Shown in pieces: positions 1 to 56,702 of a stretch of 56,702 bases of DNA. The stretch covers positions 1-56,702 of the forward strand of contig JANDLU010000013.1 in NCBI GenBank assembly GCA_024330215.1, given 5' to 3'. This DNA is from Candidatus Gaiellasilicea maunaloa. Lineage in GTDB: Bacteria; Actinomycetota; Thermoleophilia; Gaiellales; Gaiellaceae. Position numbers and translations under genes: made by a program. The notes beneath the pieces were generated by a model. That model saw only the letters and a list, made by a program, of their open reading frames with translations. It did no database searches and was not told where the DNA came from. Numbering within the stretch: the stretch's first letter is position 1; each line of letters begins with the position of its first letter.

Positions 1-348
1 CTCCTCGCGCGGATCCGTGCAGTCCTCCGCCGGGTGGCTCCCCCGAAGGGAGACCGGCTCGAGGTCGGCGAGCTCGTGGTCGACCTGGCGACGAGGCAGG
101 TCACGATCCGCAGCGAGGTGGTGCCGCTTGCCGGCAAGGAGTTCGCGCTCCTCTGCAAGCTCGCCGGCGATCCCCGGCGGGTGTTCACGAAGGACGAGCT
201 GCTGCGCGACGTCTGGGGTTTCCGGGGGCACTGCAGAACCAGGACTCTCGATTCGCACGTCTCGCGGCTGCGCTCGAAGCTCGTGCGGGGCCGCGACGAC
301 CGCTTCGTCGTCAACGTCTGGGGGGTGGGCTACAGGCTGGTCGATTGA
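1..348 (+). CDS. OmpR/PhoB-family response regulator, C-terminal part (5' end outside window)
   Basis: The frame is open from base 1, so only the end of the protein is present. The first residues (LLARIRAVLRR) are the usual linker between receiver and effector domains. They are followed by a winged-helix Trans_reg_C domain: GKEFALL, the recognition-helix region around VFTKDELLRDVWGF, SHVSRLRSKL, and the terminal hairpin ending GVGYRLVD. The phospho-receiver domain and any partner kinase must lie upstream. The DNA target cannot be inferred. The last 19 bases overlap the 3' end of the convergent membrane-protein gene. Confidence 0.88.
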   Translation, partial: LLARIRAVLRRVAPPKGDRLEVGELVVDLATRQVTIRSEVVPLAGKEFALLCKLAGDPRRVFTKDELLRDVWGFRGHCRTRTLDSHVSRLRSKLVRGRDDRFVVNVWGVGYRLVD

Positions 349-761
349 CCTCTCCTCCGAAGCCCGATCAGCTGCGCCTCGGCGAGAAGCGCCACGATCG
401 CTGCCTGCGCGACGGCGACGACGATTCCGGTCGTCGTCAGCGTCAGCCAGTCGGCGAGGACGGCGACCACGCTCGCGAGCGCCCAGAGCGCATTGCCGGC
501 GATGACGAACTTCACGCCGGGTGTAGGCGCACCCATCCGGTCCAGCGACAGGAGCGCACCGGCGTACCCAAGAAGAACGATCCCGAGTCCAACGAGGAAC
601 GCCCCCGAGACGCCGAGAATGCCGTCGAGCACGGGCGCCCCGACGGCGAGGAGGAGTCCCGAGGCTCCCGACACAAGTGCGTCGAGACGGATCGCGCGGA
701 CGAGGAGTGCCCCTCTGTCGCCGGCGAACGAGCGACCTTCGGATGTAGCGGTAGCGGACAC
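330..761 (-). CDS. Small integral membrane protein, about four transmembrane helices
   Basis: This is a 143-aa protein of unknown function. The GTG start at 759-761 is chosen because a strong AAAGGAG ribosome site lies just upstream, while the longer open frame beyond it reads as non-protein-like sequence. After a short polar N-terminus (about 25 residues) come four hydrophobic stretches separated by short loops, then a basic tail (LRRRGQSTSL). The gene is divergent from the XRE/MmyB regulator at 870, with 108 bp between the starts, so it may be that regulator's target. No catalytic motif was seen. Confidence 0.7.
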   Translation of the reverse strand: MSATATSEGRSFAGDRGALLVRAIRLDALVSGASGLLLAVGAPVLDGILGVSGAFLVGLGIVLLGYAGALLSLDRMGAPTPGVKFVIAGNALWALASVVAVLADWLTLTTTGIVVAVAQAAIVALLAEAQLIGLRRRGQSTSL

Positions 762-787
762 GTTCGGCTCCTTTCGATCGTTGTTCC

Positions 788-869
788 GCCAGGTTCGCGC
801 TCGCGGAGCCGCCTGGCAATGACCTCCGAGGTAGTCGATTCGGTGCGGTCGACGCTGTAGGTTCGGACG
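788..869 (+). promoter_or_regulatory. Divergent control region: inverted repeat and leaderless-type -10
   Basis: GCCAGG at 788-793 and CCTGGC at 812-817 form an inverted repeat with an 18-nt spacer, between the membrane-protein gene and the XRE gene. TAGGTT at 858-863 lies exactly 6 nt before the ATG at 870. This is the spacing expected if transcription begins at the start codon. Assigning the repeat to the neighbouring regulator is inference. Confidence 0.35.
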
Positions 870-1661
870 ATGGCAGCCGCGGCACGAGCGCCTCACGCCG
901 GTCAGCTGCTGCGCGAGTGGCGGGAGCGCCGCAACCTCAGCCAGTTCCGGCTCGCCAGCGGATCTGCGGTGTCGGCGCGCTATCTGAGTTTCATCGAGAC
1001 CGGCCGCGCCCGACCGAGCCGGGAGATGGTGCTGCATCTCGCCGATCGTCTGGAGGTTCCCCTCCGAGAGCGAAACCGCCTACTGCTTGCGGCTGGCTTC
1101 GCGCCTGCCTACGGGGAGCGCTCGCTCGCGAGCGACGAGATGACGCCTGTTCGTGATGCGCTCGAGCGCTTCCTCGCCGCCCACGAGCCCTATCCCGCGC
1201 TCGTCCTCGATCGGCGCTGGAATCTCGTCCTCGCGAACACGGCGATCACCCCGCTACTCGACGGCATCGCGGCTGAGCTGTTGGAGCCGCCGGCGAACGC
1301 GCTGCGCGCGACGTTGCACCCGGACGGGATGGCGCCGAGGATCCTCAACTTCGACGAGTGGAGTGGGCACCTCGTTCACCGCCTCCGCCGCGAGATCGCG
1401 CTGACGGGCGATGCCGAGCTCGAGGCGCTGCTGGCCGAGTTGCTGTCGTATCCGAATGTGCGCGGCGAGCCGCCGCCGGTCGATGCCGCCGCTGCCGCCG
1501 AGATCGTGCTCCCGTTGCGCCTTCGGCACGGCAGTGGCCGGCTCTCGTTCTTCAGCACGCTCACCACGTTCGGCACCGCCGCGGACGTGTCCGTTGCAGA
1601 GCTGGGGATTGAGGCGTTCTATCCGGCTGATGCAGAGACTGCGGCCGTGCTCGCCCGCTAG
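870..1661 (+). CDS. XRE-family regulator with MmyB-like ligand-binding domain
   Basis: The protein has 263 aa. Residues about 10-70 form a Cro/C1-type helix-turn-helix (GQLLREWRERRNLSQFRLA, then YLSFIETGRARPS). Residues about 85-263 match the MmyB-like domain seen in many actinobacterial XRE regulators: a PAS-like fold beginning with YPALVLDRRWNLVLAN and ending near GIEAFYPAD. Family members usually control a divergent neighbour gene in response to a small, possibly fatty-acid-like ligand. The ATG at 870 has no Shine-Dalgarno but follows a -10-like TAGGTT by 6 nt. The stop overlaps the convergent ogt gene by 4 nt. Confidence 0.88.
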   Translation: MAAAARAPHAGQLLREWRERRNLSQFRLASGSAVSARYLSFIETGRARPSREMVLHLADRLEVPLRERNRLLLAAGFAPAYGERSLASDEMTPVRDALERFLAAHEPYPALVLDRRWNLVLANTAITPLLDGIAAELLEPPANALRATLHPDGMAPRILNFDEWSGHLVHRLRREIALTGDAELEALLAELLSYPNVRGEPPPVDAAAAAEIVLPLRLRHGSGRLSFFSTLTTFGTAADVSVAELGIEAFYPADAETAAVLAR

Positions 1662-2218
1662 AGCATCGCACCTTCGAGTCGCAGCAACCGCTCCTTCAGG
1701 TCGAGCCCGCCGGCATAGCCCGTGAGGCTGCCGTTCGCGCCGACGACGCGGTGGCAGGGGAGCACGATCGGGATCGGGTTCCGGTTCATCACGGTGCCGA
1801 CCGCGCGGGCTGCACGGGGGGCCCCGACACGGGCGGCGAGGGTGCCGTATGTGGTCGTCTGCCCGTACGGAACGAGCGCGAGCTCCCCGAGCACCTGCCG
1901 GGCGAAGGGGGCGGTGGCTCGCAGGTCGACGTCGAGCTCGAAGCTCTCACGACGACCGTCGAAGTACTCGTCGAGCTGCCGTTCGGCATCCTCGACCGTG
2001 GCGTGGGAGCGCAGGACCCGCGGCCCGAAGGTCCGGGCGAGCGAGTCGAGCTGCTGCTCCGGGTCGGGCCGGAACCAGACCCGGCAGAGACCGCGACCGG
2101 TTGCGGCGACGAGGAGCGGGCCGATCGGCGAGTCGACGACGTCGAACCCGACGTCGAGGAGTCCCTCCGCCGCGGCGGCGTCTCGGAAGCGCTGGTCGAG
2201 CTCGGTGGTGACAGTCAT
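1658..2218 (-). CDS. ogt: Methylated-DNA--protein-cysteine S-methyltransferase
   Basis: This is a suicide DNA-repair protein of 186 aa that moves alkyl groups from O6-alkylguanine to its own cysteine. The active-site motif PCHRV lies at about residues 154-158 (Cys155). It is preceded by the helix-turn-helix region (PYGQTTTYGTLAARVG) with the arginine finger in APRAARAVG, and followed by the GYAGGLDLKERLL tail typical of Ogt. The start overlaps the stop of the upstream sigma-factor gene by 4 nt, so the two are translationally coupled. Confidence 0.95.
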   Translation of the reverse strand: MTVTTELDQRFRDAAAAEGLLDVGFDVVDSPIGPLLVAATGRGLCRVWFRPDPEQQLDSLARTFGPRVLRSHATVEDAERQLDEYFDGRRESFELDVDLRATAPFARQVLGELALVPYGQTTTYGTLAARVGAPRAARAVGTVMNRNPIPIVLPCHRVVGANGSLTGYAGGLDLKERLLRLEGAML

Positions 2219-2688
2219 GGTGTTCCTCCTTTGGAGCGCAGACGGCGGATCCCGGAAGACGCGGCCTGGCGGGCCGCCTCCGGGCTCGAGCCGAGCGCGG
2301 TTGCGATGTCGTCGTAGGCAAGGTCGTACGCGTAGCGGAGCACGACTGCGGCGCGCTCGGTCGGCGGCAGCGCCCCGGCGAGGTGCTCGATCTCGGCGTA
2401 GGCCGGCCGCCCGTCGACGACCGGCAGCTCGGGCAGCTCGTGGGCTGTCGGCCGCGTGCGGCGGCCGGTGTCGATCGCGATCCTGGCCGCGATCGTCAGC
2501 ACCCAGGCACGCAGGTGCTCGCCGTGCTCGAGTCGATCGTAGGCACGGAGCGCGCGCAGGAAGGTCTCCTGGAACGCGTCCTCCGCCGCATCGCGGGGCA
2601 GTCGCTTGCGCAGGAAGCCGAGCACGACGTCGCTCTGCTCGACGTAGAAGCGCTCGAACGGCGGAATCGCGGGCACCGCATCCATCAT
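2215..2688 (-). CDS. RNA polymerase ECF-type sigma factor
   Basis: This 157-aa protein has sigma region 2 (about residues 10-75: RFYVEQSDVVLGFLRKRL, DAFQETFLRALRAYDRL, RAWVLTIAARIAID) and region 4 (about 105-155: LPPTERAAVVLRYAYDLAYD, then the SPEAARQAASSGIRRLR helix). The start is placed at the first of two ATG codons (2686-2688). A longer frame would run into the divergent kinase gene at 2731. No anti-sigma factor adjoins it. The downstream partner is the alkyltransferase, so a role in a DNA-alkylation response is plausible but inferred. Confidence 0.88.
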   Translation of the reverse strand: MMDAVPAIPPFERFYVEQSDVVLGFLRKRLPRDAAEDAFQETFLRALRAYDRLEHGEHLRAWVLTIAARIAIDTGRRTRPTAHELPELPVVDGRPAYAEIEHLAGALPPTERAAVVLRYAYDLAYDDIATALGSSPEAARQAASSGIRRLRSKGGTP

Positions 2689-2730
2689 CCTTGTAAACGC
2701 GACGGCGCCCGCATCTGTGAGAGTTGCCGG

Positions 2731-3543
2731 ATGCGCATAGCCGTCGTAGGCCATGTCGAGTGGGTCGAGTTCGCCCGCGTCGAGGCGGTGCCGCGGCCCG
2801 GCGGGATCGTCCACGCCGGCGAGACCTGGGCGCAGGCGGGTGGCGGCGGCGCGGTCGCGACGATCCAGCTCGCGCGCCTCGGCGCGGACGCCTCGCTCTT
2901 CACCGCCCTCGGTGGCGACGAGCTCGGCCGGCGTGTGCACGGGGAGCTCGCGACGGCAGGGATCCGGATCCACGCCACGTTCGGCTCGGAGCCTCAGCGG
3001 CGCGCATTCTGCCACGTCGACGAGCAGGGCGAGCGCACGATCACCGTGCTCGGGGAGAAGTCGAGGCCTCTCGGCGACGACGTCGCGCTTCCCTGGAAGG
3101 AGCTCGATCGCGCCGATGCCGTCTACTTCGTCAGCGGTGACGCGAGTGCTCTGCGGCAGGCGCGACGCGCTCGAATCCTCGTCGCGACGGCGCGCGAGCT
3201 CGAGACGCTGCGGACGGGAGCGGTGCAGCTCGACGCGCTGGTCGGAAGCGGCGAGGACGAAGGGGAGCGCTACCAGCCCGGCAACCTCGAGCCCTCGCCG
3301 CGACTCGTGGTCTCGACCGCCGGTGCGCTCGGCGGCTGGGCGCAGCCGGGCGGCCCCTACACGGCAACGCCTCCGCCCGGGCCGATCGAGGACGCCTACG
3401 GGTGTGGCGACTGCTTCGCCGCCGGGCTCACTTACGCGCTCGCGCAGCGCTTGGCGACGCCCGAAGCGCTCGCATTCGCCGCCCGCTGCGGCGCGGCCGC
3501 GCTCACCGGCCGCGGCGTTTTCGCGGCCGCCGTCGCGCCATAA
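2731..3543 (+). CDS. PfkB/ribokinase-family carbohydrate kinase
   Basis: This 270-aa protein is an ATP-dependent sugar or nucleoside kinase whose substrate cannot be read from sequence. The N-terminal strand (MRIAVVGHVEWVEF) and glycine-rich segment (AGETWAQAGGGGAVATIQLA) are PfkB signature 1-like. The C-terminal EDAYGCGDCFAAGLTYAL holds the catalytic aspartate (about D227) and anion hole. The ATG at 2731 is chosen because it begins the family's first strand; the frame upstream is antisense to the sigma factor. The protein is slightly short for the family (usually about 300 aa). Confidence 0.88.
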   Translation: MRIAVVGHVEWVEFARVEAVPRPGGIVHAGETWAQAGGGGAVATIQLARLGADASLFTALGGDELGRRVHGELATAGIRIHATFGSEPQRRAFCHVDEQGERTITVLGEKSRPLGDDVALPWKELDRADAVYFVSGDASALRQARRARILVATARELETLRTGAVQLDALVGSGEDEGERYQPGNLEPSPRLVVSTAGALGGWAQPGGPYTATPPPGPIEDAYGCGDCFAAGLTYALAQRLATPEALAFAARCGAAALTGRGVFAAAVAP

Positions 3544-3544
3544 C

Positions 3545-3587
3545 CGTCAGCGTGGGTTGACAGGGACTGTCCCTGTAGCGGCTGACG
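3545..3587. repeat. Two-part perfect hairpin downstream of the kinase gene
   Basis: The inner arms ACAGGGAC (3560-3567) and GTCCCTGT (3569-3576) pair perfectly around one base. The outer arms CGTCAGC (3545-3551) and GCTGACG (3581-3587) also pair perfectly, leaving asymmetric internal loops. The hairpin lies 2 nt after the kinase stop. There is no U-tract, so it is either an atypical terminator insulating the dcw cluster or a dispersed palindromic element. Confidence 0.6.
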
Positions 3588-3615
3588 AGCTCGTGGCGAA
3601 AAATTCCTCGCGGGG

Positions 3616-3657
3616 TGGACAAGTGGGGGTTAGTGGATTAGAGTGGGGGAAAGTGGG
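3616..3657 (+). promoter_or_regulatory. dcw promoter region with four-repeat MraZ operator
   Basis: AGTGG recurs at 3622, 3632, 3642 and 3652, exactly every 10 nt. This gives TGGG(N)-type half-sites on one face of the helix. MraZ proteins are known to bind TGGGN repeats spaced by 5 nt upstream of mraZ, so this is very probably the autoregulatory operator. TGGACA at 3616-3621 and TAGAGT at 3639-3644 (17-nt spacer) could be the -35 and -10, which would place the operator over the promoter. Confidence 0.8.
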
Positions 3658-3689
3658 CGGACCAGGGTGAGCGAGACGGGCGGGCGAGG

Positions 3690-4124
3690 ATGTTCTTCGG
3701 CGAATACGAGCACTCCATCGACGACAAGAGCCGGCTCACGCTGCCGGCCAGGTTTCGCGATGCATTCGCCGACGGCGTCGTTCTCACGCGAGGGCTCGAC
3801 GCCTGTCTCGACGTGTTCGCCCGCACCGACTGGTACGCGCGCGTCGAGGAGCGCCTGGCGCCGCTCGATCCCCTCACCAAGGAAGCGCGCCAGCTGATGC
3901 GCCATCTCTTCGCAGCCGGTACCGACGCCGCGCTCGACAAGCAAGGGCGCGTGCTCGTCCCGCCGGCGCTCGTCACGTACGCGAGCCTCGGGCGCGAGGT
4001 CGTCGTTGCCGGAGTCCGCGATCATCTCGAGATCTGGAATCGCACCTCCTGGGCCGCCCAGGTCACCACGTTCGAAGGGAGCGCAGACGATGTTGCCGAA
4101 CGTCTTGCAGACAAGCGCGTCTGA
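3690..4124 (+). CDS. mraZ: Transcriptional regulator MraZ
   Basis: This 144-aa protein is the first gene of the dcw cluster. It carries two SpoVT/AbrB-like DNA-binding halves, each with the D-x-K-x-R-[LV]-x-[LV]-P core: DDKSRLTLPARFRDAF near residue 11 and LDKQGRVLVPPALVTYA near residue 84. MraZ forms a ring that represses its own operon by binding direct repeats; four such repeats stand 30-70 nt upstream. The gene overlaps rsmH by 35 nt. Confidence 0.97.
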   Translation: MFFGEYEHSIDDKSRLTLPARFRDAFADGVVLTRGLDACLDVFARTDWYARVEERLAPLDPLTKEARQLMRHLFAAGTDAALDKQGRVLVPPALVTYASLGREVVVAGVRDHLEIWNRTSWAAQVTTFEGSADDVAERLADKRV

Positions 4125-5046
4125 TCACGTCCCCGTGCTTGCGGAGGAGGTGCGCGAGCGTCTCGCCGTGCGGCCGGGGGAGACGGTGGTCGACGCGACC
4201 TTCGGCGCGGGCGGCCATTCGAGCCTGCTCGCGGCCGACCTCGAAGGAGACGGAAAGCTGATCGCGATCGACCGCGATCCGTCCGTGCGTGCGTACTTCG
4301 ACCGCGTCAAGAGCCGGATCGGCGTCCAGGCGCGGCTCCTTCGCGGCGAGTTCTCGCTCGTGCTCGGCCAGCTCGCAGCCAACGACGTCGAGGCCGATGC
4401 GATCCTGCTCGACCTCGGCGTCTCGTCGATGCAGATCAACCGGCCGGAGCGCGGCTTTTCCTACGCCGCGGATGCGCCACTCGACATGCGCATGGATCCC
4501 TCGGCCGAGCTCTCGGCCCGCGAGCTCGTCAACGAGGCGCAGGAGCGCGAGCTCCTGCTGATCTTCCGGCGCTTCGGGGAGGAGCGCTACGCTGGCCCGA
4601 TCGCCCGCGCGATCGTGCGCCGCCGCGCCGAGCGCCCGTTCGAGCGCACGTGCGACCTGGCGGAGACGATCAAGCACGCGATCCCGACGCCGGCGCGCTT
4701 CGGCGAAGGCCACCCCGCGAAACGGGTCTTCCAGGCACTGCGGATCGCAGTCAACGACGAGCTTGGCGCGCTCGAAGCCGCGCTCCCCGCGGCCGTGCGG
4801 ATGCTTCGACCCGGCGGCCGGCTCGCCGTGATCAGCTTCCACTCGCTCGAGGATCGGATCGTCAAGCGGTACATCCGCGAGCAGGCGCGCGGCTGCACCT
4901 GTCCGCCGGATTTCCCCATCTGCGTCTGCGGGAACGAGCCGGTTCTGCGTGACCTGACCCGCAAGCCGATCCGGCCCGGCGCCCGCGAGCTCGAGCAGAA
5001 CCCGCGCTCCGCCTCCGCGAAGCTCCGCGTCGCGCTCAAGCCATGA
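4090..5046 (+). CDS. rsmH: 16S rRNA (cytosine1402-N4)-methyltransferase
   Basis: This 318-aa S-adenosylmethionine-dependent enzyme methylates the ribosomal P site. The N-terminal HVPVLAEEV, motif I DATFGAGGHS (residues 35-44) and LLDLGVSSMQI are diagnostic. The C-terminal half contains GRLAVISFHSLEDRIVK and a four-cysteine CTCPPDFPICVCG segment. The start is taken as the ATG at 4090, giving the usual length and a 35-nt overlap with mraZ; the longer frame upstream is mraZ read out of phase. It overlaps ftsL by 4 nt. Confidence 0.96.
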   Translation: MLPNVLQTSASDHVPVLAEEVRERLAVRPGETVVDATFGAGGHSSLLAADLEGDGKLIAIDRDPSVRAYFDRVKSRIGVQARLLRGEFSLVLGQLAANDVEADAILLDLGVSSMQINRPERGFSYAADAPLDMRMDPSAELSARELVNEAQERELLLIFRRFGEERYAGPIARAIVRRRAERPFERTCDLAETIKHAIPTPARFGEGHPAKRVFQALRIAVNDELGALEAALPAAVRMLRPGGRLAVISFHSLEDRIVKRYIREQARGCTCPPDFPICVCGNEPVLRDLTRKPIRPGARELEQNPRSASAKLRVALKP

Positions 5047-5420
5047 GCAGCATCGCGACAGCCCGGTCGGCCGACGCCCACGCGCACGCTCTTCCGCGCC
5101 CGCGGCCGCGCCGACAACCCGCGACTCGTCCCGTCGCCCGCCCACGCGCTTTCGGCGGCGTCCTCTGGATCGTCGTCCTCGGGGCTCTCCTCGGCGGCGT
5201 CGTCGCCGTCAACGTCGCAGTTCTGCAGCTCAACGTCCGGCTCGACGAGCTCGGTCGCGAGCGGATCCAGCTCCGCGCCGACAATGCGCGGCTCAGCTCG
5301 CAACTCTCGAGCGCGGCCGCGGCCGCACGGATCGAGGCGCAGGCGCGACAGCGGTTGGGACTCGTGCCAGCCGACCCGAGCACCACGGCATACGTGCAGC
5401 TCGCGCCCACTCCGCGATGA
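5043..5420 (+). CDS. ftsL: Cell-division protein FtsL-like
   Basis: This 125-aa protein is recognised by position and architecture rather than by conserved residues. A basic, proline-rich cytoplasmic N-terminus (about 1-38) is followed by one membrane helix (about 39-60, FGGVLWIVVLGALLGG). An extracytoplasmic coiled coil follows (about 62-100, with leucines in heptads), then RQRLGLVPADP, the RLG(L/M)VPAD-type segment common to FtsL/DivIC proteins. It would bridge FtsQ to the FtsW-FtsI synthase. Confidence 0.85.
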   Translation: MSSIATARSADAHAHALPRPRPRRQPATRPVARPRAFGGVLWIVVLGALLGGVVAVNVAVLQLNVRLDELGRERIQLRADNARLSSQLSSAAAAARIEAQARQRLGLVPADPSTTAYVQLAPTPR

Positions 5421-5430
5421 CCGTGCCGAG

Positions 5431-7104
5431 GTGATCCTCCGCACCTCCAACAGGCGCATCCGCCTGCTCCTGGCGCTTTCGCTGCTCGTCTTCGCAGGCA
5501 CGCTCGCGCGAGCCGTCTGGCTCCAGGCGGTGCAGGCGGGCACGCTCGACCGACTCGCGCTGCGTCAGCAGGTGGAGACGATCGTGATCCCGGCGGGGCG
5601 CGGAACCATCTACGACCGCACGGGCAAACCTCTCGCGATCGGTGAGCAGGCGACGACCGTCTTCGCCGATCCGCGACTGGTGAAGCAGCCGCGTCGCGTC
5701 GCGATCGCAGCCGCGCGCACACTCGGCGTCGATCCGAACGAGCTGTTTCCTCTGCTCTCCGATCGCAGGCGGCGCTTCGTCTACATCGCACGCAAGGTCG
5801 ACGCGAAGCGCGCGGCCGCCCTCGAGAGCTTGAACCTCGACGGCGTCGAGTTCTACGCTGAGGAGCTCCGCGCCTACCCGCAACGCAGCGTCGCCGCGCA
5901 CGTACTCGGCTTCGCCGACATCGACAACAAGGGGCTCGAGGGTCTGGAGCGCTCGCTGGATCGCGAGCTCGCGGGACGACAGGGCAGCGAGACCGTCGTC
6001 AAGGACGCTCTCGGCCGAGCGGTGGACGTGCTCTCGACGACGAAGGAGCGTCCGGGTCGCGACGTCCAGCTCACGCTCGACAGCCGCATTCAGGCCCACG
6101 CCGAGTCCGTCCTGCGCGACTCCGTCCGCGAGGCGCGGGCGCTGGGTGGAACGGCGATCGTGCTCGACCCTGCCACGGGCGCGGTGCTGGCGATGGCGAC
6201 AGCGCCGAGCTTCGACGCAAATCGCTTCGCGGCGGTCGCGCCGGCGAGGCGGCGCAACCGCGCCGTGACGGACACGTATGAGCCGGGTTCGACCTTCAAG
6301 GTCGTCTCGATCGCCGCGGCTTTGGCGGAAGGCATCGTCACACCCCGGACGGCCTTCAAGCTGGACGACTCGATCCAGGTCGCCGACCGGATCATCCGGG
6401 AGCACGCGCCGCGCCCGACGCAGCGGATGACCGTGTCGCGGATCATCGCCGAGTCCTCGAACATCGGCACGATCACGATCGCGCAGCGGCTCGGCGAAGC
6501 AGGCCTCAAGAAGTGGATCGATCGCTTCGGCTTCGGCACGGCAACCGGGGTCGACGTCGCGGGCGAGTCGATGGGGATTCTCCCCGGCTACTGGTCGGGC
6601 TCGACGATCGGCAACGTCCCGATCGGTCAGGGGATCGCTGTCACCGGTCTGCAGATGGCGGCCGTGTATGCCGCGATTGCGAACGGCGGCGTCTGGCGCC
6701 GGCCGCACCTCGTCGCGCGCGTCGGCGCCGATCCGTACCGGCCCTCGCCCGGGCGGAGGGTGATCTCTCCGGTCGTCTCGGCGCAGATGATGGCGATGCT
6801 CCGAGGTGTGGTCGACGCAGAAGGAGGGACCGGCACCGCTGCCTCGGTTCCGGGCTACACGGTCGCCGGAAAGACGGGTACGGCCGCGAAGCCCGACCGT
6901 GGCGGCTACTCGACCTCGAAGTACGTCGCCTCGTTCGTCGGGGTCGTGCCGGCGAAGCGGCCGCGGCTCGTCGTGCTCGTCTCCATCGACGAGCCGAGGA
7001 CGGCGATCTGGGGCGGCGTCGTCGCCGCGCCGGCCTTCTCGCGGATCGCGCAGTACGGGCTGCAGGAGCTCGAAGTCGCTCCGGACGCGCTGACGCACCG
7101 CTAG
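5431..7104 (+). CDS. ftsI: Peptidoglycan transpeptidase FtsI (class B PBP)
   Basis: This 557-aa septal D,D-transpeptidase has one N-terminal membrane anchor (about residues 8-28). A dimerisation/pedestal domain begins at PAGRGTIYDRTGKPLA. The transpeptidase domain carries all three active-site motifs: STFK (Ser287-Lys290), SSN (342-344) and KTGT (Lys481). There are no PASTA repeats at the C-terminus. The GTG at 5431 is chosen because it precedes the anchor directly; the longer frame upstream overlaps ftsL. The gap after ftsL is 10 nt. Confidence 0.95.
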   Translation: MILRTSNRRIRLLLALSLLVFAGTLARAVWLQAVQAGTLDRLALRQQVETIVIPAGRGTIYDRTGKPLAIGEQATTVFADPRLVKQPRRVAIAAARTLGVDPNELFPLLSDRRRRFVYIARKVDAKRAAALESLNLDGVEFYAEELRAYPQRSVAAHVLGFADIDNKGLEGLERSLDRELAGRQGSETVVKDALGRAVDVLSTTKERPGRDVQLTLDSRIQAHAESVLRDSVREARALGGTAIVLDPATGAVLAMATAPSFDANRFAAVAPARRRNRAVTDTYEPGSTFKVVSIAAALAEGIVTPRTAFKLDDSIQVADRIIREHAPRPTQRMTVSRIIAESSNIGTITIAQRLGEAGLKKWIDRFGFGTATGVDVAGESMGILPGYWSGSTIGNVPIGQGIAVTGLQMAAVYAAIANGGVWRRPHLVARVGADPYRPSPGRRVISPVVSAQMMAMLRGVVDAEGGTGTAASVPGYTVAGKTGTAAKPDRGGYSTSKYVASFVGVVPAKRPRLVVLVSIDEPRTAIWGGVVAAPAFSRIAQYGLQELEVAPDALTHR

Positions 7105-7115
7105 GTTTCCGCCCG

Positions 7116-8582
7116 ATGGAGCTGGAGCGCCTGATTGCCGCGCTCGCACCGGAGGCAGTCGTCGGAGCGGCAGTCGTCGAGGTGCGGGACCTGGCCTACG
7201 ACGCCCGGGCGGTGAGCGAGGGCGCGGCCTTCTTCTGTGTGCCCGGCTCGGTGGTCGACGGCCACGACTACGCGGTCCAAGCAGTCGAGAACGGCGCGGT
7301 TGCGCTCGTCGTCGAGCGGGTGCTCGAGCTACCGGTACCGCAACTCGTCGTCCCGGATGCGCGAGCCGCGATGGCGACGGCGGCCGACGCCTTCTTCGGC
7401 GAGCCGACGCGCAAGCTCGAGGTGGCGGGCGTGACCGGGACGAGCGGGAAGACGACGACGGCGTTCCTGCTCTGGTCGATGCTGGAGGCAGCCGGGCGGT
7501 CGCCGGGCCTGCTCGGCACCGTCGAGAGCCGCATCGGTGGCTTGACGCGGCCGGTCGTGCGCACGACGCCCGAGGCGATCGACCTCCAGCGCAGCTTCCG
7601 CGAGATGCTCGAGGCGGGGAACCGGAGCGTCGCGCTCGAGGCGTCGTCGCACGCTTCCGTCCTGCACCGGCTGGATCGTGTTCGCTTCGACGTCCTCGTC
7701 TTCACCAACCTGAGCCAGGACCACCTCGACTTCCACAGCGATCTCGACGACTACTTCGCGGCGAAGCGCCGCCTCTTCGTGGGCGCGGCGCCGCCGCCCG
7801 CCGCGGTCAATGTCGGCGACGAGTGGGGTCGCCGGCTGGCCGACGAGCTCGCGGATCAGCGCCGCGCCCCGCTCGTCACCTTCGGCTTCGCCGACGAGGC
7901 CGAGATCAGGCCCGACGACCTCGTCCTCGACGCCTCGGGCGCGCGCTTCAGCGCCGGCGGGATCGAGATCCGCTCGCGCCTCCGCGGGCGCTTCAACGTC
8001 GAGAACGTCCTCGGAGCGATCGCCGCGGGAATCCTCCTCGACGTGCCCGAGGACGAGATCGCGGCGGGGATCGAGGCGCTCGAAGGCGTACCCGGGCGGT
8101 TCGAGGCCGTCGACGAAGGGCAGTCCTTCGCGGTCGTCGTCGACTATTCGCACAAGCCGGACGCCCTCGACAACGTCCTTCGGGCCGCCCGCGAGCTCAC
8201 CGAAGGCCGCGTGCTCGTCGTCTTCGGGGCCGGCGGCGACCGCGACCGCGGCAAGCGGCCGCTGATGGGCAAGATCGCGAAGGATCTCGCCGACGTGGTG
8301 ATCGTCACCTCCGACAATCCGCGCGGCGAGGAGCCGCTGGCGATCATCCAGGACATCCTCCAGGGAGCTGGGACGGACGTCGAGATCGATCCGGACCGAC
8401 GGGCCGCGATCGGACGGGCGATCTCCCTCGCAGAGAAGGGCGACGTCGTCGTGATCGCCGGCAAGGGCCACGAGCAGGGTCAGGAAGTCGCGGGCCGCCG
8501 CCAACCGTTCGATGATCGAGAAATGGCGCGCGCGCAACTCCGCGCTTTGCGCGGATTTGCGTTAGACGAGGGATCGTCTTGA
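7116..8582 (+). CDS. murE: UDP-MurNAc-tripeptide synthetase MurE
   Basis: This 488-aa ATP-dependent ligase adds the third stem amino acid. The P-loop GTSGKTTT includes Lys112, and the carbamylated-lysine region and the C-terminal ligase domain (VVVDYSHKPDALDNVL, FGAGGDRDRGKRPLM) are complete. The substrate motif DNPR is present at residues 400-403. DNPR is the established signature of meso-diaminopimelate specificity, so the wall is predicted to be meso-DAP type. The gene starts 11 nt after ftsI and overlaps murF by 4 nt. Confidence 0.96.
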   Translation: MELERLIAALAPEAVVGAAVVEVRDLAYDARAVSEGAAFFCVPGSVVDGHDYAVQAVENGAVALVVERVLELPVPQLVVPDARAAMATAADAFFGEPTRKLEVAGVTGTSGKTTTAFLLWSMLEAAGRSPGLLGTVESRIGGLTRPVVRTTPEAIDLQRSFREMLEAGNRSVALEASSHASVLHRLDRVRFDVLVFTNLSQDHLDFHSDLDDYFAAKRRLFVGAAPPPAAVNVGDEWGRRLADELADQRRAPLVTFGFADEAEIRPDDLVLDASGARFSAGGIEIRSRLRGRFNVENVLGAIAAGILLDVPEDEIAAGIEALEGVPGRFEAVDEGQSFAVVVDYSHKPDALDNVLRAARELTEGRVLVVFGAGGDRDRGKRPLMGKIAKDLADVVIVTSDNPRGEEPLAIIQDILQGAGTDVEIDPDRRAAIGRAISLAEKGDVVVIAGKGHEQGQEVAGRRQPFDDREMARAQLRALRGFALDEGSS

Positions 8583-9814
8583 TTCGACTCTCGCTTGCGG
8601 AATTACACGCGCTGGAGCTGGGGCAGCTCGAAGGCGAAGGGGAAGTGAGCGGGCTCACGATCGACTCGCGCACGGCTTCGCCTGGCGACCTCTTCGTCGC
8701 AGTCCAACGCGGACGCGCCTTCGTGGCCGACGCCCGCGAGCGCGGCGCCGCCACTCTGATTCCGCACGACGAGCACGCTGCGCTGGCGGCGATCGGCGGG
8801 GTGCTCCGCTCTCGCAGTCGCGCGCGCGTCGTCGGGATCACGGGCTCGACCGGCAAGACCTCGACGAAGGACATCCTCGCCGCGCTCTGTGCCCCCGTGG
8901 CCCGCACGGTCGCGACCCGCGCCAGCGAGAACGCCGAGCTCGGTGTACCGCTCACCCTCGGCCGGCTCGAGCCGAACACCGAGCTCTGCCTCGTCGAGCT
9001 CGGGATGCGCGGCTTCGGCCAGATCGCCGAGCTCTGCGCGATCGCCCGGCCGGACGTCGCCGTGATCACGGCGATCGGGCCCGTCCATCTCGAGCTCGTT
9101 GGCTCGATCGACGGCGTCGCCCGCTCCAAGGCCGAGCTCGTGGCGGCGCTTCCGGCGGACGGAATCGCGGTCGTGCCGCAATCGGCCGAGCTCGAGCCGT
9201 ACCTTCGCGCCGACGTCGAGGTGCGGCGAGTGGAGAAAGTGGACGTCGAGCTCCGGCAGGACGGCGCCCACGTAGCGTTCCACGGCGGTCGGATCCGCTT
9301 CCCGCTCCGCTCGCGCCATCAGGCGCAGAACGCGCTCACCGCGCTGATCGCCTACGAGGCGCTCGGTCTGCCGCTCGAGCGCCTGCAGGAGGGAGCTGAC
9401 GGTGTCGAGCTCTCGCGCTGGCGCGGCGAGGAGCTCCCGCTTCCGGGCGGCGGGATCGCGATCAACGATGCGTACAACGCCAATCCGACCTCGCTGCGAG
9501 CCGCGCTCGAGCACCTCGCCGGCCTCGACGCCCCCCGGAAGCTCGCCGTGCTGGGCGGCATGGCCGAGCTCGGCGAGCACGCGCCGCGCTACCACCGGGA
9601 GCTCGGCGAGCTCGCGGGCGAGCTCGGGGTGGAGGTCGTCGCGGTGGGCGAGCTCGCCCGCGGCTACGGCGCCGCCACGTGGGTGGCCGACGCGCCGGCC
9701 GCCGTCGCCGTCGTGCGCGAGTGCCTCCGCCCAGGCGACGCCGTCCTCGTCAAGGCCTCTCGCGCGCTCGCGCTCGAAGGGGTGGCTCCCGCCCTGGCGA
9801 ACGGTCCGAGTTAA
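8579..9814 (+). CDS. murF: UDP-MurNAc-tripeptide--D-Ala-D-Ala ligase MurF
   Basis: This 411-aa enzyme completes the pentapeptide precursor. Visible motifs are the N-terminal DSRTASPGDLFVAV, the P-loop GSTGKTSTKD (Lys93), the SENAELGVPLTLG segment, and the C-terminal INDAYNANPTSLRAAL and VLGGMAELG, which are typical of MurF. The TTG start at 8579 overlaps the murE stop (TTGA), so coupled translation is expected. It is somewhat shorter than the E. coli enzyme (about 450 aa). Confidence 0.95.
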   Translation: MIRLSLAELHALELGQLEGEGEVSGLTIDSRTASPGDLFVAVQRGRAFVADARERGAATLIPHDEHAALAAIGGVLRSRSRARVVGITGSTGKTSTKDILAALCAPVARTVATRASENAELGVPLTLGRLEPNTELCLVELGMRGFGQIAELCAIARPDVAVITAIGPVHLELVGSIDGVARSKAELVAALPADGIAVVPQSAELEPYLRADVEVRRVEKVDVELRQDGAHVAFHGGRIRFPLRSRHQAQNALTALIAYEALGLPLERLQEGADGVELSRWRGEELPLPGGGIAINDAYNANPTSLRAALEHLAGLDAPRKLAVLGGMAELGEHAPRYHRELGELAGELGVEVVAVGELARGYGAATWVADAPAAVAVVRECLRPGDAVLVKASRALALEGVAPALANGPS

Positions 9815-10830
9815 TGGTCCGCGTCCTGATCGCCGGCCTGATCGCGATGGTTGTCTCGATCGTGATCGGCCCGAAGTTCATCGAGTTCCTGCGCCGGAAC
9901 GAGCTCGGCCAGCCGATTCGCGAAGAAGGCCCGGCCGGCCACGTCGTCAAGCAGGGAACGCCGGTGATGGGCGGTCTCCTGATCCTCCTCTGCGCCGTCG
10001 TGCCGTTCCTCGCCCTCTCGCGCTACACGCTCCCGGCGCTAACAGTCCTCTTCGTCACGGTCGGCTGTGGCGCGATCGGGTTCCTCGACGACTTCATCAA
10101 GCTCCGCCACCGCCGCTCGCTCGGCCTGAACGGCCGCTGGAAGCTGCTGCTCCTGCTCGCGATCACGGTCGTCGTCGGGATCGCCGTCCACGAGGAGGGT
10201 CGGGTCGGCACGTCGATCTACCTGCCCATCGTCGACGTCGACCTGCCGCTCTCGTACGTCTTCTATCCGTTCCTCTTCTTCGTGATCGCGGGCGCTGCGA
10301 ACGGCGTCAATCTGACGGACGGGGTCGACGGGCTCGCGGCGGGGACGGCGATCATCGCGCTCCTCACCTTCCTCTCGATCAGCGTGATCGCCTACATCCG
10401 CTCGGCACCGGCGTCCGGCGAGCGCTCCGACTACCTGCTCGACCTCTCGATCCTCGCCGCGGCGCTGATCGGGGGCGCGATCGGCTTCCTCTGGTACAAC
10501 AGCTTCCCCGCCGAGCTGTTCATGGGCGACACCGGCTCGATGGCGCTCGGCGGCGCGCTCGCCGGCTTCGCGATCGTGACCGGCACGCAGGCGCTGCTGC
10601 TCCTGATCGGCGGCATCTACGTCGTCGTCGCGCTCTCGGTGATCATCCAGGTGCTCTCGTTCAAGTACACCGGCAAGCGCGTCTTCCTGATGGCGCCGCT
10701 CCAGCATCACTTCGAGTTGAAGGCGTGGTCGGAGACGAAGATCATGGTGCGCTTCTGGATCGTGGCCGCGATCCTCTGCACGAGCGGCTTCGTCCTCTAC
10801 TACCGCTACTACCTCCAGTTTCGCCTGTGA
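9814..10830 (+). CDS. mraY: Phospho-MurNAc-pentapeptide transferase MraY
   Basis: This 338-aa polytopic membrane enzyme makes lipid I from UDP-MurNAc-pentapeptide and undecaprenyl phosphate. About ten membrane helices can be traced. The catalytic aspartate motifs are present: FLDDFIK, NLTDGVDGLA and ELFMGDTGSMALGG. The late histidine motif appears as PLQHHFELKAWSE. The ATG overlaps the murF stop by one base (TAATG). Confidence 0.97.
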   Translation: MVRVLIAGLIAMVVSIVIGPKFIEFLRRNELGQPIREEGPAGHVVKQGTPVMGGLLILLCAVVPFLALSRYTLPALTVLFVTVGCGAIGFLDDFIKLRHRRSLGLNGRWKLLLLLAITVVVGIAVHEEGRVGTSIYLPIVDVDLPLSYVFYPFLFFVIAGAANGVNLTDGVDGLAAGTAIIALLTFLSISVIAYIRSAPASGERSDYLLDLSILAAALIGGAIGFLWYNSFPAELFMGDTGSMALGGALAGFAIVTGTQALLLLIGGIYVVVALSVIIQVLSFKYTGKRVFLMAPLQHHFELKAWSETKIMVRFWIVAAILCTSGFVLYYRYYLQFRL

Positions 10831-12020
10831 CGCTCGGCCGGGTGCTCCTGCTCGGGCTCGCGCGCTCCGGCCGGGCCGCGCAGGCGGCGCTCGAGGCGAA
10901 CGGAACGGAGGTCGTCGGCGTCGACCGGACACTCGGCGACGACGGCGACCTCGCGCTGCTCGACGGCGTCGAGGTGCTCGTCAAGAGCCCCGGCGTGCCG
11001 GGCGAGGCGGCGCTCGTCGTCGCGGCGCGCGAGCGAGGAATCCCGGTGTGGAGCGAGATCGAGCTCGCCTCGCGCCTGCTCGAGAACCCGATCGTCGGCG
11101 TCACGGGGACGAACGGGAAGACGACGACGACCGAGCTACTCGGCGCGATGCTGGGTGCACCGACCGCCGGCAACGTGGGCACCGCGCTCTCCGAGCTCGT
11201 CGGCACGACCGACCGGGAACAACCCATCGTCTGCGAGCTCTCGTCGTTTCAGCTCGAGGACGTCGACACGTTCCGACCCTGGATCGCCGTCCTGCTCAAC
11301 CTCGAGCCCGACCACCTCGACCGGCACGGCAGCTTCGAGGCCTACCGCGCGGCGAAGCTGCGGATCTTCGAGAACCAGACCTCGGACGACGTCGCGATCG
11401 TTCCGCGCGGCTTCGGTGCGATCCCCGGCGAGGGTCGGCGGGTCGAGTTCTCGGCCGAGGATGAGGCGCCGGCCGAGCCGCTGATTCCCGGCGCGCACAA
11501 CCGCGAGAACGCGGCCGCCGCGACGGCCGCTGCGCGGGCCGCGGGTCTTGGCGACGACACGATCGCAGAGGCGCTCCGCACCTTCCCGGGAGTCCCGCAC
11601 CGGCTCGAGCTCGTCGCCGAGCGTCAGGGCATCCGCTACGTGAACGACTCGAAGGCGACGAACACCGCCGCCGCTCGGCGTGCGCTCACCGCCTTCGACG
11701 CGCCGCTGCACCTGATTCTGGGCGGTTCCCTCAAGGGCGAGCGCTTCGACGCCTTCGCGGAGGACGTGGCCCGCGCGAAGGTCGTCACCGCGTACCTGAT
11801 CGGCGAGGCGGCCGAGCCGCTCGCGAGCGATCTCGGCTACGCGGGCGTCCCCTTCCTCTTCTCGACGACGCTCGAGCGCGCGGTCGCGGAGGCCGCCGCG
11901 ACGGCGCGGCCGGGCGAGATTGTCCTGCTCTCGCCGGCCTGCGCCAGCTACGACCAGTTCAGCGATTTCGAGCACCGCGGAGAGGAGTTCAGGAGGCTCG
12001 TCGAGAACCTCTCCCAATGA
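10827..12020 (+). CDS. murD: UDP-MurNAc-L-alanine--D-glutamate ligase MurD (compact)
   Basis: This 397-aa enzyme adds D-Glu to UDP-MurNAc-Ala. The N-terminal UDP-binding domain is short. The P-loop GTNGKTTTTE, the NLEPDHLDRHGS segment, PGAHNRENAAAA, YVNDSKATNTAAA and the LSPACASYDQFSDFEHRG signature near the end all identify MurD. The protein is about 40 residues shorter than the E. coli enzyme, mostly through a reduced central domain between the DHLDRHG and AHNRENA segments. The GTG start at 10827 overlaps the mraY stop. Confidence 0.95.
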   Translation: MTLGRVLLLGLARSGRAAQAALEANGTEVVGVDRTLGDDGDLALLDGVEVLVKSPGVPGEAALVVAARERGIPVWSEIELASRLLENPIVGVTGTNGKTTTTELLGAMLGAPTAGNVGTALSELVGTTDREQPIVCELSSFQLEDVDTFRPWIAVLLNLEPDHLDRHGSFEAYRAAKLRIFENQTSDDVAIVPRGFGAIPGEGRRVEFSAEDEAPAEPLIPGAHNRENAAAATAAARAAGLGDDTIAEALRTFPGVPHRLELVAERQGIRYVNDSKATNTAAARRALTAFDAPLHLILGGSLKGERFDAFAEDVARAKVVTAYLIGEAAEPLASDLGYAGVPFLFSTTLERAVAEAAATARPGEIVLLSPACASYDQFSDFEHRGEEFRRLVENLSQ

Positions 12021-12030
12021 GGCGATTTCC

Positions 12031-13290
12031 GTGAACAGGGGCCAGCTCGCCCAACGCATTCTCGTGCTCGTGACGCTGAGCCTCGTCGCCTTCGGGCTCG
12101 TGATGGTCTACAGCGCCACCTCCGCCGCCGCCGCAATCGGGAACGGCGACCCGATGACTTACCTGAAGCGGCAGGGGATCTACGCAGCCCTGGGGATCGC
12201 GCTGATGCTCGCCGCGTCGCGCTTGGACAACCGGAAACTGCGTCTGCTCGCGCCCCCACTCGTCCTCGTCGCGCTGGGCCTGTGCGCCCTGCTCGTGCTC
12301 CCACCGCTCGTCGGGATCGAGCTCGCTCCCGAGATCAAGGGCGCGCGCCGCTGGATCCCGCTCGGACCCGCCTCCTTCCAACCGTCAGAGCTCGCGAAGG
12401 TGGCGCTCCTCCTCTTCGCCGCGATGGTCCTCGCCCGGAAGGGGGCTCCGCGCACGCTCGGCGAGCTCTGGCGCCCGATCGGCCTCCTCACCTGCGTCTT
12501 CTCCGCTCTGATCCTGCTCCAGCCCGATCTCGGCACGACGATCTCGCTCGTCCTCATGCTCGCCGGCATGCTGGTCGTCGCCGGTGTGCCCACGCGAGTC
12601 CTGGCCGCTGCGGGCGGAATCGCGGTCACCGTCGGGCTCGCCGCGATCTGGGTCGAGCCGTACCGCCGCGCGCGCGTCCTCAGCTTCCTCGATCCGTGGC
12701 AGGACGCGCAGGGCTCCGGCTTCCAGAACGTGCAGGCGATCATCGGGATGGGCTCCGGCGGGCTCACCGGCGAGGGGCTCGGCCACGGGATCCAGAAGAT
12801 CAACTACCTTCCCGAGGCGCACACCGACATGATCTTCGCGATCGTCGGGGAGGAGCTCGGTCTCGTCGGCACGGCCGCCGTGATCGCTGCCTTCGGCGCG
12901 TTCGCCTTCGCCGGCTTCGCGGTGGCGCTGCGGTGTCGAAATCCGTTCGGAAAGCTCGTTGCCGCCGGAGTGACGTCGCTCGTCTGCGGGCAGGCGGCCG
13001 TCAACCTCGCGGCGGTGATGGGGATCGCCCCCCTGACCGGGATTCCGCTGCCGTTCGTCTCCTACGGCGGCTCGAGCCTCGTGATCCTGCTCGGCGCGGT
13101 CGGGATCGTCCTTAACATCGCGGGAGATGAGCGCGCCCCCGAGAAGCGTGCGGCCCGACGGCCTGCGCTGTCTGATCGCCGCCGGCGGAACGGCGGGCCA
13201 CGTCCTGCCCTCGCTCGCGGTGGCGGAAGCCCTGCGCGAGCGCGGGGTGGAGGTGACGTTCGCCGGGTCGCCGGATCGCGTCGAGGCTGA
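12031..13290 (+). CDS. ftsW: Septal glycosyltransferase FtsW (SEDS family)
   Basis: This 419-aa lipid II polymerase acts with FtsI. About nine to ten membrane helices are visible, with SEDS motifs GARRWIPLGPASFQPSELAK, GLTGEGLGHGIQK, LPEAHTDMIFAIVGEELG and GIPLPFVSYGGSS. The GTG at 12031 is chosen 11 nt after the murD stop; the frame upstream is murD out of phase. The last ~55 residues are an arginine- and glycine-rich cytoplasmic tail encoded wholly within the start of murG, a 164-nt overlap that is odd for this cluster. Confidence 0.93.
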   Translation: MNRGQLAQRILVLVTLSLVAFGLVMVYSATSAAAAIGNGDPMTYLKRQGIYAALGIALMLAASRLDNRKLRLLAPPLVLVALGLCALLVLPPLVGIELAPEIKGARRWIPLGPASFQPSELAKVALLLFAAMVLARKGAPRTLGELWRPIGLLTCVFSALILLQPDLGTTISLVLMLAGMLVVAGVPTRVLAAAGGIAVTVGLAAIWVEPYRRARVLSFLDPWQDAQGSGFQNVQAIIGMGSGGLTGEGLGHGIQKINYLPEAHTDMIFAIVGEELGLVGTAAVIAAFGAFAFAGFAVALRCRNPFGKLVAAGVTSLVCGQAAVNLAAVMGIAPLTGIPLPFVSYGGSSLVILLGAVGIVLNIAGDERAPEKRAARRPALSDRRRRNGGPRPALARGGGSPARARGGGDVRRVAGSRRG

Positions 13291-14215
13291 GCTCGTCCCG
13301 AAGCATGGCTACGCGTTCGATCCGTTCCGCATCGCCGGGTTTCCGCGCCGTCCGTCCGTCGCGCTGATGCGAGCGCTGCTGCTCGCCGGCAGGGCGCCGG
13401 CGGCCTGTGCGGCGATCCTGCGCCGGCGACAACCGCACGTCGTGCTCGGCGGCGGCGGCTTCGTCGCCGGGCCGATGGTGCTCGCCGCCTGGCTCAGGCG
13501 GATCCCGGCGGCGCTGACCGAAGCAGACGCTCAGCTCGGGCTCGCGAACCGGCTCGCGTCGCCGTTCGCCCGCCGCGTCTTCCTCGCCTACGAGCTCGCC
13601 GGCCGGAAACCGCCGAAGTACCGGGTGACGGGCCGGCCGGTTCCCGTCGCGCACCGCGGCGCGACGCAGGCAGACGGCCGGGCAAGCCTCGGACTGCCGG
13701 TGGAGGGCCCCGTGCTCGCGTTCTTCGGGGCGCTGGCCGGGGCGCGCAGTCTGAACGACTTCGCCGTGGAGACCTACGGACGCTCGGGACCGGTAGTGCT
13801 GCACATCTCCGGCGAGCGGGACTTCGAGCGACTCCGGCCGCTCGTCGAGCGAGACGACTACGTGCTCGTTCCGACGACTCCGAGTTTCGGCGCGGCGCTT
13901 GCGGCTCCCGATCTCGCGGTCTCACGCGCGGGCGGGACGGTCTGGGAGCTCGCCGCCGCCGGAACGCCCTCGATCCTCGTCCCGTACCCGCACGCGACGG
14001 GCGATCACCAGACGTTGAACGCGCGGCGTTTCGAGCGCGGCGGTGGCGCGATCGTCGTTCCCGAGCCCGAGCTCGACCGCGTCGCGGCTCTCGTCGAGGA
14101 GCTGCTCGCGGATCCGGATCGGCTCGGTGCGATGCGGGCGGCGATGCGCTCGATGGCCCGGCCCGATGCGGCCGACGAGATCGCGGAGGAGCTGGTCGCG
14201 CTTGCACGGAGTTGA
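13127..14215 (+). CDS. murG: UDP-GlcNAc transferase MurG
   Basis: This 362-aa peripheral membrane glycosyltransferase turns lipid I into lipid II. The first glycine loop GGTAGHVLPSLAVAEAL near residue 20 and VVLGGGGFVAGP are the MurG donor and lipid-binding loops. The C-terminal half has VSRAGGTVWELAAAGTPSIL and HATGDHQTLNA, the UDP-GlcNAc site. The ATG at 13127 lies inside ftsW. A start any later than about 13160 would lose the first strand, so a long overlap is unavoidable. Confidence 0.95.
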   Translation: MSAPPRSVRPDGLRCLIAAGGTAGHVLPSLAVAEALRERGVEVTFAGSPDRVEAELVPKHGYAFDPFRIAGFPRRPSVALMRALLLAGRAPAACAAILRRRQPHVVLGGGGFVAGPMVLAAWLRRIPAALTEADAQLGLANRLASPFARRVFLAYELAGRKPPKYRVTGRPVPVAHRGATQADGRASLGLPVEGPVLAFFGALAGARSLNDFAVETYGRSGPVVLHISGERDFERLRPLVERDDYVLVPTTPSFGAALAAPDLAVSRAGGTVWELAAAGTPSILVPYPHATGDHQTLNARRFERGGGAIVVPEPELDRVAALVEELLADPDRLGAMRAAMRSMARPDAADEIAEELVALARS

Positions 14216-15404
14216 CGACGGCTTCGCCCGCCCGTACCGCCCGCTCGACGGCCGCCGGATCTGGTTCGTGGGAATCGGCGGCGCGGGTCTCTCTTCCTAC
14301 GCTTTTCTCGCGCGTGCCTGGGGCGCGGAGGTCGGCGGCTGGGATCGGGTCGAGACGCCTTACCTCCGCGCTCTCGACGGCGTCGAGGTCGAGGTCGGCC
14401 CGGAGCCGGTCGTCCGCGAGGATTGGGAGACGATCGTCTCGACGGCGTACGCCGCCGAGGTGCAGGGCCGGCCGCGGGCCGAGTTCCTCGCCGAGCTCGT
14501 CTCGCTCCAGCGCTCGATCGTCGTCTCGGGAGCACACGGGAAGACGACGACGGCCGGGATGATCGCGTTCGTGCTCGCGGAGCTCGGGCTCGATCCGGCC
14601 TACCTGATCGGCGGCGAGATCCCGCAGCTCGGCGGCAACGCGGCCGCCGGCGCCGGCTGGCTCGTCGTCGAGGGCGACGAGTCCGACCGGACGATCGAGA
14701 GTCTGCGGCCGGAGATCGCCGTCGTCACGAACGTCGAGCTCGACCATCACGCGACCTTCGCGTCGGCGGCCGAGCTCGAGGAGCTCTTCGAGCGTTGGCT
14801 CGCCCAGGTGCCGCAGGTCGTCCGCGGCTGGGAGTTGGAGCCGGTCTCCTTCGAGCTCGCAATCCCCGGCGAGCACAACCGGCGCAATGCGGCGGCGGCG
14901 CTCGCGGCGCTCGAGCTCGCCGGCGTGTCGCGCCTGGAGGCCGATCCTGTACTCGCCCGCTTCCGCGGCGCGGGTCGTCGCTTCGAGCTCGTCGGCGAGC
15001 GGGGCGGGGTGACGGTCGTCGACGACTACGCGCACCATCCCTCCGAGATCGCCGCGACGATCGCGGCCGCGCGCGAGCGGACGAAAGGGCGCGTGCTCGT
15101 TCTCTTCCAGCCGCACCTCTACTCGCGAACACGCCATCTCGCCCACGAGTTCGGGGCCGCACTCTCGGTGGCGGACGCCGTCTGCGTGACCGAGATCTAC
15201 CGGGCGCGCGAGGAACCCATCGAGGGGGTCGGGGGGAAGCTCGTCCTCGACGCGCTGCGACCTGGACTCCTCGCGGGCTGGGCCCCGACAATCGAGGACG
15301 GCGCGAGGATCGTCAGCCGCTGGGCGCGCGAGGGCGATCTCGTCCTGACGCTCGGCGCCGGCGACGTCGACCGCGCCGCGAAGCTGATCCTGGAGTCGCG
15401 CTGA
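14202..15404 (+). CDS. murC: UDP-MurNAc--L-alanine ligase MurC (compact)
   Basis: This enzyme of about 400 aa adds the first stem residue. Motifs are WFVGIGGAGLSSYA, the P-loop GAHGKTTTAGM, EGDESDRT, TNVELDHH, PGEHNRRNAAAALA, DDYAHHPSEIAATI and FQPHLYSRT. MurC is usually 455-490 aa. Here the central domain jumps from the TNVELDHH segment to PGEHNRRN within about 50 residues, so a block of roughly 50 residues is absent. The TTG at 14202 is the only standard start near the expected N-terminus and overlaps murG by 14 nt. Confidence 0.93.
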   Translation: MHGVDDGFARPYRPLDGRRIWFVGIGGAGLSSYAFLARAWGAEVGGWDRVETPYLRALDGVEVEVGPEPVVREDWETIVSTAYAAEVQGRPRAEFLAELVSLQRSIVVSGAHGKTTTAGMIAFVLAELGLDPAYLIGGEIPQLGGNAAAGAGWLVVEGDESDRTIESLRPEIAVVTNVELDHHATFASAAELEELFERWLAQVPQVVRGWELEPVSFELAIPGEHNRRNAAAALAALELAGVSRLEADPVLARFRGAGRRFELVGERGGVTVVDDYAHHPSEIAATIAAARERTKGRVLVLFQPHLYSRTRHLAHEFGAALSVADAVCVTEIYRAREEPIEGVGGKLVLDALRPGLLAGWAPTIEDGARIVSRWAREGDLVLTLGAGDVDRAAKLILESR

Positions 15405-15421
15405 TCGCGATCGAGGAGGCG

Positions 15422-16282
15422 GTGCCGCTTGCGCGGCTGACGACGATCGGCACCGGCGGCCCCGCGTGTGCGTTCGCGCGGCCGTCGACGCTGGCGGAGC
15501 TCGAGCAGGCGCTGGCCTGGGCGGTCGAGCACGAGCTGGCGGTTGCGACAGTCGGGCTCGGCTCGAACCTGCTCGGCGCGGATGCGGGCGTCGACGCGCT
15601 CGTGCTGCGCCTCGGTGGCGAGCTTGCGTCGGTCGCGTCGAACGGAGAGACGCTCCGCGCGGGCGGAGGCGCGCCGAACGCGGTCTGCCTCCACCACGCG
15701 CGCGCGGCCGGCCTCGGCGGGCTCGAGTTCGCCTGCGCGATCCCGGGAACGGCCGGCGGCGGCGTCTGGATGAACGCGGGCGCGTACGGGAGCGACTGGT
15801 CGCAGATCCTGATCCGCGCCCTCGTCGTCACAGCCGCGGGAAGCGGTTGGCTGACGCCCGGTGAGCTGGGGCTCTCGTACCGGCACTCGAGCATCGAGCA
15901 CGGCCAGGTGGTCGCGCAGGTCGAGTACCGGCTGACGCCGCGCCCGCCCGCCGAGATCAAGGCTGAGGTCGCTGACCTGATCGCGCGCCGCAAGGCGACC
16001 CAACCGACGAACAAGCGCACCTTCGGGAGCGTGTTCAAGAACCCGGAGCACGAGCTGGGAGCGGGGAGGATGCTCGAGGCCTGCGGGCTGAAGGGCCACC
16101 GAATCGGCGGCGCCGTGATCTCCCCGATGCACGCGAACTTCATCGAGAACGCGGGCGGCGCCACGACCGCCGACGCGCTCGCGCTGATGGGCGAGGCGCG
16201 CCGCCGAGTTCGCGAGCAGTACGGGGTCGAGCTGGAGCACGAGGTGGAGCTGCTCGGTCCGATTGCGCTTCCGAATCCGTAG
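15422..16282 (+). CDS. murB: UDP-N-acetylenolpyruvoylglucosamine reductase MurB
   Basis: This FAD- and NADPH-dependent enzyme makes UDP-MurNAc. The FAD-binding domain shows TTIGTGGPA, VGLGSNLLGADAG and IPGTAGGGVWMNAGAYG. The substrate domain shows SYRHSS, RKATQPTNKRTFGSVFKNP (catalytic Ser in GSVFKNP) and HANFIENAGGATT. The start is uncertain: GTG 15422 is used (286 aa), but the family usually has a few more residues before VPLARLTT. A CTG at 15401 would supply them and lies just before the GAGGAGG at 15413-15419. Confidence 0.92.
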   Translation: MPLARLTTIGTGGPACAFARPSTLAELEQALAWAVEHELAVATVGLGSNLLGADAGVDALVLRLGGELASVASNGETLRAGGGAPNAVCLHHARAAGLGGLEFACAIPGTAGGGVWMNAGAYGSDWSQILIRALVVTAAGSGWLTPGELGLSYRHSSIEHGQVVAQVEYRLTPRPPAEIKAEVADLIARRKATQPTNKRTFGSVFKNPEHELGAGRMLEACGLKGHRIGGAVISPMHANFIENAGGATTADALALMGEARRRVREQYGVELEHEVELLGPIALPNP

Positions 16283-16635
16283 CGAAATGAGCTCAAGAAG
16301 TAGGCCTGGAAAATCCAGCGAGTCCGTTCTCTGTTCATGGCACGATTCTCGGTGCTCGCGGATGGATCGTCTCCTTCCTTGCAATTCTATTCTTGGGAGC
16401 TGCAATAGCCGCTCGGCTCATCGCACGGAGAATTGCCAGCTAGATCCGGGGTCAGGTCTTGCACGAGCAATTCTTTCCTTCCTCTGATCTCGGCATCACC
16501 CACGCCTACGCGGGTGCAACGGAGATGCGACCTGGCGTGTGAGCGTGTCCGGGACCGATGGGATGACCGGGGAAAGTCAGGTTCTGGTCGAACGATCCTC
16601 GTCCGTTGGGTAGTCCCTCGGGTAGGAGGCCTCGG
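16283..16635. other. Gene-poor, lower-GC insert between murB and ftsQ
   Basis: No supported gene is present. The stretch is visibly AT-richer than its surroundings and breaks an otherwise gapless cluster. One frame (about 16280-16440) encodes a hydrophobic segment ending IAARLIARRIAS but has no start codon. A segment GATCCGGGGTCAGGTCTTGCA begins at about 16442; it resembles sequence often found beside REP-associated transposases (from memory, not verified). The last 15 bases hold the AGGAGG ribosome site for ftsQ (16624-16629). It may be the scar of a small mobile element. Confidence 0.5.
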
Positions 16636-17511
16636 ATGCGCGGCGAACTCGCCACCGTGGTCGGAGAACGAGAGGCACGGAGTGGAGCGCGCCCGCCTGC
16701 GCGCCCGGCGGAGGCGGTTCTGCCCTTTCGGCGTCGCGGCATCCCCTTTCGCCTCGCCCGCCTCGCTCCCTCCGGCCGCTCCCTCCTCACCGGGCTCGCG
16801 CTCCTCGCAGCCGCCGCCGGGGCGTACGGGCTGGCGCGCGGGACGGCCGCATTCGCGGTACGCGAGCTCCAGGTCGTCGGCGCCCCGCCGCATGTCTCCG
16901 CCCAGGTGCGGACCGCGCTCGCGTCCGCGCAGGGACGACCTCTCGTCGGCCTCGACCTCGCCGAGCTCGAGGCGGCGGTCGCGGCGGTGCCGACCGTGGC
17001 CTCCGTCTCGTTCGATCGCGCCTTCCCTCACACGCTGACCGCGGCGATCGTGCCCGAGCGCCCTGTCGCGGTTTTGCGGCAGGGAAAGGATTCGTGGCTC
17101 GCGGCCGCGAGCGGCCGGGTGATCGCGCCGCTCGACAGGGGCGCCCGAGCCGGCCTGCCGCGGATCTGGTTGACGAGGAAGGCCGAGCTCAGGCTCGGTG
17201 AGCCGGTACCGGGAGCCGTGCGCCAGGCCGTGCGGGCGGTTGCGCCGCTCGTACGTAGCCCGCTTCCGGCGAGTGTCGCGGCGATCCGCTCGACCGAAGC
17301 GGAGCTGACGCTGGTGCTCCGCTCAGGCTTTGAGCTGCGACTCGGCGACGACTCGGATCGGGCGCTCAAGCTCGAGCTCGCCCGTCGCCTCTTGCCCTCG
17401 CTACTCGTCGCGGGCGGCTATCTCGACGTGAGCGTTCCCGAGCGGCCGGTCGCCTCCCCAACGTTCAACTCTCAGGTAAAGGTTGAGCTTACGACCTCGA
17501 CCTCGCCTTGA
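16636..17511 (+). CDS. ftsQ: Cell-division protein FtsQ/DivIB
   Basis: This 291-aa bitopic protein scaffolds the FtsQLB complex. A basic cytoplasmic N-terminus (about 55 residues) precedes one membrane helix (about 55-75, SLLTGLALLAAAAGAYG). A POTRA domain follows (AFAVRELQVVGAPPHVSAQV, LVGLDLAELEAAVAAVPTV, ERPVAVLR), then the FtsQ beta domain. The ATG at 16636 is chosen because AGGAGG stands 6 nt upstream; an in-frame TTG at 16606 lacks such a site. Confidence 0.9.
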   Translation: MRGELATVVGEREARSGARPPARPAEAVLPFRRRGIPFRLARLAPSGRSLLTGLALLAAAAGAYGLARGTAAFAVRELQVVGAPPHVSAQVRTALASAQGRPLVGLDLAELEAAVAAVPTVASVSFDRAFPHTLTAAIVPERPVAVLRQGKDSWLAAASGRVIAPLDRGARAGLPRIWLTRKAELRLGEPVPGAVRQAVRAVAPLVRSPLPASVAAIRSTEAELTLVLRSGFELRLGDDSDRALKLELARRLLPSLLVAGGYLDVSVPERPVASPTFNSQVKVELTTSTSP

Positions 17512-17519
17512 GGTTGGCG

Positions 17520-17548
17520 TTGACAGGCGCGGCAGGGAAACATACCCT
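17520..17548 (+). promoter_or_regulatory. ftsZ promoter, SigA-type
   Basis: TTGACA at 17520-17525 and TACCCT at 17543-17548 are separated by exactly 17 nt. The -35 matches consensus fully and the -10 keeps the T-A----T core. It lies in the 134-nt gap after ftsQ and would give a leader of about 90 nt before the ftsZ ATG. A dedicated ftsZ promoter is usual in actinobacteria. Confidence 0.65.
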
Positions 17549-17645
17549 GCACGCCGAACCGTACGCAAACAGAGCTATCCTCTACTCGAGCTTCAGGTAG
17601 AGCGCTTTCGAGACCCTGAACCAGACCAGCGATGGAGTTCCCACC

Positions 17646-18725
17646 ATGAGAGATGCAACCGGCAACTACCTCGCCGTGATCAAGGTCGTCGGCGTCGGCG
17701 GCGGCGGCACGAATGCCGTCAACCGAATGGTCGATGCCGGCGTCGGCGGCGTCGAGTTCATCGCGGTCAACACCGACGCTCAGGCTCTTCTGATGACGGA
17801 CGCCGACGTCAAGATCCACATCGGCTCGAAGGCCACCCGCGGGCTCGGCGCCGGCGCCGACCCGAACGTGGGTCAGGCGGCCGCGCAGGAGTCGCGCGAC
17901 GAGCTGAAGGAGGCGCTGAAGGGGGCCGACATGATCTTCGTCACGGCAGGCGAGGGCGGCGGCACCGGTACGGGCGGCGCGCCGATCGTCGCCGAGCTCG
18001 GCCGCGAGCTCGAGGCGCTCACCGTCGGCGTCGTCACGAAGCCATTCGCGTTCGAGGGCCGCACGCGTCTGATGCAGGCCGACCAGGGGATCCAGAATCT
18101 GCGAGACCGTCTCGACACGCTGATCGTGATCGAGAACGACCGGCTCCTCCAGGTCGTCGAGAAGCGGACGCCCGTCACCGAGGCCTTCCGGATCGCCGAC
18201 GACATCCTGCGCCAGGGAGTCCAGGGGATCACCGACCTGATCACCGTCCCCGGCGTCGTCAACCTCGACTTCGCCGACGTGCGCACGATCATGCGCGACG
18301 CCGGCTCGGCGATGATGGGAATCGGCACGGCCTCAGGTGAGAACCGGGCCGCCGAAGCCGCGCGCACCGCCGTCTCCTCTCCGCTCCTCGAGCAGTCAGT
18401 CGACGGCGCCACCGGCATCCTCCTCAACATCACCGGCGGCGCCGAGCTCGGGCTCTTCGAGGTGAACGAGGCCGCCGAGGTGGTCACGAGTGCTGCCGAC
18501 GGGAACGCGAACGTGATCTTCGGCGCGGTAATCGACGAGTCGCTCGGCGACGAGGTGCGCGTGACCGTGATTGCGACCGGCTTCGGAACCGCGAAGCGCC
18601 GGCGCCGGACCGAGGCCGTGCCAGCCCAGCAGGGCCCGACGAACGGCGAGCCCCAGCCGCGTCGGCCCGAGCGCGAGCGCACGGACGACGAGCTCGAGAT
18701 CCCGTCCTTCCTGCGCGAGGACTAG
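17646..18725 (+). CDS. ftsZ: Cell-division GTPase FtsZ
   Basis: This 359-aa tubulin homologue forms the Z-ring. The N-terminal nucleotide-binding [14 protein letters not shown], tubulin signature [10 protein letters not shown] (about residues 104-113), NLDFADV T7-loop region and GENRAAEAA are all intact. A short basic/proline-rich linker leads to the conserved C-terminal peptide [12 protein letters not shown], which binds membrane anchors. The cluster has no ftsA, as usual for actinobacteria, and no sepF follows ftsZ here, so the membrane anchor must be encoded elsewhere. Confidence 0.98.
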
Positions 18726-18767
18726 GGTGCGGAGCCTGGGCGCGACGCACGGTTAGCATCCCGTCGG

Positions 18768-19823
18768 ATGCAGACGCTCCTGCGAACGCCGCTCCATGAG
18801 CGCCACGCCGCCGGCGGCGCGCGACTCGTGCCGTTCGCGGGGTGGGAGATGCCCGTCCAGTACGAGGGCGTGATTCCCGAGCACAAGGCGGTCCGGAGCG
18901 ACTGCGGCATCTTCGACGTCTCGCACATGGGCGAGCTGCACGTGGAAGGGCCGAAGGTCAAGGAGCTCCTCCAAGGTCTGCTGTCGAACGACCTCGACCG
19001 GCTCGCCGACGGCGATGCCCAGTACACGCTGCTGACGAACGAGCGCGGCGGGATCGTCGACGACCTCATCGTCTATCGGCTCGATCCGGGTCACTTCCTG
19101 ATCGTCTGCAACGCGTCCAATCGCGAGCCGGTCTACGCCTGGTTGAAGGAGCGCGAGATCCGCGGCTCCGACGTGCGCGATGCCTCGGACGACTACGCGC
19201 TCCTCGCAGTCCAAGGTCCGCGCGCGATCGAGCGGCTTGGCCTGCCGGAGGCGAAGCCGTTCACGCACGCGATGGGCGCAGTCGGCGGCGTCGAGGCGAT
19301 GATCGCGCGCACCGGCTACACCGGCGAGGAGGGCTGCGAGTTGATGTGCCCCGCCGAGGATGCCGTCGAGCTCTGGGACGCCGTCGTCGAGGCGGGCGCG
19401 GTGCCGTGCGGGCTCGGCGCCCGCGACACGCTGCGGCTCGAGGTCTGCTATCCGCTGCACGGGAACGACATCAGTCCCGACACGGACGCGATCAGCGCCG
19501 GCCTCGGCTGGACGTGCGCGCTCGAAAAGGACTTCACCGGCGTCGAGGAGCTGCGCCGGATCAAGGAGGCCGGCCCGGAGCGCAAGCTCGTCGCCTTCAC
19601 GATGGACGAGAAGGCGGTGCCCCGAAACGGAATGGCCATCGAGGACGGCGGCGAGGTGACCTCGGGCACGCATTCGCCGATGCTCGACCGGGGGATCGGG
19701 ATGGGCTATGTCCCCGCCGCGAGCGCCGCGCCCGGAACCGAGCTGACGATCGACGTCCGTGGCAAAGGACGGCGCGCGACGGTCGTCCCGAAACCGATCT
19801 ACCAATCTCACCAGGAGGAGTAG
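18768..19823 (+). CDS. gcvT: Aminomethyltransferase (glycine cleavage T protein)
   Basis: This 351-aa protein takes the aminomethyl group from lipoylated GcvH, releasing ammonia and forming 5,10-methylene-tetrahydrofolate. Diagnostic segments are RLVPFAGWEMPVQYEG, CGIFDVSHMGE, LLTNERGGIVDDLIVYRL, RTGYTGEEGCEL and LGARDTLRLEVCYPLHGND. It is the first gene of a tightly coupled gcvT-H-PA-PB operon. A -10-like TAGCAT ends 8 nt before the ATG. Confidence 0.97.
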   Translation: MQTLLRTPLHERHAAGGARLVPFAGWEMPVQYEGVIPEHKAVRSDCGIFDVSHMGELHVEGPKVKELLQGLLSNDLDRLADGDAQYTLLTNERGGIVDDLIVYRLDPGHFLIVCNASNREPVYAWLKEREIRGSDVRDASDDYALLAVQGPRAIERLGLPEAKPFTHAMGAVGGVEAMIARTGYTGEEGCELMCPAEDAVELWDAVVEAGAVPCGLGARDTLRLEVCYPLHGNDISPDTDAISAGLGWTCALEKDFTGVEELRRIKEAGPERKLVAFTMDEKAVPRNGMAIEDGGEVTSGTHSPMLDRGIGMGYVPAASAAPGTELTIDVRGKGRRATVVPKPIYQSHQEE

Positions 19824-20224
19824 TGCTAGTGGCCGCAGAGGAGAGCTATCCCGGAGAGCTCAAGTACCACCCCGAGCACGACTGGGCGCGGATCGAGGGC
19901 GACGAGGCGACGCTGGGCGTCACGTGGTTCGCGCAGGACGCGCTCGGCGAGCTCGTCCACTTCGAGGCGCCCGAGCCCGGTGCAACTGTCGCGAAGGACT
20001 CGACCTACGGCGAGGTGGAGTCCGTCAAGGCCGTCTCGGACGTTGTCGCACCGCTCTCCGGGGAGATTCTCGAGGTGAACCAGAAGGTCGTCGACGCGCC
20101 CGAGACGGTGAACGAGGATCCCTATGGCGAGGGCTGGTTGCTCCGGATCCGGCTCTCGGATCCGAGCGAGGTCGAGGCGCTGCTCGACCCCGACGCATAC
20201 GAGCAGCTCCTCCAGGACGCTTGA
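19823..20224 (+). CDS. gcvH: Glycine cleavage H protein (lipoyl carrier)
   Basis: This protein of about 133 aa shuttles the aminomethyl group on a lipoyl arm. The lipoylation site is the lysine of GEVESVKAVSD (about K69). Flanking features are HDWARIEGDEATLGVT, EAPEPGATVAKDS and NEDPYGEGWLLRI, as in all GcvH. Two in-frame GTG starts exist (19823 and 19829). AGGAGG at 19813-19818 lies 4 nt from the first and 10 nt from the second, so the exact start is open. The first overlaps the gcvT stop. Confidence 0.96.
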   Translation: MLVAAEESYPGELKYHPEHDWARIEGDEATLGVTWFAQDALGELVHFEAPEPGATVAKDSTYGEVESVKAVSDVVAPLSGEILEVNQKVVDAPETVNEDPYGEGWLLRIRLSDPSEVEALLDPDAYEQLLQDA

Positions 20225-21548
20225 GCCAGCTTTCGCTCACGGACTCCGATCGCGTGGAGATGCTTGCCGCGGTTGGCGTCGGCTCGGTCGAAGAGCTCTT
20301 TCGCGAGATCCCGGCGGCGGTGCGCTTCCAGGGCAGGCTCGACCTCGAGCCGGCGCTGTCGGAGCCCGAGCTCGTGCGGCACCTCGAGGAGCTCGCGGCG
20401 AGGAACGTCGACACGACGAGGGAGCTCTCGTTCCTCGGCGCCGGGATCTACGACCACTACGTGCCCGCTGTGGTCGACGCGGTGCTGGCGCGCGGCGAGT
20501 TCCTGACCGCCTACACGCCGTATCAGGCGGAGATGAGCCAGGGCGTGCTCCAAGCGATCTTCGAGTACCAAACCGCGATCTGCGAGCTGACCGGGATGGA
20601 CGTCTCGAACGCCTCCGGCTACGACGGCACCACGGTGGCCGCTGACGCGTGCCTCGTCGCCCGTGACGTCACAGGACGCTCGAAGGTCGTGCTCGCGGAG
20701 ACGCTGAACCCACAAGTGCGCCAGGTCGTAAAGACGTATGCGGTGGGATTCGGACTCGAGGTGGTAGAGGTGCCGCATACCGACGGCACCACCGACCCGG
20801 TTCTTCTAGCCGCGGCGTCGCAAGACGCCGCGGCCGTGGTCTTCCAGCAGCCGAACTTCTTCGGTTGTCTCGAGCCCGCGCCCGAGCTCGCGGCGGCGGC
20901 GAACGAGGCCGGCGCGCTCGCGGTCGCGCACGTCGATCCGGTCTCGCTCGGCGTACTCGAGGCGCCCGGCAACTACGGCTGCGCGCTCGCGATCGGCGAG
21001 GGCCAGGGCGCCGGCAACTATCAGTCCTATGCGGGACCGCACTACGGCTTCCTGGCCGCGAAGCGCGAGTACATCAGGCGGCTGCCGGGCCGGATCATCG
21101 GCGAGACGACCGACCTGAACGGCGACCGCGGCTACGTGCTCACGCTCCAGACCCGCGAGCAACACATCCGGCGCGAGAAGGCGACGTCGAACATGACGAC
21201 GAACCAGACGCTGCTGGCACTCGCCGGGCTGGTCCATCTCTCCTGGCTCGGGCCGCAGGGGCTGCGCGAGCTCGGCGAGACCTGCCTGAGCCTCGGCGCC
21301 CACGCACAGAAGCGAATCGGGCTCCCGCTCGCGTTTCCGGGGAAGCCGACGTTCAAGGAGTTCGCGGTCCGCGTGCCCGGCAGCGCCCGCGAGACGCTCG
21401 CCGCGGCCCGCAAGCTGGGCGTCCATCCGGGGTACGCGCTCGGCCGCGACTACGAGGGGATGGACGACGTCCTCCTCGTCGCCGTGACCGAGAAGCGCAC
21501 TCCGGCGGACATCGATCGCCTTGCCGAGGTGCTGGCCGAGGTGACGGG

Positions 21549-21552
<4 letters not shown>
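20221..21552 (+). CDS. gcvPA: Glycine dehydrogenase (decarboxylating) subunit 1
   Basis: This 443-aa protein is the N-terminal half of the split P-protein, which decarboxylates glycine together with GcvPB. Characteristic segments are [72 protein letters not shown] and [16 protein letters not shown]. The TTG start at 20221 overlaps the gcvH stop (TTGA). The pyridoxal-phosphate lysine lies in subunit 2, so the subunits must assemble. Confidence 0.96.
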
Positions 21553-23048
<1,496 letters not shown>

Positions 23049-23055
23049 CTCGATC

Positions 23056-23295
23056 TTGCGTGCCGGGCTGGAGCGCCGCGTCGACGAGCTCGCGTCCGAG
23101 CATTCCGGCCAGGCATTCGCCGCTGCCGTGGCGGCTTACGCCGACACGCTCGACCTCGCCGAACGCGAGGAGCTCGGCGCGATCCTGCTCGAGCGCGCCG
23201 GCGGGCCCGAGCAGGCGATCCGCCATCAGTACGAGGAACGAAGCTGGTTCCGGCGGGCTCTGCGGCGAATCGACGGCGAGCGTCCTGAGCGTTAG
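23056..23295 (+). CDS. Small protein of unknown function at the end of the gcv operon
   Basis: This is a 79-aa, acidic/basic, largely helical protein starting at TTG 23056, only 7 nt after gcvPB, so it is probably cotranscribed. No membrane segment or catalytic motif was seen. The sequence (LERRVDELASEHSGQAF, LAEREELGAILLERAGG) looks like a helical bundle. The family was not recognised. Evidence that it is real is its position, length and clean codon-position composition. Confidence 0.55.
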   Translation: MRAGLERRVDELASEHSGQAFAAAVAAYADTLDLAEREELGAILLERAGGPEQAIRHQYEERSWFRRALRRIDGERPER

Positions 23296-23342
23296 CCAGA
23301 TCGACACCACTTGACCGTCGATGGCGTCCAGCCGCCGATGTA

Positions 23343-25508
23343 GTGTCACGGATCGTGGAAAGACTCGCCCGCCTCGTCATTCATCACCGGCTCGTCGTGA
23401 TCGGCACGTGGTTGCTGCTGACCGTCTTCGGCGGCTTCGCGGCGGGTCAGCTCGCCGACCGCTGGCTCGAGGACTTCTCGATCCCGGGCGCCGACGGCTA
23501 CGAGGCCAACCAGCGCGCCCTGCAGGAGTTCGGCAACGGCGAGCTCTTCCCCTTCGTGGTCGCCCTGAAGGGCGACGGCGACGTGACGGAGGTACCCGGG
23601 GTGGAGAGGGCGATCGAGCAGGCGGCGGCTGCGAATCCGAACTCGCGCGTCAGCTCCTTCTTCAACACTGGTGACGACGTCTACGTCTCGGAGGACCGGA
23701 CGGTGACCTTCGCGAACATCTATTCCGGGGGCCAATTCACCTTCGAGGGGGTCGACCTCGCGCCGACCGAGAAGGCGCTCGCCGCGGCGCTGCCGGAAGG
23801 GGTCGACGGCTACGTGACCGGGATCGACGGCCTCTACACCGAGTCGAGCGGCGCCGAGGGCGGCGGCGAGGAGCCGAGCGTGCTCGTCGAGGCGCTGATC
23901 GGTGGCGCCGGCGCGCTCGTGATCCTGCTCTTCACGTTCGGCACGCTGCCCGCGATCGCGATGCCGCTGCTGATCGCGCTCGTCTCGATCATGAACACCT
24001 TCACGCTGGTCTGGATCCTCACTTACGTGACGGATGTCTCGATCATCGTCCAGTTCCTCGTCGCGCTGATCGGGCTCGGCGTCGCGATCGACTACGCGCT
24101 GCTGATCATCTTCCGCTTCCGAGAGGAGTTACGCCACGGCGCCGACCGCGAGGCGGCGATCGTGCAGACGATGCGTCACGCCGGTCGCTCCGTGATCGTC
24201 TCGGGCTCGACAGTGGCGGTCGGGCTGTTGAGCATGATCATCATCCCGCTGCCCTTCATCCGCTCGATCGGGATCGGCGGGATGCTGATCCCCGCGGTTT
24301 CCGTCCTGACGACGATCACGCTCCTGCCCGCGCTCCTCTACACGCTCGGCCCGAAGATCAACAGCCTGCGCGTGATGCCGAAGCGGCTCGTCGAGGGGAG
24401 TGACGACCCGGACAAGGGCTTCTGGAACGGGTGGGCGCGAACAGTGATGGCGAAGCCGCTCGCGGTCGGCGCTGCGGGCATGGCGATCGTGGCGGTGCTT
24501 CTCTTCTACGGCCTCCAGCTCAACCCGGCCGATGCGAAGGCCGAGGATCTGCCGGGTGGCGGCCCTGCGCACGTGGGCGCCCAGGTCCTGACCGACGCCG
24601 GAATCACCCCGGGCGTCCACAAGCCGTTCCAAGTCGCGGTCGACGGGGAGGCGACGCCGGCAGAGCTCGAGCAGATCGCCGACCGGCTCGACGAGGCGGA
24701 AGGGATCGCCGGTGCAGCCGCGCCGCCGCCTGCGCGCACGGACGGCTTCGCGCTCGTCGAGGCATTCTCGACCACCGACGGCTCGAGCAGGGAGACGCGC
24801 GAAACCGTGTTGCGCTTGCGAGACGATGTGCTGCCGGCGGCCGAGGTCGAGCTCGGCGGGGGCGCCCAGCTGACGCTCGCGGGAATCCCGACCGAGGAAC
24901 GGGAGTTCATCAGCGCCGTCTACGGCACGTTCCCGTACGTCCTCCTCTTCGTGATCGTGCTCACGTACCTGCTCCTGATGCGAGCGTTCCGCTCGGTCTT
25001 CCTCCCGCTCAAGGCCGTCTTGCTCAACCTGGTCTCGCTCGGCGCCGCCTACGGGATCATCGTGTTCATCTTCCAGAAGGGGAACGGCAGCGAGGCGATC
25101 TGGAACGTGCCCGCGACCGACTCGATCATCTCGTGGATCCCGCTGATGATCTTTGCGTTCCTCTATGGGCTCTCGATGGACTACGAGGTGTTCATGCTGA
25201 CGCGGATGCGCGAGGCCTACGACGAGACGGGGAACACCGTCCGCGCGGTCTCGCTTGGGCTTGCGCGGACGGGCAAGCTCGTCACGAGCGCCGCCCTCGT
25301 GCTGATGTTTGCGTTCTTCGTGCTCTCGACGAGCCCGGGCACCGACATCAAGCAGTTCGGGATCGGGCTCGCGGCCGGCATCATCTTCGACGCGACCGTG
25401 ATCCGGGCACTGCTCGTGCCGGCGATCATGCGCCTCATGGGGCGCTGGAACTGGTGGCTCCCGCCGTGGGCGGCTCGGATCCTGCGCGTCTCGCCCAGCT
25501 CCGCCTAG
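23343..25508 (+). CDS. MMPL/RND-family transporter
   Basis: This 721-aa inner-membrane protein of the MMPL superfamily shows two repeats of one helix, a large extracytoplasmic domain and five to six helices. The MMPL signature region is visible as GVAIDYALLIIFRFREELRHG (first half) and FLYGLSMDYEVFMLTRMREAY (second half). Relatives export lipids or other hydrophobic compounds using proton motive force; the cargo here is unknown. Two in-frame GTG starts (23343, 23355) are possible. A -10-like TAGTGT (23341-23346) ends 8 nt before the second, which slightly favours it. Confidence 0.93.
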   Translation: MSRIVERLARLVIHHRLVVIGTWLLLTVFGGFAAGQLADRWLEDFSIPGADGYEANQRALQEFGNGELFPFVVALKGDGDVTEVPGVERAIEQAAAANPNSRVSSFFNTGDDVYVSEDRTVTFANIYSGGQFTFEGVDLAPTEKALAAALPEGVDGYVTGIDGLYTESSGAEGGGEEPSVLVEALIGGAGALVILLFTFGTLPAIAMPLLIALVSIMNTFTLVWILTYVTDVSIIVQFLVALIGLGVAIDYALLIIFRFREELRHGADREAAIVQTMRHAGRSVIVSGSTVAVGLLSMIIIPLPFIRSIGIGGMLIPAVSVLTTITLLPALLYTLGPKINSLRVMPKRLVEGSDDPDKGFWNGWARTVMAKPLAVGAAGMAIVAVLLFYGLQLNPADAKAEDLPGGGPAHVGAQVLTDAGITPGVHKPFQVAVDGEATPAELEQIADRLDEAEGIAGAAAPPPARTDGFALVEAFSTTDGSSRETRETVLRLRDDVLPAAEVELGGGAQLTLAGIPTEEREFISAVYGTFPYVLLFVIVLTYLLLMRAFRSVFLPLKAVLLNLVSLGAAYGIIVFIFQKGNGSEAIWNVPATDSIISWIPLMIFAFLYGLSMDYEVFMLTRMREAYDETGNTVRAVSLGLARTGKLVTSAALVLMFAFFVLSTSPGTDIKQFGIGLAAGIIFDATVIRALLVPAIMRLMGRWNWWLPPWAARILRVSPSSA

Positions 25509-26026
25509 CTCCGCGCCCACAGCTCCTTGCAGGAGTCGAAGTAGCGGCGGTGCGAGCGGCCGGCGTGGCCCGCGACTCGCGACGGCAGCGCCCGCGCTGC
25601 TGCGCGCCACGGCTTGAGTACAGGGTGGCCGGTCGAGGCGAAGTGGCGCGGCTCCGGCGCAAGCTGATGGTCGATCAGGTGTCCCAGCTCGTGGAGAAAG
25701 GAAAGCGGAACGCGGTCGTGCCGGCGCGAGACACGCAGGTCGATCGGCGGGTCTAGGTAGCAAAGCTTCACCTTGCCGACGTACTCGCGCGCGAGCTCGA
25801 GCAGCTCGCAGAGGCTCGTCAGCGCGCTGCCGCGGATCAGGAGGTTGTCCTTCGCGCGGGCTCGATCGGCGTGCGTCTCGCCGACCTCGACCACGTCATG
25901 CAGCAGGCGCACCTCGGCGACGCGGTAGTCGGCCGGCGGCACCCACTGATACCCGCTTTCCTCGTCGGCGAGCAGGCGCAGGTGCTTGTTCGTCCACGTC
26001 AGCTCGAGCTTCCCGCTGGGCTCCAT
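25505..26026 (-). pseudogene. Chimeric remnant: DNA-methyltransferase N-terminus joined to a HELGH peptidase fragment
   Basis: From the ATG at 26024-26026 the first ~95 residues read as the N-terminus of a type III Mod-like adenine methyltransferase: KLELTWTNKHLRLLADE, YQWVPPADYRVAEVRLL, DNLLIRGSALTSL and YVGKVKLCYLDPP, ending at the catalytic DPP(Y/F) motif. Immediately after DPP the sequence changes to IDLRVSRRHDRVPLSFLHELGHLIDHQ, which contains a zinc-peptidase HExxH motif, and stops 50 residues later. The methylase lacks its catalytic core and target domain. The frame is open, so a 173-aa product is possible, but this looks like a deletion junction. It is convergent with the transporter (4-nt overlap). 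Confidence 0.7.
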
Positions 26027-26037
26027 CCTGGCGAGTG

Positions 26038-26083
26038 TAGACGTGGCGGCAGAGGACGATGTACAGTGACAGAAGGTGATGTA
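26038..26083 (+). promoter_or_regulatory. Toxin-antitoxin promoter/operator with direct repeat
   Basis: TAGACG (26038-26043) and TACAGT (26062-26067) form a plausible -35/-10 pair with an 18-nt spacer. GATGTA occurs twice, at 26058-26063 and 26078-26083, 20 nt apart (two helical turns), bracketing the likely start site. This suits binding by the ribbon-helix-helix antitoxin encoded immediately downstream. AAGGTGA serves as ribosome site. Confidence 0.45.
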
Positions 26084-26085
26084 AG

Positions 26086-26358
26086 ATGGCAAGAATGGTT
26101 CGAACCCAGATCAGCCTCTCTCAAGAGGACATCGACCTGCTCGACCAGCTCGAGCGAGCGACCGGCGCGTCTCGAGCCGAGCTGATCCGCCGTGCGGTGC
26201 GGGAGCATTACGGGATCACGTCGTCTCTCGCGGAACGGAAGCAGCGCGCCCGACGCGCCTTCGGCGCCTGGAAGGATCGACGCTTCACCGGTGACGAGTA
26301 CGTCCGGGCGATCCGGTCCGGTGACATGAACGAAAACCTGCGGCGCCTGGACGCATGA
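26086..26358 (+). CDS. vapB: Ribbon-helix-helix antitoxin (VapB-type)
   Basis: This 90-aa protein has an N-terminal ribbon-helix-helix (VRTQISLSQEDIDLLDQLE, ASRAELIRRAVREHYG) for DNA binding as a dimer. The C-terminal tail would wrap the toxin. It overlaps the PIN-domain gene by 4 nt, the classic antitoxin-first order. The complex is expected to repress its own promoter; a 20-nt-spaced direct repeat lies just upstream. Confidence 0.88.
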   Translation: MARMVRTQISLSQEDIDLLDQLERATGASRAELIRRAVREHYGITSSLAERKQRARRAFGAWKDRRFTGDEYVRAIRSGDMNENLRRLDA

Positions 26359-26723
26359 TCGACCTCCTCGACTCCTCGGTCGCGATCGACTATCTACGCG
26401 AAGTCGACGTCGCGTTGGAGGTCGTCGACGCGTCCGACGAGCTCCTCGCAAGCGAGATCACACGGTACGAGGTGCTTGCGGGGATCAGGCCCGGCGAGGA
26501 AGACCTGACCGAGGACCTTCTTGCATTACCGATGTGGGTCGACGTCGACGAGGCGATCGCGAGGCGAGCGGCGGCTCTCGCACGTCAGTACCGCAGCTCC
26601 TTCTCCGGGATCGAGGACGCCGATTACCTGATTGCAGCGACCGCGCTCGAGCTCGGTGCGCGGCTCCTCACGACGAACGTCCGCCACTTCCCGATGCTAC
26701 CCGGCCTCCAGCCGGCCTATTGA
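26355..26723 (+). CDS. vapC: PIN-domain ribonuclease toxin (VapC-type)
   Basis: This 122-aa PIN domain holds the four acidic residues expected: Asp in LLDSSVAIDYL near the N-terminus, Glu in ITRYEVLAG (about E36), and Asp residues in GIEDADYLIAATA (about 90-95). VapC toxins cleave tRNA or rRNA sites; the target here is unknown. The gene is coupled to the upstream antitoxin. Its stop is 1 nt from the convergent rlmN stop. Confidence 0.9.
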   Translation: MIDLLDSSVAIDYLREVDVALEVVDASDELLASEITRYEVLAGIRPGEEDLTEDLLALPMWVDVDEAIARRAAALARQYRSSFSGIEDADYLIAATALELGARLLTTNVRHFPMLPGLQPAY

Positions 26724-26724
26724 G

Positions 26725-27705
26725 TCAGCGCGCCGCCGCGAGCTGGCCGCAGGCCGCGGCGATATCGCGGCCACGGGTGAGTCGCACGGTCGACGGCAGC
26801 CGCGCCTTGTCGAGCACGTGCTTGAAGGCGCCGATCGCGTCGCGCGAGGAGCCGTCGTACATCCCCGTCGGGTTGTAGGGGATCAGGTTGACCTTGAAGA
26901 TCGCCGGGTCGAGCAGCGATGCCAGCTCGCGCGCCTGGTCTGTCGAATCGTTGACGCCGGCCAGCATCACGTACTCGACGTAGACCTTCCGGTGGCGCAG
27001 CTCGAAGTAGCGGCGGCACTCCGCGAGGACGGCGTCCAGGGTATAGCGATCGTTGACGGGCATGAGCTGCGAGCGCAGGTGCGGATCGGCGGCGTGCAGC
27101 GAGAGCGCCAGCCGGATCGGCTGCTCGACCTCGTCGACGAAGCGCGTCAACCCGGGCAGCCAGCCGACCGTGGAGATCGTCGTGCGCCGGTGCGTGATCC
27201 CGACGTCGGGGAGCCGCCGTGCCGCAGCGAGCACGTTGTCGAGGTTCAGCATCGGCTCTCCCATCCCCATGAACACGAGATGGTCGACCGGCTCGATCCG
27301 GCGAAAGTGGAGCGCCTGGTCGAGGATCTCGCCCGCGGTCAGGTTGCGTCCGAAGCGCATCGCACCGGTCGCGCAGAACGTGCAGGTGAGCGGGCAGCCG
27401 GACTGCGAGGAGACGCAGATCGAGCGCCGGCCGTCGCGGTAGCGCATCAACACCGCCTCGACCGGGTGGCCATCGCCGGTGCGGAAGAGCGCCTTGATCG
27501 TGCCGTCGGTCGAATGGGCCTCGTCGGCAAGCGAGAGGGTCGCGAACGGAACCTCCGCCGCGAGCAGCTCGCGCAGGGCTGCAGGCACGTTCGTCATCTC
27601 CCCGTAGTCGGCGACCCCGCGCGCGGCCCACTCCCACACCTGGCGGGCGCGATAGGCGGGCTCGCCGCGGTCGGCGAGCGTCCGCTCGAGCAGGTCGAGA
27701 TCCAT
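26725..27705 (-). CDS. rlmN: 23S rRNA/tRNA adenine-C2 methyltransferase RlmN
   Basis: This 326-aa radical-SAM enzyme methylates A2503 of 23S rRNA and A37 of some tRNAs. The cluster motif CxxxCxxC is at C104, C108 and C111 (GCPLTCTFCATG). FMGMGEPMLNLDNV, the STVGW segment and SLHAADPHLRSQLMPVN follow. The methyl-carrying cysteine near the C-terminus (AACGQLAA) is present. The gene sits between two toxin-antitoxin modules and is convergent with vapC. Confidence 0.95.
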   Translation of the reverse strand: MDLDLLERTLADRGEPAYRARQVWEWAARGVADYGEMTNVPAALRELLAAEVPFATLSLADEAHSTDGTIKALFRTGDGHPVEAVLMRYRDGRRSICVSSQSGCPLTCTFCATGAMRFGRNLTAGEILDQALHFRRIEPVDHLVFMGMGEPMLNLDNVLAAARRLPDVGITHRRTTISTVGWLPGLTRFVDEVEQPIRLALSLHAADPHLRSQLMPVNDRYTLDAVLAECRRYFELRHRKVYVEYVMLAGVNDSTDQARELASLLDPAIFKVNLIPYNPTGMYDGSSRDAIGAFKHVLDKARLPSTVRLTRGRDIAAACGQLAAAR

Positions 27706-27723
27706 CCGGCCAGGGTAGCCCGG

Positions 27724-28110
27724 TTAGACGCGCACGACGGTGACGCCGACGAGCTCGTCGAAGTCCGCGTCCTGGGTGTAGACAGCCGCAGCATGTGCGA
27801 CGGCGGTCGCAGCGATCCAGGCGTCCTGCACCTTGGCATGTCCGCCCGCTCTTCGCGTGGCCGCGACGATCTGAGCGAACGAGGAGGCAACGGGCTCGTC
27901 GATCGGAAGAGCGGCGTAGCTCGTCTGGAGCGCGCGCAGGGTGGCGAGCAGGCCTGCGCGCGTCGCCTCGGAAGCGGCGAGGTGGATCCCGAGCTCGAGC
28001 TCCGCCAGCGTGACGACCGAGACGGACGCCTCGTCAGGGAGCGAATCGACCTCGAGCGGCCTGCCCTGCTCGTCGGCGATGAACACAGAGGTGTCGAGGA
28101 CGCCCCTCAT
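27724..28110 (-). CDS. PIN-domain toxin, second module
   Basis: This 128-aa VapC-like PIN protein starts at the ATG at 28108-28110, overlapping the antitoxin stop by 4 nt. Acidic residues are in GVLDTSVFIADE, TLAELELGIH, VQDAWIAATAV and YTQDADFDEL, the spacing expected for a PIN active site. It belongs to a different lineage from the other PIN toxin in this window, being paired with a Phd-type rather than ribbon-helix-helix antitoxin. Confidence 0.9.
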   Translation of the reverse strand: MRGVLDTSVFIADEQGRPLEVDSLPDEASVSVVTLAELELGIHLAASEATRAGLLATLRALQTSYAALPIDEPVASSFAQIVAATRRAGGHAKVQDAWIAATAVAHAAAVYTQDADFDELVGVTVVRV

Positions 28111-28364
28111 AACTCGTCGATCGTGTCCGTGAGCGCCTGCTCGAGCTCCGTCCGCAGGCCGGCGTCGGCCTGGACGAGCGCTGCGACGACCCGCTCGCGC
28201 GGGACCCAGGCAGCCCGTCCCGGAAGCGGCACGAGCTCGGCGATCGGGCGACGATCGACGGTGACCCGCAGGCGCTCGCCCGCCTCCACGCGCCGGAGCA
28301 CCGAGGCGGTGTGATTGCGAAGCTCCCGAACGGAGACGTCGGTCACGTCGGGACCGTAGCGCAT
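28107..28364 (-). CDS. Phd/YefM-type antitoxin
   Basis: This 85-aa protein has the Phd/YefM N-terminal fold: VSVRELRNHTASVLRRVEAGERLRVTVDRRPIAELVP, split here as VSVRELRNHTASVLRRVEAG and ERLRVTVDRRPIAELVP. It is followed by an acidic helical toxin-binding tail. The ATG at 28362-28364 is used; an in-frame GTG at 28344-28346 (starting VTDVSVREL) is equally reasonable. It lies upstream of and overlaps its PIN toxin. The promoter region faces the threonine aldolase gene. Confidence 0.85.
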   Translation of the reverse strand: MRYGPDVTDVSVRELRNHTASVLRRVEAGERLRVTVDRRPIAELVPLPGRAAWVPRERVVAALVQADAGLRTELEQALTDTIDEL

Positions 28365-28396
28365 CGGCTACGTAGACGGCGCCGTAGAATCGTCCC

Positions 28397-29431
28397 GTGA
28401 TCGACCTCCGCTCCGACACCGCTACCCGACCGACCGCGGGGATGCGCGCGGCAATCGCAGCGGCCGAGGTCGGCGACGAGCAGCTGCGGGAGGATCCGAC
28501 CGTCAACGAGCTGCAGCGCCGCGCGGCCGAGCTGCTCGGGCACGAGGCCGCGCTCTTCCTCCCGACCGCGACGATGGCGAACCAGATCGCGCTCCGGGTG
28601 CTGACCGAACCGGGCGACCAGCTACTCGCCGAGGAGCGGACGCACATCCTCGTCTACGAGGCCGGCGGCGCGGCGATCCACTCCGGCCTCGTCATGCGCG
28701 GGTTGCCCGGGATCGCCGGTCGGCTGACCCCCGCTCAGGTGACCGAGGTTGCGGCCACGGCCGACGAGCTCCAGCCTGCGAGCGTCGTCGTCCTCGAGAA
28801 CACCCACCGGAGTGCGGGCGGTCGCGTGTGGCCGCTCGCCGAGTTTCGCGCCACGGCGGAGACCGCGCGCGATCTCGGGCTCGCTGTCCACCTCGACGGC
28901 GCCCGGCTGCTGAACGCGGCGGCTGCGAGGGGCATCTCGGCCGCAGAGTACGGCCGTCTGGCCGATACGGTCACTCTCTGCTTCTCGAAGGGTCTCGGCT
29001 GCCCGCTCGGGGCCGTGCTCGCCGGGTCCGAGGAGCGGATCGAGGAGGCCTGGCGCGGCAAGTTCCTCTTCGGCGGCGCGATGCGGCAGGCGGGGATGGT
29101 TGCCGCGGCTGCGCTCTACGCGCTCGAACACCACGTCGACCGCCTCGCCGAGGATCACGAGCGTGCTCGGGCGCTCGCCGACGGGCTCGCCGCCGCCGGT
29201 CTTCCGGTCGACCCCGAGGCGACCGAGACGAACTTCGTCGCCCTCGACGCGGCTTCGCTGGGTACGACCACGGCCGAGGCGCGCGAGCGGATCGGCGAGC
29301 AGGGAGTGCTCACCGGAACGCTGCGGCCGGGTGTCGTCCGCCTGGCGACCTACCTCGGGATCGAGGACGACCACATCGAGCGCGCGATCGACGCCATTCC
29401 ACGCGCTCTCGAGGCTCGTGTCAGCGCCTGA
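28397..29431 (+). CDS. ltaE: Low-specificity L-threonine aldolase
   Basis: This 344-aa pyridoxal-phosphate enzyme splits threonine or allo-threonine into glycine and acetaldehyde. N-terminal IDLRSDTATRPTAGM, GDEQLREDPTVNELQ, the HLDGARLLNAA region and the PLP-lysine motif CFSKGLGCPLGAVLAG are diagnostic. The GTG at 28397 follows TAGAAT (28385-28390) by exactly 6 nt, so the mRNA is probably leaderless. Its glycine product could feed the glycine-cleavage system upstream, though the genes are not adjacent. Confidence 0.93.
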   Translation: MIDLRSDTATRPTAGMRAAIAAAEVGDEQLREDPTVNELQRRAAELLGHEAALFLPTATMANQIALRVLTEPGDQLLAEERTHILVYEAGGAAIHSGLVMRGLPGIAGRLTPAQVTEVAATADELQPASVVVLENTHRSAGGRVWPLAEFRATAETARDLGLAVHLDGARLLNAAAARGISAAEYGRLADTVTLCFSKGLGCPLGAVLAGSEERIEEAWRGKFLFGGAMRQAGMVAAAALYALEHHVDRLAEDHERARALADGLAAAGLPVDPEATETNFVALDAASLGTTTAEARERIGEQGVLTGTLRPGVVRLATYLGIEDDHIERAIDAIPRALEARVSA

Positions 29432-30734
29432 AGCGCTCCGCGAGGAGCTCGTCCGGCGACTTCGCACCGCGCAGGCCGAGCAGCGCGCCCCGTCCGTCAG
29501 CGCCTCGGTCTTCCGGGGCGACGAGCTCCTGTGGCGGGACGCCGTCGGCCTCGCCGACGTCGACGCCGGAACGGCCGCTTCGCCGGAGACGCAGTACCGG
29601 ATCGGCTCGATCACGAAGACCTTCACCGCGGTCTGCATCCTCCAGCTCCGCGACGCCGGCGCGCTCTCGCTCGACGACCCTCTCGACCTGCACATCCCGG
29701 AGAGCCGTCACGCGCCGACGCTCGGACGCATGCTCTCGCACGCCTCCGGCCTCCAGCGCGAGCCGCCCGGCGAGATCTGGGAGACGCTGCAGGTGCCGAG
29801 CCGGGAAGAGCTCGTCGCGCTGACGGCCGAGGCCGAGCAGCCGCTCGCGCCCGGCTCGTGGTGGCACTACTCGAACCTCGCGTTCGCCCTCCTCGGCGAG
29901 GTGGTCGCGCGGAGGACCGGCAGTAGCTGGGAGGACGCGCTCCGCGAGCGGGTGCTCGAGCCGCTCGAGCTCGTCCGTACGACCGCGGTCGCGGAGGAGC
30001 CCTCCGCGCGGGGCTACTTCGTGCTGCCGTATTCGGATGCGGTCCAGCTCGAGCCCGATCTCGACCTCGGCGGCTCGGGCGCGATGGGGAAGCTCTGGTC
30101 GACGACGAGCGACCTCGCGCGCTGGGGCTCCTTCCTCGCCGCGGGCGACGACCGCGTGCTCGCAGCGGCCACCCTCGAGGAGATGTCGCACGTCCGCGTG
30201 ATGGTCGATCACGAGCGCTGGGCGCTCGCCTGGGGCACCGGCCTCGAGCTGTACCGGCGCGGAGAGCACGTCTTCGTCGGGCACGGGGGCGGGATGCCCG
30301 GCCACCTGGCGGGTCTCGTCGTCCATCGCGGCAGCGGGATCGGCGCCTCCGTCCTCATGAACACGAGTGCGGGCGGCCAGCCGGAGGCGCTCGCGCTCGA
30401 TCTGGCAGGCGCCGCGATCGAAGCGCTTCCGGGGACCTCGGAGCTGTGGCGGCCGGGTGAGCCGCCGCCCAGCGAGGTCGAGCCGATCCTCGGCCGTTGG
30501 TGGACGGAGGGCCACGAGCTCGTGCTCGCGTGGCGAGGCCGGCTCGAGGCGAGGCTGGTCGGCGGAGCGCCCGGCCGCGACCTCTCCGTCTTCGCGCCGG
30601 AGGGCGACGCTTATCGCTGCGTCGAGGGCCGCGAGCGCGGCGAGTTGCTGCGGGTCGTGCGAGCCGAGAACGGCGAGGTCGAGAAGCTCTACTTCGCGAC
30701 CTATCCGCTCCGCCGCGAGCCCTCGACCTTCTAG
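29418..30734 (+). CDS. Beta-lactamase-fold serine hydrolase
   Basis: This 438-aa class C beta-lactamase/D,D-peptidase-like hydrolase has the nucleophile in the SxxK motif GSITKTFTA (about residue 60), the YxN motif HYSNLAFALLGE and the HGG-like motif GHGGGMPGH. A C-terminal extension (about 100 residues, from WRPGEPPPSEVE) forms a lipocalin-like accessory domain seen in this family. No signal peptide was found, so it is probably cytoplasmic with an esterase- or peptidase-like role. The GTG at 29418 overlaps ltaE by 14 nt. Confidence 0.88.
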   Translation: MSAPEALREELVRRLRTAQAEQRAPSVSASVFRGDELLWRDAVGLADVDAGTAASPETQYRIGSITKTFTAVCILQLRDAGALSLDDPLDLHIPESRHAPTLGRMLSHASGLQREPPGEIWETLQVPSREELVALTAEAEQPLAPGSWWHYSNLAFALLGEVVARRTGSSWEDALRERVLEPLELVRTTAVAEEPSARGYFVLPYSDAVQLEPDLDLGGSGAMGKLWSTTSDLARWGSFLAAGDDRVLAAATLEEMSHVRVMVDHERWALAWGTGLELYRRGEHVFVGHGGGMPGHLAGLVVHRGSGIGASVLMNTSAGGQPEALALDLAGAAIEALPGTSELWRPGEPPPSEVEPILGRWWTEGHELVLAWRGRLEARLVGGAPGRDLSVFAPEGDAYRCVEGRERGELLRVVRAENGEVEKLYFATYPLRREPSTF

Positions 30735-31768
30735 CGCTCGCCGACCGAGAAGAAGACGATCGCGATCCCGAGGTAGGTCGCGATCAGGATCGCGCCTTTG
30801 AGCCGGCTCGAGTGGCCGTCGGCCAGGAGGACGGTTGCGACGACCGCCGAGACGCCGAGCGCGAGAATCTCGACCTGGCGGAACGCGAGCGAGAGCGGCT
30901 CGATCAGGAGCGCCAGCAGGACAACCGCCGGGATCAGGAAGACGGCGACCTGCGCGCTCGACGCGAGCGCGATCTCCGCAGCCAGCTTAATCTTGCCCCG
31001 TGCCGCGACGACGACCGCGCCGCCGTGCTCGGCCGCGTTGCCCACGATTGCAACGATCACCGCCGCGACAAAGAACTCCGACAGCCCGGCCTTGTCGGCG
31101 AAGACCTCGAGCGTACCGACGAGGATCTCGGCGACGAAAGCGGTCACCACGGTCGCAGCGGCGAGGATGCCGAGCGCGAACCGGAGCGACCAGCCCCTGA
31201 TCTCCTCGGCGCTCGCGATGTGCAACGCCGCGTGGCGGCGCAGCGAATAGAACGTGAGCCCGAGGTAGGCGACGAGGAGCGCGATCGAGATGGGGATCGA
31301 GAGGTCGGCGAGCGAGCTGCGCTCCGGATCTCCGTTCCAACCGGGAATTGCGACGACGAGGAAGAGCAGGGTCGAGAGCGCGACGAGCCCGAGCGCAAGG
31401 AAGCTCGACTGCCGGTCGATCTCGCCGCGCCCGCCGAAGAGGAGCGAGAAGCCGAGCACGAGTAAGAGGTTGCCGATCACCGAGCCGCTCAGCGAGCCTC
31501 GCACGACCTCCGTCAACCCCTGGTGGACTGCGAGCAGCGCGATGATCAGCTCGGGCGCGTTGCCGAAGGTGGCGTTGAGGAAGCCCCCGATTCCGGGGCC
31601 GGTGTGCTCGGCCGCGTGCTCGGTCGCCTCGCCGATCAGCCACGCGAGCGGGACGAGCGCGGCGGCGGCGAGGACGAACTCGATCGTCTCCGCGGGATGG
31701 AAGACGTAATGGATGAGGATCACGAGCGGCGCGAGCCCCACGGAGCCGAAGAGAAGGCGGCGCACCAT
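30731..31768 (-). CDS. Calcium/proton antiporter (CaCA family, CAX)
   Basis: This 345-aa membrane protein has about eleven helices and the duplicated CaCA alpha motifs: [20 protein letters not shown] in the first half and [20 protein letters not shown] in the second. The motifs carry the glutamates that bind calcium. It exchanges cytosolic calcium for protons. The ATG at 31766-31768 starts directly before the first helix; the open frame upstream is noise. The 3' end overlaps the serine-hydrolase gene by 4 nt (convergent). Confidence 0.93.
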
Positions 31769-31890
31769 CGTCCGCCACCCTAACGGCGTCGCCGCGGGGG
31801 GCGAGCGGTTCCGATCGCTCCCGCGACTGCCTGAAAACGGCCGAAATGTCAAGTCTTGCGGGGAGGAGCCGCGGCGCCCACAATCCTGGT

Positions 31891-32316
31891 GTGGCAAAGC
31901 CCGCGCAGGCCCCGGTCGAGCTCCCTCTCCGTCCTCAGGACGAGCTCGAGTGCCGCCGCTGTGAGATCCATTGCGACAAGGTCGTCTATCCCGGGGCGTG
32001 CCTCGAGCGGGCCTGCCCGTTCGTCTACGCCTACGAGGCCTGGGGCCACACGTACATGGGCTGCCTGCAGAAGGTCTACGAGGTCGAGATCGACCTCGAC
32101 CTCCTCCGTGCGGCCGAGGCGCGCAGCGACGGCTTCGGTGCGGTTCGCGCCGCTCGCGGCCCCTTGCCGATGTGCAGAGTCGAGGTGTCGTCGTGCTACG
32201 AGTCGCGCGGTGACGAACTCGGCTGCCGCAACCCGGAGTTCCACGAGCTCCCGCGCGCCCGCCCGAGCTTCCGCGTCTTCGCACAGATAGCACCGGAACC
32301 CGGCTCCAGCTCCTAG
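31891..32316 (+). CDS. Cysteine-rich protein of unknown function
   Basis: This 141-aa soluble protein carries about nine cysteines: ECRRCEIHCDKVVYPGACLE, RACPF, YMGCLQKV, LPMCRVEVSSCYES and LGCRN. The first group, CxxCxxxC then C-x3-C, could bind a metal or iron-sulfur cluster or form disulfides. There is no signal peptide. The GTG at 31891 is chosen because the conserved-looking part begins there and a CACAAT hexamer lies 6 nt upstream (leaderless type); upstream codons look random. The family was not recognised. Confidence 0.65.
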   Translation: MAKPAQAPVELPLRPQDELECRRCEIHCDKVVYPGACLERACPFVYAYEAWGHTYMGCLQKVYEVEIDLDLLRAAEARSDGFGAVRAARGPLPMCRVEVSSCYESRGDELGCRNPEFHELPRARPSFRVFAQIAPEPGSSS

Positions 32317-32344
32317 CCTCACTTCGCCGGGGCGAGCTCGCCGG

Positions 32345-32385
32345 CGAAAGCACCTTGTGTTGTTCCAACACAAGGGTTTCTTTCG
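32345..32385 (+). repeat. Double-stem palindromic element, copy 1
   Basis: The inner arms CTTGTGTT (32354-32361) and AACACAAG (32367-32374) pair around a 5-nt loop. The outer arms CGAAAG (32345-32350) and CTTTCG (32380-32385) pair outside them, for 41 nt in total. The element lies 28 nt after the Cys-rich gene and 55 nt before the small gene at 32441. The 19-nt core (32355-32373) matches the reverse complement of copy 2 exactly. Confidence 0.8.
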
Positions 32386-32440
32386 TCTTTCGCGACGAAG
32401 CTGTGACGAACCGGCGCTCGGCCGTGGCGATCCTGGTGGC

Positions 32441-32788
32441 ATGCGCTTCTCGCTCTCCCGGAACGATCGTCGGATCCGCGACCTCGTGATCGCGCTCGAT
32501 CGTGACGACGTCTCGATGGCGGAGACCTGGCGCGTGGTGGGAGAAGCGGCGTGGAAGCTGGGGTTGCGCCGTCCCGGCTACCACGTGGTCCGGGATCTCG
32601 CTCGCGCCGAGCGGGCCCGCCGGGCGGCGCGGAGACACGTGAGACAGGCGGCAGCGGACGTGGTCCTCTCGCTCGGCTCGCCCTACGTCGTCGGGACACG
32701 GCGCGCCCTCGACGGGCTCGAGCTCGCACGAGCGAAGGAGAGGTTTGTGTTGGAACAACACAAGCGCTCTTCGGCCGACGATCCGTAG
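32441..32788 (+). CDS. Small basic protein of unknown function, flanked by palindromic elements
   Basis: This is a 115-aa, arginine-rich, helical protein. The sequence after the ATG at 32441 (RFSLSRNDRRIRDLVIALDR, SMAETWRVVGEAAWKLGLRR) suggests a helical DNA- or RNA-binding fold, but no family was recognised. The last residues (VLEQHKRSSADDP) are encoded by the second palindromic element, so the native C-terminus may have been replaced. The inverted placement of elements around this gene is discussed under findings. Confidence 0.55.
   Translation: MRFSLSRNDRRIRDLVIALDRDDVSMAETWRVVGEAAWKLGLRRPGYHVVRDLARAERARRAARRHVRQAAADVVLSLGSPYVVGTRRALDGLELARAKERFVLEQHKRSSADDP
32733..32773 (-). repeat. Double-stem palindromic element, copy 2 (opposite orientation)
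   Basis: The inner arms TTTGTGTT (32744-32751) and AACACAAG (32757-32764) pair with one mismatch around GGAAC. The outer arms CGAAG (32733-32737) and CTTCG (32769-32773) also pair. The total length is 41 nt, the same as copy 1, and it is its reverse complement through the core. It overlaps the last codons of the small gene. Confidence 0.8.
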
Positions 32789-32814
32789 CTGCAGGCGGCT
32801 CGGTCGGTCGACCT

Positions 32815-33666
32815 CTACCGGTGGGCGAGCCAGCGAGCGTGCAGGTCGCGCACCTTCTTCATCTCTGCCGCATCCGGGCCGTGCTTGTCGGGGCCTGGCG
32901 TCTCCATCACGGCGGGGAGGCCCTGGAGCGAGGGGTGGGAGAGGAAGACGCCCAGCTCCTCGCCGATCTCGCCCTCGAGCACGTTCGCGTGCCGGTCGCG
33001 GTTCGAGCCGAGCGGGGTCGCCGCGTCGTTGACGTGGAGCGCGCGCAATCGCTCGAGGCCGATCGTCCGCTCGAGCTCGGCGAGCGTCTCGTCCAACACC
33101 GTGCGGTCGGTGACGTCGATGCCCGAGACGTAGAGATGGCAAGTGTCGAGGCAGACGCCGAGTCGCGGATGACGGTCGAGCGCGTCGACGAGCGCCGCGA
33201 GCTCCTCGATCGAGCGACCGATCGTGCCGCCCGCGCCGGCGGAGTTCTCGAGCAGGAGCCAGGTCTCGTCCGAGCAAAGCTCGAGTACCTTCCGCAGCGC
33301 CGGCACGGCGCGCTCGAGCCCCTCGTCAAACCCCGTCCCGAGGTGGGACCCCACGTGGCAGACGACGCCGTCGGCGGCGATCGTGCACGCCGCCTCCATC
33401 GTCGAGCGCATCGTCTGCACCGACTTCGAATAGATCGCCGGATCCGGCGCGGCGAGATTGCAGAGGTAGAGGGCGTGCACGAGCACCGTCCCGATCTCCG
33501 CCTCCGCCCGCCGCTCGCGGAACCGCGCGACGACGGCCGGATCGTGCTCGGGAAAGCGCCACATCCGTGGGCTCTGGGCGAAGAGCTGGACGGCGTCGGC
33601 GCCGATCTCGATCGCGTTCTCGAGGGCGCCCTTGACTCCGCCCGAGCAGTGGGCGCCGAAGATCAC
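32815..33666 (-). CDS. nfo: Endonuclease IV (AP endonuclease)
   Basis: This 283-aa TIM-barrel enzyme cuts DNA 5' of abasic sites. The zinc ligands are visible in FGAHCSG, LVHALYLCNLA, CHVGSHLGTG, LLLENSAGAGG, GVCLDTCHLYVSG, LHVNDAATPLGSNRDRHANV and VMETPGPD, the usual nine His/Asp/Glu positions. The GTG start at 33664-33666 directly precedes the first strand (IFGAHCSGG). It is divergent from the MFS gene with only 20 nt between starts. Confidence 0.95.
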   Translation of the reverse strand: MIFGAHCSGGVKGALENAIEIGADAVQLFAQSPRMWRFPEHDPAVVARFRERRAEAEIGTVLVHALYLCNLAAPDPAIYSKSVQTMRSTMEAACTIAADGVVCHVGSHLGTGFDEGLERAVPALRKVLELCSDETWLLLENSAGAGGTIGRSIEELAALVDALDRHPRLGVCLDTCHLYVSGIDVTDRTVLDETLAELERTIGLERLRALHVNDAATPLGSNRDRHANVLEGEIGEELGVFLSHPSLQGLPAVMETPGPDKHGPDAAEMKKVRDLHARWLAHR

Positions 33667-33686
33667 CGGCCTAGACTAGTCGCGAG

Positions 33687-34943
33687 ATGCCCGCGCTCTC
33701 GCACAGGCTCGGCGCGCTCCGCGAGCGCGACTTCCGGCTGCTGTTCACCGCGACGACGATCACGACGCTGGGCGACCACGTCGCCTCGATCGCCCTCGTC
33801 TTCGCGGTCCTGCGCTTCGGCTCGGCGACCGACCTCGGCCTCGTCCTTGGCGCTCGCTCGCTCGCGGAGGCCGCGATCATGCTCTTCGGCGGCGTCCTCG
33901 CCGACCGGCTCCCCCGGAGCCACGTCCTCGTCGCCGCGTCGCTCGTCCAGGGCGTCGCACAGACGGCGACGGCCGTCGCGATCCTCGGCGGCACCGGCTC
34001 GGTCGCGCTCGTGATCGCGCTCCAGATCGTCTACGGCCTCGGGGCAGGAGTCGTGCTCCCCGCCGAGGTCGGTCTCGTCCCGCAGACGGTGAGCGCCGCG
34101 CGGCTCCAGCAGGCGAACGCGCTCCAGGGTTTGACTCGAAGCGGCGTCAGGGTGCTCGGGCCGGCGCTCGGAGGCGCGCTCGTCGTCGTCGGCAGCCCCG
34201 GAATCGCGCTCGCGGTGGACGGGGTCAGCTTCTTCGTCTGCGCCGCCATCCTCGGCCGGATCCGGATCCCGCGCCGCGAGGCGCTGCCGGCGAGCTTCCT
34301 GACCGAGCTCCGAGATGGCTGGCGCGAATTTTCGACCCGCACGTGGCTCTGGGCGTCCGTCGTCCTCTTCGGGGTCGGCAACCTCGCCTTCAGCTCGTGG
34401 GCGGTGCTCGGCCCTGTGATCGCGGAGGAGGATCTCGGCGGCGCCGGCGCCTGGGCGATCGTGCTCACGGTTGGCGGGATCGGGTCGCTCGCCGGGGCGC
34501 TGCTGGCGATCAGGGTCCGCCCGGCCCGCCCGCTCGTCGTCTGCACCCTCGCCGCCGTCCCGCTGGCCGGCCAGCTCGTCGCGCTCGCGCTCGGCGCGCC
34601 GCTCTGGGTCCTCGCCGCGAGCTCGTTCGTCGCTGCGGTCGGGATCGGCGTCCATCTGACGCTCTGGTTCACGATCTTCCAGCAGCAGGTGCCCGAGCAC
34701 GCGCAGTCGCGTGTCAGCTCCTACGACACGCTCGGGTCGTTCGTCCTGATCCCGCTCGGGCTCGCGCTCGTCGGGCCGATCGCCGCGGCGATTGGGAGGC
34801 AGGAGACGCTCTGGCTCTCGCTCGCGATCATGCTCGCGAGCTGGGCCGCGATCCTGGCCCTTCCCTCCGTCTGGGCGATTCGCCGCACGGAAGTCCAGCC
34901 GGAGGCCGGCCCGCCGCCCACCCTCTCTACGATGGGCGCGTGA
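33687..34943 (+). CDS. MFS efflux transporter
   Basis: This 418-aa protein has twelve predicted helices. The N-terminus (LSHRLGALRERDFRLLF, GDHVASIALVFAVL) and the GxLADRxxR motif between helices 2 and 3 (GGVLADRLPRSHVLV) are typical of the MFS_3/enterobactin-exporter-like group. The substrate is unknown. The gene overlaps gltX by 4 nt (ATG 33687 to TGA 34943), so it is cotranscribed with a tRNA synthetase, an arrangement with no obvious functional link. Confidence 0.9.
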   Translation: MPALSHRLGALRERDFRLLFTATTITTLGDHVASIALVFAVLRFGSATDLGLVLGARSLAEAAIMLFGGVLADRLPRSHVLVAASLVQGVAQTATAVAILGGTGSVALVIALQIVYGLGAGVVLPAEVGLVPQTVSAARLQQANALQGLTRSGVRVLGPALGGALVVVGSPGIALAVDGVSFFVCAAILGRIRIPRREALPASFLTELRDGWREFSTRTWLWASVVLFGVGNLAFSSWAVLGPVIAEEDLGGAGAWAIVLTVGGIGSLAGALLAIRVRPARPLVVCTLAAVPLAGQLVALALGAPLWVLAASSFVAAVGIGVHLTLWFTIFQQQVPEHAQSRVSSYDTLGSFVLIPLGLALVGPIAAAIGRQETLWLSLAIMLASWAAILALPSVWAIRRTEVQPEAGPPPTLSTMGA

Positions 34944-36199
34944 GCGTCCGCGTCCGCATGGCTCCGAGTCCTACCGGCGCGCTCCACGTCGGCGGTGTCC
35001 GGACGGCCCTCTTCAACTGGCTCTTCGCACGACATGTCGGCGGTGAGTTCTTCGTCCGGATCGAGAACACCGACACGAGCCGCGAGGTGCAGGGAGCCGT
35101 CGAGCACGCGCTCGACTCGCTCGCCTGGCTCGGTCTCGATTGGGATCGCCCGCCGACCTTCCAGCTCGATCGGATCGACGACTGCGCGGAGCTCGCGCGG
35201 CAACTCGTCGTGGAGGGCAAGGCTTACGAGGACGAGGGAGCGATCCGCTATCGGATGCCCGAGGAGGGCGTGACTGCGTGGGAGGACGTCGTCAAGGGCT
35301 GGATCGAGTTCCCGAACTCGGAGCTCGAGGACCTCGTACTCGTGCGCTCGGACGGGCGGCCGACCTATAACTTCGCCTCGCCGATGGAGGACGTCTGGGA
35401 CGGGATCACCCACGTGATCCGCGGTGACGACCACATCTCGAACACGCCCAAGCAGATCAAGCTGATCCAGGCGATCGGCGCCGAGTTGCCCGTGTACGCC
35501 CACGTCCCGAACGTGCTTGGCACGGACGGTAGGAAGCTCTCGAAGCGCCACGGTGCCGACGGCGTCGACGAGCTCCGCGCCGCCGGCTACGTCGCGCCGG
35601 CGCTGCTCAACTTCCTCGCACTCCTCGGCTGGGCACCCGACGGGGAGACGACGGTGATGTCGCGGGACGAGCTGATCGAGCGATTCGACCTCGGACGAGT
35701 GATCAAGAGCGCGGCGGCGTTCGACTACGACAAGCTCGACTGGCTGAACGGGGTCCATCTCCGCGCGCTGCCGCCGGCCGAGTACGCTGACATGCTCGTC
35801 GCCTACATGCGTGAGCAGGCGAACGACTGGCCGGAGGAGCGGATCCGTGCGGCCGCCCCCCTCGTGCAGGAGAAGATCGGGCGACTCGGCGAGTTCCCAG
35901 CCTTCGCGGGCTTTCTCTTTCAAGACATCGAGCCGGATCCGACCTTGCTCGACCGCGCGCTACTCGAGGCGGCGGCCGAGACACTCGACGACGTCGACCC
36001 CTTCGAGCCCGATCGGATCGAGACTGCGCTGAAGGCTCTCTGCGAGCGACTCGAGCTGAAGCCGCGACAGGCGTTTGCGCCGATCCGGGTCGCGCTCACC
36101 GGCTCGAGGATCTCGCCCGGTCTCTACGAGAGCCTGGCCCTCCTCGGCCGCGAGACCTCGGTGGCGCGGCTCAGGAGCGGGGCGGCCGCAGCGGCTTAG
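34940..36199 (+). CDS. gltX: Glutamate--tRNA ligase (compact)
   Basis: This 419-aa class I synthetase has a HIGH-type motif in MAPSPTGALHVGGVRTALFN and the KMSKS-type motif KLSKRHGADGV. FVRIENTDTSREV and HVIRGDDHISNTPKQ belong to the catalytic domain, and the C-terminal anticodon-binding bundle is present but short. Typical GltX is 460-490 aa. The frame up to the overlap with the MFS gene rules out a longer N-terminus. GTG start at 34940. Confidence 0.94.
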   Translation: MSVRVRMAPSPTGALHVGGVRTALFNWLFARHVGGEFFVRIENTDTSREVQGAVEHALDSLAWLGLDWDRPPTFQLDRIDDCAELARQLVVEGKAYEDEGAIRYRMPEEGVTAWEDVVKGWIEFPNSELEDLVLVRSDGRPTYNFASPMEDVWDGITHVIRGDDHISNTPKQIKLIQAIGAELPVYAHVPNVLGTDGRKLSKRHGADGVDELRAAGYVAPALLNFLALLGWAPDGETTVMSRDELIERFDLGRVIKSAAAFDYDKLDWLNGVHLRALPPAEYADMLVAYMREQANDWPEERIRAAAPLVQEKIGRLGEFPAFAGFLFQDIEPDPTLLDRALLEAAAETLDDVDPFEPDRIETALKALCERLELKPRQAFAPIRVALTGSRISPGLYESLALLGRETSVARLRSGAAAAA

Positions 36200-36341
36200 G
36201 TGGTGCGAGCGGGTCGAGCGCCCGCTGGAACTCGAGCCAGGCGCGTCGGCGATAGCTGGCGGTCGGAAGCGCATCGTGGAGCCGACGGCGACGTTCGTGC
36301 GTCAGGAGATCCTTCACCTCTCGGGGATCCTCGCTTCTCAT
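36171..36341 (-). CDS. Possible 56-aa basic protein
   Basis: The short frame from the ATG at 36339-36341 encodes an arginine-rich peptide (EVKDLLTHERRRRLHDALP, SYRRRAWLEFQRALDPL) and ends inside gltX (29-nt overlap). It fills most of the gap between gltX and the next gene and has ordinary codon-position composition. There is no ribosome site and no recognised family. It may be a real small protein or chance. Confidence 0.35.
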   Translation of the reverse strand: MRSEDPREVKDLLTHERRRRLHDALPTASYRRRAWLEFQRALDPLAPPKPLRPPRS

Positions 36342-36375
36342 TTGTAGAAAGGAAACGACGTTTACGCGGCCAGCG

Positions 36376-36927
36376 TTACGGGCGGCGCGACAGCCCGGCA
36401 CTCGCAGCGACGAGCGCAAGTCCGAGAATCCACAGTGGCCAGGTCCCGGAGAGCGCCCCGCCGAGCACGAGCGCGACACCCACGCCGAGGAGCACGAGCG
36501 GACGCAGCCGCGCCTCGGGCTGAGGCGGCGGCTCCTCGTCGACGCCTGCCTGCTCGAGTCGCTGGAGTGCGAGTCGAACGCCGAAGAGTGCCACCCGCCA
36601 CTCCCAGAGCAGCGGCGCGGCTGCGGCAGGACCTGCCTCGACGAGCATCTCGGCGACGTCGGCTGTCTCCTCGCGGGCGGCCAGGAGGGCGTACTCCAGC
36701 TCGTCGTACGCGCCGTCGTCGGTTCCGAGTCGGGGCACGAGCGCCTGCTCGGCGGCGGTATGAAGCGCGTACTGGAGCGCGGGCAGGTCGTCGCCGAGCT
36801 CGTCCAGCGCGTCGAGATCCGCGGCGGCTCGGTCGAGCGCCGACAACGTCGGGCGGAGATCGCGGCGCAGCCTGTCGAGCGCCCGCGCGGAGCTCGCTAC
36901 CCGATCCGATCCGGCGATCGGCCTCAC
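36376..36927 (-). CDS. Membrane-anchored helical protein of unknown function
   Basis: This 183-aa protein starts at the GTG at 36925-36927. Residues about 10-130 form long amphipathic helices rich in Ala, Leu, Asp and Arg (ALDRLRRDLRPTLSALDRAA, LEYALLAAREETADVAEML). The C-terminus holds two hydrophobic helices (LVLLGVGVALVLGG, WPLWILGLALVAASAG) that would anchor it in the membrane. The longer open frame upstream is antisense to the receiver gene. The family was not recognised. Confidence 0.6.
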   Translation of the reverse strand: MRPIAGSDRVASSARALDRLRRDLRPTLSALDRAAADLDALDELGDDLPALQYALHTAAEQALVPRLGTDDGAYDELEYALLAAREETADVAEMLVEAGPAAAAPLLWEWRVALFGVRLALQRLEQAGVDEEPPPQPEARLRPLVLLGVGVALVLGGALSGTWPLWILGLALVAASAGLSRRP

Positions 36928-37003
36928 GACCGCGAGTCTAACCCGTCGCCGACCCCGGCTCGAAATCCGCGCGTCGGCGAGACCTGTGTCTACACTCGGG
37001 CGC

Positions 37004-37366
37004 GTGAATCGCCCGCAACGCACCGTGCTCGTGGTCGACGACGAGCCGTCCCTGCGTCTTCTCTGCCGTGTCAACCTCGAGCTCGAGGGACACCGCGTGC
37101 TGGAGGCGGGATCGCTCGGCAACGCGCGCGAGCTGCTCGCCGCAGAGCAACTCGACGTCGTCCTGCTGGACGTCCACATCGGGGCGGACAACGGCCTCGA
37201 GCTGCTCGACGACATCGAGGGGCTCGATCTGCCGATTCGCGTGGTGATGCTCTCCGGGACCAGCGAGATCTCGCCGGCCGTGCGGGCGCGGGTCGCCGGG
37301 GTGCTGGGGAAGCCGTTCGCGCTCGAGGAGCTCTCCGCCGCGGTCTCCGACGAGGCGGTCCGCTAG
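37004..37366 (+). CDS. Stand-alone response-regulator receiver protein
   Basis: This 120-aa CheY-like protein has the acidic pocket VVDDEPSLR, phospho-acceptor aspartate in VVLLDVHIG (about residue 50), the Thr/Ser position in MLSGTSE and the lysine in LGKPFALEEL. It has no output domain and no adjacent kinase. The GTG at 37004 is chosen over GTG 36986 because a -10-like TACACT (36991-36996) lies 7 nt before it, implying a leaderless message. The downstream peptidase follows after 5 nt. Confidence 0.88.
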   Translation: MNRPQRTVLVVDDEPSLRLLCRVNLELEGHRVLEAGSLGNARELLAAEQLDVVLLDVHIGADNGLELLDDIEGLDLPIRVVMLSGTSEISPAVRARVAGVLGKPFALEELSAAVSDEAVR

Positions 37367-37371
37367 CCGGC

Positions 37372-38880
37372 GTGAGCACCACCGCCGTTCGCACGCCGCC
37401 GGACTACGAGGAGCGCCTGGCGCGCTATCTCTTCGAGCGCTCCGAGGAGGCGCGGGCGGTGCGCGTGGGGGAGAAGGAAACCTCCGACCAGGCGACGATC
37501 GTCGAGCGCTACGGCGATCTCTTCAGCCACGGTCAGGTGGAGGCGCTGAGGGAGGCCGAGCTGGGCGCCCCGGACGATGGTCGCGAGCGGCTCTACCGAC
37601 TCCGTAAGACCTGCGAGGCCGGGATCGTCGCGGCTGAGCTCGCCGCGCGCGAGGACGCGCTCGAGAACGCGATCCTCGCCGCCCGCATCACCTGGCGCGG
37701 CGAGGAGCTGCCCCTTCGCACCGCTCAGGCCAGGCTGGCCGTGCTTCCCGCCTACCGCGACCGCGACGAGCTCGGCGCGCTTCACAACGCCGAGAGCGCC
37801 CGCTTCAACCACGAGCGGCTCGCGCTGCTCGCGGCCGGCGAGACGCTCGAGGCGGATCTGTCCGGCGTGACTGACGCCGTCGAGCGGTCGAACGAGGAGA
37901 AGGGAATCTCGCTGCACGAGCTCGAGCGCGCGCTCGACAGCGCCAGCAAGAGCTCGACGGAGGCCTATGAGACGCTGCGCGAGCGCTGGTTTGGGAAGCT
38001 GCTCGGCCCGGAGCGGGAGACGGTGCCGACGTCTGCTCATACGAGCTATCTCCGGCGGCTCTCGCCGCTCGAGGCCACGTACACGAAGGAGCGCTCCGTC
38101 GAGGTCTGCGTGGAGACGCTCCGCCGGCTCGGCTTCGAGATCCAGTCGATCGCCGGAATCCGGCTCGATCTCGACGACCGGCCGCAGAAATCGCCGCGTG
38201 CGTGCGTGATCGCCTCGGACCCGCCCAACGTCGTCCACCTGATCACCCGCGCCCAGGGCGGCCTGCACGACTACCAGGCGTTCCTGCACGAGGCCGGCCA
38301 CGCGCTCCACTACGCGGGTTGCGATCCGAAGCTCCCCTTTACCTTCCGCAAGATCGCGCGCGACCATGCGCTGACCGAGATCTACTCCTACATCGTCGAG
38401 GCGATCTCGCGCGAGCCGGGCTGGCACGCAGAGCACTTCGGGCTCGGCGACGCCGAGGCACAGGAGAACGCCGAGGCGACGACTTTCCTCGAGGCGCTTC
38501 TCTTCCGCCGTTACACGGCGAAGCTCCAGTTCGAGCTCGAGTTCTGGAGCCGCTTCCCCGACGATGGGGGAACCCCGGCGGGCTATTCGCAGCGGCTCAC
38601 CGACGCGACCGGGATCCACTATCCGTCCGAGAACTTCCTCTCCGACACGGACTCGGGCTTCTACTCGGCCGACTACCTCCGCGCCTGGATCCGCTCGGCC
38701 CAGCTCCGGCAGCGCCTGGTCGCCGACATCGGCGAGGACTGGTGGCGCCGGGCGGAGACGGGGGAGCGCCTGCGCGAGCTCTTCCGCGAGGGAACGCGAC
38801 CGACGAGCGAGGAGATCGCCGAGCGGATCGGGTCCGACCCGCTCGACACCGCACCCCTTCTGCACGAGCTCGGCGCCTAG
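37372..38880 (+). CDS. M3-like zinc metallopeptidase
   Basis: This 502-aa protein has the gluzincin motif HEAGHALHYAG (His306, Glu307, His310), with a downstream acidic helix (LTEIYSYIVEAISREPGWH) that supplies the third ligand, as in M3 oligopeptidases. The N-terminal ~280 residues are helical with many charged residues. The spacing resembles oligopeptidase F-type enzymes, although the protein is shorter (usually about 600 aa). No signal peptide was found, so it is probably cytosolic. It is likely cotranscribed with the receiver gene 5 nt upstream. Confidence 0.8.
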   Translation: MSTTAVRTPPDYEERLARYLFERSEEARAVRVGEKETSDQATIVERYGDLFSHGQVEALREAELGAPDDGRERLYRLRKTCEAGIVAAELAAREDALENAILAARITWRGEELPLRTAQARLAVLPAYRDRDELGALHNAESARFNHERLALLAAGETLEADLSGVTDAVERSNEEKGISLHELERALDSASKSSTEAYETLRERWFGKLLGPERETVPTSAHTSYLRRLSPLEATYTKERSVEVCVETLRRLGFEIQSIAGIRLDLDDRPQKSPRACVIASDPPNVVHLITRAQGGLHDYQAFLHEAGHALHYAGCDPKLPFTFRKIARDHALTEIYSYIVEAISREPGWHAEHFGLGDAEAQENAEATTFLEALLFRRYTAKLQFELEFWSRFPDDGGTPAGYSQRLTDATGIHYPSENFLSDTDSGFYSADYLRAWIRSAQLRQRLVADIGEDWWRRAETGERLRELFREGTRPTSEEIAERIGSDPLDTAPLLHELGA

Positions 38881-38892
38881 CTTCAACAGCCC

Positions 38893-38939
38893 TTGACACC
38901 GGGCCTCTCGCCGTCGTATCGTAGACCTGAATCGGGTCT
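38893..38939 (+). promoter_or_regulatory. Promoter and inverted repeat of the Liv-type operon
   Basis: TTGACA at 38893-38898 and TATCGT at 38917-38922 are separated by 18 nt. AGACC (38923-38927) and GGTCT (about 38935-38939) form an inverted repeat just downstream, overlapping the expected start site. It is a candidate operator for the TetR-family regulator encoded later in the operon. AGGGAG supplies the ribosome site for the ATG at 38987. Confidence 0.55.
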
Positions 38940-38986
38940 CAGGTTTGGGTACGTGTCGGGGTCACTCTTTCACGGAGGCCAGGGAG

Positions 38987-40189
38987 ATGCAGGGAATGCG
39001 GTTCAAGCTTGCCGTGCTGCTCGCACTCGTCGTCGCGATGCTCGGCGCGCTCGTGACCGGCGCCGAGGCGAAGACAGCCGCCGGCACGGGCCAGACGGTC
39101 GCTTCGTCGTACAAGGTCGGGATCGTCTACTCGCGCACAGGGCTGCTCGCGGCCTACGGCGCCCAGTACATCCAGGGCCTTCGCTACGGCCTCGCCTACG
39201 CGACCAGGGGCACGAACGCAGTCAACGGACGCAAGCTCGAGCTGACGCTCGCCGATGACGGCACCGATCCCGTGAAGGCGGTCTCGGCCGCGAAGGACCT
39301 GATCGGCAAGGGCTACAAGATCCTCGCCGGCAGCGTCTCCTCCGGCGTCGCGCTCCAGATGGCGCCGCTCGCCGAGCAGAACAAGGTCCTCTTCATCTCC
39401 GGCCCGGCCGCGACCGACGCGATCACCGGGATCAACCAGTACACGTTCCGCTCGGGCCGCCAGACCTACCAGGACGTGAAGACCTCGGCGACGTTCCTCC
39501 GGGGCGCCGGCCGCAAGGTCGTCGTCTTCGCCCAGGACTCGGCATTCGGCGCCGGCAACTTCGCCGCCGTGAACGCGGTCGTCGGGAGCCAGGGTCACAC
39601 GGTGAATCGCCTGCTCGTGCCACTCTCGGCGCAGGACTTCACGCCGTTCGCGCAGCAGGCCAAGCAGGCGAATCCGGATCTGCTCTTCATCGCCTGGGCG
39701 GGGACGACAGGCCCGGCGATGTACCGGGCGCTGACCCAGCAGGGCGTCTTCGGCGTCTCGAACAAGGTCGTCACCGGGCTCCCGGAGCGCGCGACGTGGC
39801 AGAGCTTCGGTGAGGCCGCGACGCGGATCGACTTCCTCTCCCACTATGTGCCGCAGGGGCCGAAGAACAAGGTCAACGATTTCCTCGTCAATTCGATGCG
39901 GAAGCGCGGCCAGGTGCCGGACATCTTCACCCCGGACGGCTTCGTCGCCGGCCAGATGATCGTCCGCGCGCTCACCGAGGCGAAGGGCGACAACGTCGAC
40001 CGGATGATCTCCGCCCTCGAGGGCTGGAACTTCGTCGGCCCGAAGGGGCAGCAGTCGATCCGCCAGGCCGATCACGCGATGATCCAGCCGATGTTCCAGG
40101 TGAAGCTCACCCAGAACGGGACGAAGTTCACGCCGCGCGTGACCGCCCGGATCAAAGGCCAGTTCGTCGCCCCGCCGGAGCGGCGCTAA
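38987..40189 (+). CDS. ABC transporter substrate-binding protein (branched-chain amino acid type)
   Basis: This 400-aa exported protein of the periplasmic-binding type 6 family has a signal peptide: MQGMRF, a hydrophobic core LAVLLALVVAMLGALV and a likely cleavage after AEA. The mature part begins YKVGIVYSRTGLLAAYG and contains LADDGTDPVKAVSAAKDLI and FISGPAATDAI, typical of LivK-like binders. The ligand is not determinable from sequence; operon context points to an acid that is later activated with CoA. Confidence 0.9.
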   Translation: MQGMRFKLAVLLALVVAMLGALVTGAEAKTAAGTGQTVASSYKVGIVYSRTGLLAAYGAQYIQGLRYGLAYATRGTNAVNGRKLELTLADDGTDPVKAVSAAKDLIGKGYKILAGSVSSGVALQMAPLAEQNKVLFISGPAATDAITGINQYTFRSGRQTYQDVKTSATFLRGAGRKVVVFAQDSAFGAGNFAAVNAVVGSQGHTVNRLLVPLSAQDFTPFAQQAKQANPDLLFIAWAGTTGPAMYRALTQQGVFGVSNKVVTGLPERATWQSFGEAATRIDFLSHYVPQGPKNKVNDFLVNSMRKRGQVPDIFTPDGFVAGQMIVRALTEAKGDNVDRMISALEGWNFVGPKGQQSIRQADHAMIQPMFQVKLTQNGTKFTPRVTARIKGQFVAPPERR

Positions 40190-40215
40190 CAGGTAGCTCC
40201 GACTGCTCCCGGATC

Positions 40216-40971
40216 GTGGCTCCCCCCGCCCCGATCCTCGCCACGCGGAGCCTCGGGCTCGACATCGGCGGCGCCAGAATCGTCGCCGATGTCTCGCTCG
40301 AGGTCCGGGCAGGAGAGCTCGTCGGAATCATTGGTCCGAACGGCGCCGGCAAGACGACGCTCTTCAACCTGCTCTCGGGCCTTTTGAGCCCGACCTCGGG
40401 AACGGTCGAGCTGCATGGTCGCGACATCACCGGCGAGCCGCCGTTCCGGCGCACCCGGGCGGGCCTCGGTCGCACCTTCCAGGTCTCGAGCGTCTTCCCG
40501 CTCCTGAGCGTGCGCGAGAATGTACGGCTCGCGGCCGACTCGGAGCTCGGCGGGACGATGCGGATCTGGCAGCGGGCGTCGCGAGTCGGCGCCGAGCGGG
40601 CCGACCAGGCGCTCGAGCGCGTCGGCCTCGGCGGCCGCGGCGACTCGCCGGCCGGGCTCCTCTCGCACGGCGACCAGCGCAAGCTCGAGATCGCGATGTT
40701 GCTCGTCGGCAACCCGGACGTGATCCTGCTCGACGAGCCGATGGCCGGCGTCTCGGTCGAGGACGTCGACGAGCTCGTCGAGCTGATTCGGTCGGTGCAC
40801 GAGGAGGAGGGCAAGACGGTGCTGATGGTCGAGCATCGGATGGAGGTCGTGATCGGCCTCGCCGAGCGGATCGCGGTCATGCACCACGGTGCGCTCCTGG
40901 CCTTCGACGAGCCGGACGAGGTGATGGCGAACGAGACCGTGCAGACTGCCTATCTCGGGGAGCCGCTCTAG
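40216..40971 (+). CDS. livG: ABC transporter ATPase, LivG-type
   Basis: This 251-aa ATPase has Walker A GPNGAGKTTLFN, Q-loop FQVSSVFPLLSV, a degenerate signature LLSHGDQRKLEIAMLL (SHGDQ is normal for LivG), Walker B VILLDEPMAGVS and switch His MVEHRM. The GTG start lies 26 nt after the binding-protein gene. The stop overlaps the next start by one base (TAGTG). Confidence 0.93.
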   Translation: MAPPAPILATRSLGLDIGGARIVADVSLEVRAGELVGIIGPNGAGKTTLFNLLSGLLSPTSGTVELHGRDITGEPPFRRTRAGLGRTFQVSSVFPLLSVRENVRLAADSELGGTMRIWQRASRVGAERADQALERVGLGGRGDSPAGLLSHGDQRKLEIAMLLVGNPDVILLDEPMAGVSVEDVDELVELIRSVHEEEGKTVLMVEHRMEVVIGLAERIAVMHHGALLAFDEPDEVMANETVQTAYLGEPL

Positions 40972-42548
40972 TGCTGATCGAGGTTCGCGACCTGCACGTC
41001 CACCTCGGCGAGTCGCACGTGCTCCAGGGCGTGTCCTTCGAGGTGCCCGAGGGCGGCGTGACGGCGCTACTCGGCCGGAACGGGGTCGGCAAGACGACGA
41101 CGCTGCGGGCGCTGCTGGGCCTCGTGCCGCGTCGCGGGCGCGTCTCGCTGGCCGGGACCGACCTGACGCGTCTGCCCACCCACCGGATCGTCCGCCGCGG
41201 GGTCGGGTACGTGCCGGAGGATCGCGACGTCTTCGCCGGTCTCACGGTCGCGGAGAACCTGCGCCTCTCGGAGCGGAACGGCAATCCCCGCTACGAGCTC
41301 GTCTACGAGCTCTTCCCGGAGTTGAAGACGCGCGGGGGGCAGAAGGCGGGCACGCTCTCCGGCGGCCAGCAGCAGATGGTCGCGATCGCCCGCGCACTGC
41401 TGAACGAGAATCCCGTCCTGCTCGTGGACGAGCCGACCAAGGGCCTCGCGCCGCTGCTCGTGACCGAGGTCGCCGCGGCGCTCGAGCGGGCGGCGGAGCT
41501 CGCGACCGTGCTCCTCGTGGAGCAGAACCTCGCGGTCGTCGCGCGGGTCGCGCAGCAGGTCGTCGTCCTGGACGGCGGCCGGGTCGTCCATGCGGGCGAC
41601 GCGAAGGAGCTGCTCGCCGACCCAGAGCGTGTGCGTGCGCTGCTCGGAGGTCCATGGAGGCGGGCATTGAGTACGTTCATCCTCCTGACGATTACGGGGC
41701 TCGGGCTCGGAGCGATGTACTTCCTGATCGCGTCCGGCCTCTCGCTGATCTACGGGCTGATGGGCGTGCTCAACTTCGCGCACGGCGCTTTCCTGACCGT
41801 CGGTGCCTACGCGACGTGGTGGACGTCGACCCACGTCGGCGGCGGGCCGGGGACGAAGCTGCTCGTCGGCGCGATCGCCGGTCTCGCGGTGGGTGCCGTG
41901 CTCGCCGCGCTCGTCGAGCTCGTCCTGATCCGACCGCTCTACGAGCGCGCGATCGAGCAGGTGCTCGTCACCGTCGGCCTCGCTCTCGTCTTGAGCGCGC
42001 TCGTCGAGGCGATCTGGGGGTTCGACGCGCGCCAGTTCCCCGTCCCGGACTGGCTGATCGACACGACCACGATCTTCGGCGCGAACATCCCGAACGACCG
42101 CTTCCTCGAGATCGCGACGGCGGTGCTCGTCTTCCTCGGGCTGACGGCCTTCCTGCGCTACACCCGCTACGGGCTGATCGTCCGCGCCGGCGTGGAGAAC
42201 CGCGCGATGGTGACGGCGCTCGGAATCGACGTGCGCAAGGCGTTCACGCTCGTGTTCGCGATCGGTGGGCTCGCGGCCGCGCTCGCCGGTGTGCTCTCGG
42301 GCGTCTACTTCGGCGCCGTCGACCCCGGCCGCGGGACGTCGCTCCTGATCTTCGCATTCATCGTCGTCGTGATCGGGGGCTTCGGCTCGATCGGCGGCAC
42401 CGCGATCGCAGCGATCGTCGTCGGCCTGGTACAGCAGTACGCGAACTACTACGCCTCCAGCGGCCTCGGCGATCTTGCAGTCGTGCTCCTGCTCGCGCTC
42501 GTCCTGCTCGCCCGGCCCGGCGGGCTCGCTCCGAAAGTGGCGCACTGA
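40971..42548 (+). CDS. LivF ATPase fused in frame to LivH permease
   Basis: This is a single 525-residue frame. Residues 1-232 are a complete LivF ATPase: GRNGVGKTTTLRALLG, GYVPEDRDVFAGLTV, LSGGQQQMVAIARALL, VLLVDEPTKGLAP. From residue 233 a complete LivH permease follows with about eight helices (YFLIASGLSLIYGLMGVLNF, AHGAFLTVGAYATW, the EAA-like loop GVENRAMVTALGID). The join is GGPWRRALSTFILL with no stop codon. An internal GGAGG with an in-frame TTG at 41667 could start a separate LivH. The two proteins are normally separate; both halves look intact. Confidence 0.9.
   Translation: MLIEVRDLHVHLGESHVLQGVSFEVPEGGVTALLGRNGVGKTTTLRALLGLVPRRGRVSLAGTDLTRLPTHRIVRRGVGYVPEDRDVFAGLTVAENLRLSERNGNPRYELVYELFPELKTRGGQKAGTLSGGQQQMVAIARALLNENPVLLVDEPTKGLAPLLVTEVAAALERAAELATVLLVEQNLAVVARVAQQVVVLDGGRVVHAGDAKELLADPERVRALLGGPWRRALSTFILLTITGLGLGAMYFLIASGLSLIYGLMGVLNFAHGAFLTVGAYATWWTSTHVGGGPGTKLLVGAIAGLAVGAVLAALVELVLIRPLYERAIEQVLVTVGLALVLSALVEAIWGFDARQFPVPDWLIDTTTIFGANIPNDRFLEIATAVLVFLGLTAFLRYTRYGLIVRAGVENRAMVTALGIDVRKAFTLVFAIGGLAAALAGVLSGVYFGAVDPGRGTSLLIFAFIVVVIGGFGSIGGTAIAAIVVGLVQQYANYYASSGLGDLAVVLLLALVLLARPGGLAPKVAH
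41656..41669 (+). promoter_or_regulatory. Internal ribosome-binding site at the LivF-LivH junction
   Basis: GGAGG at 41656-41660 is followed after 6 nt by TTG (41667-41669) in the reading frame. It falls precisely where the permease domain begins, so it may be the original livH start, kept after loss of the livF stop. An ATG at 41654 lies out of frame and overlaps this site. Confidence 0.5.
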
Positions 42549-43621
42549 TGGCGCGGCGCGCGCTCGCGTTCGTCATTCCGCTCGTCCTGCTCGCGGTACT
42601 CGCGATCGTGCCGACGCTGCCGCTCGACGTCCCGGTCGTCTTCGCCGGCCCGCTCGACAGTCCCGGCACGCTCGGGCTGCTCGCGCTCTGCCTCCTCTTC
42701 GCCGGGATCGCGCTCACCTACGACCTGCTCTTCGGCTTCACGGGGCTGCTCTCGTTCGGGCACGCGCTCTACTTCGCGATCGGCGTCTACGTGACGGCGA
42801 TCGCGCTGACGCGGTGGGAGTGGTCGCTCTGGCAGGCCGTTGCGATCACGGCCGCGGTGGGGATCGTCGTCCCGCTCGTGCTCGGCGGGGTCAGCCTGCG
42901 GGTCGGCGGGATCGCGTTCGCGATGGTGACGCTCGCGTTCGCGCAAGCCGGTCAGGTGCTCGTGCAGAAGAACCCGGACGGCCTCACGGGTGGGGAGGAG
43001 GGGCTCGGCCTCGACTCCGATCCGCTGCCCGACTTCTTCGTCGGCGTCCTGAACGCCAAGTACCTCTACTGGCTGGCGCTCGGCTACGCCGCGTTCGTCT
43101 TCCTCGTTGTCCGTTTTGCCGTCTCTTCATCGCCGGGACATGTGTGGCAGGCGATCCGGGAGAACGAGCGCCGCGTCGAGGTGATCGGCCTGCGCCCGTT
43201 CGGCTTCAAGCTGATCGCATTCGTGCTCGCCTCGTTCCTCGCCACGCTCGGCGGGATCGTCTGGCTGATCGTGGTCGGCACGGGCGCCTCGCCGCAGGTG
43301 ACGACGGCGAACTTCACCCTGACGCTGCTCGTGATGGTCGTGATCGGCGGCGCCGGGACGAGGTACGGAGCACTGCTCGGCGGCTTCCTCTACACGCTCC
43401 TCGATCTCCGGCTCGGCTCGTTCGCGAGCTCGACGCAGGTGCAGGATCTGCCGACCGTGATCCGGACGCCGCTCTCCGAGCCGCTCTTCATCCTCGGCAC
43501 CCTCTTCATCCTGCTCGTCTTCTTCGTCCCCGGCGGGCTCGCGGGGTTCGGCCGGCGCCTGCGGGTGCTGCGCCGCTCCGCCGGATTGGACAAGGGCGGC
43601 CTCGAGGGGTCGCGGCCGTGA
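42548..43621 (+). CDS. livM: ABC transporter permease, LivM-type
   Basis: This 357-aa integral membrane protein has about ten helices and is the second permease of the importer. Characteristic segments are YDLLFGFTGLLSFGHALYFA and SLRVGGIAFAMVTLAFAQAG, and the EAA-like loop that contacts the ATPase (IRENERRVEVIGLRPFGFK). It starts one base inside the stop of the fused gene (TGATG) and overlaps the hydrolase gene by 4 nt. Confidence 0.93.
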   Translation: MARRALAFVIPLVLLAVLAIVPTLPLDVPVVFAGPLDSPGTLGLLALCLLFAGIALTYDLLFGFTGLLSFGHALYFAIGVYVTAIALTRWEWSLWQAVAITAAVGIVVPLVLGGVSLRVGGIAFAMVTLAFAQAGQVLVQKNPDGLTGGEEGLGLDSDPLPDFFVGVLNAKYLYWLALGYAAFVFLVVRFAVSSSPGHVWQAIRENERRVEVIGLRPFGFKLIAFVLASFLATLGGIVWLIVVGTGASPQVTTANFTLTLLVMVVIGGAGTRYGALLGGFLYTLLDLRLGSFASSTQVQDLPTVIRTPLSEPLFILGTLFILLVFFVPGGLAGFGRRLRVLRRSAGLDKGGLEGSRP

Positions 43622-44358
43622 AGATCTCCTGGGAGCGTCGAGGGGAAGGGCCGTCGCTGCTCCTGATCCAGGGGCTCGGCTACGCGCGCTGGGGCTGGGA
43701 GCCCGTCGTGCCGGGGCTCTCGCGCTCCTTCGACGTGCTCACGTTCGACAACCGTGGGATCGGTGGGAGCGACGCGCCGCCTGGGCCGTACGCGGCGGCG
43801 GAGCTGGCGGCGGACGCGGCCCGGGTGCTCGACGAGGCCGGCGTCGAGCGGGCCCACGTCGCCGGCACGAGCCTCGGCGGGATGATCGCGCAGGAGCTCG
43901 CGCTCACCTCGCCGGAGCGCGTCGAGAAGCTCGTGCTCGCCTGCACGACGCCCGGCGGCTCGCGGGCCTTCCCGATGCCGCAGCGCACCGTCGACCTGAT
44001 ACTCGCCCGCGCCTCGCTGCGCGAGTACGTCGAGAACGCGCTCGAGCCGGCCGACCGGCCGGATCTGGTCGAGCGGATCCTCGCGCACCGGGAGCGGACG
44101 GCGCAGGGGTTCGAGGCGTGGTCGGCCCAGGCCGCGGCGGGCGCCGGCTTCGACGCGGCGGACCGTCTTGGCGGGCTCGTGGCGCCGACGCTCGTCCAGC
44201 ACGGCGACGGCGACGTCGTCGTCGATCCGCGCAACGCCGAGCTCCTCGCCGAGCTGATCCCGGATGCCCGGCTCGAGGTCTACGAGGGCGGCGGGCACCT
44301 CTTCTTCTGGCAGGAGCCGGAGCGCTTCGTGCGCGAGCTCGAGGAGTTTCTCCTATGA
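43618..44358 (+). CDS. Alpha/beta-fold hydrolase
   Basis: This 246-aa protein has the nucleophile elbow GTSLGGMIAQ (Ser about 84), oxyanion region LLLIQGLGYARWGW, TFDNRGIGGSD strand, acid residue near HGDGDVVVDP and catalytic His in EGGGHLFFWQEPE. It is related to 3-oxoadipate enol-lactonase-type and carboxylesterase enzymes; the substrate is unknown. It lies between the importer and the CoA ligase and overlaps both by 4 nt, so it probably trims or releases the imported acid. Confidence 0.88.
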   Translation: MKISWERRGEGPSLLLIQGLGYARWGWEPVVPGLSRSFDVLTFDNRGIGGSDAPPGPYAAAELAADAARVLDEAGVERAHVAGTSLGGMIAQELALTSPERVEKLVLACTTPGGSRAFPMPQRTVDLILARASLREYVENALEPADRPDLVERILAHRERTAQGFEAWSAQAAAGAGFDAADRLGGLVAPTLVQHGDGDVVVDPRNAELLAELIPDARLEVYEGGGHLFFWQEPERFVRELEEFLL

Positions 44359-45815
44359 GCGAGCTGACGCTCGATCGCTGGATCCGCGACCGCGCCCGGA
44401 CGACGCCGGACCGCGTGGCGATCGACTTCCTCGGCGCGGAGACCACCTACCGCGAGCTCGACGCGCGCTCGGAGCGCCTCGCTGCGGGGCTGCTCGAGGC
44501 GGGGCTCGTCCCGGGTGACCGGGTCGCCACGTTGACCGGCTCGAATCCCGAGCACGTCGTCGTCTTCTTCGCCTGCGCCAAAACCGGCCTGATCCTGCTG
44601 CCGCTCAACTGGCGGCTGGCGAACGCCGAGCTCGCCTACCAGCTCGCGGACGCCGAGCCCGCCTTGCTGCTCGCGTCGAGCGAGCATGCCGAGACCGCCG
44701 CCTCGCTGCATCAACGGAGCGCGGGGCTGGAAGACCTTGTGTTTCAGAAACACAAAGTCCTTCCTCGGATCGGCGACGACGACGGGCTCCTGCTCGTCTA
44801 CACCTCGGGCACGACGGGGCGGCCGAAGGGCGCCCTCCTCACGCACGCGAACTGCTTCTGGACGAACCTCTCGTTCGACCGGGTAGCCGGTCTCGGCGAC
44901 GAGGACGTCGTCCTCCAGCTCCTGCCGCAGTTCCACGTCGGCGGCTGGAACGTGCAGCCGCTGCTCGCCTGGTGGAAGGGCGCCCGCGTCGTCCTCGAGC
45001 CGTCGTTCGAGCCGGGTCGGGCGCTGGCCTTGATCGGCGAGAAGCGTGTGACGACGATGATGGGCGTGCCGGCGACCTACCTCTTCCTGGCCCAGGAGCC
45101 GGGCTTCGCCGACGCCGATCTCTCGAGTCTGCGCCGTGCCGTCGTAGGGGGCGCCCCGATGCCCGAGCCGCTGCTCGAGCTCTGGCACGAGCGCGGGGTC
45201 GAGATCGTGCACGGCTACGGGCTGACCGAGGCGGCGCCGAACGTCCTCTGCCTGCCGCCCGAGGACGCGGCGCGCAAACGCGGCTTCGCCGGCCGGCCCT
45301 ACCCGCACGTCGACGTCGCCCTCCGCGACCCCGAGACGGGCGCGCTCCTCGAAGGGACGGCCGAGGGCGAGCTGATCGTCCGCGGCCCGAACGTCTTCTC
45401 CGGCTACTGGCGCGATCCCGAGGCCACCGCGGCCGCCTTCGCGGACGGGTGGCTGCTCACGGGAGACATCGCCGCGCGCGACGAGGAGGGCGATTACCGG
45501 ATTGCCGGCCGGCTCAAGGACATGGTCATCTCCGGCGGCGAGAACGTCTATCCCGCGGAGGTGGAGAGCGTCCTCCACGAGCATCCGGCGGTCGCCGAGG
45601 CGGCGGTGGTCGGCGTCCCGGACGAGCGCTGGGGCGAGGCGTGCGCGGCGTTCGTCGTGCTCTCGACCGATGCCGGCGAGGAAGAGCTGATCGCGTTCTG
45701 CCGCGAGCGGCTGGCGAGGTTCAAGGTTCCGCGGGAGCTTCGCTTCGTCGAGGAGCTGCCGCGAAACTCGATGGGCAAGGTCGTCAAGTCGGAGCTCCTG
45801 GAGCGGGTCTCGTGA
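44355..45815 (+). CDS. Acyl-CoA synthetase (AMP-forming) with palindromic-element insertion
   Basis: This 486-aa ANL-superfamily ligase activates a carboxylic acid as acyl-AMP and then the CoA thioester. Motif A3 YTSGTTGRPKG is at residues 149-159, with HGYGLTEAAPN (A5), DGWLLTGDIA, GRLKDMVISGGENVYP (A8) and the catalytic lysine in NSMGKVVKSEL near the end. Residues 126-137 (EDLVFQKHKVLP) are encoded by a 36-nt palindromic repeat inserted in frame in the variable segment just before motif A3. The length is a little under the usual 500-550. Confidence 0.93.
   Translation: MSELTLDRWIRDRARTTPDRVAIDFLGAETTYRELDARSERLAAGLLEAGLVPGDRVATLTGSNPEHVVVFFACAKTGLILLPLNWRLANAELAYQLADAEPALLLASSEHAETAASLHQRSAGLEDLVFQKHKVLPRIGDDDGLLLVYTSGTTGRPKGALLTHANCFWTNLSFDRVAGLGDEDVVLQLLPQFHVGGWNVQPLLAWWKGARVVLEPSFEPGRALALIGEKRVTTMMGVPATYLFLAQEPGFADADLSSLRRAVVGGAPMPEPLLELWHERGVEIVHGYGLTEAAPNVLCLPPEDAARKRGFAGRPYPHVDVALRDPETGALLEGTAEGELIVRGPNVFSGYWRDPEATAAAFADGWLLTGDIAARDEEGDYRIAGRLKDMVISGGENVYPAEVESVLHEHPAVAEAAVVGVPDERWGEACAAFVVLSTDAGEEELIAFCRERLARFKVPRELRFVEELPRNSMGKVVKSELLERVS
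44729..44764 (+). repeat. Palindromic element, copy 3, in frame inside the acyl-CoA ligase gene
   Basis: TTGTGTTTC (44737-44745) and GAAACACAA (44747-44755) form a perfect 9-bp stem with a one-base loop. The outer arms GGAAG (44729-44733) and CTTCC (44760-44764) pair outside it. The length is 36 nt, a multiple of three, and the frame is kept. It shares the TTGTGTT/AACACAA core and the outer GAAG/CTTC arms with the two copies near 32.4-32.7 kb. Confidence 0.75.
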
Positions 45816-46450
45816 GCGAGCTCTCGATCGGAGTCCAGCCGACCGGGGTTGGTGGGCGCGCGCTCTCGAGCCGCGGCCTGCGGACGCGCCGGCGCCTGCT
45901 CGAGGCCGCGGAGCGGGTCTTCGCCGAGCTCGGGTATCACGACGCCTCGATCGTCAAGATCACCGAGGCCGCGGGCGTCGGCCAGGGCACCTTCTACCTC
46001 TACTTCGACGGCAAGAAGCGGATCTTCGACGAGCTCGTGCTCGATCTGAACGCCCGCGTCCGCCGCGCTATGACGGAGGCGTCCTCGAAGGGATCGACTC
46101 GCGCGGAGCGCGAGCTCCTCGGCTTCGGCGCCTTCTTCCGCTTCACCGCCGAGCACCCGGCGCTCTATCGGATCGTCCGCCAGGCCGAGTTCGTCTCGCC
46201 CGCGATCCTCCAGCTCCACTACGAGCGGCTGACCGAGGGCTACGTGGCGGGGCTGCGCCAGGCGATGGCCGCAGGCGAGGTCGCGCAGGGCGATCCCGAG
46301 GTGCTCGCCTGGAGCCTGATGGGGATCGGCGAGCTCGTCGGGATGCGCTGGATCCTCTGGGGCGGCGGCACGGAAATGCCCGAGCGGGTCTTCGACGAGC
46401 TGGCGCGGATCCTCGTTCGCACCATCGGCGCCAGGGATCTCGACCCGTGA
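45812..46450 (+). CDS. TetR-family transcriptional regulator
   Basis: This 212-aa protein has an N-terminal helix-turn-helix (RRRLLEAAERVFAELGYHDA, ITEAAGVGQGTFYLYFDGKK) and a helical ligand domain with a mid-protein HPALYRIVRQAEF segment. It sits inside the catabolic operon, overlapping its neighbours by 4 nt each side. It probably senses an acyl-CoA pathway intermediate and controls the operon promoter near 38.9 kb (inference). Confidence 0.92.
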   Translation: MSELSIGVQPTGVGGRALSSRGLRTRRRLLEAAERVFAELGYHDASIVKITEAAGVGQGTFYLYFDGKKRIFDELVLDLNARVRRAMTEASSKGSTRAERELLGFGAFFRFTAEHPALYRIVRQAEFVSPAILQLHYERLTEGYVAGLRQAMAAGEVAQGDPEVLAWSLMGIGELVGMRWILWGGGTEMPERVFDELARILVRTIGARDLDP

Positions 46451-47436
46451 TCGGCTTGGTGGCGACGGCGTCGTATCTCCCGGAGCGCCGGCTGACCGCG
46501 GCCGAGATCGGCGAGGCGAGCGGGATCCCGGAGGCGGTGATCGTGGAGAAGTTCGGCCTTCGCGGGAAGCACATCGCGGCGCCCGACGAGCACGTGAGCG
46601 ACATGTCGGTCACAGCCGCCTCGCAGCTCCTTGCCGAGCAGGAGCTCGATCCGGCCGAGATCGACGTCGTCCTCTACTACGGCTCGATGTGGAAGGACTA
46701 TCCGGTCTGGCAGGCCGCGCCCTGGATCGCACACCGGCTCGGCTGCACGAGCGCCTACGCGCTCGAGTACGCGAACGTCTCGTGCGGGACACCGGTCGCG
46801 CTACGGCTGGCGCGGAACTTCCTGCTCGGCGAGCCGGAGCTGCGGAATGTGCTCCTCGTTGCCGCCTGCCGCGAGTCGTACCTGATCGACTACTCGAACG
46901 AGCGCTCCCGCTTCATGTTCAACTTCGGCGACGGCGCGGTGGCCGGACTCCTGACGCGTGACGCCGGCCACGAGCTCTGCGGCGCGCACGCGATCACCGA
47001 CGGCTCGTTCTCGCTCCAGGTGAAGGTGCCGGCAGGAGGCTCTGTCGAGCCGGCGTCCGCCGAGTCCGTCGCGGCTCGCAGGCACTACCTCGACGTCGCC
47101 GACCCGGCTCAGATGAAGGGCGGACTCGACGAGGTCAGCCTCCCGAACTTCGTCGCGGCCGCCCGCGGCGCGCTCGAGAGCTGCGGTGCGAGCCAGAGCG
47201 ACATCGCCTACCTCTGCAACATCCACATGAAGCGCTCGATGCACGAGGCGATCGTCGGCGAGCTCGGCTCGCCGCGTGCGACCTACCTCGACGACACCGG
47301 GCACATGAGCGGCGTCGATCCCCTGCTCGCGCTCGACCGCATCTCGCGAGCCGGCGAGCTCGAGGAGGGCGATCTCGTCCTGCTGCTCGCCGCGGGTACC
47401 GGCTACACCTGGGCGGCTACGGTCATCAGCTGGTGA
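46447..47436 (+). CDS. KAS III-like thiolase-fold enzyme
   Basis: This 329-aa protein resembles 3-oxoacyl-ACP synthase III (FabH). The nucleophile Cys113 is in YANVSCGTPVAL. Histidine in CNIHMKRSMHE and the DDTGHMSGVDPLLAL segment match the FabH His and Asn-region positions, although the usual Asn is replaced by the TGHM segment. FNFGDGAVAGLL and AAGTGYTWAATVI are typical of the fold. In a CoA-ligase operon it may condense or cleave acyl-CoA substrates rather than start fatty-acid synthesis. GTG start. Confidence 0.82.
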   Translation: MIGLVATASYLPERRLTAAEIGEASGIPEAVIVEKFGLRGKHIAAPDEHVSDMSVTAASQLLAEQELDPAEIDVVLYYGSMWKDYPVWQAAPWIAHRLGCTSAYALEYANVSCGTPVALRLARNFLLGEPELRNVLLVAACRESYLIDYSNERSRFMFNFGDGAVAGLLTRDAGHELCGAHAITDGSFSLQVKVPAGGSVEPASAESVAARRHYLDVADPAQMKGGLDEVSLPNFVAAARGALESCGASQSDIAYLCNIHMKRSMHEAIVGELGSPRATYLDDTGHMSGVDPLLALDRISRAGELEEGDLVLLLAAGTGYTWAATVISW

Positions 47437-47861
47437 TTCGCGATCTGATCGGGCAGGAGCTCGTCTCGGACTGGCTTGCGATCGAGCAGGAGCGGATCGA
47501 CGCGTTCGCGCACGCGACCGACGATCCGCAGTGGATTCACACCGATCCCGTGCGCGCCGCCGAGGGGCCGTTCGGGACGACGATCGCGCACGGCTTCCTG
47601 ACGCTCTCGCTCGTCGTCCCGCTCTTCGAGCAGGTGCTGCCTCAGCTCGAGGGCTACCGATTGACCGTGAACTACGGCCTGAATCGCGTCCGTTTTCCGG
47701 CGCCGGTGCCCTCGGGGAGCCGGATCCGAGCTCGGTTCATCGTCGAGGAGGTCGAGGACGTGAGTGGCGGCGAGCAGGCGCGCGTCGCCGCCAGGATCGA
47801 GCGAGAGGGTCAGGACAAGCCCGTCTGCGTCGCCGAGGTGCTCTTCCGCTTCCTCCGCTGA
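47433..47861 (+). CDS. MaoC-family enoyl-CoA hydratase
   Basis: This 142-aa single hot-dog-fold protein has the MaoC catalytic dyad in FAHATDDPQWIHTDP (Asp and His). GPFGTTIAHGFLTLSLVVPL is the long helix segment of (R)-specific hydratases. It would hydrate an enoyl-CoA made from the imported acid. It is the last gene of the operon and overlaps the KAS III-like gene by 4 nt. Confidence 0.92.
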   Translation: MIRDLIGQELVSDWLAIEQERIDAFAHATDDPQWIHTDPVRAAEGPFGTTIAHGFLTLSLVVPLFEQVLPQLEGYRLTVNYGLNRVRFPAPVPSGSRIRARFIVEEVEDVSGGEQARVAARIEREGQDKPVCVAEVLFRFLR

Positions 47862-47956
47862 TCTGATCCGGCCCTCTCGACCAAGCACGCGCTGCCGGGC
47901 GGCGGCAGAGGTCCAACTTGGGCCTACGCTGGCGGCCGATGCGCTACCGTCGGAGC

Positions 47957-48847
47957 ATGAAGGGCGGGCGGCACCCGGTCGGAACCGGCAGGCGAGCGGC
48001 TCTGCTCGTGCTCGCGGCGGCGCTCGTCGCGGGCTGCAGCGCCTTCGAGGCGAAGCGATCGGTTGCAGCCGCTCCGTACTATCCGCGAGCCGAGGCACCG
48101 GTCTCCACCGCGAGCGTCGCGCCGCGCCCGCCTCCCGCGCGGCCGGTGCGACGGACGAGCGAGCTCGCGAATCCCGTCGCAGTCGCGGCGAAGCAGCCTC
48201 GTAAGACGGTCGGCTGCTGGGCTGTCGTGCGGCCGCTGCGGACGCGCGCTCTGGCCTTCGCGGCGGTCGTGCGGACCCGGGCCCGCGTCCACGTGACTCC
48301 GGGTGGAGAGTCGCTCGCCCGCTACGACCGGCTGAACGCGAACGGCGTGCCGACGGTCTTCGGCGTGCTCGGCCAGGCCAACTGCGGCGGCCGCTGGCTT
48401 CGGGTGCAGGTGCCGAGCCGCCCGAACGGCGTGCTCGCGTGGGTGCGCGCGCGCGACGTCCAGCTCGTCCGCGTCCACACACGGATCGAGGTCGACCTCT
48501 CCGCGCGCCGCGTCACGCTCTATCGGAGTGGTCGCGAGCTGATCGCGGCGACGGCCGCGGTCGGCGCGACCGACACACCCACGCCCACCGGGAGCTTCTA
48601 CGTCAACCAGCGTCTGGTGCCGTCGCATCCGGGTGGCCCCTTCGGACCGGGAGCGATCGGCGTCTCCGCATTCTCGCCGGTGCTCCAGGACTGGATCCAG
48701 GGCGGTCCGATCGCGATCCACGGCACGAACCGTCCCGACCTGCTCGGCGGCGCCGTCTCCCACGGCTGCGTCCGCATCCGGAACGACCTTCTCGTCCGGA
48801 TGTTCCGGCTCGCGGTGGCCGGAACGCCGGTCGTGATCCGGGCCTAG
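47957..48847 (+). CDS. L,D-transpeptidase lipoprotein (YkuD domain)
   Basis: This 296-aa protein has an N-terminal lipoprotein signal: basic start, hydrophobic core and lipobox LVAGC (Cys27). A SH3-like region (about 95-175) precedes the YkuD catalytic domain, with IAIHGTNRP and the catalytic SHGCVRI motif (Cys271). It would form 3-3 cross-links in a meso-DAP wall, consistent with the DNPR MurE in this window. The ATG at 47957 is chosen as the start closest to the signal; GGAG lies just upstream, and an ATG at 47939 is possible. Confidence 0.9.
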   Translation: MKGGRHPVGTGRRAALLVLAAALVAGCSAFEAKRSVAAAPYYPRAEAPVSTASVAPRPPPARPVRRTSELANPVAVAAKQPRKTVGCWAVVRPLRTRALAFAAVVRTRARVHVTPGGESLARYDRLNANGVPTVFGVLGQANCGGRWLRVQVPSRPNGVLAWVRARDVQLVRVHTRIEVDLSARRVTLYRSGRELIAATAAVGATDTPTPTGSFYVNQRLVPSHPGGPFGPGAIGVSAFSPVLQDWIQGGPIAIHGTNRPDLLGGAVSHGCVRIRNDLLVRMFRLAVAGTPVVIRA

Positions 48848-48998
48848 TAGCGGTCGACCGCCTGCCAGGAGGCGACCTCGAGCCACCGCGCGCCCGATTC
48901 CGAGCTTCGACGACCGGCTCGGCCACGAGCACGAGCTGACTCGACTCGAAGGCGCCAGAGTCCAGCACCCGCTCGTTGGTATCCCAGCCGCGGAGCAT
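48844..48998 (-). pseudogene. Frameshifted ~50-aa gene downstream of the photolyase remnant
   Basis: From the ATG at 48996-48998 the frame reads MLRGWDTNERVLDSGAFESS and then QLVLVAEPVVEARN. The sensible sequence continues in another frame as GARWLEVASWQAVDRY and ends at a TAG (48844-48846). One missing base near 48895 would restore a ~51-aa protein. It starts 4 nt after the photolyase stop and so belongs to that operon. The family is unknown. Confidence 0.45.
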
Positions 48999-49002
48999 CG
49001 AC

Positions 49003-50344
49003 TCATGCCTCCCCGGATCGCGCCGCCCGGAACCGCCGCACGGCTTCGATGTGGTCGACGATCGGCTCCGGGTAGTCCGCCGGCCGCAGCAGCCCGAGCT
49101 TCCAGGGCTCGTGGATCGCGACCGCCTCGACCTCCGTCAGCTCGGGGACGTAGCGGCGCACGTAGTCGCCGTTCGGGTCGAGGCGCTTGGCCTGCACCAT
49201 CGGGTTGAAGATCCGGTTCGGCCGCGTGTCGATGCCCGTGCCGGCGACCCACTGCCAGTTGCCGACGTTGTTCGCGACGTCGCCGTCCACGAGCAGATCG
49301 AAGAAGTGAGCGGCGCCGAGCCGCCAGTCGAGGTAGAGAACGAAGCGACGAGGAGGCGGGCGCGGTTGTGCATGTAGCCCTCGCGTGTGAGCTGCCGCAT
49401 CCCGGCGTCGACGATCGGAAAACCGGTGCGACCGTCCTTCCAGGCCGCGAGCGCCGGCTCATCCTCCCGCCAGCGGTCACCGCGATCGCGATAGTCCTCC
49501 CACGAGGTCTCGGGCCGGGCCGCCAGGAGCTGGGTGTAGAAGTCGCGCCAGCAGAGCTGCCGGACGAAGGCGCCGGACCCGGAGCGCTCGCCCGCCCGCT
49601 CGAAGATCTCGAGAGGGGAGAGGCAGCCGAAGTGGAGATAGGGACTGAGCCGCGAGGTGGCGTCGGCCGCGAGATCGTCGTGCAACCGGCCGTACTCCGA
49701 GACGCCGTGCCGGAGGAAGCGTTCGAGCCGCCGCCGCCCCTCGCTCTCTCCACCCCGAGGGAGCTCGGGCGAGCGCGGGCCGGATGCGATCTCGGCGAGC
49801 GCGGGGAGCCGGCCCTTGCGGAGCCCGCTCGGCAGGACGATCTTCCTGGGCGCGGGCTCGAGTCTTCTGCGGGGCGCCGGGCGCCATTGCCGCCAGTACG
49901 GAGTGAAGACGCGGTAGTGATCCGCGCCCGCCGGTGCGAGGTCTCCGGGCGGGACGATCGTCACCCCGGGCAGGACGCGCAGCTCGATCCGCTGCTCGTC
50001 GCAGACGCGCTGGAGCCTCTGCTCGCGCGCCTGGGCGTACGCGCTGACGTCGTCGCTGACGCAGATCGCGCAGCACCTGTCTCGATCGCAACGCGCATCG
50101 TCTCGGCGACCACGTGGCCCTGACGGACGGCAAGCCCACCGCCTCGCTCTCGTAGCGAGCGGGCGAGGTCGCGGAGCGAGTCGAGGAGGAAGGCGACGCG
50201 GTTCGGCGCTCCGAAGCGCTCGAGCACGCCCGGATCGAAGACGAAGAGCGGAACGACCTGCTCGGCCGTTTCGACGGCGGCGGCCAGGGCGGGTTGATCG
50301 TGGACGCGCAGGTCTCGCGTGAAGAGGACGATCGCCGTCCGCAC
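49003..50344 (-). pseudogene. phr: Deoxyribodipyrimidine photolyase, frameshifted
   Basis: The intact gene would encode a flavin photolyase of about 450 aa. The N-terminal antenna domain reads from GTG 50342-50344 (TAIVLFTRDLRVHDQPAL, FDPGVLERFGAPNR). A one-base loss near 50070 shifts the frame. The middle follows (RVFTPYWRQW, LSPYLHFGCLSPLEIFE, RQLCWRDFYTQLL, REGYMHNRARLLVASF). A second lesion near 49343, about 13 nt missing where LTKDL is expected, shifts it again. The FAD-domain end (DWRLGAAHFFD, NNVGNWQWVAGTGID, NPMVQAKRLDPNGDYV) completes it. As sequenced it cannot make photolyase. It lies 2 nt downstream of the MerR-DICT gene. Confidence 0.88.
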
Positions 50345-50346
50345 GC

Positions 50347-51174
50347 CTACCGGCCCAGGTAGCCGATCATGCGGTTCGTCAGCGCCGTGACGAAACTCGG
50401 ATCGAGGCTCCCCGGACCGGGGAGGTGGGAGAGCTCGGCTTCCAGCTTCGCAGCGAGCGCCGGGGTCTCCTTGCGCACCAGCCCGACCGCCGTGTCGACT
50501 CCCGCCCTCGCCGTGGCGGGCTCGGCGCTCCACACGATCTCGAAGCGACGTTCTGAGTCGCCCCCAGGCCACTGCCCCGGCACCTCTCGACCGACGATCA
50601 GCGCCGACGACCGCGGCGCGAGGTGGATCAACCCCCATTCGCGCTCCAACGGGTCGCCGCGACGAATCGGCACCTGGGCCGGCTCGTGCTCGGGAGTAGA
50701 CGGTTCGAGGAAGTCTGCGAAGACGACGGCGCAGCGCGAGCCGCGCGAGAGATCGCGCCAGCGTTGCCTGGCCCGATCGTAGTGCTGCCGTTCCTGAAAC
50801 GCCCCCACGAGCACAGCCCGCTCGGCCCTAGCGGAGCACTCGTCCTCGATCGCGTGGGTGAGCAGCGTCAGAGTCCGCTTCGTCACGAGCTGCGGCTCGA
50901 GCCTCGCACCCCGGGTGATCTGGGCGAAGAGCGACTCGTCGCGCTCCTCGAGGGCAACCGCTCTTCGCGCGATCGCACCGCTCAGCGTCACTCCTGCGGC
51001 ACGCTCGGCGAGGACGCGCCGAACGGCTTCGACATCCCTGGCGCGGTAACGCCGCTGGCCGCCGGGAAGCCGAAGCGGACGTGGAAACCCGTGTCTGCTC
51101 TCCCAGGCGCGCAGCGTCGCCGGCTTGAGGCCGGTCTCCTCGGCGAGCTCCGCGATCGTCAGATGTTTCGACAC
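50347..51174 (-). CDS. MerR-family regulator with C-terminal DICT sensory domain
   Basis: This 275-aa protein starts at the GTG at 51172-51174. Residues 1-70 are a MerR winged helix (TIAELAEETGLKPATLRAWE, SRHGFPRPLRLPGGQRRYRA). Residues about 105-240 match the DICT domain, a sensor module often found with light-response regulators (GAFQERQHYDRARQRWRDLS, CAVVFADF). The cofactor is unknown. The photolyase remnant follows after 2 nt, and a membrane-protein gene is divergent. A TAGACA-N3-TGT site lies 17-28 nt before the start. Confidence 0.85.
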   Translation of the reverse strand: MSKHLTIAELAEETGLKPATLRAWESRHGFPRPLRLPGGQRRYRARDVEAVRRVLAERAAGVTLSGAIARRAVALEERDESLFAQITRGARLEPQLVTKRTLTLLTHAIEDECSARAERAVLVGAFQERQHYDRARQRWRDLSRGSRCAVVFADFLEPSTPEHEPAQVPIRRGDPLEREWGLIHLAPRSSALIVGREVPGQWPGGDSERRFEIVWSAEPATARAGVDTAVGLVRKETPALAAKLEAELSHLPGPGSLDPSFVTALTNRMIGYLGR

Positions 51175-51190
51175 GACGTAGAGAGAAACC

Positions 51191-51202
51191 TAGACAACCT
51201 GT
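51191..51202. promoter_or_regulatory. Candidate MerR-DICT operator, site 1
   Basis: TAGACAACCTGT carries the ACA-N3-TGT dyad found twice more at 51677 and 51699. It lies in the divergent region between the regulator and the membrane-protein gene, and overlaps a TAGGTT -10-like hexamer read on the minus strand, as expected for autoregulation. Confidence 0.5.
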
Positions 51203-51244
51203 GGGGTTCTCGGCGACAGGGGAGGTTGAGATGGGGTTGAAGAG

Positions 51245-51679
51245 GTGAGCTGGGCGCGCTCCGCGGGTGCGGGAGCTCTGGCCGCGACCGCGTGGGGACT
51301 GGTCGAGCCGCTCGACCGGCGGCTCTTCCGCTCGGATTACTCCGACATCGCGCTCCTCGGCAAGGCCGTCACGCGCGGCCCGCGTTGGCGAGCTGCCGGC
51401 TTTGCGCTGCACGCCGGAAACGGCGCGCTCTTCGGCCTGGCCTTCGAGGGCATCCGGAGGGCGACGGGCTTCGAGGGTCGGCGGCTCGCCGTCGGCCTCG
51501 CGTTGGCCGAGCATGTTGGTCTCTATCCGCTGGGCTACTTCGTCGATCGTTACCATCCGGCTCGCGGCGAGGCAGGGATCCCGCCGCTTCTCGCAAATCC
51601 GCGCGCGTTCGGCCAAGCGACCGTACGCCACCTGCTCTTCGGCCTCGTCCTGGGTCGCCTCGCCCGACCCGGAGTTTAG
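51245..51679 (+). CDS. Small membrane protein of unknown function
   Basis: This 144-aa protein starts at GTG 51245. Three to four moderately hydrophobic helices are visible (GAGALAATAWGLVEPLD, AAGFALHAGNGALFGLAFEG, LAVGLALAEHVGLYPLGYF, LLFGLVLGRLARP). It is divergent from the MerR-DICT gene and followed by an SRPBCC gene that has its own operator pair. No family was recognised; the context suggests a stress- or light-response membrane protein. Confidence 0.75.
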   Translation: MSWARSAGAGALAATAWGLVEPLDRRLFRSDYSDIALLGKAVTRGPRWRAAGFALHAGNGALFGLAFEGIRRATGFEGRRLAVGLALAEHVGLYPLGYFVDRYHPARGEAGIPPLLANPRAFGQATVRHLLFGLVLGRLARPGV

Positions 51680-51710
51680 ACAGCGTGTCGAAGGAAAGTA
51701 GACAGGGTGT
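51677..51710 (+). promoter_or_regulatory. Candidate MerR-DICT operator, sites 2 and 3
   Basis: TAGACAGCGTGT (51677-51688) and TAGACAGGGTGT (51699-51710) are direct copies 22 nt apart, two helical turns. Each has the ACA-N3-TGT dyad of site 1. They sit between the membrane-protein stop and the SRPBCC gene start (51737), so they probably control that gene. The TAGACA of site 2 may double as a -35. Confidence 0.55.
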
Positions 51711-51736
51711 TGGTTCCCGCGAACGAAAGGATGCAC

Positions 51737-52198
51737 ATGTCGAAGGTCGAGGAGTCGATCGAGCTCGAGGTTCCGGTTCGGACCGCCTACAACCAGTGGA
51801 CGCAGTTCGAGGAGTTCCCGCAGTTCATGGAGCACGTGGACGAGGTGAAGCAGCTCGACGACGAGCATCTGCACTGGAAGGTGACGATCGCCGGCAAGAC
51901 CGAGGAGTTCGACGCCGAGGTCGCGGAGCAGATCCCGGACACCCGGATCGCCTGGAGGAGCACGAGCGGCCGTCAGAACTCCGGTGCCGTCGACTTCCAT
52001 CCGCTCGGGGACAATCGCTCGCAGATCATGGTCGCCCTGGACGCCGAGACAGAGGGGGCGATGGAGAAGGCGGCCGACGCGAGCGGCTTCGCGGCGCGAC
52101 AGCTCCGAGGCGACCTGAAGCGCTTCAAGGAGCTGATCGAGCAGCAGGGCAGCGAGACCGGCGCCTGGCGCGGCATCGTCGAGCGCGACGCGAGCTGA
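51737..52198 (+). CDS. SRPBCC-family (cyclase/dehydrase-like) protein
   Basis: This 153-aa START-like helix-grip protein reads VEESIELEVPVRTAYNQWTQ, FEEFPQFMEHVDEVKQLDD, LHWKVTIAGKTEEFDAEVAE and RIAWRSTSG. These segments are typical of the coenzyme-Q-binding/polyketide-cyclase-like group common in actinobacteria, which binds hydrophobic ligands. The ATG at 51737 is chosen because AAAGG ends 6 nt before it; ATG 51731 is too close. It is preceded by a pair of TAGACA-N3-TGT sites. Confidence 0.9.
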   Translation: MSKVEESIELEVPVRTAYNQWTQFEEFPQFMEHVDEVKQLDDEHLHWKVTIAGKTEEFDAEVAEQIPDTRIAWRSTSGRQNSGAVDFHPLGDNRSQIMVALDAETEGAMEKAADASGFAARQLRGDLKRFKELIEQQGSETGAWRGIVERDAS

Positions 52199-52225
52199 CC
52201 TCACGCGCTCTCGCGGCGAATGGGC

Positions 52226-52251
52226 GGCGATCGTCGATCATCTCGATCGCC
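52226..52251 (+). terminator. Likely terminator after the SRPBCC gene
   Basis: GGCGATCG (52226-52233) and CGATCGCC (52244-52251) form a perfect 8-bp stem with a 10-nt loop, 28 nt after the stop codon. A weak T-run (GTCCGTTTG) follows. There is no competing gene in this gap. Confidence 0.5.
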
Positions 52252-52334
52252 GTCCGTTTGCATCGTCGTCCTCGAGCCGGATCGCGTCTGAGGCGTGACC
52301 GCCGTACGGCGTCTCTCCGGCCACGGAACCTGTC

Positions 52335-53462
52335 GTGCGGGCGCGGTGTAACTCTTCGCGAGATGATCGTCTGATCGTTCGTCTGCTCGCTCTGCTCTTG
52401 ACCCTCGCGACCGCCGCCGCGGCAGCTGCGTCGAACTTCGTACCTGGCGGGGCGGCTGCGAATACGACGATCTTCGCGGAGTCGTCACCAGGTGCCGCCG
52501 CGGAGCCGAGGCCGCTTCGTGGCGTGCCGCTCACCGGCGTCACCGGCCTTCGGCTTCTCGTCGCGAACAATCCGCCCTTTCTCCTCGACGTCGACACAGG
52601 ACGGATCACGCACATCAGAGGCCTGACCGTCCGCGGCCATGCCGTTCTGACCGTGCTCGCCGTAGGCAGGGACGCGATCGTGCGGCTCGAGCGGAACCCG
52701 CTTGCGAACAAGATCCCTCGCGACGAGATCTATGTCGTCCGCCGGGGCTCGACGAGAGCCACGCGGCTCGCGACTGCCTCGGAGGTCGCGCCGGCCGCCG
52801 GCGGGTCCGCGGTCTGGCTGAAAGCCCACGAGGACGCGAGGAACTGCACCCTTCGCAAGCTCGCACTAAATGGAAGCGAACGGCAGAGTCCGAGACCGGT
52901 ACCGTGCTCGACCAGGCTTGTCGACGCGGACGGTCGGGCGCTTCTGATCGAGGGACGCTCCATCATCGACCCGAACACGGGAGAGACGTTGCTCGACGCA
53001 GCCCGGCTCTGGGCGATCGCCGGCGAGTTCGCCGTCACCACCGAGCGTTCCCTGGGACCGCTCACGCTGACGGACCTACGCAGCAACCAGACATGGCGGC
53101 TGCGTTACCCCAGCCGGGTCGGCGGCCAGGGTGGCACGGATGAGGCAGCCGTCGGGGAAACGGGAACAATCGCTCTCTCCTTTTCGGATCCCGCGTACCA
53201 GCTCGGCGGGACGCAGGTCACCGATGTCTGGCTCCTCGATCCGGCCGCGCGCCGCTTCCGCCACCTTCCCGATCTGCCGGCTGTGGTCTCGCTGAAGTCC
53301 ACGAGCATGTCGTGGACGAGCGATGGTCGGCTGGTGATGCTCGCGGAGACTGACCAGCGAAACGTCGTCGCCGTCTGGCGGCCCGGGCAGAAACGGATCA
53401 GAGTGCGACCCGTCCGGATTCCTGCTCGGAACAGCGGCAGCGACGCATTCGTCGTCTGGTGA
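52335..53462 (+). CDS. Secreted protein of unknown function, possible beta-propeller
   Basis: This 375-aa protein starts at GTG 52335. The signal peptide has basic residues (RARCNSSRDDR), a hydrophobic core (LLALLLTLATAAAAAA) and a likely cleavage near SNF. The mature part shows repeated beta-strand blocks with turns (LLVANNPPFLLDVDTGRIT, DEIYVVRRGSTRATRLATAS, TDVWLLDPAARRFRHLPDLP, MSWTSDGRLVMLAETDQRN), suggesting a propeller that reads or binds an extracellular ligand. The family was not recognised. Confidence 0.72.
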   Translation: MRARCNSSRDDRLIVRLLALLLTLATAAAAAASNFVPGGAAANTTIFAESSPGAAAEPRPLRGVPLTGVTGLRLLVANNPPFLLDVDTGRITHIRGLTVRGHAVLTVLAVGRDAIVRLERNPLANKIPRDEIYVVRRGSTRATRLATASEVAPAAGGSAVWLKAHEDARNCTLRKLALNGSERQSPRPVPCSTRLVDADGRALLIEGRSIIDPNTGETLLDAARLWAIAGEFAVTTERSLGPLTLTDLRSNQTWRLRYPSRVGGQGGTDEAAVGETGTIALSFSDPAYQLGGTQVTDVWLLDPAARRFRHLPDLPAVVSLKSTSMSWTSDGRLVMLAETDQRNVVAVWRPGQKRIRVRPVRIPARNSGSDAFVVW

Positions 53463-53487
53463 GGTGCTCGCCCGTCCGGCAACGTCG

Positions 53488-53670
53488 CTAGGGCGACCAA
53501 GATTTGCGGCCGGGGTACCGGGGGTGGAAGGCCAGGCGCGCGAGGCGGTCCCCTTGACTGAGGTCTGCGACCTCGAGCGGGGGAACGCGGAAGCGCCAGA
53601 CGTCGCGGGGGAGCGACCGCATCGGTGGTAGGCCGCGCTCGGCGAGGTGGCGGTAGCACTCCGCCCACAC
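53488..53670 (-). CDS. Possible 60-aa gene fragment
   Basis: The frame starts at a GTG (53668-53670) two codons after an in-frame stop. It encodes WAECYRHLAERGLPPMRSLP and then DVWRFRVPPLEVADLSQ. The LPRDVWRFRV...VADL pattern is faintly like the C-terminal part of RES-domain toxins, but the match is weak. It may be the tail of a decayed gene next to the toxin-antitoxin genes. Confidence 0.35.
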   Translation of the reverse strand: MWAECYRHLAERGLPPMRSLPRDVWRFRVPPLEVADLSQGDRLARLAFHPRYPGRKSWSP

Positions 53671-53701
53671 CGTGGCCTAGTCACCGTACGGAAGGTGTGT
53701 G

Positions 53702-53707
53702 TACAAT
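53702..53707 (+). promoter_or_regulatory. Leaderless-type -10 of the tacA-tacT operon
   Basis: TACAAT matches the -10 consensus at five of six positions and ends 6 nt before the tacA ATG (53714), so transcription should begin at the start codon. The palindrome CCGTACGG at about 53684-53691 lies upstream and may be the antitoxin operator. Confidence 0.6.
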
Positions 53708-53713
53708 GAGCGC

Positions 53714-53986
53714 ATGGCGAAGATCAAGGAGCGATGGGACTTCCGCGTTGCAACCGAGACGGACAGCCTCGTCAGGCACGCAGCGGAGACCGCTGACAGA
53801 ACGTTGACCGACTTCGTGGTCGACGCGGCTGTCGTCGAAGCCGAGCGCGTGCTGGCCGATCGGACCGAGTTCGTCCTGGGTACCGAGCAGTGGGCCCGCT
53901 TCGTCGAGCTGCTCGACCGTCCACCACAGGACAAGCCGGGGCTCGAGAAGCTCTTCGCCAAGCCGAGCGCCTTCTCAGCCGAGTAG
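53714..53986 (+). CDS. tacA: DUF1778 (TacA-type) antitoxin
   Basis: This 90-aa ribbon-helix-helix antitoxin has DNA-binding residues in WDFRVATETDSLVRHAAE and the conserved TLTDFVVDAAVVEAERVLAD segment. The C-terminal PPQDKPGLEKLFAKPSAF wraps the acetyltransferase toxin. The ATG at 53714 is preferred over GTG 53699 because the -10 places transcription start at that ATG. The toxin gene follows after 2 nt. Confidence 0.92.
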   Translation: MAKIKERWDFRVATETDSLVRHAAETADRTLTDFVVDAAVVEAERVLADRTEFVLGTEQWARFVELLDRPPQDKPGLEKLFAKPSAFSAE

Positions 53987-53988
53987 CC

Positions 53989-54510
53989 GTGGCGTACCGG
54001 CGCCCCGAGGCGCTCGGGAAGCACCACCGCGTCGACGAGTTCCAGTGCGGCGAGCCAGCGCTCGACGAGTGGCTCAAACGGCACGCACGTGCCGCGCAGG
54101 CCTCCGACTCCGCCCGTGTGTTCGTCGCGACGCTCGAGGCCGGAGAGACCGTCATCGGCTACTACGCGCTCGCCGCCGCCCAGGTTGCTCCCAAAGACAC
54201 GACGGCGCGAGCGCGCAAGGGCCAGCCGCAAGCGCGGCCGGTGGCGGCGATCCTGCTGGCCCGGCTCGCGGTCGACCAGAAGCACCAAGAGGCAGGACTC
54301 GGCCGCTCACTTCTCCAGGACGTCCTCCTACGCTGCGTGGAAGCCGCGGACGCGATCGGCGCGCGCGTCCTGCTCGTCCACGCCAAGCACGACGCGGCGA
54401 AGTCCTGGTACATGCAGTACAGCTTCGAGGAGTCACCGACCGACCCGCTCCACCTGCTGATGCTGATGAAGGACGTCCGCGCGTTCCTCGACCAACACGG
54501 AGTCGGGTAG
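53989..54510 (+). CDS. tacT: GNAT-family acetyltransferase toxin (TacT-type)
   Basis: This 173-aa protein is of the type that acetylates aminoacyl-tRNA and blocks translation. FQCGEPALDEWLKRHARAAQ near the N-terminus is characteristic of the TacT group. The acetyl-CoA loop is in ILLARLAVDQKHQEAGLGRS. The catalytic tyrosine region is SWYMQYSFEE. The GTG start at 53989 is 2 nt after the antitoxin stop. Confidence 0.92.
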   Translation: MAYRRPEALGKHHRVDEFQCGEPALDEWLKRHARAAQASDSARVFVATLEAGETVIGYYALAAAQVAPKDTTARARKGQPQARPVAAILLARLAVDQKHQEAGLGRSLLQDVLLRCVEAADAIGARVLLVHAKHDAAKSWYMQYSFEESPTDPLHLLMLMKDVRAFLDQHGVG

Positions 54511-55091
54511 CCTCCTAGCGTTCCGACTCCGGGCGACGTACCGGATCACGACGCCGCAGCTTCGAGTTGGAGTCGCGACCGGAGCTTGGCTACCGCGAGT
54601 TTGCCCTGTCAGGCGTTGTCGCTCTAGTTGGTTCCCAGCACGGCGGTCCGACGCTCGCCAGTCACGCTAGCTGCGCACCATCTCCGCCCCGACGCTCATG
54701 ACCCGCTAGAGCATGGTTGCATGAGTGCTCGCGCCCTACAGGTTGCAGGGCTCTGTGCACAGCTTGCTCGGTAGTCTGAGTTGACAACGAGCCGTAGTAT
54801 CACGAGGTATGCATCAAATGCGTTCGCGACATCCACCGCTCGCCTGATCCACGGTTCAAGCGAACCCCACGCGGTCGCGGAGCTCAGAAAGGCCTATACG
54901 GGATTCGAACACCCCTGCAAATCACGGATTTATGATGCCAGCGGAATCACCGGGCATGCACGCCGTGAGCGTACCGACCCACAACAACTCGAAACGGGGT
55001 AGTTCTGGGTCCCAAACTACCGCTCGCCCTCGCTGCCCGATGACCCCTCTGCCGCGGTTCCGTTCGCACTTCTCTCGGTATCGTTCTGTCC
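54511..55091. other. Gene-free stretch with a tRNA T-arm-like segment
   Basis: No supported coding region was found; the 73-codon frame at 54781-55002 lacks protein-like composition. The segment is less GC-rich than its surroundings. On the minus strand about 54893-54912 reads GGGGTGTTCGAATCCCG, which contains the TTCGAAT of tRNA T-loops, but the arms do not pair as a canonical tRNA and no acceptor 5' strand was found. TTGACA at 54781 has no well-spaced -10. With the nearby integrase remnant, this may be an old attachment-site region. Confidence 0.4.
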
Positions 55092-55313
55092 ATGGCTGAT
55101 CAACTCGAACTGACGATCGTCTTCGAGCCCGGCGAGGACGGCTGGGTGATCGCGTCGATTCCGGAGGTCGCGGGCGTCTTCAGTCAGGGCCACACGCGGG
55201 AAGAGGCGCGCGCGAACGTGATCGACGCGCTACGGCTGATGCTCTCACCCGAGCCGGCCGGTGACGACGACCAGCGCGAGCGCGAGCAGCTGCATCTGAC
55301 GATCGCTGCGTGA
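55092..55313 (+). CDS. hicB: HicB-type antitoxin
   Basis: This 73-aa protein has the HicB partial RNase-H-like fold: LTIVFEPGEDGWVIASIPEV, AGVFSQGHTREEARANVIDA, LRLMLSP. It lacks a long DNA-binding tail, so autoregulation may need the toxin. The toxin gene overlaps by 4 nt; antitoxin-first order is one of the two known hic arrangements. Confidence 0.88.
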   Translation: MADQLELTIVFEPGEDGWVIASIPEVAGVFSQGHTREEARANVIDALRLMLSPEPAGDDDQREREQLHLTIAA

Positions 55314-55504
55314 AGCGGCGCGATCTCGAGCGCCACCTGCGCGCTCAGGGCTGCCGGGAAATCGACGAGGGCGCGAATCACACCCGCTGGGCCGGCCCGG
55401 AAGGCGCACGCTCGGTCATTCCGCGCCACCGCGAGATCGACTTCGGTCTCGCGCGCAAGATCTGCTCCCAGCTCGACGTACCGTCGCCCTCCGGCAGCCG
55501 ATAG
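55310..55504 (+). CDS. hicA: HicA-type mRNA interferase toxin
   Basis: This 64-aa double-stranded-RNA-binding-like toxin reads KRRDLERHLRAQGCREIDEG, with the catalytic histidine in GANHTRWAG, SVIPRHREIDFGLARKICSQ and then LDVP. The GTG start at 55310 overlaps hicB. HicA cleaves mRNA when free of HicB. Confidence 0.9.
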   Translation: MKRRDLERHLRAQGCREIDEGANHTRWAGPEGARSVIPRHREIDFGLARKICSQLDVPSPSGSR

Positions 55505-55531
55505 GCACCGCCGGTCCTAGGAGCGGGTCGT

Positions 55532-55770
55532 TCAGTCTCCTCGCGAACCAGGAGCCACGAGCGGCGCGTAGTCGATCTCGCTCTCGTCGACGAGCACATG
55601 CGAGTACGTGTTCGCGGTCACGGCGAGGTTGCGCTGCCCGACGTGCTCGCCGATCCGTGCCCACGGCAGGCTGCCCAGATGCAAGAGGGAGATCCGGCGT
55701 GACGTGGGTCGTGCCGCGAGAATGCCGGGACGCCGGCGGCGGTGCAAGCGCGCGCGATGGCGGTCCGTAG
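55532..55770 (-). pseudogene. Tyrosine recombinase (phage-type integrase), C-terminal remnant
   Basis: The end of an integrase is recognisable: LRTAIARACTAAGVPAFS, then HDPRH (normally HDLRH with the catalytic His/Arg), RRISLLHLGSLPWARIGEHV, and the nucleophile region TANTYSHVLVDESEIDY. One base is missing near 55700, shifting the frame between HDPRH and RRISLL. The 5' part is cut off at about 55770, where IS3-type sequence begins. It is not functional. Confidence 0.8.
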
Positions 55771-56618
55771 ACGGTCTGCCAGCGGCGAGCGTGCCAGAAC
55801 ACGGGGCAGCACCGCTCGACCCAGCGCCACCAGCCCGGGCGGGCGGCGAGCGCGAGGATGGATTGCGGGCGCGGTTGCGGAAGCTCTCGGCCGAGCATCC
55901 GCGCTGGGGCTACCGGCTCGCCTGGGGCGCCGTCCGCGAGGAGGGCTGGGCCGTCAACCGCAAGAAGGATCCAGCGGTTGTGGCGCGAGGAGGGCCTGCG
56001 CGTGCCGCAGCGCAAGCGGAAGCGTCTCCGGCTCGGCGAGTCGACCGTGCCTGCCGAGCGGCTGCGGGCCGAGCGACCCAACCACGTCTGGCCGCTTGAT
56101 TTCCAGTTCGACACCACGGTCGACGGCAGAACGTTGAAGTTGCTCCACGTCGTCGACGAGCACACCCGCGAAGCATTGGCGATCCGCGTCGCCCGTTCGA
56201 TCGACGCCGACCACACCGTCCGGGTGCTCGACCAAATCGTCCGTGAGCGCGGCACGCCACCCGAGCTCGTGCGGATGGACAACGGCCCCGAGCTGACCGC
56301 CAACGCGCTGCGAGACTGGTGCCGCTTCGATGGGACCGCCCGCAGCTTCATCGAGCCCGGCTCGCGCTGGCAGAACCCGTTTGTCGAGTCGTTCGGCTCC
56401 CGCGTCCGCGACGAGGTGCTCTCCGTCGAAGCGTTCGACTCCCTGCTCGAGGCGCAAACGGTCATCAATGACTGGAAAGACATCTACAACCACAAGCGGC
56501 CGCACAGCAGCCTCAGCTGGACACCGCCGGCCGTCTACGCCGCTAGCCTGACCAGACCACCCGCGGAGGTGACAACCCGACTCTCATAGCGGTCGGACCA
56601 ACAAACGGGGGCCGGTCA
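55771..56618 (+). mobile_element. IS3-family insertion sequence, 5'-truncated
   Basis: This is the right part of an IS3-type element: most of orfB and a right end finishing GGGGGCCGGTCA at 56618. The left inverted end and orfA are missing; the left edge is an abrupt junction with the integrase remnant at about 55770. The insertion right of 56618 appears to split another transposase frame, so elements are nested here. Confidence 0.7.
55774..56589 (+). pseudogene. IS3-family transposase OrfB, frameshifted twice
   Basis: The N-terminal part reads VCQRRACQNTGQHRSTQRHQ in the main frame, then LRARLRKLSAEHPRWGYRLA in a second frame (about 55857-55967). It then returns to the main frame at RIQRLWREEGLRVPQRKRKR. 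The rve domain is intact, with the DDE triad at codons 56098 (PLDFQFD), 56278 (RMDNGPE) and 56386 (FVESF). The 35 residues between the last two are the DD(35)E hallmark of IS3. The later shift is an extra A in AAGAAGG near 55968, which does not resemble the usual slippery site. Confidence 0.8.
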
Positions 56619-56702
56619 GTAGCGGTCGACGTAGCCGCCGATCCCTTGTCGGGCGTCGTCGAGGTCTCGTATTGGTTCAGCCAGACCTCTCTTTCTTTGA
56701 GT
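56616..56702 (-). pseudogene. Possible transposase C-terminal fragment interrupted by the IS (runs off the window)
   Basis: On the minus strand the frame reads LAEPIRDLDDARQGIGGYVD and then RY, ending with a TGA supplied by the IS end. DLDDARQGIGGYVDRY resembles the penultimate segment of IS3/IS481-type transposases, which normally continues with an RPH motif. If so, the IS at 56618 inserted into an older transposase gene. Only 28 codons are visible, so the call is tentative. Confidence 0.35.

Follow-up and report, generated by a model that had tools for sequence, protein, structure and literature searches.

A small gene for a predicted helix-turn-helix protein bracketed by inverted palindromes, and a candidate REP-like repeat system in Gaiellaceae

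Inverted palindromes bracket a conserved small gene

The window analyzed here is a 56,702-nucleotide stretch of Candidatus Gaiellasilicea maunaloa DNA (contig JANDLU010000013.1). Between a gene for a Cys-rich protein and nfo it carries one small gene enclosed by two palindromes, and a single related palindrome lies some distance to the right:

32353..32375, no strand: left palindrome CCTTGTGTTGTTCCAACACAAGG, core 32355-32373, at the same position in the sister species
32376..32440, + strand: presumed leader/promoter from the left palindrome to the start codon, with lower conservation than the gene in the sister-species alignment
32441..32788, + strand: gene for the 115-aa helix-turn-helix (HTH) protein, ATG at 32441, stop codon at 32786-32788, with an ortholog, a dN/dS estimate and an AlphaFold2 model
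32744..32764, no strand: right palindrome TTTGTGTTGGAACAACACAAG, core 32745-32763, the inverse of the left copy and falling within the 3' end of the gene
44737..44755, no strand: single related palindrome TTGTGTTTCAGAAACACAA in an AMP-ligase ORF, read LVFQKHK, outside the bracketed unit

The core TTGTGTTGTTCCAACACAA occupies 32355-32373 on the + strand and recurs, exactly inverted, at 32745-32763. The window holds no further match at three or fewer mismatches, and the chance expectation is 0 (100 shuffles), so the enclosure of the gene by inverted copies, described in a first-pass annotation of this DNA, is borne out. Each 19-nt core comprises 8-nt arms and a 3-nt loop (TTGTGTTG-TTC-CAACACAA). 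The core is thus itself palindromic, and the opposite orientation that was ascribed to the copies, although exact, hangs on the central TTC/GAA alone. The ORF at 32441-32788 is intact, encodes 115 aa and is the sole gene between the two cores; as had been annotated, its last codons (FVLEQHK) contain the right palindrome. No sigma-70-type promoter match was found in the 32376..32440 leader, and an Rfam search of the locus returned sub-threshold chance matches only.

In the sister species (G001), the ortholog is 77-78% identical and is likewise bracketed by both palindromes at a spacing of 390 bp, with nfo again as the right-hand neighbor. The two genes differ at 40 third codon positions and 26 others (dN/dS ~0.24), and their products are 91% identical across the HTH and 60% across the C-terminal part. 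The 115-aa gene is therefore real and under purifying selection. An empty counterpart of the locus, as might be looked for if the segment were a mobile cassette, was not found, since the site is occupied in G001, the sole other congener compared. In G001, the Cys-rich gene and the left palindrome are set apart by ~2 kb of extra DNA (L063:1660-3699), which the window lacks.

A Gaiellaceae protein family with a predicted homeodomain-like fold

Within one taxonomic family, which named relatives identify as Gaiellaceae (Thermoleophilia), homologs of ~100 aa occur in 44 of the 103 genomes and in 20 of the 34 genera. Two paralogs lie in this genome as well, and the gene is therefore not the orphan that it was taken for. 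A subgroup-alignment search of 84,980 species genomes, with its reach set by the peptide patterns used, returned no genomes beyond Thermoleophilia/Gaiellaceae and otherwise unclassified actinobacterial MAGs, and no relatives were found in viral contigs, phages or plasmids. Within a genus the gene loci are common to the species and inherited vertically; most genera differ in them, with no neighboring gene conserved across genera.

Searches of the family against Pfam, NCBIfam and PHROGs gave no match above noise. The same was true of Pfam at E<=10 for the window protein and ten relatives, PF01797 (Y1_Tnp) included, and a sequence search of the PDB found nothing significant. Inspection for an HUH motif revealed no invariant histidine, and the sole common tyrosine, Y47, is replaced by L or C in some members. 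AlphaFold2 confidently predicts a homeodomain-like three-helix HTH at residues ~7-60 followed by a helical C-terminal part (mean pLDDT 81; 76.5 for the model of a relative). Among PDB structures the model comes closest to homeodomains and to the domains with which TnsB and Mu transposase bind transposon ends, at weak similarity (Foldseek E >1, Z 6-7). The protein is thus predicted to be a homeodomain-like HTH of no named family. As every Foldseek match has E >1, we do not use the likeness to transposon end-binding domains as evidence of descent.

Bracketing recurs across genera and palindrome type follows protein clade

We compared the 52 family members with enough flanking sequence against 1040 random positions of the same geometry. 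A matching upstream/downstream pair of at least 8 nt flanks 33 of these genes and one of at least 10 nt flanks 27, against random-position rates of 3.8% and 0.2%, respectively; about a third of the homologs, mostly divergent members, have no recognizable pair. The spacing falls within 365-410 bp in 27 of 30 paired units (median 395). Palindrome-gene-palindrome units of the kind first noticed in the window are therefore found in several genera, with a constant length of ~395 bp. Syntenic conservation of the gene in the absence of palindromes is not the general pattern, although some divergent members are without a recognizable pair.

The palindromes are of three main types (TTGTGTT-, GTGGCTC- and AAGTAACA-type), which track the protein tree with 7 label changes, where the minimum is 6 and the shuffled mean 17.4. 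Two genomes, G105 and G010, have paralogs that fall in two protein clades, and each paralog is enclosed by its own palindrome type. At one orthologous locus in three species the palindrome reads GTGTGGACTCCACAC, TTGTGTCGAGTCGACACAA and TTGTGTTGACTCAACACAA; the sequence shifts and the arms stay complementary.

Dispersal is also seen for the GTAACA palindrome, which reaches 36 copies in a genome, and for the GTGGCTC palindrome, which reaches 57; both are patchy even within genera, copy number ranging from 0 to >50 between congeners. Gene-bearing genomes typically contain 13-57 palindrome copies, and the reversed-pattern control gave 0 in all but one genome. Among the 103 genomes, the gene is present in 28 of the 34 with at least 10 GTAACA/GTGGCTC copies and in 16 of the 69 others (p ~1e-8; Fisher tests of gene-palindrome co-occurrence gave p ~1e-8 to 6e-8, with genomes counted without phylogenetic correction). 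Mismatches run both ways: in 11 genomes at least 5 palindromes were found but no gene was detected, and 12 genomes show the opposite.

Dispersed palindromes form phased doublets and are shared by sister species

The palindrome had been described as a pair around the gene, which holds for the locus but not for the genome, where the exact TTGTGTTGTTCCAACACAA core has 35 copies. The patterns TTGTGTTGNNNCAACACAA and TTGTGTNNNNNNNACACAA match 61 and 91 times, respectively, and the reversed pattern 0 times. The palindrome pattern has 32 copies in G001, and a search for it in 59 other genomes from the family and order found none. Most of the G001 sites are occupied at the orthologous place in this genome (G000). 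Across these orthologous sites, identity is 97% in the arms, 78% in the loop, 72% in the adjacent 10 nt and 86% in the wider flanks, a contrast that overstates the conservation of the arms because sites were picked by pattern in both species, although an occupied ortholog was found for nearly every G001 locus. The base pair adjacent to the loop covaries (G-C 94, T-A 19, C-G 11), with 88% paired against 57% expected.

Many of the dispersed copies are paired as doublets, spaced 54-118 bp start to start. These spacings cluster at ~58-60, 69, 80-84, 91-94 and 103 bp, i.e. with a period of ~11 bp. By crude gene calls, the copies lie between convergent genes, within ORFs and, in many cases, at gene ends, with few between divergent genes. 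The copies have no consistent T-run beside them, and no GT(A/G)G head was seen in the sequences adjoining the cores. The two sister species also carry 17 GTAACANNNTGTTAC palindromes each, with no gene of that palindrome clade found in either; these are perhaps relics.

Full, reduced and empty states of one site

Evidence that the bracketed gene behaves as a unit comes from genus g6, at a place just after the stop codon of one gene. G036 and G105 have the complete palindrome-gene-palindrome arrangement here, G103 has a doublet and G006 a solo palindrome; in G081, G101 and G106 the site is empty, with only ~5-14 extra bases. The occurrence of all four states at one site defines the bracketed gene as a discrete block. 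In the tree of the flanking sequences the two full sites lie apart, with empty and reduced sites among them, which favors an old insertion followed by several losses over gain. No clear target-site duplication was seen in the comparison at the one g6 site, where the flanks have diverged. At a site in genus g32 no clean empty allele was found, the congener flanks being separated by other DNA or lying on different contigs. In G105 (L217, near 2213), the palindrome apparently provides the gene upstream of it with its stop codon.

These data support one half of the mobile-cassette reading proposed in the first-pass annotation. A discrete, palindrome-bounded unit exists, as the g6 states and the ~395-bp units across genera demonstrate. 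Active mobility is not borne out, given a site tree that favors loss, vertical inheritance within genera and a window locus that is occupied in both congeners.

A candidate cognate-gene unit of a REP-like system

We consider the segment to be, probably, a compact cognate-gene unit of a REP-like dispersed palindrome system, with a protein that binds its palindromes. The homeodomain-like HTH protein would bind the palindromes flanking its own gene, probably as a dimer, together with the ~60-90 dispersed copies, which include many doublets. The pair around the gene would delimit the ~395-bp unit, which could appear or disappear as a block or shrink to a doublet or a solo copy, while protein and palindrome would co-diversify so that every clade has its own palindrome. 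Binding would in turn drive or tame the spread of the palindromes. No catalytic recombinase was found in the unit, judged by the absence of a family match, the HTH-only fold prediction, the single gene and the lack of a neighbor conserved across genera. The protein shows no nuclease features and is not accompanied by a partner gene, so that any movement would depend on an enzyme acting in trans, perhaps host replication/repair or an unlinked transposase. Counting against this reading, the site tree favors losses, and most dispersed sites are common to both sister species.

The main rival, which we regard as unlikely, is a non-mobile regulator with dispersed operators. In this case an autoregulated transcription factor, or else a nucleoid-associated protein, would use the palindromes around its gene as operators that allow looping across it, and the dispersed doublets would be a regulon or a set of architectural sites. 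An HTH-only predicted fold with no nuclease motif, strongly conserved arms, doublets phased at about one helical turn and vertical inheritance within genera all fit a regulator. It is, however, at odds with copy numbers of 0 to >50 between congeners, and with copies that lie between convergent genes and within ORFs and seldom (by the crude gene calls) between divergent genes. Nor does it readily accommodate full, doublet, solo and empty states at one site, and a second copy that overlaps the gene or lies just past it would be unusual for an operator.

A distinctly less probable alternative is that the palindromes are ordinary REPs moved by Y1 (RAYT-type) transposases encoded elsewhere, the small gene being a passenger between two of them. 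PF01797 proteins do occur in 78 of the 103 family genomes, with 4 in this genome, and are weakly associated with the gene and palindromes (p 0.02-0.04). However, the TTGTG-N-CACAA palindrome is absent from the DNA examined around the four Y1 loci of this genome. Moreover, G027 (28 palindromes, 91% complete) and G113 have both gene and palindromes with no Y1 match, absences that are not firm because the genomes are drafts. We accordingly set aside the local Y1 transposases as the mover. One protein family found inside differing, clade-matched palindromes in many genera is also unlike a passenger. Least credible of all is a reading of the palindromes as transcription terminators or mRNA hairpins that flank the gene by coincidence: the left copy scores as one terminator-like site and many copies lie at gene ends, but a consistent T-run is lacking, copies occur inside ORFs, palindrome sequence follows protein clade and the doublets have quantized spacing.

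Relation to known repeat systems

The REP-like reading invites comparison with REP/RAYT systems, in which one gene lies between two palindromic repeats, usually inverted, the repeat is dispersed, and repeat and protein phylogenies match (PMC2817692). The system described here shares the flanked-gene layout, the genome-wide dispersal and a repeat that covaries with protein clade. Its protein, in contrast, is HTH-only and ~100 aa long, without the HUH motif or conserved catalytic tyrosine of RAYTs, and its repeats are AT-richer, near-symmetric palindromes without the GT(A/G)G head of REPs. As the defining protein features are absent, the system is REP/RAYT-like in its working and not a member of that group. 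The frequent doublets with a short spacer (54-118 bp) likewise recall REPINs, which are REP doublets with a spacing of 71 bp in the GI REPIN (PMC3116915); here, however, each half is a full palindrome, spacing is quantized at ~11 bp and the gene partnered with them is no RAYT. MITEs and minimal insertion sequences offer a further parallel, in that short non-autonomous repeats have ends in common with a unit that carries a gene, but the full-length unit here has no transposase, and no target-site duplication was seen at the compared site. The predicted three-helix arrangement resembles the end-binding domains of Mu transposase (I-gamma) and TnsB, a weak similarity common to many homeodomains, and the catalytic domain of those proteins is absent.

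It is possible, though short of probable, that the system arose independently of RAYTs as a REP-like partnership, selfish or domesticated, in which a nuclease-free HTH protein and clade-specific palindromes co-evolve and are spread or lost as a ~395-bp block, a doublet or a solo copy via a putative enzyme in trans. Our literature search found nothing linking Gaiellales with palindromes and no description of an HTH-only REP partner, and the gene together with its own repeat looks like a previously undescribed partnership. The palindrome systems with a cognate bracketed gene that we found in the literature involve a Y1/HUH transposase, whereas the layout and co-diversification seen here, across dozens of genomes from a little-studied bacterial family, involve an unrelated HTH-only protein. 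If binding and spread both hold true, a gene-plus-palindrome partnership can evolve without a transposase of its own, and the multiplication of the repeats, with the protein as driver or restrainer, becomes testable.

Related palindromes within coding sequences

The TTGTGTTTCAGAAACACAA palindrome at 44737-44755 belongs to a subclass found as single copies in unrelated ORFs, where it is translated VFQKHK or CVSETQ. Its hosts include AMP-ligase, biotin carboxylase, SelB-like, DnaE-like and UDG-like ORFs, among others (window 44737-44755; L032, L036, L084, L088, L089, L090, L094 and L097). Rickettsia palindromic elements similarly lie in frame in unrelated housekeeping ORFs. In contrast to those elements, TTGTGTTTCAGAAACACAA is much shorter (19-nt core) and, in the three proteins set against their PDB homologs, stands where a loop already exists and does not clearly lengthen the protein. 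The two sister species differ at one loop of a TilS-like ORF, which carries a different palindrome type in each, TTGTGTTTCTGAAACACAA and GTAGCAGTCTGTTAC (L118:1644 in G001 and L023:1859 in G000, respectively).
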